Position numbers and translations under genes: made by a program | Notes under the pieces: generated by a model | The model's input: only the letters and a program-made list of their open reading frames with translations | Told to the model about the DNA's origin: nothing | The model's database searches: none | IMG/VR virus record: IMGVR_UViG_3300046170_000248 | Location: 1 to 37,959 of that record | Length of the DNA stretch: 37,959 nucleotides | Origin: a virus | Strand: one strand, 5' to 3' | Shown: one piece after another, positions 1 through 37,959 of the stretch | How positions within the stretch are numbered: the stretch's first letter is position 1 | How the letters are laid out: each line of letters opens with the position of its first letter

Positions 1-121
1 TATATACATATCTGAGTAGCAGTCGTTTGCTGACCGCCCCCACCCCGTGCTGAAAAAATGCGCACTAGTACTCAAGTGTTCACTAGTTCAATTAATGCTA
101 GGCAAGTTTAATATTAGAATT

Positions 122-225
122 ACTAATGAAAGAATTACTAATGAAAGTTGCAATTAGAATAAGATTTACTAATGAAAGAATAACTAATGATAAATTAATC
201 CTAACATTAGATAAACTAATGAAAG
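122..225. repeat. Phased ACTAATGAAAG repeats in AT-rich DNA
   Basis: ACTAATGAAAG starts at 122, 137, 168 and 215, with a shortened copy (ACTAATGA) at 183. The start-to-start distances are 15, 31, 15 and 32, so the copies fall on a period of about 15.5 bp. Degenerate ATTAG-containing copies fill some of the gaps. The array is repeated in the right terminal repeat. Such iteron-like arrays in AT-rich DNA commonly mark replication origins or protein-binding sites at genome ends; which applies here is unknown. Confidence 0.7.
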
Positions 226-247
226 GTTTTTTGAATAAATGCGGATC

Positions 248-295
248 GCCCGTCAGTTTGCGGCGCAGATTTGCGCGTGGGCCTCTTTTATTTCT
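248..295 (+). terminator. Terminator-like hairpin in terminal repeat
   Basis: An outer GCCC/GGGC pairing (248-251 with 279-282) encloses a perfect inner hairpin GCGCA-GATT-TGCGC (263-276). A pyrimidine-rich, T-rich tract follows. It would stop rightward transcription crossing the end of the genome. The same structure is present in the right repeat. Confidence 0.5.
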
Positions 296-307
296 TGATG
301 GGTGGAT

Positions 308-396
308 ACATCTTGTAGCCAGTTTATGTGACATACATCTTGCAGCCAGTTTATGTGACATGCAGCATCTTGCAGCCTGATTGTGCAGCCTGATTC
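308..396 (+). repeat. Tandem ~27-bp repeats just inside the left repeat
   Basis: A unit built around CATCTTGCAGCCAGTTTATG occurs at about 308-334 and again at 335-361, with one base changed. Shortened pieces follow (GCATCTTGCAGCCTGATT, then GCAGCCTGATT) to 396. The array starts right after the terminal repeat ends and lies upstream of the first early gene. It may be a regulatory array. A TATAAA-like hexamer follows at about 402. Confidence 0.7.
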
Positions 397-436
397 TATG
401 GTATAAAGAAAAAGCAGAGATTTATTAAAAAAGGTG

Positions 437-466
437 TTGACGCTTAGTAATGCACTGAGGTAATGT
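437..466 (+). promoter_or_regulatory. Possible early promoter
   Basis: TTGACG at 437-442 is followed after 18 bases by TAATGT at 461-466. The -35 is a good match and the -10 is weak. The position fits an early promoter for the rightward genes. If used, it supports the start at 616 for the first gene over an upstream ATG at 463. Confidence 0.3.
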
Positions 467-615
467 CTTTCCTATCGGCAAGATTAGCAGAGCCGATTCA
501 TCAAATGACTGCAATGCGGGACAAGCTACGATTCTTGTCACTTTGTAAACTAGCCTCAATTCTGAGACGGTCTAAAGCCCGTGTGAATAGTGATAGCAAA
601 CTCAAACAATATACC

Positions 616-879
616 ATGAAAAACGACGTTCTATATAGTTTCAACAAATATACATCTGACGATTACAAAGCTTGCCTATCTGAGATGGGTGATAATTACG
701 AATGGGAAATAGCCGAAGATCAGACAACTGATGCATGGGCTTTGTCACTTCCTGAAATTACTCAGGAAATTGTAGATAGATACCATCTTGTAGATTTCAG
801 ATGCGTTAACAGTAATGATTACTGCAACGTAATGATAGCAGACATTGACGGAAACGGCCTAGAATGCGTCGCTTGCTAA
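616..879 (+). CDS. Small early protein, unknown
   Basis: Encodes about 87 residues starting MKNDVLYSF. The protein is acidic and Asp/Tyr-rich, ending near DIDGNGLECVAC. I see no recognisable domain. An in-frame ATG at 463 would add 51 residues, but that extension is basic, unlike the rest, and overlaps the suspected promoter, so I chose 616, which follows an A/C-rich leader (CTCAAACAATATACC) like other genes here. It is the first gene of the rightward early block. Early phage genes in this position often encode host-takeover factors, but nothing in the sequence shows that here. Confidence 0.6.
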   Translation: MKNDVLYSFNKYTSDDYKACLSEMGDNYEWEIAEDQTTDAWALSLPEITQEIVDRYHLVDFRCVNSNDYCNVMIADIDGNGLECVAC

Positions 880-900
880 ACTAAAGTTAAAACCCCTCAA

Positions 901-959
901 ACCCTTGCCCGCCTTCTCATTTGAGTCGTGCGGGCTTTGGGGTAGGCGAATGAATCGCC
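901..959 (+). ncRNA. Structured intergenic element, copy A
   Basis: The order is ACCCTT, stem GCCCGC (907-912) with GCGGGC (930-935), linker TTTGGGGTAGG, then a second hairpin GGCGA-ATGAA-TCGCC (945-959). The same layout with different but still pairing bases occurs at 1911-1970. It lies between the first two early genes, in an mRNA leader. It could be a terminator/attenuator or a regulatory RNA element. The matching arrangement of copy B argues for a selected RNA fold. Confidence 0.55.
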
Positions 960-995
960 GGACTAAACTAAACTAAACTCAACAAAGGAAAACAA

Positions 996-1241
996 ATGAA
1001 ATCCACATTCAATACACTATGGGAAGCTTTCGATTCAATATTGAGAGAAAACAAGCAATCTAAATTAGAATCAACTGAGTTTGAAAACTACTTACATACC
1101 GGGGGGATTCGCTATGGCGAAAGCTGGAGTCGCTCATTTGACATTGACAAGCTTAAAGGCCGAAACACTAAGAAGTGTTTGCACGTTTACATTTCGCGCA
1201 ATACGCTTGGCTTTTATGAGCTTATCAAATACGCCAACTAA
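996..1241 (+). CDS. Small early protein, unknown
   Basis: Encodes 81 residues, mixed charge, with no domain that I recognise. The start is well supported: AAAGGA lies 7 bases before the ATG inside a leader ACTCAAC-AAAGGAAAACAA. Nearly the same leader precedes the next gene at 1262. These two are the only genes in the window with an obvious Shine-Dalgarno site, so they may be translated more strongly early in infection. An overlapping frame (1081-1269) is judged a shadow. Confidence 0.65.
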   Translation: MKSTFNTLWEAFDSILRENKQSKLESTEFENYLHTGGIRYGESWSRSFDIDKLKGRNTKKCLHVYISRNTLGFYELIKYAN

Positions 1242-1261
1242 ACTAAACAAAGGAAAACAAA

Positions 1262-1516
1262 ATGATTGATCTAACATACAAGACAGACGCTTTTTGCGCT
1301 ACGTTCTACGTAAACAGCAACGCCGGACTGAGTGCATATAAGACAATGGTTGAAACAATGGGAAGCGCAACGGTGCATCTAAGCCAATTAGACGGCACTT
1401 TATACCAGCTTAAGCAAGCCGGCTATAAGACAAGGCGCACGCCTAACAAGGCGCAAGCAAGTGACAATTCATTTAATGCAAGTGACGCGGCACTACTTGA
1501 AAAGCTTTTAGCGTAA
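1262..1516 (+). CDS. Small early protein, unknown
   Basis: Encodes 84 residues. The N-terminal half reads like a small folded domain (Tyr/Phe and Val pattern); the C-terminal part is polar (TRRTPNKAQASDNSF) and ends in a short Leu-rich tail. The AAAGGA site and AACAAA leader fix the start. It sits 20 bases after the preceding gene, so they are probably co-transcribed. No function can be assigned. Confidence 0.65.
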   Translation: MIDLTYKTDAFCATFYVNSNAGLSAYKTMVETMGSATVHLSQLDGTLYQLKQAGYKTRRTPNKAQASDNSFNASDAALLEKLLA

Positions 1517-1604
1517 ACTTTACCCTTGCAATTGATAAAAGACAAAGAGAAAAGACAACCGGCACAAATGCCAAAAAACTAAAAACCTAAACTATATACT
1601 AAAC

Positions 1605-1897
1605 ATGAGAAAAGTAACAAATGAAATCGCAAATGCCTTTGCACAAGGTGAATCAAAAACAGTAGGTAATACATGGACAGACGGCAAAGCTATCTATTTA
1701 CACGGCAATAAAATCACAGAGCGAACCGAAGAGGGCGTTTTTATGACGTTGGCGGGTTGGAACACCAGCATAACGCGCGAGCGTCTCAATGGCATTGCAC
1801 AAGTGCTAGGGTTTGACGTAAGTTTAATCAAAAAGACTTTGAGCCTTACTTGAACGGGTTTATCGTGAACCCTACTGAGTGGGTCAAAGTTAACTAG
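1605..1897 (+). CDS. Conserved small phage protein, frameshifted
   Basis: The first frame gives about 75 residues with NTWTDG, YLHGN and GWNTSITRERLNG, a pattern I recognise from small proteins of unknown role in many phages. That frame ends early. A one-base shift near 1820 continues into FNQKDFEPYLNGF and ends with EWVKVN at 1897. The rejoined protein is about 97 residues. The shift is most simply a sequencing error in an A-run. Start: ATG at 1605 after an A-rich leader. Confidence 0.65.
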
Positions 1898-1910
1898 CAA
1901 AGCAAATCCA

Positions 1911-1970
1911 ACCTTGCGCCCTGCGTTCCCTATACGGGGCGCGGGGTTTCGGGGTAGGTGAAAGACACCT
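1911..1970 (+). ncRNA. Structured intergenic element, copy B
   Basis: It has the same order as the element at 901-959: ACCTT, stem GCGCCC (1916-1921) with GGGCGC (1937-1942), GGGGTTTCGGGGTAGG, then hairpin AGGTG-AAAGA-CACCT (1956-1970). Both stems differ in sequence from copy A but keep their pairing, while the GGGGTAGG linker is unchanged. It lies between the gene ending at 1897 and the gene starting at 2041. Confidence 0.55.
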
Positions 1971-2040
1971 ATAAACAAACAAAACGCCCTACAGGGGCAT
2001 TCAGACGCCATTAAACGGCATTCAAACCAATAAACGAACT

Positions 2041-2220
2041 ATGAAAGCAATACTGAAAACATACACACTTGACACTTTAACAGACACCGAAGAGGTCGAG
2101 CTTCCCGAAAACTATGACGGAAACCCATACGGGGACACCGTGCCTTTCTCAGTTGGCTCTAATCAGTCAATTGAAGTTATAGAAGTAGATGGTAAGAAGT
2201 ATAAGCTCACAGAACTATAA
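2041..2220 (+). CDS. Small protein, unknown
   Basis: Encodes 59 residues starting MKAILKTYTLDT and ending KKYKLTEL. It is acidic in the middle and looks like a compact beta-rich protein. The start follows the recurrent leader CAAACCAATAAAC. No family is recognised. The gene lies 12 bases before the next small gene, consistent with one transcript. Confidence 0.6.
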   Translation: MKAILKTYTLDTLTDTEEVELPENYDGNPYGDTVPFSVGSNQSIEVIEVDGKKYKLTEL

Positions 2221-2232
2221 TATAATAAGAGT

Positions 2233-2412
2233 ATGAATTATTTGAAATATAAAGAGTTTTTGAGAAAAGATCTAGGTCATGACGTTGGTCTTGAGGAATA
2301 TAATTGTAATCTAGAAAATGAAGTTTGTCGTCTAGTAGAAGAAGCTAGAGATGCTTTTCAATATCGACAAGATGCTCAACGACAATTTCAAGAAGGAACC
2401 TTGGCATGGTAA
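2233..2412 (+). CDS. Small protein, unknown
   Basis: Encodes 59 residues starting MNYLKYKEFLRKD. The middle and C-terminal part is an amphipathic helix rich in Glu, Gln and Arg (VCRLVEEARDAFQYRQDAQ), suggesting a helical or coiled-coil protein. Its end overlaps the next start (ATGGTAA), suggesting coupled translation. Function unknown. Confidence 0.55.
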   Translation: MNYLKYKEFLRKDLGHDVGLEEYNCNLENEVCRLVEEARDAFQYRQDAQRQFQEGTLAW

Positions 2413-2564
2413 AACAACTAAAGATTATAGAGATTCTCTTAAACGATTGCGATAGCAGTGATATGTTCTCTCTAGCTTATCAATGGCAAGATAAACCTCA
2501 TAGGCATGTATTTGATCTATGTGATTGGATAGATGAGCTATTGAAAGAGAGAGCGCAAGATTAG
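2406..2564 (+). CDS. Small protein, unknown
   Basis: Encodes 52 residues starting MVKQLKIIEILLND and ending LLKERAQD. It is acidic and helix-rich, with several Trp and His residues. The ATG overlaps the stop of the previous gene, so translation is probably coupled. No homology is recognised. Confidence 0.5.
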   Translation: MVKQLKIIEILLNDCDSSDMFSLAYQWQDKPHRHVFDLCDWIDELLKERAQD

Positions 2565-2648
2565 GAAGAAAGCCGTCAAGCCGATTGGCTAAGTGTTCAA
2601 AAGTAACCACACAACAAACAGTACAAACCAATAAACAGATAATCAGAC

Positions 2649-2729
2649 ATGAACGCAAGTTATTTATTACCGTTCGGTATTTTAATTGGAATTATACTCG
2701 TTAATCTTAATTATAGTCCCGATCGGTAA
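2649..2729 (+). CDS. Tiny membrane peptide
   Basis: Encodes 26 residues: a polar start, then a hydrophobic stretch YLLPFGILIGIILVNL that could span the membrane once, then NYSPDR. The leader AACCAATAAACAGATAATCAGAC matches that of real neighbours. It lies before the SleB-like hydrolase and another tiny membrane peptide, so a holin or antiholin role is possible. At this length the call is uncertain. Confidence 0.4.
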   Translation: MNASYLLPFGILIGIILVNLNYSPDR

Positions 2730-2831
2730 GTAAATTCTGCCTTTGAAGTTTACCACGAATCAGAATTTGACTCGTGCGTTGCGTGGGCTTGCCTATTTAA
2801 TCCAAGCGGCAAGCAAATCTTTGACGCTTAA
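2730..2831 (+). pseudogene. Possible gene fragment without a start
   Basis: Directly after the stop of the 26-residue peptide, the same frame stays open for 33 codons. It reads like protein (FEVYHESEFDS then ACLFNPSGKQIFDA). There is no ATG or GTG start. Either the true start was lost to a sequencing error or this is a remnant. The sequence resembles small phage proteins with a WAxFxPSGK-like core, but I cannot name the family. Confidence 0.3.
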
Positions 2832-2854
2832 ACCATACAAACCAATAAACAAAC

Positions 2855-3275
2855 ATGAAAACGAAACAACTAATATTCGCCCTTGCACTTGGCCTAGTTT
2901 CAAACCTGTCCGGCAATGCCTCTGAAATCGTCGCAGGCAACCCTTATCCTAGAAGCGGGGGGTGAGTATGCACCTGGCTCAATGGAAGCCGTGAATGAAG
3001 TTATACGCAACCGGGCGGCCAAGCGCAAGCTTACGACCCGGCAAGTTTGCTTGCAACGGAAACAGTTCAGTTGCTGGAATAGCGGAAGGATTGACCAGTT
3101 GCTAGCCAAAGCAAAGCGGCACCCACGATTCAACGAGGCCTTAGCCATTGTAAACGGGAAGCCTACGAATTATACAGGCGGTGCGGATCATTACCATGCC
3201 GACTACTGCAATCCATACTGGGCAAGCTCACTTAAAAAGACTTGCATCATAGGAAAGCACCTCTTTTATAAGTAA
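2855..3275 (+). CDS. SleB/CwlJ-like cell-wall hydrolase with signal peptide (frameshifted)
   Basis: The first frame (from 2855) encodes a Sec-type signal peptide: MKTKQ, a hydrophobic core LIFALALGLV, then a likely cleavage site after GNA. After about 23 codons the frame must shift by one base. The second frame gives the SleB/CwlJ hydrolase fold: LILEAGGE (catalytic Glu region), AVNEVIRNR, QFSCW, and the C-terminal signature DHYHADYCNPYWA. This family cleaves peptidoglycan. As a phage endolysin exported by Sec it would act in the periplasm at lysis. The neighbours are two tiny membrane peptides and a membrane-anchored coiled protein. The frameshift is probably a sequencing error. A downstream-only start at 2916 would lose the signal peptide. 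Confidence 0.75.
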
Positions 3276-3284
3276 ACACAAGCC

Positions 3285-3389
3285 ATGAAAAGACTCACAG
3301 ACAATCAAATCCTAGCAATCTGCACGGTTGCAAGCACGCTCACTGCAATCCTATGCGCCATTTATGGCCTTTACAGGTTGCAACTCTAA
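3285..3389 (+). CDS. Tiny membrane peptide, lysis region
   Basis: Encodes 34 residues starting MKRLTDNQ, followed by one hydrophobic segment (ILAICTVASTLTAILCAIYG). Its place right after the cell-wall hydrolase and before a membrane-anchored protein suggests holin or antiholin function, but length and composition are the only evidence. Start ATG at 3285, 9 bases after the previous stop. Confidence 0.45.
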   Translation: MKRLTDNQILAICTVASTLTAILCAIYGLYRLQL

Positions 3390-3403
3390 CCACAAAACAA
3401 ACC

Positions 3404-3768
3404 ATGAAAATCATTATTATATCATACATCGCAGCTTCAGCCCTTGCGCTGGGCTTTCTAAGTCACGACTTGAACCGGGCAGAAAGCAACATTGAGATAC
3501 TGGCCAAAGTGCTAAAGAATCACGAAGACAGCCTCTCAGACCACCGCACCGTCATTCTAGGGCCTCCTAGACAAGCGCAACAACTCATTCATGTAATGCA
3601 AGACATAACCGAACGCTTAAACCTAGCGAAAATCCTTAATCCGAAACACGCTAGCCTCTCACCAGGGAACACCCGAAAGCTGCCGTTACATATGCAGTCA
3701 GGCAATTAGACTTGCCGCCAGACGTTTCCGTTTCTCTCATTCAATACGCAAACCAATTAAACAAATGA
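3404..3768 (+). CDS. Membrane-anchored protein, possible spanin (frameshifted)
   Basis: Residues 1-18 are hydrophobic (IIIISYIAASALALGF), giving an N-terminal membrane anchor. A polar, helical stretch follows (LNRAESNIEILAKVLKNHED). The first frame ends at 3709. A shift near 3665 leads into EHPKAAVTYAVRQL and QYANQLNK, ending at 3768 in an overlap with the next ATG. Total length is about 121 residues. An N-terminal anchor plus a periplasmic helix beside an endolysin is typical of inner-membrane spanins, but no outer-membrane lipoprotein partner is visible. The start at 3404 follows ACAAACC. An upstream in-frame ATG at 3353 lies inside the preceding gene. Confidence 0.5.
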
Positions 3769-4236
3769 TGAACACACTAGACATAGCAGGAAATCAAAGC
3801 CAAGTCTCAAGCTGCATGGGCTTCTTAGCCTCAGGCGCAGCCCGGGACGCATACCATAGGCTTCTAAAGGAAAGCACAGCAGGACAAAGCAAGGGGGAGC
3901 AACGCAAGGCCGTTTTTGTTCGCCATACTAAAGAAGATCGCAAGCGCATGGCCAAAGCGGCGGCGGAAAGGGTAAACAATGGGGAGTCGTGGCAACACGT
4001 TGCCGCTGGCTATCCTTTGAGCGCAGACTCTATCAGGCGCAACGCCGTTGCCTTTGGCTACTATAAGCCAAGACAAAAGGCAAGTGAGATGGAAGCGCAA
4101 CGCAAGGTCTACGACCAGCAAGCGAAAGAAGTGCTTGAGTTAGCTGTCGACGGCGTTACACAAGCGCAAGCAATGGCCTAAGGTGGGCATAAGCGAAAAC
4201 GCATTTTACCAAGCAATAGAAAGGGCAAAGCGATAA
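3765..4236 (+). CDS. Helix-turn-helix protein (frameshifted)
   Basis: About 156 residues when rejoined. The central part (DRKRMAKAAAERVNNGESW then PLSADSIRRNAVAFGY) looks like a helix-turn-helix. After a one-base shift at about 4179 the C-terminus reads VTQAQAMA then KVGISENAFYQAIERAKR, a second HTH-like segment. Two HTH units suggest DNA binding, perhaps a regulator or recombination-type protein. It begins ATGATG, overlapping the upstream stop, and ends TAATG, overlapping the next start, so translation is coupled. The shift is probably one extra T in GCCTAAGG. Confidence 0.5.
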
Positions 4237-4496
4237 TGACGGGGAGCATGATAGCAAGCGCAGTTCGATATATGGAAAGCATCAAGGACAAGGTGCCGCC
4301 AGCATACGAGGAGGCAATCACCGTAAAGCCCGGCACGACCCATCTCAAAACTTTAGGTCTCGACCCTCACAAAATGGTCAAGGATGTGAATAAGCTGAAG
4401 GCAAAGGGGATGACGGTAAAGGATGCTTGCCAGCAAGTGGGCATGACTAGGGCGCAATACTACAAAACTAAGAAAGGAATCACAAACAAGAAATGA
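4236..4496 (+). CDS. Small HTH protein
   Basis: Encodes 86 residues. The C-terminal third (MTVKDACQQVGMTRAQYYKT) is a clear helix-turn-helix of the resolvase/Hin-like or small-terminase-like sort. The N-terminal half is not recognised. Its start overlaps the previous stop (TAATG) and its stop overlaps the next start (ATGA). It is probably a DNA-binding regulator working with the HTH gene upstream. The real terS lies at 36.2-36.8 kb, so a packaging role is unlikely. Confidence 0.55.
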   Translation: MTGSMIASAVRYMESIKDKVPPAYEEAITVKPGTTHLKTLGLDPHKMVKDVNKLKAKGMTVKDACQQVGMTRAQYYKTKKGITNKK

Positions 4497-4706
4497 AAAC
4501 CATACAGCAATACCGAAAGGACAACCCGCACCTGTCAGAAGAGCAGATGCATTCTGCCTTACCACGTGACAGAGATTGATGCGCCTGAGTTCGCCGTGAG
4601 CGGCTTCACGCTCATTGCGCCCGGTAGGTGTCTCGCTATCCATGGAAGCGGCAATATAGCCCCTTTACGGCTCAAGGGGAGCTATGGTGACGCGTCTGAT
4701 GAGTAG
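4494..4706 (+). CDS. Small protein, unknown (frameshifted)
   Basis: Starts MKTIQQYRKDNPHLSEEQMH. After a shift near 4560 it continues YHVTEIDAPEFAVSGFTL and ends GSYGDASDE at 4706; about 70 residues. The ATG overlaps the stop of the previous gene. No family is recognised. The 3' end overlaps the start of the promoter region for the following RNA. A CTGATGAG string here is codon sequence, not a ribozyme core. Confidence 0.45.
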
Positions 4707-4719
4707 TGTGTTATAATGC

Positions 4720-4748
4720 TTGACAAGTTTAAGAAACTTATTTAATAC
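4720..4748 (+). promoter_or_regulatory. Promoter for candidate small RNA
   Basis: A perfect TTGACA (4720-4725) is followed after 17 bases by TAATAC (4743-4748). A second -10, TATAAT (4712-4717), lies just upstream with a poor -35. Initiation would be near 4755, immediately before the first hairpin of the RNA below. Confidence 0.55.
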
Positions 4749-4754
4749 ATACAA

Positions 4755-4867
4755 TCATAGCAGCAATGCTACCGTGTCGAAGGCGGATCAGTTTAACTTT
4801 CCCCGCTTGTTTTTACAAGCAACTTTAAACCCTTCCTACAGCTCGACATGTAGGAGGGGGTTTTTTT
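4755..4867 (+). ncRNA. Candidate phage small RNA, ~113 nt
   Basis: Three clean hairpins lie in a row. The first is TAGCA-GCAA-TGCTA (4758-4771), a five-pair stem closed by a GNRA tetraloop. The second is GCTTGT-TTTT-ACAAGC (4805-4820). The third is an 11-pair terminator stem (4830-4859) followed by seven T. A consensus promoter ends just upstream. Between hairpins 1 and 2 lies about 33 nt of unpaired sequence that could be an antisense seed. No open frame of note is present. This is the layout of a trans-acting bacterial sRNA. The target is unknown. Confidence 0.6.
4830..4867 (+). terminator. Intrinsic terminator of the small RNA
   Basis: CCCTTCCTACA (4830-4840) pairs with TGTAGGAGGGG (4849-4859) across an 8-nt loop, with one G-U pair. 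TTTTTTT follows at 4861-4867. This is one of the strongest terminator signals in the window. Confidence 0.85.
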
Positions 4868-5220
4868 ATGCCCATACAGTCTAGCGGAGCAAGCGGCCTC
4901 ACAGGTTAGCCCAAGTCTGCAAACGGAACCCGAAGCGTAGCTTCTAGGTTCTAGTGGTTGCACTATCTTGACCGAAATTGCGGATAGAGCGTAACAGGTG
5001 GTTTCTTCGGAAACTGAAACACCGTCCCGTAGCTTATACAGCACTTACCACGGCCAAGCGGGGCAATATGAAACGGCGGCAGGCTCATACGATTTGAGGC
5101 TCACTCCAATGACATAGTTTTATCCTACATGGTGAAACTATGTCTGGACAACAGGACTCGCCGATTTGATTGAGGCCAAGTCGCAGCATCAGAGAAAACA
5201 AAGTTTCTTTAGAAACTAGG
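4868..5220 (+). ncRNA. Folded gene-free block, candidate large structured RNA
   Basis: About 350 bases without a credible gene. Perfect local helices occur one after another: GAACC-C-GAAGC/GCTTC-TA-GGTTC (4926-4951), directly followed by TAGTG-GTTG-CACTA (4952-4965); GGTG-GTTTC-TTCG-GAAAC closed by CACC (4997-5023); CTCA/TGAG (5084-5098); the 10-pair GACATAGTTT/AAACTATGTC (5111-5144); and AGTTTC-TTTA-GAAACT (5202-5217). A long-range pairing GGCCTCA (4895-4901) with TGAGGCC (5171-5177) could close the whole fold. I do not recognise a group I or II intron, RNase P, tmRNA or tRNA. The strand is inferred from the neighbours. Confidence 0.45.
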
Positions 5221-5230
5221 ACGTTTCTTC

Positions 5231-5259
5231 TTGACCATACAAATACCTTTCCCTTACAT
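5231..5259 (+). promoter_or_regulatory. Possible promoter upstream of GIY-YIG gene
   Basis: TTGACC (5231-5236), 17 bases, TTACAT (5254-5259). The spacing is ideal, the -35 good and the -10 weak. The next gene starts at 5293 after an A/C-rich leader. Confidence 0.35.
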
Positions 5260-5292
5260 CTTACTAATTATTAAACAAAACCAAACCAAACA

Positions 5293-6225
5293 ATGATAGA
5301 CCACACATCAAACATTCAATTAAATGTAAACGATCTTTACCGAAGAGACAGCATCGAGTGGATCGGTATATTAACTTACAGGATGGGAAGGCTGCAAGCT
5401 GACTACATCAAAGTTATACGCGGAGTCGAGGGAACATTTTTCATCGTTGACCTTCCCGGTGACATGAGGCCAAAGGGGTTTCCCAAATCCCTAATAGGTA
5501 ACAAGGCTGGCGACCTCAACGGGGCAATTTCTATGATGGAACTTAATGATCAATACAGTAGCATTGACTGGGCTAATCCAATCGTAGACTTTGATGATCA
5601 TGGCGTGTCTTTTGCAGACAAGGCGCAGGAGCTTTACGAGCTTCAACAGTTTGCCATTTCCAATGGTAGTGACATCGGAATCTTTGGCCAATGCTTCATC
5701 GCCCAGGCTGACGAAGACATGGGTGAATTAATTAATACATTGATGAAAGACTCTTGCCGAAACCCATGTATTAATTGCCGTAAAATGTCAGATGGTTTGA
5801 CGGAATACTTTGGTGAAATGTATGACTCTAAAAAAGCTAAAGAGGTGGAGAGAGAACGGGTTGAACTGTTCCACGAAAATCTTGAACTTAAACGTAAGAT
5901 TGCTAGACTGGAAAGTAGACTAAACCCATCGACACCAGAGCCATCAGTTCAATACACCAAGCCCAACAGGTTGAGCAATGTGTATATCATGAAGGACAAT
6001 CACAATGGGCTTTATAAGATCGGAAAAAGCAAGAACCCAAAAAGAAGAGAGCGCACCCTTCAATCCGAGAAGCCATCAATTCAAATGGTCTTCAATGCGC
6101 CAGAGAGTCCAGACTTGTCCGAGCGCACCTTGCACAATGAATTTGCCGATCAAAGGTGCAGAGGTGAGTGGTTCTCACTATCCCCTGCCCAAGTCAGATA
6201 TATCTGCCACCAATTCAACTCCTAA
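5293..6225 (+). CDS. GIY-YIG (T5orf172/Mug113-like) domain protein
   Basis: Encodes 310 residues. The C-terminal ~85 residues are a T5orf172-type GIY-YIG nuclease-like domain: VYIMKDNHNGLYKIGKSKNP (the Y...YKIG signature), RRERTLQSE, then ERTLHNEF and GEWFSL. Before it, residues ~195-215 form a coiled coil (FHENLELKRKIARLESRL). The N-terminal ~190 residues contain a CxNCRK motif (about residues 158-163), perhaps metal-binding, but otherwise no known fold. This domain class occurs in phage and mobile-element proteins and is thought to bind or cut DNA. The gene follows the gene-free structured block and has its own A/C-rich leader. Start ATG at 5293. Confidence 0.75.
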   Translation: MIDHTSNIQLNVNDLYRRDSIEWIGILTYRMGRLQADYIKVIRGVEGTFFIVDLPGDMRPKGFPKSLIGNKAGDLNGAISMMELNDQYSSIDWANPIVDFDDHGVSFADKAQELYELQQFAISNGSDIGIFGQCFIAQADEDMGELINTLMKDSCRNPCINCRKMSDGLTEYFGEMYDSKKAKEVERERVELFHENLELKRKIARLESRLNPSTPEPSVQYTKPNRLSNVYIMKDNHNGLYKIGKSKNPKRRERTLQSEKPSIQMVFNAPESPDLSERTLHNEFADQRCRGEWFSLSPAQVRYICHQFNS

Positions 6226-6234
6226 GACAAAACT

Positions 6235-7001
6235 ATGAACTTAAAAACAGAATACCAAAACTGCCCTCATTGATCTTGAACTGATCTCTTACTCTCATGC
6301 GGCTAAGGCTGAGTCAACCGGCACGGGTCTCAAAAGCCTTGTAGAGATGGTAGAGTTTACCATACAAAGTGTGGTCTCTGCTTGCCGCGCACAGAAGCAT
6401 TACCTGGTGGTGTCGGGACGCAACAACTTCCGCAAGGTTTTGTATCCAGACTACAAGGCTGGCAGACGTGAGAAGCCACCTCTCTATGCCCCATTGATGG
6501 ACAAGCTGGAGGAGTTGAACCGCTCTCGCTGGTGCAAGCACGACCAACTGGAAGCGGATGATCTGCTTGGTATCATGCTCACGAACGGAAGGGTTAAAAA
6601 CCCAATCCTTTGCAGCATAGACAAGGACTTACTTGGTGTCCCCGGTTGGCACTACAACTGGAACAAGGACGACTGGCCTCGTGAGGTTACGCAGGGTGAG
6701 GCAGACCATCATTGGTTGGTTCAGTTGCTCATGGGAGATTCAACCGACAACATTGAGGGGATGAAGGGGATTGGAATTGCTAAGGCCGAGAAGTTAGTTC
6801 GCCGCTTACTACGATAAGACAGGGGTCTTAGACGCAGCACCCGTTGCATCAGCAAAAGAAATTTACGAATCCGAAGGTTTTAGTCTTGACGCATATACGA
6901 AGTGCCTCATGCTCGCCTCTATCTGGAGGGCACCAATGCCACCAGAGCTTTTAGAAAACGAACTTATCTCGGAGGTGGTGAAGACCATTCCTAGCCTATA
7001 A
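6235..7001 (+). CDS. 5'-3' exonuclease (T7 gp6/FEN-like), two frameshifts
   Basis: The rejoined protein is about 255 residues. The start is ATG at 6235 (MNLKTEYQ), with a shift near 6260 into ALIDLELISY. Core motifs follow: NFRKVLYPDYKAGR (substrate-binding), EADDLLG (metal-binding acids), SIDKDLLG, and GDSTDNIEGMKGIGIAKAEK, the helix-hairpin-helix-like DNA-binding segment of the family. A second shift near 6810 restores YYDKTGVLDAAP and the C-terminus PSL at 7001. Such exonucleases remove RNA primers and process recombination intermediates. It lies 8 bases before the next gene. Both shifts look like sequencing errors. Confidence 0.85.
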
Positions 7002-7008
7002 ACCAAAC

Positions 7009-7902
7009 ATGAGCAAACCAAAACTAGCAATTAGCTTCAGCGGGGGTCGCACTTCCGCCGTTATGACCAAGCTCTGCGTCGAGAAGTTTTCTGATACGCA
7101 CGACATTGCGATTACCTTTGCCAACACGGGGAGCGAGCATGAGAACACATTGAAGTTTGTGGATCAATGTGACAAGCACTTCGGTTGGAACGTAGTTTGG
7201 GTTGAGGCAGTTGTGAATCCAGAAAAAGGCAAAGGCATACGCCATAAGATCGTAGACTTTGAGACGGCAGCTAGGAACGGCGAACCATTAGAGGCTGACT
7301 TCGCGAAGCATGGACTTCCTGGCCCGGGTTGGTTGCATTGCACCAGAGACACGAAGGAGCTTCCTATTAAAGATTACCTGAGGTCTGTGCTAGGATGGAA
7401 ATGGGGAGACTTTTGGATTGCCATTGGCATACGATCCGACGAGGTCGATAGGGTGAGTGCCAATCGCAAGAAACTCAAATTTGTTTACCCACTCGTCGAT
7501 GCTGGATGGACGAAGGACGATGTTAAGAGGGAGTGCGCCTCTTGGCCTTTTGACTTAGATTTGAAGGGCGAGCATTACGGAAACTGCACGTGGTGCTGGA
7601 AGAAAAGTTTACGCAAACACCTAACGCTCGCCAAGGAAAGCCCGGAGGTCTTTGACTTTCCGCGTTTGATGGAGGAAAAGTATTCTCACATCACCGCACC
7701 GAACGACCCGAACTCCCAACGTCAAATGTTCCGCAAGCACATGACTACGGTGGACATAATTGAGATGGCTAAGACAACAGACTTTGAGCCATACGTTGAC
7801 ACCGACCAGTTAGACTTTGGATTTAGTCAGCCAAGCTACGATGTTTTTCTTGACACTGGTTCTTCTTGTGGTGAGTCTTGCGAGATTGGAGCAGATGAAT
7901 GA
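7009..7902 (+). CDS. PAPS-reductase-like (PP-loop) protein
   Basis: Encodes 297 residues. The PP-loop SFSGGRTSAVM (about residues 9-19) binds ATP or an adenylated substrate. FANTGSEHENTL follows as in PAPS reductases. Cysteines at LHCTRDT, GNCTWCWKKS and near the C-terminus (CGESCE) could hold an iron-sulfur cluster or act in catalysis. Phages often carry such proteins; proposed roles are sulfur metabolism or nucleic-acid thiolation, none proven. Here it lies between the exonuclease and a small membrane protein with a 4-base overlap (ATGA). Start ATG follows AAACCAAAC. Length fits the phage family. Confidence 0.85.
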   Translation: MSKPKLAISFSGGRTSAVMTKLCVEKFSDTHDIAITFANTGSEHENTLKFVDQCDKHFGWNVVWVEAVVNPEKGKGIRHKIVDFETAARNGEPLEADFAKHGLPGPGWLHCTRDTKELPIKDYLRSVLGWKWGDFWIAIGIRSDEVDRVSANRKKLKFVYPLVDAGWTKDDVKRECASWPFDLDLKGEHYGNCTWCWKKSLRKHLTLAKESPEVFDFPRLMEEKYSHITAPNDPNSQRQMFRKHMTTVDIIEMAKTTDFEPYVDTDQLDFGFSQPSYDVFLDTGSSCGESCEIGADE

Positions 7903-8138
7903 TTAAAACCTTTACACTAGCATGGCTGCAAGTCACCCTCATCTGCTTGAACACTTGGCAGATCGCCAACACTCATTACATCGGAGCTTTAATAGTTGGC
8001 TTTCTTATCAGTTTAATCTGGACAATGAATGTAGGGCGTGTAGCTTTATCATCATGGCGCACTAAACTTACCTATTCTTTCGGAGCGATGTGCGGAACAG
8101 GCACAGGACTCCTACTGGCGCAAGCCATCTACACATAA
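7899..8138 (+). CDS. Small membrane protein
   Basis: Encodes 79 residues. Two or three hydrophobic segments are visible: LAWLQVTLICLNTW, YIGALIVGFLISLIW and GAMCGTGTGLLLAQAI. It starts within the stop of the PAPS-reductase-like gene, implying coupled translation. Similar small membrane proteins are found next to this reductase in other phages, so a functional link is plausible. No mechanism is evident. Confidence 0.6.
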   Translation: MIKTFTLAWLQVTLICLNTWQIANTHYIGALIVGFLISLIWTMNVGRVALSSWRTKLTYSFGAMCGTGTGLLLAQAIYT

Positions 8139-8156
8139 ACCAAACCAAACATAAAC

Positions 8157-8474
8157 ATGAACAAACAAGACACACACAGAACATCAAGGCACGAACGCAC
8201 ACAACTGGAGCAAGGCTTCAGAGACAAGGCTGCGAACCACTTCCGCATCTCCAGGAAGTGCGACAACACTTACTCCGAAGCCCTATACCTTGGTCAGTAT
8301 ATAGCCAACAAGTGGGCAGCAGTTAGCGTTCGCACCGCTCACCGCTATGGTTATATGCAAGACATGACCGAAGAGCCTTGCCCATTGACAGCGGAAGCAA
8401 AGGATGAAAGCTACGCCAAGAAACTTATGAGAGGCTATGATGCCCTTGAGGAACTCAACAAAGTTTCACTATAA
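8157..8474 (+). CDS. Hypothetical protein
   Basis: Encodes 105 residues, basic at the N-terminus (HRTSRHERTQLEQGF) and helical throughout, with no recognised domain. The start follows AAACCAAACCAAACATAAAC, a clear example of the leader used by many rightward genes. An alternative frame (8090-8326) overlaps it and is judged a shadow. It lies in the replication-gene cluster. Confidence 0.6.
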   Translation: MNKQDTHRTSRHERTQLEQGFRDKAANHFRISRKCDNTYSEALYLGQYIANKWAAVSVRTAHRYGYMQDMTEEPCPLTAEAKDESYAKKLMRGYDALEELNKVSL

Positions 8475-8500
8475 ACCAAAACATAAAACAAAACAGAAAC

Positions 8501-8878
8501 ATGATTATCAGAACAGCAACTTACCCTTACGGCCCCGCCAACAAGATGGACGGAGACACCCTTGTCCAACGTCTACAAGTTGTCGCAGGACGACCACGCT
8601 TCGTAGATGACTACGTTGGCTCACTATGTGACGGAGATGAATACTGGATTCCGGGTGTTCACATGAAGCCTGGAAGTCGCACGGGGAATCAAATCCTCTC
8701 GTGGATGACAGAAAACTTCATAGACGCTGAGTATGAGTATAACACGGACATGATGCCAGAGGCTGTTGTCCTATACAACAAGCACGGGCAGACCCTTGTG
8801 ACCTACCCATACGGAGACGATTGCTTGAGTGAAGCCTGCGAGTTCGTGATGGATCAAGAAGAACGCGAAGACATCTAG
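8501..8878 (+). CDS. Hypothetical protein
   Basis: Encodes 125 residues, acidic (especially the C-terminus, DQEEREDI), with a repeated TYPYG motif near both ends (TATYPYG and TLVTYPYGDD). This might indicate an internal duplication or matching beta strands. The leader is AAACAAAACAGAAAC. The gene ends one base before the helicase start. Function unknown. Confidence 0.6.
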   Translation: MIIRTATYPYGPANKMDGDTLVQRLQVVAGRPRFVDDYVGSLCDGDEYWIPGVHMKPGSRTGNQILSWMTENFIDAEYEYNTDMMPEAVVLYNKHGQTLVTYPYGDDCLSEACEFVMDQEEREDI

Positions 8879-8879
8879 T

Positions 8880-10218
8880 ATGCCCAGCTCTAAGAACACT
8901 CAGCCGCACTCACTTGAGTCGGAGACTGTTGTCCTTGCGTCTTGTCCTTCTATCTGAAGATGGCTCCGTCTATGACGAAGTGTCGCAGGTCATTCAGCCC
9001 TCTGATTTCTACGTCACCCGCAACTCTACAATCTTCTCGACCATCGGGGAGATTGTGGGGAAGGGGTTGGAGTTGTCCGACATCACACTACTAGAGCAGT
9101 TGCGCTCCAATGGTGATGAAAAGGAAGTTGGTGGTATCAGCACCATCTATACAATTCAGGAAGCCTGTGAGACCTCAACCCACGCCACGTATGCCGCCAA
9201 AATAGTGAAGGAGAAGTCTAAGCTTCGCCAGACCATCCGTCATTGCCGCCTCGCCATTGAGGAAGCAGAGGAAGGGGAGGAAGAGGCAGACTCTGTGACA
9301 TCCAAGCTAGAAGCCGCCCTACAGTCCCTACAAGACGTTGATGACGGCAAGGGGGACGGGAGTATCAGAAGTGCCGCAGAAGCCCTCAGAGAGGACTACA
9401 AGGCCATGGTGAGTGGAACCTATGAGGTCTCTGCCATGCCCACTCGCATAGCACAAGTAGATGAGAAACTTAGCTGTGGTGGTGTAGCCAACGGAGAGGT
9501 GATGGTCATTGCCGCACCCACCTCCTGTGGTAAGACTGCCCTCGCCCTCAACATTGTGTTGCAGAATGCCGTCACCCACCACACGCCCGGTCTATACTTC
9601 TCATTTGAGATGCAAGCAAAGTCTCTGGCTAACCGTATGATTCAAACCTGTGCTGCCGTCCCTCTCAAGCGATTGCATGATGGCATGATGAAACCAGAAC
9701 ACCAGAAGCGTGTCTGGGAAGCAACGGACAAGATGGCCGAGGCTCCTATCTTCACCAACCACTACGTGAAGAGTGTGGATGAACTTCGTGCTAAGGCTCG
9801 GATGTATAAGCGTAAGCACAAGATTGAGTGGATTGTCATAGACTACCTCCAGCTTGTGCCTTGGGATCGTAAGATGAAAAAGAACGACGGCATTGCTGAG
9901 GTCTCACACCAAGTGAAACTGATGGCGATGGAGTTGGACGTTCCTGTCTTCTTGCTAGCACAAGTTAATCGTGAGGGAGCCAAGCGTGAGTCTGGTCTCA
10001 CCTTGTATGACCTCAAGGATTCCGGTGACATTGAGAATGACTCCGATATCATCTTACTTCTATGGCCTGATGGCAAGGATGTGGATGAAGCTAGGAGATC
10101 AGACGCAGAGCATGGGTCTTACGTTTCATTGAAGTATAACATAGCCAAGCAGAGGGAGGGAGCAAGAGACGTGAAGGGTAAGTTCATCTTTAAGAACCAC
10201 ATAGGACGTTTTCATTAA
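8880..10218 (+). CDS. DnaB-type replicative helicase (frameshift near N-terminus)
   Basis: Start ATG at 8880 gives MPSSKNTQPHSLESETVVLA, the usual DnaB N-terminal signature. A one-base shift near 8940 joins LVLLSEDGSVYDEV and the rest. Domains: N-terminal DnaB all-helical domain (about residues 10-110), a Glu-rich linker, then the RecA-like core with Walker A APTSCGKT (about residue 215), LYFSFEM, Walker B IVIDYLQL (about 320), LLAQVNREG and DSGDIENDSDI. Total length is about 446 residues, normal for DnaB. It would unwind DNA at the fork. No primase or polymerase is encoded nearby, so host enzymes are probably recruited. It ends in TAATG with the next gene. Confidence 0.9.
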
Positions 10219-10397
10219 TGCCCTGCTACAAGATTACATACACCCGAATGGACATGCCCTCACCTTGCTCTGCAATTAAAACAGCACACACCCAGGAGGA
10301 AGCAATTAAATGCTTGACTACTGGTAGCAAGACTAAAGGATACAAGTTGAAGAAGACGAACGTCCCAATCACCATTACCAATATAACAGAACTATGA
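10218..10397 (+). CDS. Small hypothetical protein
   Basis: Encodes 59 residues: MPCYKITYTRMDMPSPC at the start, then a Lys/Thr-rich stretch. Its ATG overlaps the helicase stop and its TGA overlaps the next ATG (ATGA), so it is wedged into a translationally coupled chain, which supports it being real. No domain is recognised. Confidence 0.6.
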   Translation: MPCYKITYTRMDMPSPCSAIKTAHTQEEAIKCLTTGSKTKGYKLKKTNVPITITNITEL

Positions 10398-10639
10398 CAA
10401 CAGACCTAGACGAAGCACGACAATACGCAGACACAATGCTTGAAGCCCTGGACGTAATGGGGCGAGCAATGTATTTTTGCTTAAACCATCCCAACTCTCC
10501 AGAGTTCAAGGAACACCGCAAACTCCTCATCGGAGCGCACGAACGTATGGGTAAAGATACTACCGATATGCTCGCGCAACTTGACATTCCAGAACCTCCG
10601 TATGAGCCAACCAAGGAGGAGTTAGCACAACATGGCTAG
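10394..10639 (+). CDS. Hypothetical protein
   Basis: Encodes 81 residues, acidic, mostly helical (DEARQYADTMLEALDVMG), with no recognised domain. It overlaps its neighbours by 4 and 8 bases in the replication operon. A role in replication is only suggested by position. Confidence 0.6.
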   Translation: MTTDLDEARQYADTMLEALDVMGRAMYFCLNHPNSPEFKEHRKLLIGAHERMGKDTTDMLAQLDIPEPPYEPTKEELAQHG

Positions 10640-11060
10640 GGGTGAAATCAATCCAGTCTTGGGTATGACGGAGGGTAGGTTCCGGACTATGGTTAAGTCT
10701 GCCCTCCGTCCTTGCTGGCGTAACTCTTCTCGCAAGACCTTCATCCAATCCGTTCGCACACGCGGCATCAACCCAGCTACAGGTAGGGAACGATTCGTCG
10801 TGGTCTGCGTAGACTGCGGCAAGGAGATGGGGATCACAGAGAAGGAGAGGCGCAAGAAGCTGGATGGAACTTTAGAGAAGCGAGCCAAGATTGTCTATGA
10901 GATTGACCACGTTGACGGCATCACACCACTTACCAATGTTCAAACCCTAGAAACTTTAACCCCACACTTTAGGGACATGATCTACGGCAAACAAGAAGTG
11001 GTATGTGTGGCCTGTCACAAAGTTCGCACAGCAAATCAAAGGAAAAATAAATCAAAATAA
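10632..11060 (+). CDS. HNH-like nuclease with CxxC pairs
   Basis: Encodes 142 residues. Zinc-binding pairs VCVDCG and VCVACHK flank a catalytic-type EIDHVDGITPL motif, the arrangement of His-Me finger nucleases such as HNH or endonuclease VII-like enzymes. The N-terminal half is basic (RPCWRNSSRK), fitting DNA binding. In a replication cluster it could resolve branched DNA or cut host DNA. The end lies just upstream of the SSB-gene promoter. Confidence 0.65.
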   Translation: MARGEINPVLGMTEGRFRTMVKSALRPCWRNSSRKTFIQSVRTRGINPATGRERFVVVCVDCGKEMGITEKERRKKLDGTLEKRAKIVYEIDHVDGITPLTNVQTLETLTPHFRDMIYGKQEVVCVACHKVRTANQRKNKSK

Positions 11061-11063
11061 TAA

Positions 11064-11092
11064 TTGACATACCTAAGCCAAGTCCATAGAAC
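11064..11092 (+). promoter_or_regulatory. Promoter for SSB-like gene
   Basis: Perfect TTGACA (11064-11069), 17 bases, TAGAAC (11087-11092, four of six to consensus). Initiation near 11099 would give a leader of about 25 bases before the ATG at 11124. This would let the abundant SSB be made independently of the upstream operon. Confidence 0.6.
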
Positions 11093-11123
11093 CTTAACTA
11101 ACATCATCAACCAATACAATAAT

Positions 11124-11849
11124 ATGAGTAGAACAAGAAATACATCAACCGGGGGTGGTTCATCCAACCCTGCCGCTAAATACCTAGAGTGGGACACGCA
11201 GTCTGGTGACTGGAAATACTGGGACAAAGAAGCAAGTACAGAGAAGCACCTGCCCATCTCGACGGCCTTCATCGTCCTGGATCAACTCAACACAGTTAAA
11301 GGTTTCCTAGAAGCCAAGCAGACTGGCATCTGGTCTAACGAAGTTCGTGCCGTAGGTGACAAGCTTATTGTTCGCAACAAGGACGGCATCGTAGCTACTG
11401 GTGCATGGTCAGACGTTAAGGCTACCCAAGGAGCCAAGTTCACTAAGTCTATCTATGCCATGGCTAAGACAGGCTCAGACGACTACGAGCTAATCAACTT
11501 CCAAGTTAAGGGTGCTGCCCTCACCGCTTGGATTGAGTTCGTTGATAGCCTCGGTGGTGACAGCGGTCTATACAGCGACACAGTTGTTTCTATCAAGGAA
11601 GCAACAGACGAGAAGAAGGGTGCCGTGAAGTTCAAGAAACCTCTCTTCTCTGTAGTTAGCAACACCTTGTCCGACGAAGCTGCCGCCCGCGCAGATTACT
11701 ACGACAACCTCCTGCAAGACTACCTCGACGGATACCTAGGAGTAGCGTCCAAGGAGCCAGACACTGAGGATGCTGGTAATAGTGGTTCGGAAGACTTTGA
11801 CACATCTGAGCCAACCCCAGAGCCAGAGCTAGTTGAAGCCCCGTTCTAA
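11124..11849 (+). CDS. SSB-like protein
   Basis: Encodes 241 residues from ATG 11124 (MSRTRNTSTGGG); an earlier in-frame start at 11064 overlaps the promoter and is rejected. The body (YLEWDTQSGDWKYWDKE, FIVLDQLNTVKGF, GIWSNEVR) matches a phage family usually annotated as single-stranded DNA-binding. The C-terminus is long, acidic and ends in an aromatic residue (PELVEAPF), as in SSBs that recruit partners. Its position after the helicase, exonuclease and nuclease fits. It would coat single-stranded DNA during replication. Confidence 0.65.
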   Translation: MSRTRNTSTGGGSSNPAAKYLEWDTQSGDWKYWDKEASTEKHLPISTAFIVLDQLNTVKGFLEAKQTGIWSNEVRAVGDKLIVRNKDGIVATGAWSDVKATQGAKFTKSIYAMAKTGSDDYELINFQVKGAALTAWIEFVDSLGGDSGLYSDTVVSIKEATDEKKGAVKFKKPLFSVVSNTLSDEAAARADYYDNLLQDYLDGYLGVASKEPDTEDAGNSGSEDFDTSEPTPEPELVEAPF

Positions 11850-11888
11850 CCGCCAACCCTTGTCCTAACTAAAAACCCCAAAACGCAA

Positions 11889-11921
11889 GGCGGGGGAGCC
11901 GCAAGTAAACGCTCCCTCGCC
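11889..11921 (+). terminator. Strong intergenic hairpin after SSB-like gene
   Basis: GGCGGGGGAGC (11889-11899) pairs with GCTCCCTCGCC (11911-11921) over 11 positions with one G-U, loop of 11. No T-run follows, so it may be an mRNA-stabilising or attenuating structure, not a complete terminator. It lies 12 bases before the next start codon. Confidence 0.5.
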
Positions 11922-11933
11922 CGCACCAAAGCT

Positions 11934-12209
11934 ATGACAGAACTTTTTCCAGAAGACGCACAAGAACGTAAGACCTACCCAGTTTGCACCGGTTGCTTAG
12001 AATACTTTCCCCACGCACTAGCTGCTGTATCACACCAGTCATACCTAGGGAACCAACAGCACCACCCAGACAAGCCTTTACATTGGGACAAGTCTAAGTC
12101 CAAGGACGAGTCAGATGCCCTTATCCGCCACCAGATGGAGGGAGACTACGTTGCCGTAGCATGGAGAGCCTTGGCACAACTAGAACGTCACATCACAAAC
12201 ATTAAATAA
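11934..12209 (+). CDS. dATP/dGTP diphosphohydrolase-like (DUF5664-like)
   Basis: Encodes 91 residues. The pattern YPVCTGCLEYFPHALAAVSH, GNQQHHPDKPLHWDKSKS, DALIRH and VAWRALAQLE is that of a phage family annotated as dATP/dGTP diphosphohydrolase (DUF5664). The His and Asp/Glu residues in the helices would bind metal. These enzymes hydrolyse dNTPs and can bias nucleotide pools, in some phages to allow modified bases. There is no purZ-like gene here to support base Z synthesis. Start ATG at 11934. Confidence 0.6.
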   Translation: MTELFPEDAQERKTYPVCTGCLEYFPHALAAVSHQSYLGNQQHHPDKPLHWDKSKSKDESDALIRHQMEGDYVAVAWRALAQLERHITNIK

Positions 12210-12211
12210 AT

Positions 12212-12469
12212 ATGAACGATAAAGCATTAACTAAATACCGCCAGGTGACAGGTGCTTGCGCCCGGTTCATCGAACGCCAACAACGCAACGAACTAACAGA
12301 GGACGAAGCTCAAACCTTAATCAACGACAGCAAGGCCAACAGATCAGAGAGTGACTGGCAAGCCATCAAAGACTTTCAAGATGAGTGCCGCAGAACTGTT
12401 TACAAATGCATAAAGAAAGGCTTGATCCAACCAGCATCTGATTACGCAATCAGCCACCCAACCCTATGA
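12212..12469 (+). CDS. Hypothetical protein
   Basis: Encodes 85 residues, charged and helical (ARFIERQQRNELTEDEAQT). It begins two bases after the previous stop and overlaps the next gene by ATGA, so it belongs to the same translated chain. Nothing is recognised. Confidence 0.6.
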   Translation: MNDKALTKYRQVTGACARFIERQQRNELTEDEAQTLINDSKANRSESDWQAIKDFQDECRRTVYKCIKKGLIQPASDYAISHPTL

Positions 12470-12666
12470 AATATAGATACACGTTAGATATGGACAACGA
12501 GAAGGGCGAGTCATGCAACGTGACCGTATGGTTCAACGCAGACAGCCTCAAGAAGTTTGAGGGTCTAACCGCCATCTTATCAGACAACGCTCTTTACTCT
12601 GATGACCTGGCTCACCTAGAAGAGTGGGTGGTCATGGGAGCAAACAAGTGGAAGACATACCAATAA
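12466..12666 (+). CDS. Hypothetical protein
   Basis: Encodes 66 residues starting MKYRYTLDMDNEKGE, with alternating hydrophobic residues suggesting beta strands (CNVTVWFNAD), followed by helices. It overlaps the upstream stop by four bases. No family is recognised. Confidence 0.55.
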   Translation: MKYRYTLDMDNEKGESCNVTVWFNADSLKKFEGLTAILSDNALYSDDLAHLEEWVVMGANKWKTYQ

Positions 12667-12676
12667 CACATAAACC

Positions 12677-12869
12677 ATGAAAAACATAAATACAGAAAAA
12701 CTAATTCAATACATTAACGACTGGGCGAAGCAATCCGAGGAAGCAAGCCTACAAGTGGGGTGCCGATGGTTATTTTTCGGAAGCCTACAAAGCCGAAGTG
12801 ATTTCTGACTTCTTGAGGGACGAGCTCGTGAATGGTATCGAGATGGACTTGATAGGCGCAGAGAAATAG
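12677..12869 (+). CDS. Small hypothetical protein (frameshifted)
   Basis: Starts MKNINTEKLIQYINDWAKQS. The first frame ends at about 12810, but a one-base shift near 12750 continues YKWGADGYFSEAYKAEVISD and ends LIGAEK at 12869, giving about 64 residues. The rejoined protein is coherent and acidic. The shift is probably a sequencing error. Confidence 0.5.
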
Positions 12870-12893
12870 CAAAATGACGGGAGTTGTGTATTT

Positions 12894-12989
12894 TATAATA
12901 CATTAAACTTAACACAATAACCGTTTAATGCCATCAAACTTAACACGTAACAATAACACCTACGTTTAATCCCATCAAACTCAACGAGG
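12894..12989 (+). repeat. Direct repeats upstream of metallophosphoesterase
   Basis: CGTTTAATGCCATCAAACT (12922-12940) recurs as CGTTTAATCCCATCAAACT (12963-12981). A partial copy CATTAAACTTAACACAATAAC lies at 12901. A perfect TATAAT (12894-12899) precedes the array, without a good -35. The stretch may be a promoter with operator repeats for the genes from 13013. Confidence 0.55.
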
Positions 12990-13012
12990 TAAAATACAAA
13001 CCCATACGCCAT

Positions 13013-13696
13013 ATGCCCAAGAAAAATACAGTTCTAATTATCGGTGACACGCACTGCCCCGCCATGCACCCAGACTACATCAAGTTCCTCAAGAAGATTG
13101 AGAAGAAGCACAAGTGCAACCGGGTTGTCCACATCGGCGACCTAGTCGATTGGAACTCCATCTCTTACCATGAAAAAGACCCGTCCATGCCAAGCGCAGA
13201 GGATGAGTTTGCTGAGGCATTTAAGCAGGTTAGGAAGCTTCACAAAGCCTTCCCTCAGGTAGACTACCTCAAGGGTAACCATAGTGACCTCCCCTCCCGT
13301 AAGGCCAAGACCATTGGTATACCAGAGCATCTAATGAAAGACTTCCAGTCTCTGTGGCAACTGGACGGGTGGACAATACACCCTCGCTACCACGACCTAG
13401 TAATTGATGATGTCATCTACCGACACGGAGACAAGGGTAAGGGTGGACAACAGGCGGCATATAAGAATGCTGTGGCTGAGTTCAACTCTCTAGTCCAAGG
13501 ACACCTACACGCCCAAGCTGGTCTAGTCTACCACGCCAACCAACACGATTGTGTGTTTGGTATGCAGGTAGGTTGTGGCGTAGAACACGATCACCCCTCT
13601 ATGAACTACGGACGAGTATATGCTGCCAAACCAATTGTAGGGTGTGGCGTCGTCTACAGCTCTAAGGTTGCCTTCTTTGAACCAATGTTCCTATAA
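13013..13696 (+). CDS. Calcineurin-like metallophosphoesterase
   Basis: Encodes 227 residues with the metal-binding motifs in the right order: GDTH (residues 11-14), GDLVDW (about 43), KGNHSD (about 88) and GHLHAQ (about 163). Phage members of this family act on phosphoester bonds in nucleic acids or nucleotides, and their exact substrates are mostly unknown. The start at 13013 is preceded by A-rich DNA with a repeat array. It is followed closely by two small conserved genes. Confidence 0.85.
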   Translation: MPKKNTVLIIGDTHCPAMHPDYIKFLKKIEKKHKCNRVVHIGDLVDWNSISYHEKDPSMPSAEDEFAEAFKQVRKLHKAFPQVDYLKGNHSDLPSRKAKTIGIPEHLMKDFQSLWQLDGWTIHPRYHDLVIDDVIYRHGDKGKGGQQAAYKNAVAEFNSLVQGHLHAQAGLVYHANQHDCVFGMQVGCGVEHDHPSMNYGRVYAAKPIVGCGVVYSSKVAFFEPMFL

Positions 13697-13700
13697 TACT

Positions 13701-13976
13701 ATGATTAGTCTTGCACATATTGATGCGTTTGCTGGATTTGATCCAGACGAACACGAACTAATGCTGATGGATGGATATGACGACTGCATTATTGGAATAG
13801 TGGAGCGATGCGGACAAGACCCAATTGTATGCTACGACAAGAGCAAAGTAATAAAACAATTAGAGTCTGATGGCATGACCACGGAAGAAGCCCATGAGTT
13901 TTTTTACTTCAACCAGATTGGAGCGTGGATGGGCGACTCAACACCTTGCTTCTTATCAACGAACAAATCACTATGA
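13701..13976 (+). CDS. Small conserved phage protein
   Basis: Encodes 91 residues from ATG 13701 (MISLAHIDAF). The core LMDGYDDCIIGIVERCGQ, PIVCYDKSKVI and MTTEEAHEFFYFNQIGAW belongs to a small acidic family I recognise from many phages, function unknown. A longer in-frame reading from 13644 overlaps the metallophosphoesterase and is rejected. The stop overlaps the next ATG. Confidence 0.65.
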   Translation: MISLAHIDAFAGFDPDEHELMLMDGYDDCIIGIVERCGQDPIVCYDKSKVIKQLESDGMTTEEAHEFFYFNQIGAWMGDSTPCFLSTNKSL

Positions 13977-14176
13977 ATAAACTAACATACACAGACACCG
14001 AGCCTACCAAATACACCACCATCGAGAACGCAGAGATTGAGTTTGCGGAAAGCGACATGGCAAACTTCACCGAGGCTTGTCGTAGCTTGGCCTATTGTGC
14101 CGGGTTCCATCCAGATACAATTGATCGCTACATGATTAACCCACATGACAACTCGTATATTGAGGAGGGGTATTGA
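13973..14176 (+). CDS. Hypothetical protein
   Basis: Encodes 67 residues starting MNKLTYTDTEPTKY, acidic, ending NSYIEEGY. It overlaps both neighbours at ATGA/TGATG junctions, consistent with coupled translation. No domain is recognised. Confidence 0.6.
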   Translation: MNKLTYTDTEPTKYTTIENAEIEFAESDMANFTEACRSLAYCAGFHPDTIDRYMINPHDNSYIEEGY

Positions 14177-14250
14177 TGTCCTTCTTACTTGAACCCCACG
14201 TGGTAATAATCTTCATCATGGCCGTTGTTTTTTTCTTTATATCCTCATAG
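14176..14250 (+). CDS. Tiny membrane peptide
   Basis: Encodes 24 residues, MSFLLEPHVV then a hydrophobic run IIFIMAVVFFFISS. It begins within the stop codon of the previous gene (TGATG). It is the last rightward gene before the terminator. It may be a small regulator or lysis peptide; very short, so tentative. Confidence 0.4.
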   Translation: MSFLLEPHVVIIFIMAVVFFFISS

Positions 14251-14292
14251 CCATCAGCACCCCAGTAAATAACCTCAGTTTTTACTACATAG

Positions 14293-14327
14293 AAAGCCCC
14301 TCAGACGCTGCTGAAGGGCTTTTCTTT
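14293..14327. terminator. Terminator between converging operons
   Basis: AAAGCCCCTCAG (14293-14304) pairs with CTGAAGGGCTTT (14311-14322) with one mismatch and a 6-nt loop. TTTCTTTT follows on the + strand; the complement has a weaker T-tract. It ends the rightward operon and probably helps to end the leftward one, whose last gene stops at 14370. Confidence 0.8.
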
Positions 14328-14369
14328 TGTTACGAGGGGTAGGAGTAGGGTGTGGGGTAGTAAGCCCTT

Positions 14370-17247
14370 CTAGGGGGTTTCGGGGGCTATCCCTGGGTCA
14401 CTTTGATTAGAGCCAAGGACAGAGCTATTGACCGACTCCCGGAAGTTAGGATCAGCGTCTCCCTCTCTAGCTAAAGCTTGAATGCCTCGCTCCGATGAAA
14501 GCATGAGAGAGATGATCTTCGCAAAGTTCTTCTCAAACTCTTCCTGAGAAACCTTTTTGTTCAAAAGTTTCATCAATGGAATTAACGCATCTGTGCCGTA
14601 TGCCCAACCCATAATTCTGTTGCGAACCGCACCCATGACGTCACCAACGAAATAACCGGCAATGTTTCCAGGTGAGAATATGAATCTTGGCTTAACATCT
14701 GGAGCAGTTGATTTTCTTAGAGCAGAGCCAGCGTCTAACACTTGATTTGCCGCGATAATCTCAGAAGTTTGTTTTTTGCCCAGAACGGACTCCATATTTG
14801 CCCTGAGTGTTTTACCATTCTTGCCAGCCAAGTCAGCCGCCAAGCGTTGAGGGTTCCATATCCCTGCTCCAGTCGAGTCCAATTGCGCTCCACTACTATA
14901 CTTTGCAAATAGTTGAGAAACATATTCTTGACGAACTGCAGCAATTTCATCGGGTGAACCTTTCAGTATTTGAGCCATAGCCTGCTTCACTTTGACTGGA
15001 TTGCCAACAACCAGGGCATCCGCAAATAAATGCGGAGTTAACTCTGAAAAGTCTCCCTTAATGATACCCCTAAGAATAACATTATCGGCAATCGCTTTAG
15101 CATCTGCTTCCTTAGCCGTTCTTAAGGCAATCGCCTTAGACAATTTTTTAACAGCATCTGTGCCGTATTGACCAAACAGCTCGTCAACTTCTTGAGCTGT
15201 AATTTTACTAAGGTCAGCACCCTTGGTCTTTCGGATCATCTCATTAAGAGAGTCAAAGGACTTTAATTGACGCTCACCAAATAGTTCAGTAATTACGCTA
15301 CGATCCGCGTTGCTCAAACGAACACCATTAGATAAGTCAGTTGTGCCATCAATACCCAACTTAGATAGGAAGGCTTGTTGAAGTTCCTGCTGTGCCGCAG
15401 ACCGACTTATTTCATCAGCAGGGCCAATGGAGTCTAGTGCTTGCCTAACCTTGGCTGGGTCACTAAGAATGTCGCTCATGACTTGAGATGGTGTGTTAAC
15501 TCGTCCACCCGCACGTTCGGCTAACGCTCTACCCGCTGGCCCTCTCTGGTAAGATAGCATCTTATCCGTGTAGAACGTGTTGGCATTATCGTAAGCATCA
15601 GTAAACTCTTTACCGCCAGCCTTAGCTACTCGATCTCTCAACCTACGAAGGGCATCTGCTGAAACCGAAGCAACTTGAACCTGAGTCTTGCTACCTACTG
15701 CTCCTCCTGCTGGAATGGCATCTTGGACAGTTTCAATATACTCGCGCAAAGTTTGAAAGTCCATTCTGGTCGCTTGTTCGTCCAGACCTGCAAGTTCTTT
15801 TTGGATAGCCTTGGTGCTTTTGACTTTTCCTGCATCTATATTTGCTCTAATACGTTTTGCTCGTCTTTCAGCCGCCACTTTACTTTTGATTGTATCAAGT
15901 ATTTCAGTGACCTTGGCATTGTCTTTAATTTTAAACTTCTTGAGCGCACCAGAAATAGCGTCAGCAACTTGACGATTAGAAGCAGATATGCCCATTTCGG
16001 AAGCTAGACGACCAACCTCGGCAAAGTTTTCAGCATTTTGTCTTGCAACATTATCTTGCGCACTTTCAAATAGTTTGACGTATCGCTTACCAAGCTTGTC
16101 CATGTTAACCGCATCCTTAGCCGCAAGTTTATTCATCCGACGAGATAAGGTTCCCGACAACTCTTTAGCTGCTTCTTTGTCCAGTTTGGCTACATCATCA
16201 ATGAGTGTTTGGTATTCTCCAGCAATGCGTTGTGCGGCTTTGCCAAAGCTTTCACCCGTATCCGTAACTCCTTCAGTTGCCGCTTGCTTATAAGCCTGCA
16301 ATGTTGTCGCGAAGCCTTGCGTATCTTTCTGCAATCTTACTTCCTGGTTTACTCGCGGCAATCTCAGAAGCACTTTCAGTTGCGGCTTTACCTGCCCTCA
16401 TGTCGGGCGTAAGTCTTAATCCACCCCTTGCCTGAATAGCCTCAGACTTGTTTAGTATAGTTTCAGCTTTGGTTAGGCTAGAGGTTAGGTCTTCGGCAAT
16501 GTTTCGACCTATTTTACTAGAAATACCTTTGGTTAGTCCTGCGGTAGCAAGATCAATGGGAGCCATGAAGGCAGTCTCAACAAATGTTCTTTTGGCAATT
16601 TCTTTAGGTCTGATAGGTTCACCACTTAACGCACGAACAGCAACATCCTGCAATCCAGCTACGGTTGAATAACCAGCTGCACTACCTGCAGCAGTGCCTA
16701 AGACCGGGCTGATAAAAGAGCCACCGATGGCTCCAGCAACAGAACCAACCGTTGGTAAAACTTCACCAGCAGTATCTCCAAAGAAGTCAGCAAGCGATGT
16801 GCCTTCTTCGTCTACAGCACGAAACTGATTGTTTGTTTCTTGCTCGTCTCGATATAAGATTTTGGTTTTACCGCCAACATCAATAGCACGTATGTTGTCA
16901 CGACCATACGTGTCTTCTAGGTGTTTAACTTTGTCTTTCTCGGTAGGCTGAAAGGACAATTTAAAACGACCATAGGTTCCCATGCCCTGAGTTACGTCAA
17001 CTTCTGAGTCCTTCAAACCCAAACTTCGGGCGACTTGCTTGCTCATGTTTGCTCGCTGCTCGTCTTTGCTCAGTTCGGTCATGCCGTCAGCTCTATACTT
17101 GTAGTCTCCAGACTCTAGAGACTCTTTTGCATTCTGCTGGTAAGTCGGGTGCGCCCTAGCCATATCCGCAAGCTTTTGAGCGTCTTCCGTGTTTCCAGAT
17201 TCGTGAGCGTTTTTAACCGCCCCCATGATTTGTTGGAGTGTAGGCAT
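14370..17247 (-). CDS. Large internal-virion-like protein (frameshifted)
   Basis: Two overlapping frames rejoin to about 958 residues. The N-terminus (AVKNAHESGNTEDAQKLADM) is a motif common at the start of phage internal or ejected proteins. Residues ~165-205 are Gly/Ala-rich and hydrophobic (VGSVAGAIGGSFISPVLG), a possible membrane-interacting segment. The remainder is long, helical and Ala/Lys/Glu-rich, with further hydrophobic parts near the end (FSPGNIAGYFVGDVMG). The shift is near 16320-16370. It is the last gene of the structural operon, where short-tailed phages keep ejection proteins. Alternatively two overlapping genes, the second from a GTG at 16373; less likely, as the second frame has no good start. 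Confidence 0.6.
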
Positions 17248-17248
17248 A

Positions 17249-19117
17249 TTAGTTGAAGTATTGTTGAAGTCCTAGGTCTATTTGTGTGTTGGATTCCCTG
17301 TCATTTGGAATAGGGCTAACTTGCGTTCCGCCCTGCTGTTTATCTCCGAAGTAAGTATTGAAGTTTTTAGCCCCATACTTTCGTATAAATCCAGCCTTAG
17401 CATCTCCAGCAACCTTATCTCGAATTTCCTTGTATTTCTTCAGGTTCTTTTTCAGAGTTGTTGGCTTTAGGTTTTGCCTAAAGCTGGTTTGGAGGGATTG
17501 AAGCATCTCCAAGTCCTTATCGGAAACATTGCCGACAGCACCGCCAGTAGGTGAGTTTTGTCGCATCTCGGTAATATTGGCAACAAATGCGTCAGATTTA
17601 ATTGTCTCAAGGTTTCCTGCTAGGTCTGCTGCGGTTGTTCCACCGATCCATTTAATCGGAGAGAAGAACCCAGTGGTTCCAGCACCGACTTGCCGAACTG
17701 CCTCGGTTGCTACACCACTAATATTTTCGGCCTGTCCGATTATTGATGTTAGAGCACCAATCTCGGTATTCATTTCATCCATTCTTTCTTGTCGAGCCTC
17801 TCCTTGGGTTTGCTCCCACTCCCTCTCTTGCTCGGCTACACTCCTAACTTCCTCGCGCCCAGCGCGTTGCTCTTTTCTAAGTGCAAGCTGTTGCTCAAAC
17901 GTCAGACCACCAGCGGGTTGCAATGACTGACCTGTTCGCAAGTCAACTCCAAGTTCATCTGCAATCTTGTTGCCACGAGCAATCTCACTAGGGCTAGCAC
18001 CACGAGCATTTGCCTTAGCCATAGCAGTTCTATCGGCCATACTAATGCCTTCACCTCTAGCGGCTCTGCGCTCACGGTCACTCACTGCGTCACCAAAGTC
18101 TGGTCGAGCGGCAAGTCTAGCCTCACGTGCGGCAGCTTGATCCTCATAGTCTGGGAACGCATCTGCCCTTGTTTCAAATCCAGAAGGAATCATACGACCC
18201 TGTGGGTCTGTGCGTAGCCCAGATACACCCTCAGTTCCAGCTGGAGCAGTTAAGTATTCATTGAGCGTCCTACCACCAAGAGCGGCACGTGTCGCTTCTT
18301 GACCCATAGGGGCACTAGGTGGTCGTGATGCGTCATTGACCATATTAAATCCACGTAGGAGTGGGCCACCCAAACCAGAAGGTGTATCGGGAGACTGAAG
18401 GAAAGGACTTTGAACTGCTCCTACTTGCCCCTGTGCGTCCCCTGAAGGGGTTTCGATTGTTGGGGTGACACTTGGGGTTGCTTGGGATGCCGAGGCTTCT
18501 GTGGCGGCTTGTGTTGCTCCAGATGACGGTGTGATTCGACCACGACCTTGAACTGGACTTAAACCAACGTCCGACAGTCTTGCGTCTGACTGACCACCAA
18601 AACGACCCGCGGGAACAACTTGGTCGGGGGCTGACACGTCCCTGCGAGTTACGCCACGTGCTGAGGCATTTATAGAGGGAATTTCATCACCCCTAAGACC
18701 TTCAACCGCACCAGCAAGCTTTTCACCTGCTAACTCAAAAGGCGTTGCTCGCTCAACTGTTCCAGCCGACATGATAGGTCTGGCTGGTTCTATGTTTTCT
18801 GGATCAAAGACGCCAGGGTTTCTGACATTCTCAATGCCAGGAACTTGAGCAACCACGTTGGAATCTGGAATGCCTGAACTACGAAGCATAGCTCCAAAGT
18901 CTGGGTTCTCTTGCGACATGTCCATTACTGGGGCTTGAGGTTGAACTTCCTGTGCGGTTTGTGCGCTAGGAAACTGCAACTGCGGGTTGGTAATTGCTTC
19001 TGGCGTTAGCGGCGTTCCGTTAATTGATAAGCCCGCTATAGAATCTGGAGTCGCCATTGTTGTTGCCGCTGCTTCTTTCTTCTTGCGTTCTTCTTCTAGT
19101 AATTCTGCGTCAGTCAT
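17249..19117 (-). CDS. Internal virion / DNA-transfer-like protein
   Basis: Encodes 622 residues. The first ~350 are low-complexity and Pro/Ala/Gln/Thr-rich, probably disordered. Then comes a coiled coil (about residues 400-450: LALRKEQRAGREEVRS). The C-terminal domain (GFFSPIKWIGGTTAADLAG, ITEMRQNSPTGGAVG, LEMLQSLQTSF) resembles phage proteins thought to be DNA-transfer or pilot factors. It ends one base before the next gene. It would be packed in the particle and act at DNA entry. Confidence 0.55.
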   Translation of the reverse strand: MTDAELLEEERKKKEAAATTMATPDSIAGLSINGTPLTPEAITNPQLQFPSAQTAQEVQPQAPVMDMSQENPDFGAMLRSSGIPDSNVVAQVPGIENVRNPGVFDPENIEPARPIMSAGTVERATPFELAGEKLAGAVEGLRGDEIPSINASARGVTRRDVSAPDQVVPAGRFGGQSDARLSDVGLSPVQGRGRITPSSGATQAATEASASQATPSVTPTIETPSGDAQGQVGAVQSPFLQSPDTPSGLGGPLLRGFNMVNDASRPPSAPMGQEATRAALGGRTLNEYLTAPAGTEGVSGLRTDPQGRMIPSGFETRADAFPDYEDQAAAREARLAARPDFGDAVSDRERRAARGEGISMADRTAMAKANARGASPSEIARGNKIADELGVDLRTGQSLQPAGGLTFEQQLALRKEQRAGREEVRSVAEQEREWEQTQGEARQERMDEMNTEIGALTSIIGQAENISGVATEAVRQVGAGTTGFFSPIKWIGGTTAADLAGNLETIKSDAFVANITEMRQNSPTGGAVGNVSDKDLEMLQSLQTSFRQNLKPTTLKKNLKKYKEIRDKVAGDAKAGFIRKYGAKNFNTYFGDKQQGGTQVSPIPNDRESNTQIDLGLQQYFN

Positions 19118-19411
19118 AGTGTTGTGTGTCTTTCTTGTCTGTGTTGTATATAAAATTTAAGGCTTGACAGTAAATTGGGGTGATCGTTATAATTGATTAG
19201 TAGAAGGGAAGGAAAAACTCGCTTCGCTCCTTTTTCTTTTTGTTGTTTCTTTTTCTTTTGCGTCTGTATGTGTAGGGCAATTATTCGGTTAAGTCAAGGT
19301 TAGGTGTAAGTGTAAAAGTCTATTTCCCCTACGACTGAATTAGTAAGTTCAAGTTCTTGTCGATGTAAGGGATTGAGGCCATAGTGATATTATATCATAG
19401 GGGTGAAGGGT
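19118..19411. other. Intergenic 294 bp with antisense promoter and gene remnant
   Basis: This is the longest gap in the leftward operon. It holds a consensus + strand promoter at 19164-19193, a pyrimidine-rich zone with a small hairpin (about 19212-19243), and a remnant. Near 19304-19390 on the - strand a frame reads ELTNSVVGEIDFYTYT then stop, which copies the C-terminal DFYTYT of the gene at 19412. A 17-bp direct repeat, GTGTAAGTGTAAAAGTC, at 19304-19320 and 19416-19432 is the DNA behind this. No start codon is seen for the remnant. Confidence 0.6.
19164..19193 (+). promoter_or_regulatory. Consensus sigma-70 promoter, antisense to tail genes
   Basis: Perfect TTGACA (19164-19169) and perfect TATAAT (19188-19193) separated by 18 bases. 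It points right, against the structural operon. A hairpin-plus-T-tract at about 19212-19250 lies 15-20 bases beyond the expected start, so a very short RNA or an antisense transcript may result. Confidence 0.6.
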
Positions 19412-20113
19412 CTAAGTGTAAGTGTAAAAGTCCAGGGAACCAGTGGTTGTGCTAATAAAATTATACGTTGAGCCACTTGAGTCTCTCCTCGTTGCCATTG
19501 GCACACTAATGTTTTTGCTTTCGGTTATAGGAATCGAAAATGTTTCAGTGTCATTAACTGGACCCGCAACATCTTCAACATATTTTTCCGTCCCCATCTC
19601 TGAATATGGTGCTTGAACTAAAAATCTATAATTGTCATTTACTGAATCATAAACAATCTGTATGGAGAGTAGTCGGGTTGAAGATACAAAAACAGTTCCA
19701 GTTGCATCGGATACAAGTGCGCTAAACATCAGTCGGACGCCATACTGAGAACAAACCCGCTTGTATGGTTCTGTATCTCTACCCGAACCCAAAACAGGGT
19801 AAGGAAAATTTAACCCCTGACCAATATCGGGCAAAGTTCCAGACCACGCTGCATCCGCTTCGTCGTAATTCAAATACCATGTGTAGGTGCGGGACAACGC
19901 CCCGCCATTTGTGCGATAACTTCCATAGCTAATTTTCGTAGAGGTGTAGTCATGCCCATTCCAAAACCAATTCATTACCTCCTCACGTGTAAATGTTTCT
20001 GGACATAAATCCCACAACTTCCAAGGGTCGTTAGTTGTCTCGCTAATTGGAATACAGCAAAACGGGAACCCGTTGCCCTTGCCTAACGCTGAGAATGGAG
20101 TTGCAGTTGGCAT
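19412..20113 (-). CDS. Putative structural protein
   Basis: Encodes 233 residues, beta-rich and aromatic (WKLWDLCPETFTREEVMNWF, TYTWYLNYDE), ending LDFYTYT. Residues from 150 on are Ser/Thr-rich, as in tail-surface proteins. It starts in a TAATG overlap with the stop of the gene before it. Its place between tail proteins suggests a tail-tip or decoration component. No named family is recognised. Confidence 0.6.
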   Translation of the reverse strand: MPTATPFSALGKGNGFPFCCIPISETTNDPWKLWDLCPETFTREEVMNWFWNGHDYTSTKISYGSYRTNGGALSRTYTWYLNYDEADAAWSGTLPDIGQGLNFPYPVLGSGRDTEPYKRVCSQYGVRLMFSALVSDATGTVFVSSTRLLSIQIVYDSVNDNYRFLVQAPYSEMGTEKYVEDVAGPVNDTETFSIPITESKNISVPMATRRDSSGSTYNFISTTTGSLDFYTYT

Positions 20114-20589
20114 TATGGTGCGCTTATTGGAAAGTTAGCTCCTTCACTTGGTGCGTAAGGGCCAGTGTCAGAGTCGTAAGGAATGTCTATGTAGTAAGGG
20201 GAACCATCAATGCAGATGAGGACAGAACCATTAAATGCTACGTCACCACCACCACCACTAGATTCGGGGGTAGCTTCAGGTGCGTTAAACTGGTCGATTC
20301 CTCTTTGCTGAACGTCGGACTCATAGTCCTGCTTGTTACGAGAGGGATAATATGTTTCATTGAAGTTAGCATTGGCTTGCTCGAGGGCGGCGTCAGCCTT
20401 TGCTTTTATTTCACTTCTATCTTGCCTGCTCGTAGCTCTACTAAGTTCTTGATCCCTTTGCTCTTTTAACTCTTTCTTCTGTTGATTAAGTGTTCTCCGA
20501 TCTCGTTGCCTAGCAAGCGATGTCCGTTCCTCTTCAGAACGCTCCTTGTCTTCGTCAGAAATTATTCTAGGTTTGTTTTCGTATGCCAT
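20113..20589 (-). CDS. Coiled-coil structural protein
   Basis: Encodes 158 residues. Residues ~10-85 are strongly charged and helical (RQRDRRTLNQQKKELKEQRD), a coiled coil. A Gly-rich hinge (SSGGGGDVAF) leads into a small beta-like C-terminus (SVLICIDGSPYYIDIPYD). It overlaps both neighbours by one base. Possibly a linker or chaperone in the tail. Confidence 0.6.
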   Translation of the reverse strand: MAYENKPRIISDEDKERSEEERTSLARQRDRRTLNQQKKELKEQRDQELSRATSRQDRSEIKAKADAALEQANANFNETYYPSRNKQDYESDVQQRGIDQFNAPEATPESSGGGGDVAFNGSVLICIDGSPYYIDIPYDSDTGPYAPSEGANFPISAP

Positions 20590-22449
20590 TATGCGGGTGT
20601 GCAGTTTGCAATTACAATCGTCTTCCTGTAGACATCAGTTCCGTCTATATCAGTAAACACCTTCTCTAGCTCTACATCCAGTGTATGCACTTTACCCAGC
20701 GGGTTGGGTGGCCCTCCAGCAATTTTTATTCGACCTACCGCACCAAGCTCAACAACTCTGCCCTCAATGAAAGAAAAGTTTGAAGCAATAGACCCAGCGT
20801 CAAATGATGATGCTGGAGCCGAAGAACTTGCAAACTCTTCCTCATTGCTTGACTCCGTTACTGTAACACCTGCTGGCCAAGTAGCATCCCAAGGATCAGT
20901 CCCTCCGCCACTAGCTGTAAAACTTACGCCTGGTTGAGCACCACCCTGATTTGTGTATCCTTCTAGGTATCCGCCTTGTCCTAAGTTCTTCGCTGCTGAA
21001 TGCACAAATACAGTTGTGTTACCCGTGCCTCCTGGATCAGCAACAGAAGTCGGTTGCGGATCAGTTACTACGTTTGTTCCAATCAACGTCCATTGAGAAC
21101 CACTCCATTTGACCTCAATTGTAAACAACCCAGAGGCAATCAAATCCCCGCCTATAACCGCTCCTCCACTCGGAAGTATGCTCACTTTAGATGTAACATC
21201 TCTAGTATACCTAATGACTTGCCTAAAGACAGATTTACCGTTCTCAAGGTCCGTGGTTTCCTCAAGGACTAGATCACTAATTCGAAAAGCTCTTCCTAGA
21301 GAGAGATATTGTAAGTTGGTAGAAATAGACTCCTGAAGGCTACCCAACAGGCTAAAGGATTCTCTAGTCCTGCACCCCCGTATTCCCTGTGCGTTAAAGT
21401 ATGCTGGATTATTTCCAGATGAACTGATCGTAGAAATCTTTTGACACCATTCGGAAGGATTCCATAACCCCAACGATGTTTGGCCATCTAAAGTTTTAGT
21501 AAAATCACTCGAGACAATTTCATCAGATGTTTGGTAGAACGTGTAAATGTCTGCCTTTACGTTAGCTTGAACTGGAGATCGCACGGCAGGGAATATATGA
21601 CCTTCTTCATTCTGCAAGTCTACAACTCCAGGGAACGTAAAAGGAACTAAACTTTGGTAAGAATAGTTTAGCTTTTCCGAGCCGTCTGATTCAGTGAGGG
21701 TTGACCCATCTGGCTTTGCAATCACGCTTACGGTAATTCTCTTTAAGCCCTCAAAGTCGTCTATGTCTCGGCTGATTACATCGCCTACCGTAGTTCCTTC
21801 TGTTATTAAAAACTGATGAGTTGTTTGTTGGACTCCTCGACCTACCGACCTAATGTCTCTAGATAGTTCACCTGGCTCTAGCCAGACCTCTTGGATTCGT
21901 GTAAAACCGCCCTCATTTCTGCCTCTTAGGCACCTCTTCTGCACTAGCTAGGGTTAGGGTCTCGGAGCCATAGCCACGCCCTGTATGGTCAATTGTGTCC
22001 GTTCCTACTACCTTAGCGTAGCTTGAGTCCTCTGTGGCTATGACGGTGCGTGTGACACGACGTAAACCATTAAGTTCGTGGTCTACTTTATCGTCAGCAT
22101 CCTGCACATACGAACCCGTCAAAGTCTCGTAGGTAAACTCTAAAACTGGCGCACCATCATTTGGTGTTCGCGGGTAGTTCTGTGCCACTTCGATTAGACG
22201 CATATTAGGATACGTCTCACCCGTTGCTGGCTCCCAACCTACGTCTGCACCATCAACTTGAAGAGGAGATTCATACAGAGAACCAAAGTCCTTCCAGAAG
22301 TTCTCTACGTTTGAGTAGTGCCATTTACTATCTACGCCCTTTACGTTGCACCGAACAACAATCCTATACCGGTCATTGTATAGTTTATCAATTTCGGGAG
22401 CACCAAATTTAGTAAAGGTTCCGTTGGCGTGTGTAGGTTTGTATGGCAT
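20589..22449 (-). CDS. Large tail protein (frameshifted)
   Basis: Two frames (22449-21913 and 21944-20589) rejoin to about 620 residues near GSETLTLASAEEVP then GRNEGGFTRIQEVW. The protein is beta-rich throughout. A pattern occurs twice: NGLRRVTRTVIATED and EGLKRITVSVIAKPD, indicating two related domains. The C-terminus holds Ser-rich and Gly-rich loops. The size and position fit a tail nozzle, baseplate or fibre-network protein. The one-base shift is likely a sequencing error. Confidence 0.6.
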
Positions 22450-22454
22450 TATAA

Positions 22455-23528
22455 TTAGTTAATTACTGTGGCTTTCCAAGTTGCAGAAGCAGGGTCTATA
22501 GCTCCACCAGAAGAGTTGTGCAATCTCACGGTTACTGTGTCTGCGGCAGATACATAGCCACACCACGTCAAGTCAGACTCAATTGCAGAGGGTGCGCCCA
22601 ACATAACAATATCTCCTATTGCCGCTCCAGTTACAGTCATAGTAAGTTCTTCGTTATTGTTGGATGATATAGATGGAAAGTCTAGGGTTGCTGTATCCGT
22701 AATGAAACCCAAGTTAGTGCGTGCTGCACTAGCTGTTGACGCCCCTGTTCCACCTTCAGTTATGGCTAAATCCGTGTATAGCGTAAGAGGTTGCGCTATA
22801 TGCATTCCTCCAGCAGCTGGCGCACGCCAGACGCTAGTATTACTAACGTAATACCCGAAGTCTTGTGGCCCTGCACCAATGCCTTTAAAACCAGTATTAG
22901 TTCCTAGGTCAATGCTGTAACCTAAACTGTTTGCTGATTGACCAATGGTAAGAGTGTTGAATTCTACATCATCTGTAGTAGCAAGTCCTTGATCTATTGC
23001 CTTAACAGCAGCTTCATTCGTCAACTCAGAGTCCATCAAGGCTCCTGCCGCTGTAACATTAGTTGTATCAGTTACGTCCGCTCCGTCCTCTACGTTTAGT
23101 CTACTACGCCAAGTTGTAGAAGAATAATTAGCGTTGGATTGAGGATCAGCGGCAAATTGATCTAAGTTACCTTGAACAACATTTTGTTGACCAGAACCAG
23201 ATGGCTGGTGCAAAGCTAGAAGTGTAGCGAGGTCAATTGTTCCACCAGCACTACCCACAGGTATAATGAATTGCTTCGTGCGGTTGTCTGGAAACTTCAC
23301 CTCATACACACTATCAATATCAGAGGAACCGTTGTTCCATAGGACAACACTAAAGTCTCCATTACTGTCCGTTTGAATACTACTAGGGTTACGGGCAAAC
23401 ACCTCTTCTGGTGTAACATCATTATCTGCCCCTACATCTAGTAGACGAAAGGTGAGGTAAGCACTAGATATAGCGTTGCCCTTTAGGTCTAAATATCTTC
23501 CTGTTACTGTAGTTTCTGCTGTTGCCAT
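22455..23528 (-). CDS. Tail fibre protein
   Basis: Encodes 357 residues. Residues 8-95 form a beta-sandwich like those at fibre N-termini (TGRYLDLKGNAISSAYLTF, DSNGDFSVVLWNNG). The middle is a repetitive shaft. TEGGTGASTASAARTNLGF is the widely shared fibre motif, and the C-terminus (VTGAAIGDIVMLGAPSA, WKATVIN) is a known fibre tip. It probably binds the host surface. It lies 6 bases before the next tail gene. Confidence 0.8.
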   Translation of the reverse strand: MATAETTVTGRYLDLKGNAISSAYLTFRLLDVGADNDVTPEEVFARNPSSIQTDSNGDFSVVLWNNGSSDIDSVYEVKFPDNRTKQFIIPVGSAGGTIDLATLLALHQPSGSGQQNVVQGNLDQFAADPQSNANYSSTTWRSRLNVEDGADVTDTTNVTAAGALMDSELTNEAAVKAIDQGLATTDDVEFNTLTIGQSANSLGYSIDLGTNTGFKGIGAGPQDFGYYVSNTSVWRAPAAGGMHIAQPLTLYTDLAITEGGTGASTASAARTNLGFITDTATLDFPSISSNNNEELTMTVTGAAIGDIVMLGAPSAIESDLTWCGYVSAADTVTVRLHNSSGGAIDPASATWKATVIN

Positions 23529-23542
23529 ATATAATTCCTGTG

Positions 23543-23825
23543 TTATCGCTTACGCTTAATTGCTTTGACCCGACGAGGTTTACCCGCTGGTTGACCTAGC
23601 TTTTTCTTTTGTGCTATACGTGATCTTTTTTGACTGGATGAAATTTCGCTTGCAGTGGCAGGTGTCTTTTTGCTCACACGCTTTGATGGCCTGACAGTAT
23701 GGTGTTCCTCGCTTTTCGCCCTTCCGTCTTCCGCAGGGCTTCCCCGAACGGACATCTACCCAATCCTCTTTGAACCATCTCTTGAGCGCGGCTCCTGATT
23801 TTGTCTTTCGAACTGCTGCTGCCAT
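23543..23825 (-). CDS. Small basic protein (DUF5872-like), frameshifted
   Basis: Rejoined length is about 94 residues. The first frame has KSGAALKRWFKEDWVDVRSG then CGRRKGEKRGTPYC. After a shift near 23690 the rest is RPSKRVSKKTPATASE and a Lys/Arg-rich tail KKLGQPAGKPRRVKAIKRKR. This pattern is shared by small basic proteins in many aquatic phages; role unknown. The two Cys could bind metal. It starts within the previous stop (TAATG). Confidence 0.65.
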
Positions 23826-23959
23826 TACTTTGCACTCTTTCTTTTACCCCGCTTCTTGGCTGCCGCCTTACGGCATTTGGCAATTGCACCACTAGCGTAG
23901 GCAGAGGGGAAAACCTTATACCTAGATTTTACTTTTTTGTAACAAGCGTCCTTGGGCAT
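23825..23959 (-). CDS. Tiny basic protein (KDACYKKVKSRY family)
   Basis: Encodes 44 residues: MPKDACYKKVKSRYKVFPSA then AYASGAIAKCRK and a basic tail. I recognise this very conserved motif from many phage genomes, where it sits with other small basic proteins near structural genes. Strong positive charge suggests nucleic-acid or virion-interior binding. Its stop overlaps the next start. Confidence 0.7.
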   Translation of the reverse strand: MPKDACYKKVKSRYKVFPSAYASGAIAKCRKAAAKKRGKRKSAK

Positions 23960-23963
23960 ATCT

Positions 23964-24362
23964 TTATTTGATTTGAGATGAACCAAAGTAGAAGCCTACG
24001 ATGGCTAAGGCAGTTTGCCTAATTTCTGGTAGGATGACGAAGCCTTGTATGGTGTCCCATTTAACGCCCTTGAATAGCCCTAGAAAGCCGTTTGTCTCTC
24101 TACCTACGCTTACCCCTACGTCTGTCCACGCAAAGACGAATGGGGCTACTATAATGGCAAAGACGGTGGATACAACCAGGAACCTACGAACTAATACACC
24201 ACCCTCACGCTTTGCCGCCGCATCAGCCGACGCATCTGCCCCTTGTTGCTTACCAATCATACGCTCAAACTGACGAGCTTGGTTTTCCATCTGTGCGCCA
24301 ACTAGCTTCATTACGAAACCACTTACGCCTCCTCCGAGCATTGCTATTAGTTCTGGTGTCAT
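23964..24362 (-). CDS. Holin-like membrane protein
   Basis: Encodes 132 residues. A hydrophobic N-terminal helix (MLGGGVSGFVMKLVG), a charged central helix (QARQFERMIGKQQ), then a membrane span (FLVVSTVFAIIVAPFVFAW) and a C-terminal one (TALAIVGFYFGSSQIK). It resembles small membrane proteins with the GFVILPE...FYFG ending found next to lysis genes. It is probably a holin or holin partner, acting in the inner membrane. It lies one base from the small holin-like gene upstream. Confidence 0.6.
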   Translation of the reverse strand: MTPELIAMLGGGVSGFVMKLVGAQMENQARQFERMIGKQQGADASADAAAKREGGVLVRRFLVVSTVFAIIVAPFVFAWTDVGVSVGRETNGFLGLFKGVKWDTIQGFVILPEIRQTALAIVGFYFGSSQIK

Positions 24363-24363
24363 A

Positions 24364-24528
24364 TTATTTATTCTTCAGTTCCTTGATTACCTTAATGGCC
24401 GATGCAGTCATATAGACAAAAGTGGCAAGACCTACTACAAATCCTAATACTTCATTTACTGGTGCTAGTTCAATGGTGGCGATAAATCCTCCTGTTCCTA
24501 TTGTTGATTTGTAGATGATGTCTTCCAT
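24364..24528 (-). CDS. Small holin-like protein
   Basis: Encodes 54 residues from ATG 24528 (MEDIIYKSTIGTGG). One or two hydrophobic segments (IGTGGFIATI and VLGFVVGLATFVYMTASAI) end with a basic tail KVIKELKNK, the usual arrangement of small holins. An upstream in-frame ATG at 24558 overlaps the previous gene and is rejected. Confidence 0.6.
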   Translation of the reverse strand: MEDIIYKSTIGTGGFIATIELAPVNEVLGFVVGLATFVYMTASAIKVIKELKNK

Positions 24529-24532
24529 ATCT

Positions 24533-24745
24533 TTACTTCTTGATTGATCTCTGACCACTGCAACCCCAAGCTTTACGACGAACCTTTACCTTGGGTGTGC
24601 GCTTTTGGCTTACGGTTCTAGCGCAATAAGCATTACCACGCTTCGTGCCGGGGCTACTAATACGTTTGATGGTCTTACCCTTACTACGGTAAGTTGTTCC
24701 ATCTCCATACTTTTGTTGGGCTGTTTTCTTCTTCTTGGCTGGCAT
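24533..24745 (-). CDS. Small basic protein with Cys residues
   Basis: Encodes 70 residues: MPAKKKKTAQQKYGDGTTYR, then SSPGTKRGNAYCARTVSQ and a basic end with WGCSGQRS. The central KRGNAYC resembles the KRGTPYC of the gene at 23543-23825, so the two may be distant relatives. Very high Lys/Arg suggests nucleic-acid binding or packaging inside the particle. Function unknown. Confidence 0.65.
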   Translation of the reverse strand: MPAKKKKTAQQKYGDGTTYRSKGKTIKRISSPGTKRGNAYCARTVSQKRTPKVKVRRKAWGCSGQRSIKK

Positions 24746-24753
24746 GGTTTTAA

Positions 24754-24861
24754 TTAGTATTTACGTTTGCCTTTGACGGGACGATTACCCTTGGTGTTGC
24801 TCTTGCCATACATACCTTTGGACTTACCTTTGAGGCACATTCTTTTGTTCTCGCTATACAT
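24754..24861 (-). CDS. Tiny basic peptide
   Basis: Encodes 35 residues: MYSENKRMCLKGKSKGMYGK then a Lys/Arg/Asn tail ending KRKY. It follows AATT before the ATG, like other leftward genes, and belongs to the cluster of small basic proteins. Its shortness makes it less certain, but composition and place agree. Confidence 0.5.
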   Translation of the reverse strand: MYSENKRMCLKGKSKGMYGKSNTKGNRPVKGKRKY

Positions 24862-24880
24862 AATTACTTTGGGTTGGGGT

Positions 24881-25118
24881 TTATAGATCGCCTGGTTGTT
24901 CGACGGGTAAATACGTGTCCACTACGCTAGCTTCCTCAAGCTCGTCTAGGTCATACTCCGAAACATCCAATGCCCACTCACCGTCAGCAGTAGGAACTGG
25001 CTTAGTCAACCAGCGTGTGCCTGTGCCTTCCGTCCAGTAAGCAAAGCCAATGTCTCTGCCCTCTTCGTCTGCACGGTCACAAGCGTCTTTTTCAGTTGGG
25101 TAGATTAGATAAGGGCAT
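24881..25118 (-). CDS. Small conserved phage protein (frameshifted)
   Basis: The ATG overlaps the stop of the fibre gene (TAATG). After about three codons a one-base shift is needed, then the frame reads LIYPTEKDACDRADEEG, WTEGTGTRWLTKPVPTADG and ends VEQPGDL. Total about 79 residues, acidic. The YPTE...A start and the W-L-KP core resemble a small protein common after phage tail genes; role unknown. Confidence 0.6.
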
Positions 25119-28102
25119 TAGTAGATGTCGTATTGGTTGTTAATGTTAGCTTCGATGGCTGCACGGTTGGCTGACTGGTCGGAGTCATAGAAGATAACTT
25201 CCTTGATTGGTGCGGAGTAGTGGCGACTTGGCTGATATGTATATTCACATCCAATACGTAGCTTCCTGCGGTTTATCTTGTTGCTGTAGGGTTCAATCAT
25301 ACTAGTATTAGTTGTCCCCTCTACGCTATCTACGCTGATTGTTCCGTTCGGCACATTTAATATCGAAGTAACTAAATTTTCACTAGGGCTAAAATCTTTG
25401 TTTGCGGTTGAAAGAGCAGAGCTACCTAAGGCTTGAGTCAATAATCTTGCACCCGCTCCGCTGTCAAAACCAAGCACCCACCCCCCATAAGCTGTTGAAG
25501 AAGGAACAACGGAGCCAGCAGAAACTGCTATTTCTCTTGAAGCTGGTTTAATTCCTGTTAAAACCGTAAACAAAGATAACTCGCTTATATTACAAAGGTC
25601 ACTGTTGTTGGTTTCTAGGAAATCATCCGTCCCATCAAAATCAATCCCACCACTCACAAGCACACCAGCATCAACAATCTTAGGCTGACTTCCAGACACC
25701 TGCTGAACAGCATCATTGCCGTTTCCTGACTGGTCATACCAAGTCTCCACAAAGCCGTCCACTTGGTCATACCCTGTGTCTACTCCAGATGGGAGGTCAA
25801 TGCTGTAGGTCTCTCCGATGTTAGCTTCTATGGCTGTTCGGTTGTCCGATTGGTCGGAGTTGTAGATGATGATTTCTTGGATGGAGCCGTCTACGGGATT
25901 CGTTGCACCGCCGATGCTATTTGCATTGAAGGCATCACTATTGGTAGCTGTAGCGGATGCAACGCCTTGAGTGAAAAATCCTAAAGTATTGGATGCTCGA
26001 TTTGCCGAATAAAGAAAAGCTCCTGAAGTTGATACAGTAGCGTTAAGTGCGGGTTGTGCAGCTGAACCACCGCTTGCTCTAAAGAAACCAGTCGTGGCGT
26101 TAGCAATGCCGAAGCCTTCAGAGTAACCATCTACCTCGCCGAGTATTCTTTCTTGACCAGATACTGAATCAAACTGAACAACGCTAAAGATAGCAAGGTC
26201 AGTAGCATTGAGTGCAGTGAAATCTAGCTGGTCATCAGCCCCGTCAAAGTCCAGACCACCCGTCACCAGACTACCACCATCAACAATCTTAGGTTGACTT
26301 GCGTCTACCGCCTGAGTTGCGTGATTAGTATTACCTGACTGGTCATACCAAGTTTTAACAAATCCATCATTCGAGAACGAAGCAAGGGTAATCCCGTAGT
26401 GGTCACCAATGTTCTCCTCAATGGCTCTGAGCTTGTCCGATTGGTCGGAGTCGTAGATGATGAACTCAGCTACGGTTGTATTAGCCTCATTACCTAATGA
26501 GCTGGGTATAGTTAAACTGGATGTTCCTGCATATAAACCAACAGACGAGGTGTCTGTCAATACTGTGCCATTTATATCAAGGCGTATAGCATTTGTAGTT
26601 CCGTTAAACGACCCAGCTATAATGGCAGCTGTATCGGCAGAGATAGCAGATGCTGAAGATGCAATTGTATCAAAAGTAGAAGATGAACCTGTCGAATATA
26701 CCCTATGCTCAACCTTCCCGTCTGATTTCATCCGAACAAAAAATTCACGATTACTTCCAGTTCCTTTGCCCAAGAAACCAGCATTATCCTCAATTGTCTT
26801 AACCGTGTAAACCCCAGCAAAAGTATAATCTGTCAAAGATGAATTAAGGGAAGTTAAGAAATCATCAACACCATCAAAGTCCAGACCACCAGAAACCAAA
26901 GACCCAGCATCAACAATCTTAGGCTGACTTGCGTCTGTCCCTTGAGTTGCGTGGTTGGCGTTGCCTGATTGGTCATACCATTTGGCTACGAAGCCGCTAG
27001 CTGATGTGACAACATATGAGCCACTAGCAATAGCGAGAGTGTCACCTACGACTCTTCCTGTTGAGCTGGTTACGTATAAAGTGAGGGAAGTAGCATCTTG
27101 TGTAGCTACGAAAGAACCAGAAATCGTGTGCCAATTATCTGCACTAGGAATACTCTGTTCAGAGTGTCCTATTGCTGTATTTCCGCTTCTAATTGTAAGG
27201 GCGGGGAGCGTTCCTGTGTTGTCCGAAGGCCAGTAAACGACAAAGCTATAAGTTACCGTGTCTCCTTCTGCTATTGTAGTAGTTGATGCAAAATTTAGAC
27301 CCTGAAGACCGCCCCCATCAAATGTAGAATACAGTACGTCAGTCTTCCCGTCTAGCGTTTCTCCATATGTAAATGTAGAACCACTGATTGTGCTTTCAAA
27401 TCCTCCAGAATCAACGGGAAATGAAGTCTCATCGATTAAAGTAATATCCTCAGTAACCCAATCCTCTAGTGTCCCATCAGCAACCTCAGCCGCAGTAAAG
27501 GAATCCTCTTCGCCGTCACTAGAACGTCTTACTTCCACTACGCTACCCGTGAAGCTAGAGCTAAGGTTACGGAGGCTATAAGCAGCGGCGGCTCCGCTAG
27601 ATGTGTCCAAGGGCAAATCATCAGCAAAGCTAGTATTGACCCAATCGGTCAGTGTATTGTCGGATACTTCAGTAGCATCGAAATCCCGTGTAGACCCATC
27701 CGTGTTACGACGAACTTCTACTACGTCACCCGCATAGGAGTCACTAAGGTTACGAAGGCTGTAGGCGGCGGCGGCTTCTACTAGGTCACCTGTGCGCTCA
27801 CCATTGGCATCAAGCTCACGAATGTCTAGGGGTGGGACAATCTGTCCGTTCACCCAATTTACCATTGCACCATCTGTAATGTTGTCAGCAGTAAAGTCCT
27901 TCTCTGCATTGTCGCTTGCTCGTCTTACACGAACAACAGAAGAAGCAATCTTCGACAGTCGGCGTAGGCTGTAAGCAGCGGCGGCACCAGCATAGGTATC
28001 AAGTAAGCCGGTAAACAATGGATAAAACTTAGGACGCGCACCACGGAACTGTGCTTTAACCTGTCCAAAACTTCTGCGAAATCGGTATCTTCCAAAACCC
28101 AT
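25118..28102 (-). CDS. Modular fibre/adhesin with triple AYSLR and triple LamG-like modules
   Basis: Encodes 994 residues. Residues ~38-230 hold three copies of an AAAYSLRxL...VVxVRR...DWV unit (starts near 38, 107 and 167), related to arabinofuranosidase-B-like modules in phage proteins. Then come three concanavalin/LamG-like modules, each opening with FVxxWYDQSGN (about residues 370, 580 and 782), followed by SQPKIVD, GGxDFDGxDD, and closing with YxSDQSxxRxAIExNI. These folds bind sugars, so this is probably the receptor-binding or polysaccharide-binding tail protein. The first 35 residues are basic and may anchor it. It begins after the adaptor gene (ATTAGT spacer). Confidence 0.75.
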   Translation of the reverse strand: MGFGRYRFRRSFGQVKAQFRGARPKFYPLFTGLLDTYAGAAAAYSLRRLSKIASSVVRVRRASDNAEKDFTADNITDGAMVNWVNGQIVPPLDIRELDANGERTGDLVEAAAAYSLRNLSDSYAGDVVEVRRNTDGSTRDFDATEVSDNTLTDWVNTSFADDLPLDTSSGAAAAYSLRNLSSSFTGSVVEVRRSSDGEEDSFTAAEVADGTLEDWVTEDITLIDETSFPVDSGGFESTISGSTFTYGETLDGKTDVLYSTFDGGGLQGLNFASTTTIAEGDTVTYSFVVYWPSDNTGTLPALTIRSGNTAIGHSEQSIPSADNWHTISGSFVATQDATSLTLYVTSSTGRVVGDTLAIASGSYVVTSASGFVAKWYDQSGNANHATQGTDASQPKIVDAGSLVSGGLDFDGVDDFLTSLNSSLTDYTFAGVYTVKTIEDNAGFLGKGTGSNREFFVRMKSDGKVEHRVYSTGSSSTFDTIASSASAISADTAAIIAGSFNGTTNAIRLDINGTVLTDTSSVGLYAGTSSLTIPSSLGNEANTTVAEFIIYDSDQSDKLRAIEENIGDHYGITLASFSNDGFVKTWYDQSGNTNHATQAVDASQPKIVDGGSLVTGGLDFDGADDQLDFTALNATDLAIFSVVQFDSVSGQERILGEVDGYSEGFGIANATTGFFRASGGSAAQPALNATVSTSGAFLYSANRASNTLGFFTQGVASATATNSDAFNANSIGGATNPVDGSIQEIIIYNSDQSDNRTAIEANIGETYSIDLPSGVDTGYDQVDGFVETWYDQSGNGNDAVQQVSGSQPKIVDAGVLVSGGIDFDGTDDFLETNNSDLCNISELSLFTVLTGIKPASREIAVSAGSVVPSSTAYGGWVLGFDSGAGARLLTQALGSSALSTANKDFSPSENLVTSILNVPNGTISVDSVEGTTNTSMIEPYSNKINRRKLRIGCEYTYQPSRHYSAPIKEVIFYDSDQSANRAAIEANINNQYDIY

Positions 28103-28103
28103 A

Positions 28104-28992
28104 TTAGTGTATGCTTACGTCTTGATTGTAATAAGTCCGAAAGCGTTGTGCTATCGTCTTGTAAATTCCTTGTCTGTTGATCTTGAGCAATGCTTGCTCC
28201 CTCACACGCTCAACCTCGCTAATAGCAATTGGTTGGTAACTGTCACTTTGTCTTTGTGACTGCATGAAACTACGTGCTGCGCTATAAGCCATAAACTCAA
28301 ACCACTCGGAAGGGACATCTGATGTTGTGCCACTTGTGCCATCTCCGTATGTAGTGTTGAAAGACTTCTTGAATGCCATATACACAATGTCCTGACTTGA
28401 GTCAGTTACACGTATGCCATTCTGATCTGGGTAGGCTGTTCCCATTGTTGGGTTAGCACCAGACCATTTCTTACCATTCCAGTGTCCAATGTATTCCCCT
28501 ATCTCTGATAGGGCTTGCACTATTGGTGCTGGTGATTCGCCACTTTGAGCACTCCAACCAGACTCTGGTGGAACGGTTGATCCAGAACCTGAAGCAGAGT
28601 AAAAAGTCAAGCCCAGTTGCATCCTCTAGCTCATGTTCGCCAAGTTCGGTTGTTCTAATGTTAAATAATGCACTTACGCCATCGTCTCCATACTTTGTGT
28701 ATTTAGGAAATCCACCATCATCGCCGTTGCGAACATAGAGACCATTAACCTCATTTGTTCCAGCACCATACACATTAAAGCTATCCTCTGAATAGCTTAC
28801 ATAACCACGCTCTACTGTCCTTGGCTCTAATACTAGAAACCGTTCCCACCAGGGATTCTCAAGATACAGTTGCCGAGCCGCTGAGTTAAGAAGGAATGCA
28901 ACCTGTGTTGCGTCATCACCAGATAAAGCACAACCACAGCGGGCTGCGGTCAATCCAATAAGTTCAGTCCATGTGCGTGTGCCTTGTGCCAT
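28104..28992 (-). CDS. Head-tail adaptor/completion-like protein (frameshifted)
   Basis: About 296 residues once rejoined across a T-run at about 28605 (DATGLDF to LTFYSASGSG). N-terminus: LIGLTAARCGCALSGDDATQ and an ENPWWERF segment. C-terminus: VPSEWFEFMAYSAARSFMQS then a basic helix (RVREQALLKINRQG). This matches phage adaptor or tail-tubular proteins that sit between portal and tail. Its place after the capsid agrees. Confidence 0.6.
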
Positions 28993-28993
28993 A

Positions 28994-29282
28994 TTATGCT
29001 AGTGATGCTTGTTTAAAAGATTTATCAAAGATGTATTTATCAAAGTCTGAATTACCACCCATACGCATCCACTGCCTCGCACTCCTTGCGCGCCAGCATA
29101 TAGTGGAATTGATCCATAGACTTACCCTTGCGGAGAGTTGCGGGGTCTACGAAGTTGCGGTAATAGTATTGTAATGTTCGCTCGTCATTGGCCTGTATGC
29201 CTCGGATGAGAGCGAGCTTCTCCATTGGAGGAAGAGCGTCGAGCTTTTCCTTCGGGGTTAAGGGTTTCTTCTTTATTGCCAT
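28994..29282 (-). CDS. Small hypothetical protein (frameshifted)
   Basis: The first frame gives 76 residues (MAIKKKPLTPKEKLDALPP, then DERTLQYYYRNFVDPATL) ending at a stop in GGGTGG. Removing one G continues GGNSDFDKYIFDKSF and ends at 28994, two bases before the next ATG, which removes an otherwise odd gap. Total about 95 residues. Between capsid and adaptor; perhaps a head-completion factor. Confidence 0.55.
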
Positions 29283-29299
29283 TATGCAGGTAGTGGACT

Positions 29300-29343
29300 A
29301 AAAAGAGGGCGATGTCAAGTCAGTGCTACTTAACACCGCCCTC
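29300..29343 (-). terminator. Terminator after capsid gene
   Basis: On the - strand GAGGGCG (29343-29337) pairs with CGCCCTC (29311-29305), the loop itself forms GTG-TTAAGTAG-CAC, and TTTTT follows (29304-29300). It would make the capsid the end of an abundant short transcript, with reduced readthrough to tail genes. Confidence 0.75.
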
Positions 29344-29367
29344 GCAGATAGTCGCTAATCTAAACGA

Positions 29368-30324
29368 TTAGGCTTCGTCAGAGAACTTGATCTTACCAAG
29401 ACCATTGGGGCCTTGAGAGAGAGTAGTTCCGTATAGGTCACAAGCACCCTTGGAGCCTACGCCACGACCTTCATACTCCTCGGAGCCTTCACCATACAGT
29501 TCGCCCCACTCAAGATAGCGAGGATCGATTACGTAGCCACGGTCAACCGAAGGCATACATGCAGGGTTACCGTTGATGATCTTGACCGTTCCGAAGTCGG
29601 AGTCATACATTTCAACAGTGTAAGGAATGACAGCAGTGCCATTCATGTTGTAGTCGATTTGGCTAGCTGCACCAGCAGTGCGTGTGAACTGCTCAACGAT
29701 GTGAGAGCGTAGTCCTGTGCCAGCAACCAAGTGTAGGTCGAGGAACTCACCACCTTGACCGAACATTGAAGCAAGAACTGCATTGAATGCAGCATCGTCA
29801 AAGTCAGCTTTAGTGCCACCATAAATAGAAGCGGCAGGTGTGCGGTAAGCGGCGGCGAAGTCAGTGTTAGCAGAATCGGTGATGTCACCAAGACCAGCAG
29901 TTACACCAGCAGTTGTACCAGGGACGTCGGCAGTCTTGCCTTGGTCACCACAAACAACTGTTTCTTTGTCGCGCATAAGCTCTTTAAGAGCCTTCTCGGA
30001 AGCACCAGCTTTGTCTGCAACAACAGCAGAGTTGTGGGCTTCTTGTTCTTTGGTTACTTGCCACTCACGAACGAGACGTTGTGCTTGACCTGTGTATTCA
30101 CCAACAGCGGCGAACTTGTCAACACCAGTGTCTGTTGCAGTGCCTTCGATGTGACCAGTAGCCACAGGAGCTGCAAGAGAGTCCATCAATACGACGGGAC
30201 GCTTGTTGCTGATTTGACGGGTAGGAAGCAATCCGCAAACGGGAGCTTGAGTTGCAGCGATGACTGTAGCAAGTTGCTTGAGGTCTTCGCGATTACCAGT
30301 TACGTTTGTATCTGTATATGCCAT
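29368..30324 (-). CDS. Major capsid protein (SU10-like)
   Basis: Encodes 318 residues. Order of features: MAYTDTNVTGNREDLKQLA, PVVLMDSLAAP, the GEYTGQAQRLVREWQVTKEQ segment, KALKELMRDKETVVCGDQG, then GAGTGL-type loops. The RDxE and EYTQ-like segments fit the SU10/DUF5309 capsid family of HK97-like fold. It follows the scaffold and is followed by a strong terminator, as expected for the most abundant protein. The leader is AAGATATAAATT before the ATG, without a Shine-Dalgarno site. Confidence 0.8.
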   Translation of the reverse strand: MAYTDTNVTGNREDLKQLATVIAATQAPVCGLLPTRQISNKRPVVLMDSLAAPVATGHIEGTATDTGVDKFAAVGEYTGQAQRLVREWQVTKEQEAHNSAVVADKAGASEKALKELMRDKETVVCGDQGKTADVPGTTAGVTAGLGDITDSANTDFAAAYRTPAASIYGGTKADFDDAAFNAVLASMFGQGGEFLDLHLVAGTGLRSHIVEQFTRTAGAASQIDYNMNGTAVIPYTVEMYDSDFGTVKIINGNPACMPSVDRGYVIDPRYLEWGELYGEGSEEYEGRGVGSKGACDLYGTTLSQGPNGLGKIKFSDEA

Positions 30325-30351
30325 AATTTATATCTTTCTTTGAATTGTTAG

Positions 30352-31416
30352 TTATCGGTTATTAAGGGTTCTTAGTTCACGCATAGCATTTAGCTTTTCT
30401 TGAGGTGAGTAACCACCTCCGCTAACTATCTTACTGAGTTCACTGGCTCTGCCGCTCTTGGCATTGCCGCGCCCATTGGGAGAAGATGGGACTGCATTTG
30501 GTGTTGACTTAGGAGCCTTACGCTTGAGTATGACTTTCTTCTTCTTACTCTTACCATCGTATAGACTTGCCTGTGCCAACAACTCTGCTAGTTCCACCCC
30601 GTATTCAGGAATGAGTGACTTGACTAACTTGAACTTAGGAGACTTGATTAACGCATCGTAGCGTTCTTCAGCCTCCCCTTCGATTCCTAGCTCTGCCTTA
30701 AAGGTGTCAATCTTAGCTTCGACATCACCGGCACTTGCCGACTCCTTCTCTGCTTCTGATCGTTTTTGACGTAGATCAGTAACCTTCTTACGCTCTGCTT
30801 TCACGAAGTTTAATACTTCTTGTGCAGGGTAGAACTTACCGCTCTCGTCTCTGACTCCTTTAATGTCTTTACCAGAAGCCTCGTCATACTCAGTGTCTTG
30901 GTTCAGAATTAACTGATCGTTCCAATACTCTGCGTTTGTCTCGGCTTGCTGTATGCTAGTATCTAGTTCCTCGACGCTTGGGGTTAGTTGACGAAGCTTT
31001 AGGGCTTCCTCTTTCTCTAACCGTTCGGCATCAACTTGAGCTTTTAGTTCCTTAATCTCTAGTCGTTGTTTGGCAAATGCCTTTCGGCTACCAATCTCCA
31101 ACTTTTCGGTTAAGGCTTCCATCTGCTCTTCGCTTAGGTCGTCTAGGTCAAACTCATCTTCCAACTTAGAAAGAACATTGTCTGGTGACTCTTCTTCGTC
31201 TTCGGCTTCCTCTACTTCTGGACTGTCTGGGGCGTCTTCTGTATTGTCTTCGACTACCTCTTCTGACTCGTCCTCGGCTTCTGGGGCTTCTGGCTCTGTT
31301 GCTTCACCTGCTTTAGCCTTCTCTCGATTAGCTCGCGCTTCTTCGATTGTAAGGGGCTTTAGCGTCTCTTGATCTTGTTCGGACTCAAGGTTATCCGTTT
31401 CTGCTATTTGTGTCAT
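30352..31416 (-). CDS. Capsid scaffolding protein
   Basis: Encodes 354 residues. The N-terminal third is extremely acidic (DESEEVVEDNTEDAPDS), followed by coiled coil (LEIKELKAQVDAERLEKEEA) and a basic C-terminus (KSKKKKVILKRKAPK) that would bind the capsid. This charge layout and the place between portal and capsid are typical for scaffolds. A promoter-like motif lies 46 bases upstream. Confidence 0.75.
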   Translation of the reverse strand: MTQIAETDNLESEQDQETLKPLTIEEARANREKAKAGEATEPEAPEAEDESEEVVEDNTEDAPDSPEVEEAEDEEESPDNVLSKLEDEFDLDDLSEEQMEALTEKLEIGSRKAFAKQRLEIKELKAQVDAERLEKEEALKLRQLTPSVEELDTSIQQAETNAEYWNDQLILNQDTEYDEASGKDIKGVRDESGKFYPAQEVLNFVKAERKKVTDLRQKRSEAEKESASAGDVEAKIDTFKAELGIEGEAEERYDALIKSPKFKLVKSLIPEYGVELAELLAQASLYDGKSKKKKVILKRKAPKSTPNAVPSSPNGRGNAKSGRASELSKIVSGGGYSPQEKLNAMRELRTLNNR

Positions 31417-31461
31417 ATATCTACCTAATGATTAACCGACCAAGGTGGGGGTCGTAATCGT

Positions 31462-31485
31462 AGTATAGCACACTACCTTGCGCTC
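31462..31485 (-). promoter_or_regulatory. Late-promoter-like motif before scaffold/capsid
   Basis: Reading leftward: GAGCGCAAGGTA, then GTGTGC, then TATACT, which is an extended -10 (TGC-TATACT). The same 24-bp layout with 19 identical bases occurs before the portal gene at 33860-33837. The GAGCGCAAGGTA core probably replaces a normal -35 as an activator or host-factor site. Confidence 0.5.
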
Positions 31486-31532
31486 ATGATAAATCCTAAT
31501 CTCTACGGCTCAAACTCTTCAGTTGAAACTCG

Positions 31533-31730
31533 TCAAGTATTTGATTTCTGAACGAACTGCGCAGATATGTGACACTTCTTATCGAAGCCTGGATCAGTTC
31601 TAGTGAACTGTGCAGAGATTAACTCGTCTCGCTTATCCTCAAAGTATTCGTAGAACGCACGACCATACTCTGGGTTGTCCCGAAGTAGTTTAATTACGTC
31701 TGCTATTGTCTTCTTAGTTTCCTTACTCAT
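31533..31730 (-). CDS. Small protein after portal
   Basis: Encodes 65 residues: MSKETKKTIADVIKLLRDNP, EYFEDKRDELISAQF, then a second ISAQF near the end. Charged, helical. Overlaps the end of the portal gene (ATGAGTAA). Role unknown; possibly a small head protein. Confidence 0.55.
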   Translation of the reverse strand: MSKETKKTIADVIKLLRDNPEYGRAFYEYFEDKRDELISAQFTRTDPGFDKKCHISAQFVQKSNT

Positions 31731-33838
31731 TCATGCCTTGTGTTACTGTGCCACCCATCTGGGCGGGTTGCGCTCCAACCTTGCCGATCTCAGCGTTCTG
31801 TAGTTGCTGTAGTTGGAAGGTCAGTTGTTTCTCATACTCGGCAAGTAGGAATTGGAATTGTGGCTTAGACTGTAACTCCATAGCACCAGTCTGTGACTGC
31901 TTGTAGTCTTGGACAATCTGAAGTCTAGCTTGACCTGCATTCTGTGGTGCGCCAACTGGAATGCCGGCAGCCATCTTAGCAATGTCGTTGGTAGTCTCAT
32001 TGACAATCTTAGCAGAACCCTGCTCGGTTGGCATAAGAACTAGGTCGGCTAGTGTAGGATCAAGGGCAGATAGTGCCATATCCGTAATAGCCTCAGAGTT
32101 TACACGACCACCTTGGTCGTTTTGTAAGACTTGGTATAGACCTGCCAACATCTTCTCAACCTTCTCTGGATCATCGTAGGTGGAGTTGAAGCTCACGGTA
32201 ATGTCCATCTCGCCCTCGTCCTCCTTCTTGGTGAACTGGACTGGCTCTGGATTACCTGTGACACGTAGGAATAGTTCCTCTGGGCCATCTAGTTTCCATG
32301 TCTCGTAGGTCATCTTCAGCACGTTCTGGACGTGCGATAGGTATTGACCAATGTTGTGCTGTTGTAGCTGGACACTTAGAGGGTCGTTAGGGTCTTGCCC
32401 TGCAATCTGATTAGCCTCATCTACTAGTAACTTCTCTAGGTTGAGGTTAGGTGCAAAGCTAGATGGTCGATCAATATACTCTGGCTTACGTCCTGTAGGC
32501 CCACTAATCACAGCACCAGGCCCCATACCAGAAGCATCTACACCTGCTGGTGCCCAGATAGTTGGGCTGATGCTCCAACCAGACTCGTCCATGTAACTGT
32601 CACGTAGGGTCTTTTGGTTCTTCTGTGGCGCACGTAGTAGCTCTGGAAGTGTGATACCATCGTATAGTGTCTTACCTAGTGAGGTCTTGGTAATGACGAC
32701 AGGGTAGTTCTTACGACCACTCAGTAGCACACGCTTGGCTACATTGGGTGTTCCGTCCTGTTCCGTCATTTCTGGACACCACACAGTTAGGTAAATGCCT
32801 TCTGCGTTGTCAGAGTCGTCTATGAGACGTTCAAATGTTAGGGCAACCTCGATTGTATCCCTAGCTCGCTCGTTGGTAATACGAGCAATACGACCAATGC
32901 GGCGGTAGCTCTGAACGCTGTTGGGGTTGTAGAACTTGCTTTGGTCAATACCACGGTGGTTTTCGATGACGTAGTTAGCCCACTCTTCGTCCCAGCCTTC
33001 AGAGCTAACACGATTCAATATCTCTTGTGCCGACATAAGCATCCGAATGTGGATACGTGGTGCGTCTTGGTAGTTTACCGTATAAGCAGGCAAGGATAAC
33101 GTCCGCATCTGGCATAAGCGTCCGAACGTCTGCTTCAGAGTTTTCCTTTACCGTGACAGGTATCTCTGCTACACCAGACTTACGCAGTTGTCGTAGAGCC
33201 TTCTTGACTCGTGCTTCGTTAAGTTCCCAACCTTCTACGCTGTTGAAAAGCTCCATGGCTTCATCAACTCGGTCTTCGTCCATCCAAATCTCTGCTAGCT
33301 CTGGTAGAGTCTCAGCAATCTGGTCAATGTCAAATAGCTTGAGGTAGCTTTGCTTCTTAGCCCTCCAGCCGCAGTATGTGACCATCAGCCCCGTCTCGTC
33401 ACCATAGTAACCAGATAGCTCCATCTCTTGTTGGAAGTTGGGGATACCATTGTCTCGTAGCCAACGTAGGAACACAGATACCTCTGTTGAACGATCTACG
33501 TCAGAGGACTCACGTGGGTATGCCCGGATGGTGGACTTACGTAGGGCGTTGGTGCGTAGAGCGTCGTTATTACGAATCTTCTGCTTTACCAAGAACACCT
33601 CAGTGTCACTTGCCCCTTCATGTGGGAATGCGCCCTCACCTTTCTTTAGGTCAGAGGACTTGCCTTCCCACGCGCAGTTAATGACGTCTCGGTTCTTTTC
33701 GCATCGGTCTACGTATGCACGTAAATCATCGACGTCGTCATTATACGTCTGCTTGAAATTGTCAAAATCGAAGTCCTCCGAGAAATAGATTTCGGGTTCA
33801 TCCGAACGGTCGGAGTATGATTGTGCCATTGTCGTCAT
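31723..33838 (-). CDS. Portal protein (frameshifted)
   Basis: Two frames (33838-33005 and 33108-31723) rejoin near residue 245 (PDADVILACL to AYTVNYQDAPRIHIR) to give about 705 residues, in the size range of P22-like portals. Features: KIRNNDALRTNALRKSTIRA early, MELSGYYGDETGLMVTY, DAPRIHIRMLMSAQEIL, then a Gln-rich C-terminus (LEKQLTFQLQQLQ-like). Portals form the DNA-packaging ring. Order terL, two small genes, portal, scaffold, capsid agrees. A second ATG (residue 4) at 33829 is an alternative start if transcription begins at the promoter motif. Confidence 0.7.
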
Positions 33839-33860
33839 TGTATCATATTACCTTGCGCTC
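33837..33860 (-). promoter_or_regulatory. Late-promoter-like motif before portal
   Basis: Leftward reading: GAGCGCAAGGTA, ATATGA, TACAAT. It shares 19 of 24 bases, ungapped, with the motif at 31485-31462. The -10-like TACAAT overlaps the first portal ATG, so a start near 33830 would give an mRNA beginning at the second ATG. Confidence 0.5.
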
Positions 33861-34054
33861 AAGCTTTTTCTCATTTTAGATAAAATGGGATAGATGTGAT
33901 TGTCGTTCACACCTAGAGCATCGCACAACTGATTTGATGTCATTGGTTCTACTGATCCTGATAGTTCTTTCTTTACGCATTCGATCTTAGACCAATATGC
34001 AGAATGCCTAGATACAAACCCAGAATTCACGTCTTCCTGTCGTGTATCGACCAT
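33848..34054 (-). CDS. Small HTH-like protein
   Basis: Encodes 68 residues. The C-terminal half (MTSNQLCDALGVNDNHIYPI) is a winged-helix or helix-turn-helix segment, ending LSKMRKSLSAR. It lies between terL and portal and may regulate late genes, perhaps through the promoter motif that overlaps its end. Confidence 0.55.
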   Translation of the reverse strand: MVDTRQEDVNSGFVSRHSAYWSKIECVKKELSGSVEPMTSNQLCDALGVNDNHIYPILSKMRKSLSAR

Positions 34055-34056
34055 AT

Positions 34057-34431
34057 CTACTTAACCCACTTGTAAAAGAACTCTCCGTCCTCTGAACCAC
34101 GCTCTGCCTTGTGGATGGTGCGAGGATTGTCTAGAACGGGCTTGCGATTCTTAGGCACCCCTACCCTCACCTTAACCTTTCTCTCCAAATCCTTGGCAAA
34201 TATGAAGCGTGGATTAGCTGTCTTAAGTGGTAGCACTTGCACCTTCACAATGTCCACCGTAGCCGTCTCAATAGCCTCCATCTCTTTCTCAAAGAAAGCT
34301 AGTATCTTCTTAACCCCAGAGGGTAGGATGTCTTTGCCATCCATGTCGGACTCATCACACACTTCCTTACGCACACGCCCAATGTGCATTGCGGTCTTAC
34401 CTAGTTGTTCTGCTAGTTCTTTTGGTTTCAT
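34057..34431 (-). CDS. Hypothetical DNA-binding-like protein
   Basis: Encodes 124 residues. The N-terminus KPKELAEQLGKTAMHIGRVR looks like a helix-turn-helix. The rest is basic (PKNRKPVLDNPRTIHKAERG). It starts directly after terL and ends two bases before the next HTH gene. Function unknown. Confidence 0.55.
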   Translation of the reverse strand: MKPKELAEQLGKTAMHIGRVRKEVCDESDMDGKDILPSGVKKILAFFEKEMEAIETATVDIVKVQVLPLKTANPRFIFAKDLERKVKVRVGVPKNRKPVLDNPRTIHKAERGSEDGEFFYKWVK

Positions 34432-34434
34432 AAT

Positions 34435-36080
34435 TTAGTATCCTCCTGTAGTTCGTCTGATAACTCCTATAGATTGAGAGTCGTAGTGTTCTGGGCCTTC
34501 TCCGTGGTTCGCCATACGCAGGTAACGGAGGGCATCGATAAAGTCCTTGAGTGGTTCGTCCTTCTTGCCTTGCGCTCCGTAGTTCAAGATGGAGTATATG
34601 AGGTTGCCACAGGACTCGTGTATCTGTATGATTGGTCTGTTGGCTGCGTCTATCTCGGCATTTGGGTTATACTTGAACCACTCGTCTAGTGCGGCTAGCC
34701 CCATGTTCTCGTTCCTACCATCTGACGGCACAAAGTGCATATCGTGGTCTGCAAACTGGTCAAATAGGTCAATGTTGTCGTCATTCTCACTAGCAAAGAA
34801 GCGGGAGTCTCCTATGCGCTCAAAGACACCAACATCCAATTCTTCCTCTATCTCGTCAAATAACTCCACATACCGCCTTACGTCATGCCCAATCTTCTTA
34901 GAAGCAGGGCCAAACTTCCACTTGGGATCACCAAACTCTGCCCAACGTCCATGTGTCTGCTCATCAGGCCACTCTCGTAGCACAGTCACATAGCCATGTT
35001 GGTCTACTGCTGCCCATATGGACACATAGTTCCTTGCACCAGCGGGGTCAACCACCTGGTATATGGTGTGTGTCTCTGGGCTTAGGTCGGGTAGCTCTGA
35101 GCAAACGTGTACATTTGTGCTAAATAGCGGGAACAACGTGGTCATTGACTTGACCGGGATGCCGTAGGCACGGGTAAGTATCTGCTCCCTAGGGCTATGT
35201 TGTAGCTCTTTCCTAATGCGCTCATAGCCACCGAAGGGGTTTAAGGCACTATGGAAGTAGACAATACCAGCGTCCTTCTTGTGATTGACTTGGACGAATG
35301 GAACGTCCTCGTTGTTTAGTAGCTCTGCCTTTCTCGTCTGCAATGTCTCCGCATCCTTTAGATATGAGGCTACGAAGGGTGTATGACCATCAATAGGGGG
35401 TGAAGCTAATGAGCAACTTAGAGTTACGTGTAGCCAAACGGAAGCGCATGGTCTCAACCAAGTCCCCGTCCTCTAGGTATTCATCGAGCCACAGACCAAG
35501 GTTGTGCCACTTTGGTGTCTTACTCCCTAGTTCTAGACCCTCAAACTTACCACGGTTGGCTATGAACTGAGAGTAGGTGTGGAAGTAAACAGGTTGAGCC
35601 ATTCGGTAGAATGAAGGATGCACCAGTAAACCCGTTCTTGTGTGTGAAGTTCAAATACTCCATCTCCGACTTCGACTTCTTCTTGAACTCTGGAGGTAGG
35701 TAGCGGAATACAGCTCGCTGTTGTATACGCACAGACGCATCAGCATCTTGAGCAAAGCACACAATCTCTGAGTTAGGGTTAGGACAACGCTGCCTTTGAC
35801 CACAGCCCTAGAGCTAAACTCTGTCTTTGAACTACGATTGCCACCATAGATCATAGTAGTGGAGTAGTTACCTAGGCTACTGCTCTGCGTGTTCCCATGG
35901 CTCTAGGGTAAACCCAGAGTTCAAGGGGTCTTCCTCTGATGCCTCAATACGCTTGTGATACTGCTTGTGCCATTGCTTTAGTAGCTCCTTGTCTGCTTGA
36001 GACCCATTCGCAAGTAAGAGTATCTCTTCGTCTGTAGGACGTTCGACGATGGGGTGGGTTTGCCATTCTAACTCAGCCAT
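34435..36080 (-). CDS. terL: Terminase large subunit (four frameshifts)
   Basis: Five pieces join to about 548 residues. N-terminus: MAELEWQTHPIVERPTDEE, WHKQYHKRIEASEEDPLNSG. Then the ATPase: Walker A GGNRSSKTEF (about residue 80) and a Walker-B-like LGLWLDEYLEDGD (about 200), followed by RFRLATRNSKLLISFTP. Nuclease: VVDPAGARNYVSIWAAVD (first Asp, about 343) and later acidic segments (NIDLFDQFADHD). It cuts concatemers and pumps DNA into heads. Shifts lie at about 35880, 35755, 35600 and 35430, the densest error cluster here. The pieces in isolation would each look like unrelated short genes. Confidence 0.85.
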
Positions 36081-36193
36081 TACTTCAATATCCTTTGCTT
36101 AACGTGTTGTCTTTCTTTGCGGTGCTGGGAACGCTTACGCCACTTCAAATGCTTCCACCACTCCACTTTCTTTACCAACCAACTACGACTCAC
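36080..36193 (-). CDS. Tiny basic Trp-rich protein between terS and terL
   Basis: Encodes 37 residues from a GTG at 36193: MSRSWLVKKVEWWKHLKWRK then SQHRKERQHVKQRILK. It overlaps the end of terS and its stop overlaps the terL start (TAATG), filling an otherwise empty 100-base gap. It has a strongly basic, amphipathic character. Could be real or a fragment of a frameshifted neighbour. Confidence 0.45.
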   Translation of the reverse strand: MSRSWLVKKVEWWKHLKWRKRSQHRKERQHVKQRILK

Positions 36194-36771
36194 CGGAAAC
36201 TACCTCCGCATCAATGGCCGTAGCCCTCATTTGTTTCAACCGTTCTCTAGCTGCTGAAGCTGTGTCTTCTATGTCAGCGTCAGTAATAACCTTCTCTTCC
36301 CTGGTGATCTGAGAAGCCTCACCACGTGCCGTCATGCTTTGCCTATGACTTACCTCAAGTATCTTGTTCTTCGCTTGTAGAGCCTTAGAGAGGGCTTCAA
36401 CGGCCTTCCAGTCTTCCTCTGCCTCTGCCCTAGCAATACGTTCCATCGTGTCACTTAGACCCTCTGAGGTGTCCATATAGATGCCACCACTAATCTTACC
36501 ACCCTCTTCCTTCCAGTCACCAATGTGGTCGCACCAGTCTGACTTCAACCTATACACCGTGCTAGTAGCACAACCAGTAAGTTCTAGTATCTTCTTACCA
36601 CTTGTCCCAACCGCCTAGGAGCATTAAGACCTCTTGAGCCTTAGCAGGGTTACAGACGGTCAAAGGGGGTCTACCACTACCACTAGGCTCCCAAGCCTTT
36701 ACAAAGGCATTGACGGACTCAGAGATGGAGTTTGATAGGTTAGCTAAAGTTTGTTGGTTTTCTTCACTCAT
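36183..36771 (-). CDS. terS: Terminase small subunit (frameshifted)
   Basis: The start at 36771 gives MSEENQQTLANLSNSISESV, then AKAQEVLMLLGG. A one-base shift near 36610 continues GTSGKKILELTGCATSTVYR, a clear helix-turn-helix, followed by helices (MERIARAEAEEDWKAVEALS) and an Asp/Glu-rich end. About 195 residues. It would recognise phage DNA for packaging. A GTG at 36557 would give only the C-terminal piece and is rejected. It overlaps the gene before it. Confidence 0.7.
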
Positions 36772-36955
36772 CGTGTGTTGTTATGTCTTTCGCCCACTCC
36801 CTCATACGTTCAGTGAACAAATCCTTGTTGTTAATCTTTCCAAATTTAGCTGGTAATGCCTCATTTGCATAGTGGGTCATATACCACTGCATAAAGGAAG
36901 CATAGAACCTACGGGTGGTAGCCTCGGCAGGTTGCTCTGTCTTCTTAGCCTTCAT
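36764..36955 (-). CDS. Hypothetical protein upstream of terS
   Basis: Encodes 63 residues: MKAKKTEQPAEATTRRFYAS then WYMTHYANEALPAKFGKINN. Basic N-terminus, acidic end. It overlaps both neighbours (ATGA), so it is part of the packaging operon. Nothing is recognised. Confidence 0.55.
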   Translation of the reverse strand: MKAKKTEQPAEATTRRFYASFMQWYMTHYANEALPAKFGKINNKDLFTERMREWAKDITTHDE

Positions 36956-37113
36956 TTACCAGTTCCTTCCCCATACACTATACGAGTTTTAACAAAACCC
37001 TTCTTACCCTCCGTCCCCTTGGTCTTACCAGACCATTTAATCTGAGACCAGTTCTTACCCAACCTCTCGTCGTCCCGATTCAGTTGCCTTGGTTGTGAGC
37101 CTTTAGTTGACAT
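36952..37113 (-). CDS. First gene of the leftward operon, hypothetical
   Basis: From ATG 37113: MSTKGSQPRQLNRDDERLGK, then WSQIKWSGKTKGTEGKKGF, 53 residues, basic. Longer readings start at 37224 but contain the repeat array and promoter in frame, so the short start is preferred. With the promoter at 37149-37121 the mRNA would begin almost at this ATG. Confidence 0.5.
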   Translation of the reverse strand: MSTKGSQPRQLNRDDERLGKNWSQIKWSGKTKGTEGKKGFVKTRIVYGEGTGK

Positions 37114-37120
37114 AATCCAA

Positions 37121-37149
37121 TCCATATCACACTTTCCCCACTTTGTCAA
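37121..37149 (-). promoter_or_regulatory. Promoter of the leftward packaging operon
   Basis: Leftward TTGACA (37149-37144, perfect), 17 bases, TATGGA (37126-37121). Initiation near 37114 is at or next to the ATG at 37113. An array of TGTGACAC-like sites lies directly upstream, as expected for a regulated promoter. Confidence 0.55.
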
Positions 37150-37158
37150 CCCCGTAAC

Positions 37159-37221
37159 TGTGACACAACGTGACACCCTGTCACACCAACTGTGACACCA
37201 TGTCCCATATCCTGTCACACC
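37159..37221. repeat. Array of TGTGACAC-like sites
   Basis: Five copies in both orientations: TGTGACAC (37159-37166), GTGACACC (37170-37177), CTGTCACACC (37178-37187, inverted), TGTGACACC (37191-37199), CTGTCACACC (37212-37221, inverted). They lie upstream of the -35 of the packaging promoter. This is typical of a multi-site operator or iteron cluster. Confidence 0.7.
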
Positions 37222-37224
37222 CAA

Positions 37225-37655
37225 TATACCCCAAATCCCCTAAACCCTTAATTACCATACCATAACAACGAGACGGTCAAATTGGCACGATTCCTGCTAG
37301 ACTATATACGTAGACACAGAACAACCATCGGAGCAAGCGTATAAGCCCAAGTCCTATAGTCCCCCACTTTGAGTTGTAAAAATACGGGTAGGCATAGAGG
37401 AGTCCTAACGGACGTAAACGAACAGTGTTCTGACGAACGGTGTCCCTAATGCTTAGAGGTTGGATAGCCCTGATGACGCCATGCAAGCTAGCCATAAAAT
37501 ATTATCAACGATATAGTGTATATTGACTTAACTACCTCGCACTCCCCTTTCGTAACTCGTTGATATCAGCCCATGGGGCGAAGCTGTGTCTACGCATAAG
37601 CTCCTAACGTATTAAGGGACTCACAGGAATATATTTTTTTAGAGGGCGTGGGATG
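37225..37655. other. Gene-poor regulatory region before the right terminal repeat
   Basis: About 430 bases with no convincing gene. A 72-codon leftward frame (37495-37277) has a hydrophobic end but no supporting context. The region holds a sigma-54-like site at 37281-37298, a small GTCC-TAAC-GGAC hairpin, a near-palindrome GAACAGTGTTC, an inverted repeat ATCAACGA (37503-37510) with TCGTTGAT (37557-37564), and the palindrome at the repeat boundary. Confidence 0.5.
37281..37298 (+). promoter_or_regulatory. Sigma-54-like promoter match
   Basis: ATTGGCACGATTCCTGCT has TGGCACG, four bases, then CTGC; the GG and GC doublets are correctly spaced. It is one base off the best -24/-12 consensus (TTGC). 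It faces the right terminal repeat. No enhancer-binding protein gene is seen in the window. Could be chance. Confidence 0.35.
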
Positions 37656-37664
37656 TATATACAT
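37653..37664. repeat. 12-bp palindrome at the repeat boundary
   Basis: ATGTATATACAT is a perfect palindrome. The terminal repeat, as defined by the first base of the window, begins at its fourth base (37656). It could mark the processing site of concatemers or simply where the read was cut. Confidence 0.45.
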
Positions 37665-37959
37665 ATCTGAGTAGCAGTCGTTTGCTGACCGCCCCCACCC
37701 CGTGCTGAAAAAATGCGCACTAGTACTCAAGTGTTCACTAGTTCAATTAATGCTAGGCAAGTTTAATATTAGAATTACTAATGAAAGAATTACTAATGAA
37801 AGTTGCAATTAGAATAAGATTTACTAATGAAAGAATAACTAATGATAAATTAATATAACATTAGATAAACTAATGAAAGGTTTTTTGAATAAATGCGGAT
37901 TCGCCCGTCAGTTTGCGGCGCAGATTTGCGCGTGGGCCTCTTTTATTTCTTGATGGGGG
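37656..37959. repeat. Right copy of direct terminal repeat
   Basis: Same orientation as 1-304 with a few indels. It includes the phased ACTAATGAAAG array (37777-37879) and the hairpin (37903-37950). The disagreement between copies gives a direct view of residual sequence error. Confidence 0.9.

Follow-up and report, generated by a model that had tools for sequence, protein, structure and literature searches.

A conserved phage RNA in which a hairpin loop covaries with the terminator loop, and its possible role as the leader of exchangeable large RNAs

What is encoded by the approximately 580 noncoding bases that lie, in an uncultured phage, between a small gene (4494-4709) and a GIY-YIG-type open reading frame (5293-6225)? 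The window analyzed here is a virus record of 37,959 bases, with early genes on the + strand and structural genes on the − strand converging near 14.2 kb. Its early genes include a 5′-3′ exonuclease and a PAPS reductase, and its helicase is named after the homologous DnaB-like helicase of phage C75C1. A sequence-only reading had proposed that the locus is the complete transcription unit of a discrete small RNA of about 113 nt, made of a promoter, two hairpins and a terminator, with 33 unpaired nucleotides free to pair with host or phage mRNA. The comparisons described below indicate a conserved RNA with a different center of gravity: a hairpin inside the supposedly unpaired stretch, whose loop is complementary to the loop of the terminator, in an RNA that stands directly ahead of a second, larger one. 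The coordinates are collected in Table 1.

Table 1. Features of the RNA locus in the window and starts of the corresponding slot in four relatives
Feature	Position	Strand	Remarks
Extended −10, TGTTATAAT	4709..4717	+	Candidate promoter, start near 4725; TG(T/A)TATAAT kept in main clade
TTGACA with weak −10 TAATAC at 17 bp	4720..4748	+	Candidate promoter, start near 4752-4755
P1, 5-bp hairpin TAGCA-GCAA-TGCTA	4758..4771	+	GNRA loop; optional; two pairs with both-sided changes
P2, hairpin CCGU-loop-RCGG	4772..4786	+	Loop nucleotides 4775-4780 (UGUCGA) complementary to 4843-4848; not noticed in the sequence-only reading
P3, hairpin GCTTGT-TTTT-ACAAGC	4805..4820	+	Optional; GCTTG..CAAGC stem invariant in main clade
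P4, intrinsic terminator	4830..4867	+	11-bp stem 4830-4840/4849-4859, 8-nt loop, T7 at 4861-4867
Terminator-loop half of the kissing interaction	4843..4848	+	UCGACA x UGUCGA
Type A large structured RNA	4876..5176	+	266-309 nt in relatives; ends approximate; missed in the sequence-only reading
CTTGACC promoter-like site	5230..5253	+	Upstream of exonuclease region; kept after the large RNA in relatives; function putative
Slot start in L004	from 4542		
Slot start in L033	from 1238		
Slot start in L211	from 12106	−	
Slot start in L212	from 7287		

Fold of the short RNA and pairing between two of its loops

Positions 4755-4867 fold at −37.4 kcal/mol, compared with −24.1 ± 3.4 kcal/mol for shuffled sequences (z = −3.97). 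The GNRA-capped hairpin (P1), the second hairpin with a T4 loop (P3) and the terminator ending in seven T are present as the sequence-only reading had described them, and it was correct in finding no reading frame: stretches that begin with ATG reach at most 34 aa, relatives differ from one another by indels of 1-2 nt, and no frame is conserved in the short RNA. The loop of P1 is GCAA, GAAA or GAGA among relatives. In P4, 10 of the 14 consensus stem pairs show changes on both sides, the U-tract is conserved, and the site is the best + strand terminator-like sequence in the first 14.5 kb, where the sole other + strand match, at 7522, is weaker. The expectation that the hairpins would keep their pairing in relatives holds for the terminator, and also for P2, but not for P1 and P3, which come and go. 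The 33 nucleotides are not all unpaired, for P2 lies among them and pairs through its loop with the loop of the terminator.

The complementarity between the two loops was first spotted by eye, and the statistics were computed afterwards. An automatic parse that sought a P2 stem with a T-run and A(C/T)AGT downstream of it gave 29 sequences, 27 of them real and two of them antisense artefacts (L056 − and L211 +); P2 is common to the 27 distinct homologues parsed, which were themselves found through the P2 stem pattern. Across these 27 distinct P2 and terminator sequences, nearly all pairs of loops form 5-8 Watson-Crick pairs despite wholesale sequence change. Besides the type seen in the window there are UGUCAAG x CUUGACA, UGUCGCG x CGCGACA and UGUAGUG x CACUACA, and further CAUGCGG x CCGCAUG, UUAUGCG x CGCAUAA and GUCAGAG x CUCUGAC. 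The loops covary over 19 distinct loop pairs, and the mean observed in the parsed set was reached by none of 3001 permutations, even with the two artefacts included. A separate comparison gave a mean of 6.6 for a loop and its own partner and 3.4 for pairs drawn across types. The exceptions are L302, with 4 pairs, and L051, with 5 Watson-Crick pairs and one G-U, whose loops are apparently a hybrid of two types. As judged by eye, as many as 3 further bp in the P2 arm join the pairing in some types.

A distant clade keeps the core of the RNA with new, compensated loops (GUCGAG x CUCGAC, GUUGAG x CUCAAC and GUCUAG x CUAGAC); the loops of L282, GUUGAG x CUCAAC, represent a C-G to U-A swap. This clade is a more independent check of the kissing contact, the model that found it having contained no kissing pairs. 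On the model alignment A3, whose related sequences are not independent and whose fit included the stems but left out the kissing pairs, 96.8% of the cells of the whole structure are paired and 17 pairs have changed on both sides. The covariation score of 0.463 compares with 0.177 in shuffles and was matched by none of 500; all six slid versions of the structure fail. Five of the seven kissing pairs in A3 show both-sided changes, and the counted pairs of the P2 stem never vary. Counting in a single register misfits the register of the L011 type, and the kissing helix thereby drops to 88% paired.

A third site that follows the loop type, searched for with type-specific loop words in the flanks of 15 contigs, was not found, nor in those contigs was any other phage site that could serve as partner. 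We therefore conclude that the partner of each loop is most likely the other loop, either within one RNA or between copies. The loop sequences change freely while their complementarity stays, on which ground a reading of them as a DNA operator was rejected. If the contact is made between copies, the RNA could assemble into dimers or rings, in the manner of phi29 pRNA or of the GOLLD and ROOL complexes; each RNA carries two complementary, covarying loops, and kissing loops between molecules are known from other phage RNAs (PMC12286853). One of the loops, however, is that of a terminator, the linker of more than 40 nt in the window allows the contact to form intramolecularly, and we see no link to a packaging motor; we consider such assemblies highly improbable. 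It also seems very unlikely that P4 serves only to terminate the upstream early operon, with the hairpins incidental. Its strength and its position at the end of the upstream gene would fit that role, but a plain terminator needs no second hairpin covarying with it over so many loop pairs, and no conserved promoter just ahead.

Relatives and the minimal core

Fifty-five loci with a related helicase were fetched, of which about 20 span the RNA region. The short RNA is kept in about 20 main-clade IMG/VR contigs, and the phage group that carries it is uncultured and mostly marine. A covariance model (R1) built from an alignment of 18 sequences recovers the main-clade copies together with six copies in phages whose helicase is 61-63% identical, scoring 60.8 bits for L298 and L299 and 40-43 bits for L284, L291, L273 and L282. 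P1 is missing in L284, L291 and L298, and P3 in L284 and L291; P2, the kissing loops and the terminator are retained in all three. Comparison of the sequences thus shows a minimal core consisting of the predicted P2 and terminator, so what has been conserved is not a seed in the single-stranded stretch between them. The stretch that had been proposed as a seed for mRNA pairing contains P2 and is rewritten or lost in these distant relatives. A core as small as that of L284 and L291, with loops that vary freely, also argues against a ligand pocket of the riboswitch kind. Little sequence separates the TTGACA site from P2 in L284. In the more distant L036 and L040, a promoter-like site, a structured RNA and a terminator occupy this position and are followed by an open reading frame.

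The RNA family is absent from Rfam and from the annotated phage records searched. When the window was compared with Rfam 15, nothing reached the gathering threshold, the best permissive match being anti-hemB at 15.6 bits where 49.5 are needed. Neither this region nor the locus of the distant clade had a convincing DNA match in the phage collection, and C75C1, the nearest annotated phage (48% of the helicase shared), gave no match to the covariance model. A pattern scan with GGCAGMAATGCCACCG returned mostly unrelated contigs among the matches listed. Among open-licence papers we found none on a phage small RNA with a kissing loop and a terminator hairpin. The helicase has its best cellular relatives on short contigs, one in a Flavobacterium single-cell scaffold (51%) and one in a Euryarchaeota bin (67%); possibly both are phage DNA in the sample.

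In our judgment the conserved phage RNA is real, its structure has very good support, and the short RNA likely exists as a transcript.

Promoters and the slot behind the terminator

The perfect TTGACA that the sequence-only reading had noted is present at 4720-4725 and is kept in the main and L056 clades. The −10 element that it had placed at a spacing of 17 bp fares less well: TAATAC agrees with the consensus at 3 of 6 positions and is not among the sites returned by a promoter scan. Just upstream of TTGACA lies a perfect extended −10. With so weak a −10 and a conserved, perfect extended −10 upstream of it, the canonical 17-bp-spaced promoter is weakened as the sole start; transcription could begin near 4725, giving an RNA of about 143 nt, or near 4752-4755, giving one of about 115 nt. 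Main-clade relatives have a dyad, CAAGTTT-N-AAACTTG, in the region of TTGACA and the −10 element. A sequence TTGAC(A/C) with TATAAT 7 nt later, a spacing that is non-canonical for sigma-70, recurs ahead of RNAs in L272, L316, L322, L273, L036 and L212. In L033 (942-1060), a second promoter-like site (TACCGCTTGACAAGTT) is followed by a further short RNA-like stretch and by a terminator, directly upstream of the conserved leader.

The terminator ends about 10 nt ahead of the type A RNA in the window, and in relatives the large RNA follows the T-run by about 5-15 nt. The 5′ part of type A reads ACAGT(C/T/A)TA.CGGAGCAAG, and 19 of its 57 predicted pairs show at least one both-sided compensatory change among 16 sequences; single-sequence folds are modestly better than shuffles (z of −1.6 and −1.1), which is not significant alone. 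In other relatives, the slot behind ACAGT holds type B together with a GIY-YIG open reading frame (L004, L006 and L045), type C (L033 and L211, 81% identical over 54 nt) or type D (L212). Large RNAs of at least four unrelated types, all structured in appearance, thus occupy the slot; types B and D are represented by one sequence type each and are classed as structured from sequence appearance and folding. A reading of the large modules as group I or group II introns was set aside by eye, and had no support from Rfam, which matched nothing in the large RNAs apart from a separate tRNA in L004. A scan of bacterial genomes gave no exact match to the large-RNA motif.

No promoter belonging to the large RNA is visible after the terminator or, in a search by eye only, inside the short RNA. 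In L272, L316, L321 and L322, which have no short RNA, TTGAC-N7-TATAAT stands directly before the start of the large RNA (ACAGTTTATCGG), and the short RNA with its terminator is therefore an optional cassette between promoter and large RNA. These arrangements bear on a rival reading, that of a free-standing small RNA: the terminated RNA would be the sole functional product and act in trans on host or phage mRNAs, the large RNA being independent of it. A compact, conserved fold, a U-rich stretch before a strong terminator and the lack of a reading frame would suit a trans-acting RNA. Against this, the proposed seed is partly P2 and does not persist in distant relatives, the large RNA would be left with no visible promoter, and the flanks searched contain no third partner for the covarying loops. 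The covariation in many relatives gives good support to a structured, terminated short RNA, but a free-standing one with a 33-nt seed is not supported, and we regard that reading as rather unlikely.

A leader reading, its parallels and the neighboring genes

We lean, with modest confidence, toward a leader whose kissing-loop terminator would both yield the short RNA and gate the large one. Comparison of the sequences supplies the elements on which this proposal is built: the hairpins, the covarying pairing between loops, the adjacency to the large RNA, the relatives with fused promoters and, as a matter of anatomy only, a terminator that separates the type A RNA from the candidate promoters. 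Transcription would start near 4725 or 4752. Termination would be partial or regulated, with most transcripts stopping at 4861-4867 to give a short RNA of about 115-143 nt, compact and probably stable, and with read-through transcripts entering the type A RNA from 4876 onwards; because no separate promoter for the large RNA is visible, the terminator would set the amount of it. We suspect that the kissing contact tunes termination, stabilizes the RNA or does both. Formed early, it may delay closure of the terminator hairpin; formed late, it may lock the finished terminator or stabilize the released RNA, and it could simply stabilize the finished RNA. The only general pairing is that between the loops; by eye, no conserved antiterminator pairing with the terminator stem was seen, and therefore no classical switch is visible. 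The relatives that carry the large RNA without the leader indicate that gating is not essential.

There are partial precedents for such a leader. From one promoter, the IsrK locus of the Salmonella prophage Gifsy-1 produces a short RNA by termination and a longer one by read-through (PMC4825925), and one phage promoter would do the same here; the read-through product of IsrK, however, is an mRNA that short IsrK activates in trans, whereas the downstream product here would be a noncoding RNA, and the hallmark here is the pairing of the P2 and terminator loops. Attenuators of the pT181 type (PMC4878617) are likewise 5′ leaders that end in an intrinsic terminator and use kissing hairpins, with specificity possibly set by the loops; in those, the kissing partner of the leader is a distinct antisense RNA, and it is an antiterminator that ties up the terminator stem, whereas here both loops belong to one RNA and no conserved antiterminator has been seen. 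The downstream large RNAs invite comparison with GOLLD and ROOL (PMC12286853), large structured phage RNAs of unknown function, some of them marine and with kissing loops, although GOLLD RNAs are often longer than 800 nt and the structures are unlike those found here.

What defines the family is a hairpin upstream of the intrinsic terminator whose loop is in covarying contact with that of the terminator itself, in a leader that precedes a noncoding RNA and not a gene. Two questions can thereby be tested: whether a terminator is tuned by tertiary contacts made with its loop, and why phages retain a slot behind one and the same leader in which large structured RNAs of unrelated kinds are exchanged. 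The CI RNA immunity of phage P4 offers a further likeness, in that a short RNA of the phage is connected with termination within its own leader; CI RNA works by linear complementarity and is not known to involve kissing of a terminator loop.

By analogy, we also speculate that the loops could act as a phage-specific password, the released short RNA controlling in trans the termination of a nascent leader of the same type, with the P2 loop of one RNA meeting the terminator loop of another from the same phage type. In antisense-controlled plasmids, changes in loops create new incompatibility groups. A password would account for loops that change beside a P2 stem that hardly varies and, if true, would provide type-specific copy sensing or superinfection control of the variable large-RNA locus. 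We think it quite unlikely that the leader works in this way.

Several features of the neighborhood were recorded alongside the RNA. No tRNA was found in the window; in L004, a tRNA gene that contains a long insert lies at 6196-6314, downstream of the RNA locus, and similar sequence occurs in L027 and L031. The GIY-YIG-type open reading frame of the window (MUG113/T5orf172) is absent from the same spot in most relatives and is a probable mobile, homing-type gene. The small gene upstream of the RNA has one extra base near 4559 compared with all aligned relatives, which breaks its frame and reflects either a mutation or a sequencing error. The frame of the 5′-3′ exonuclease (approximately 6245-6998) is also broken relative to the seven relatives checked, with a shift near 6760-6790, and this is another sign of indel errors or decay.
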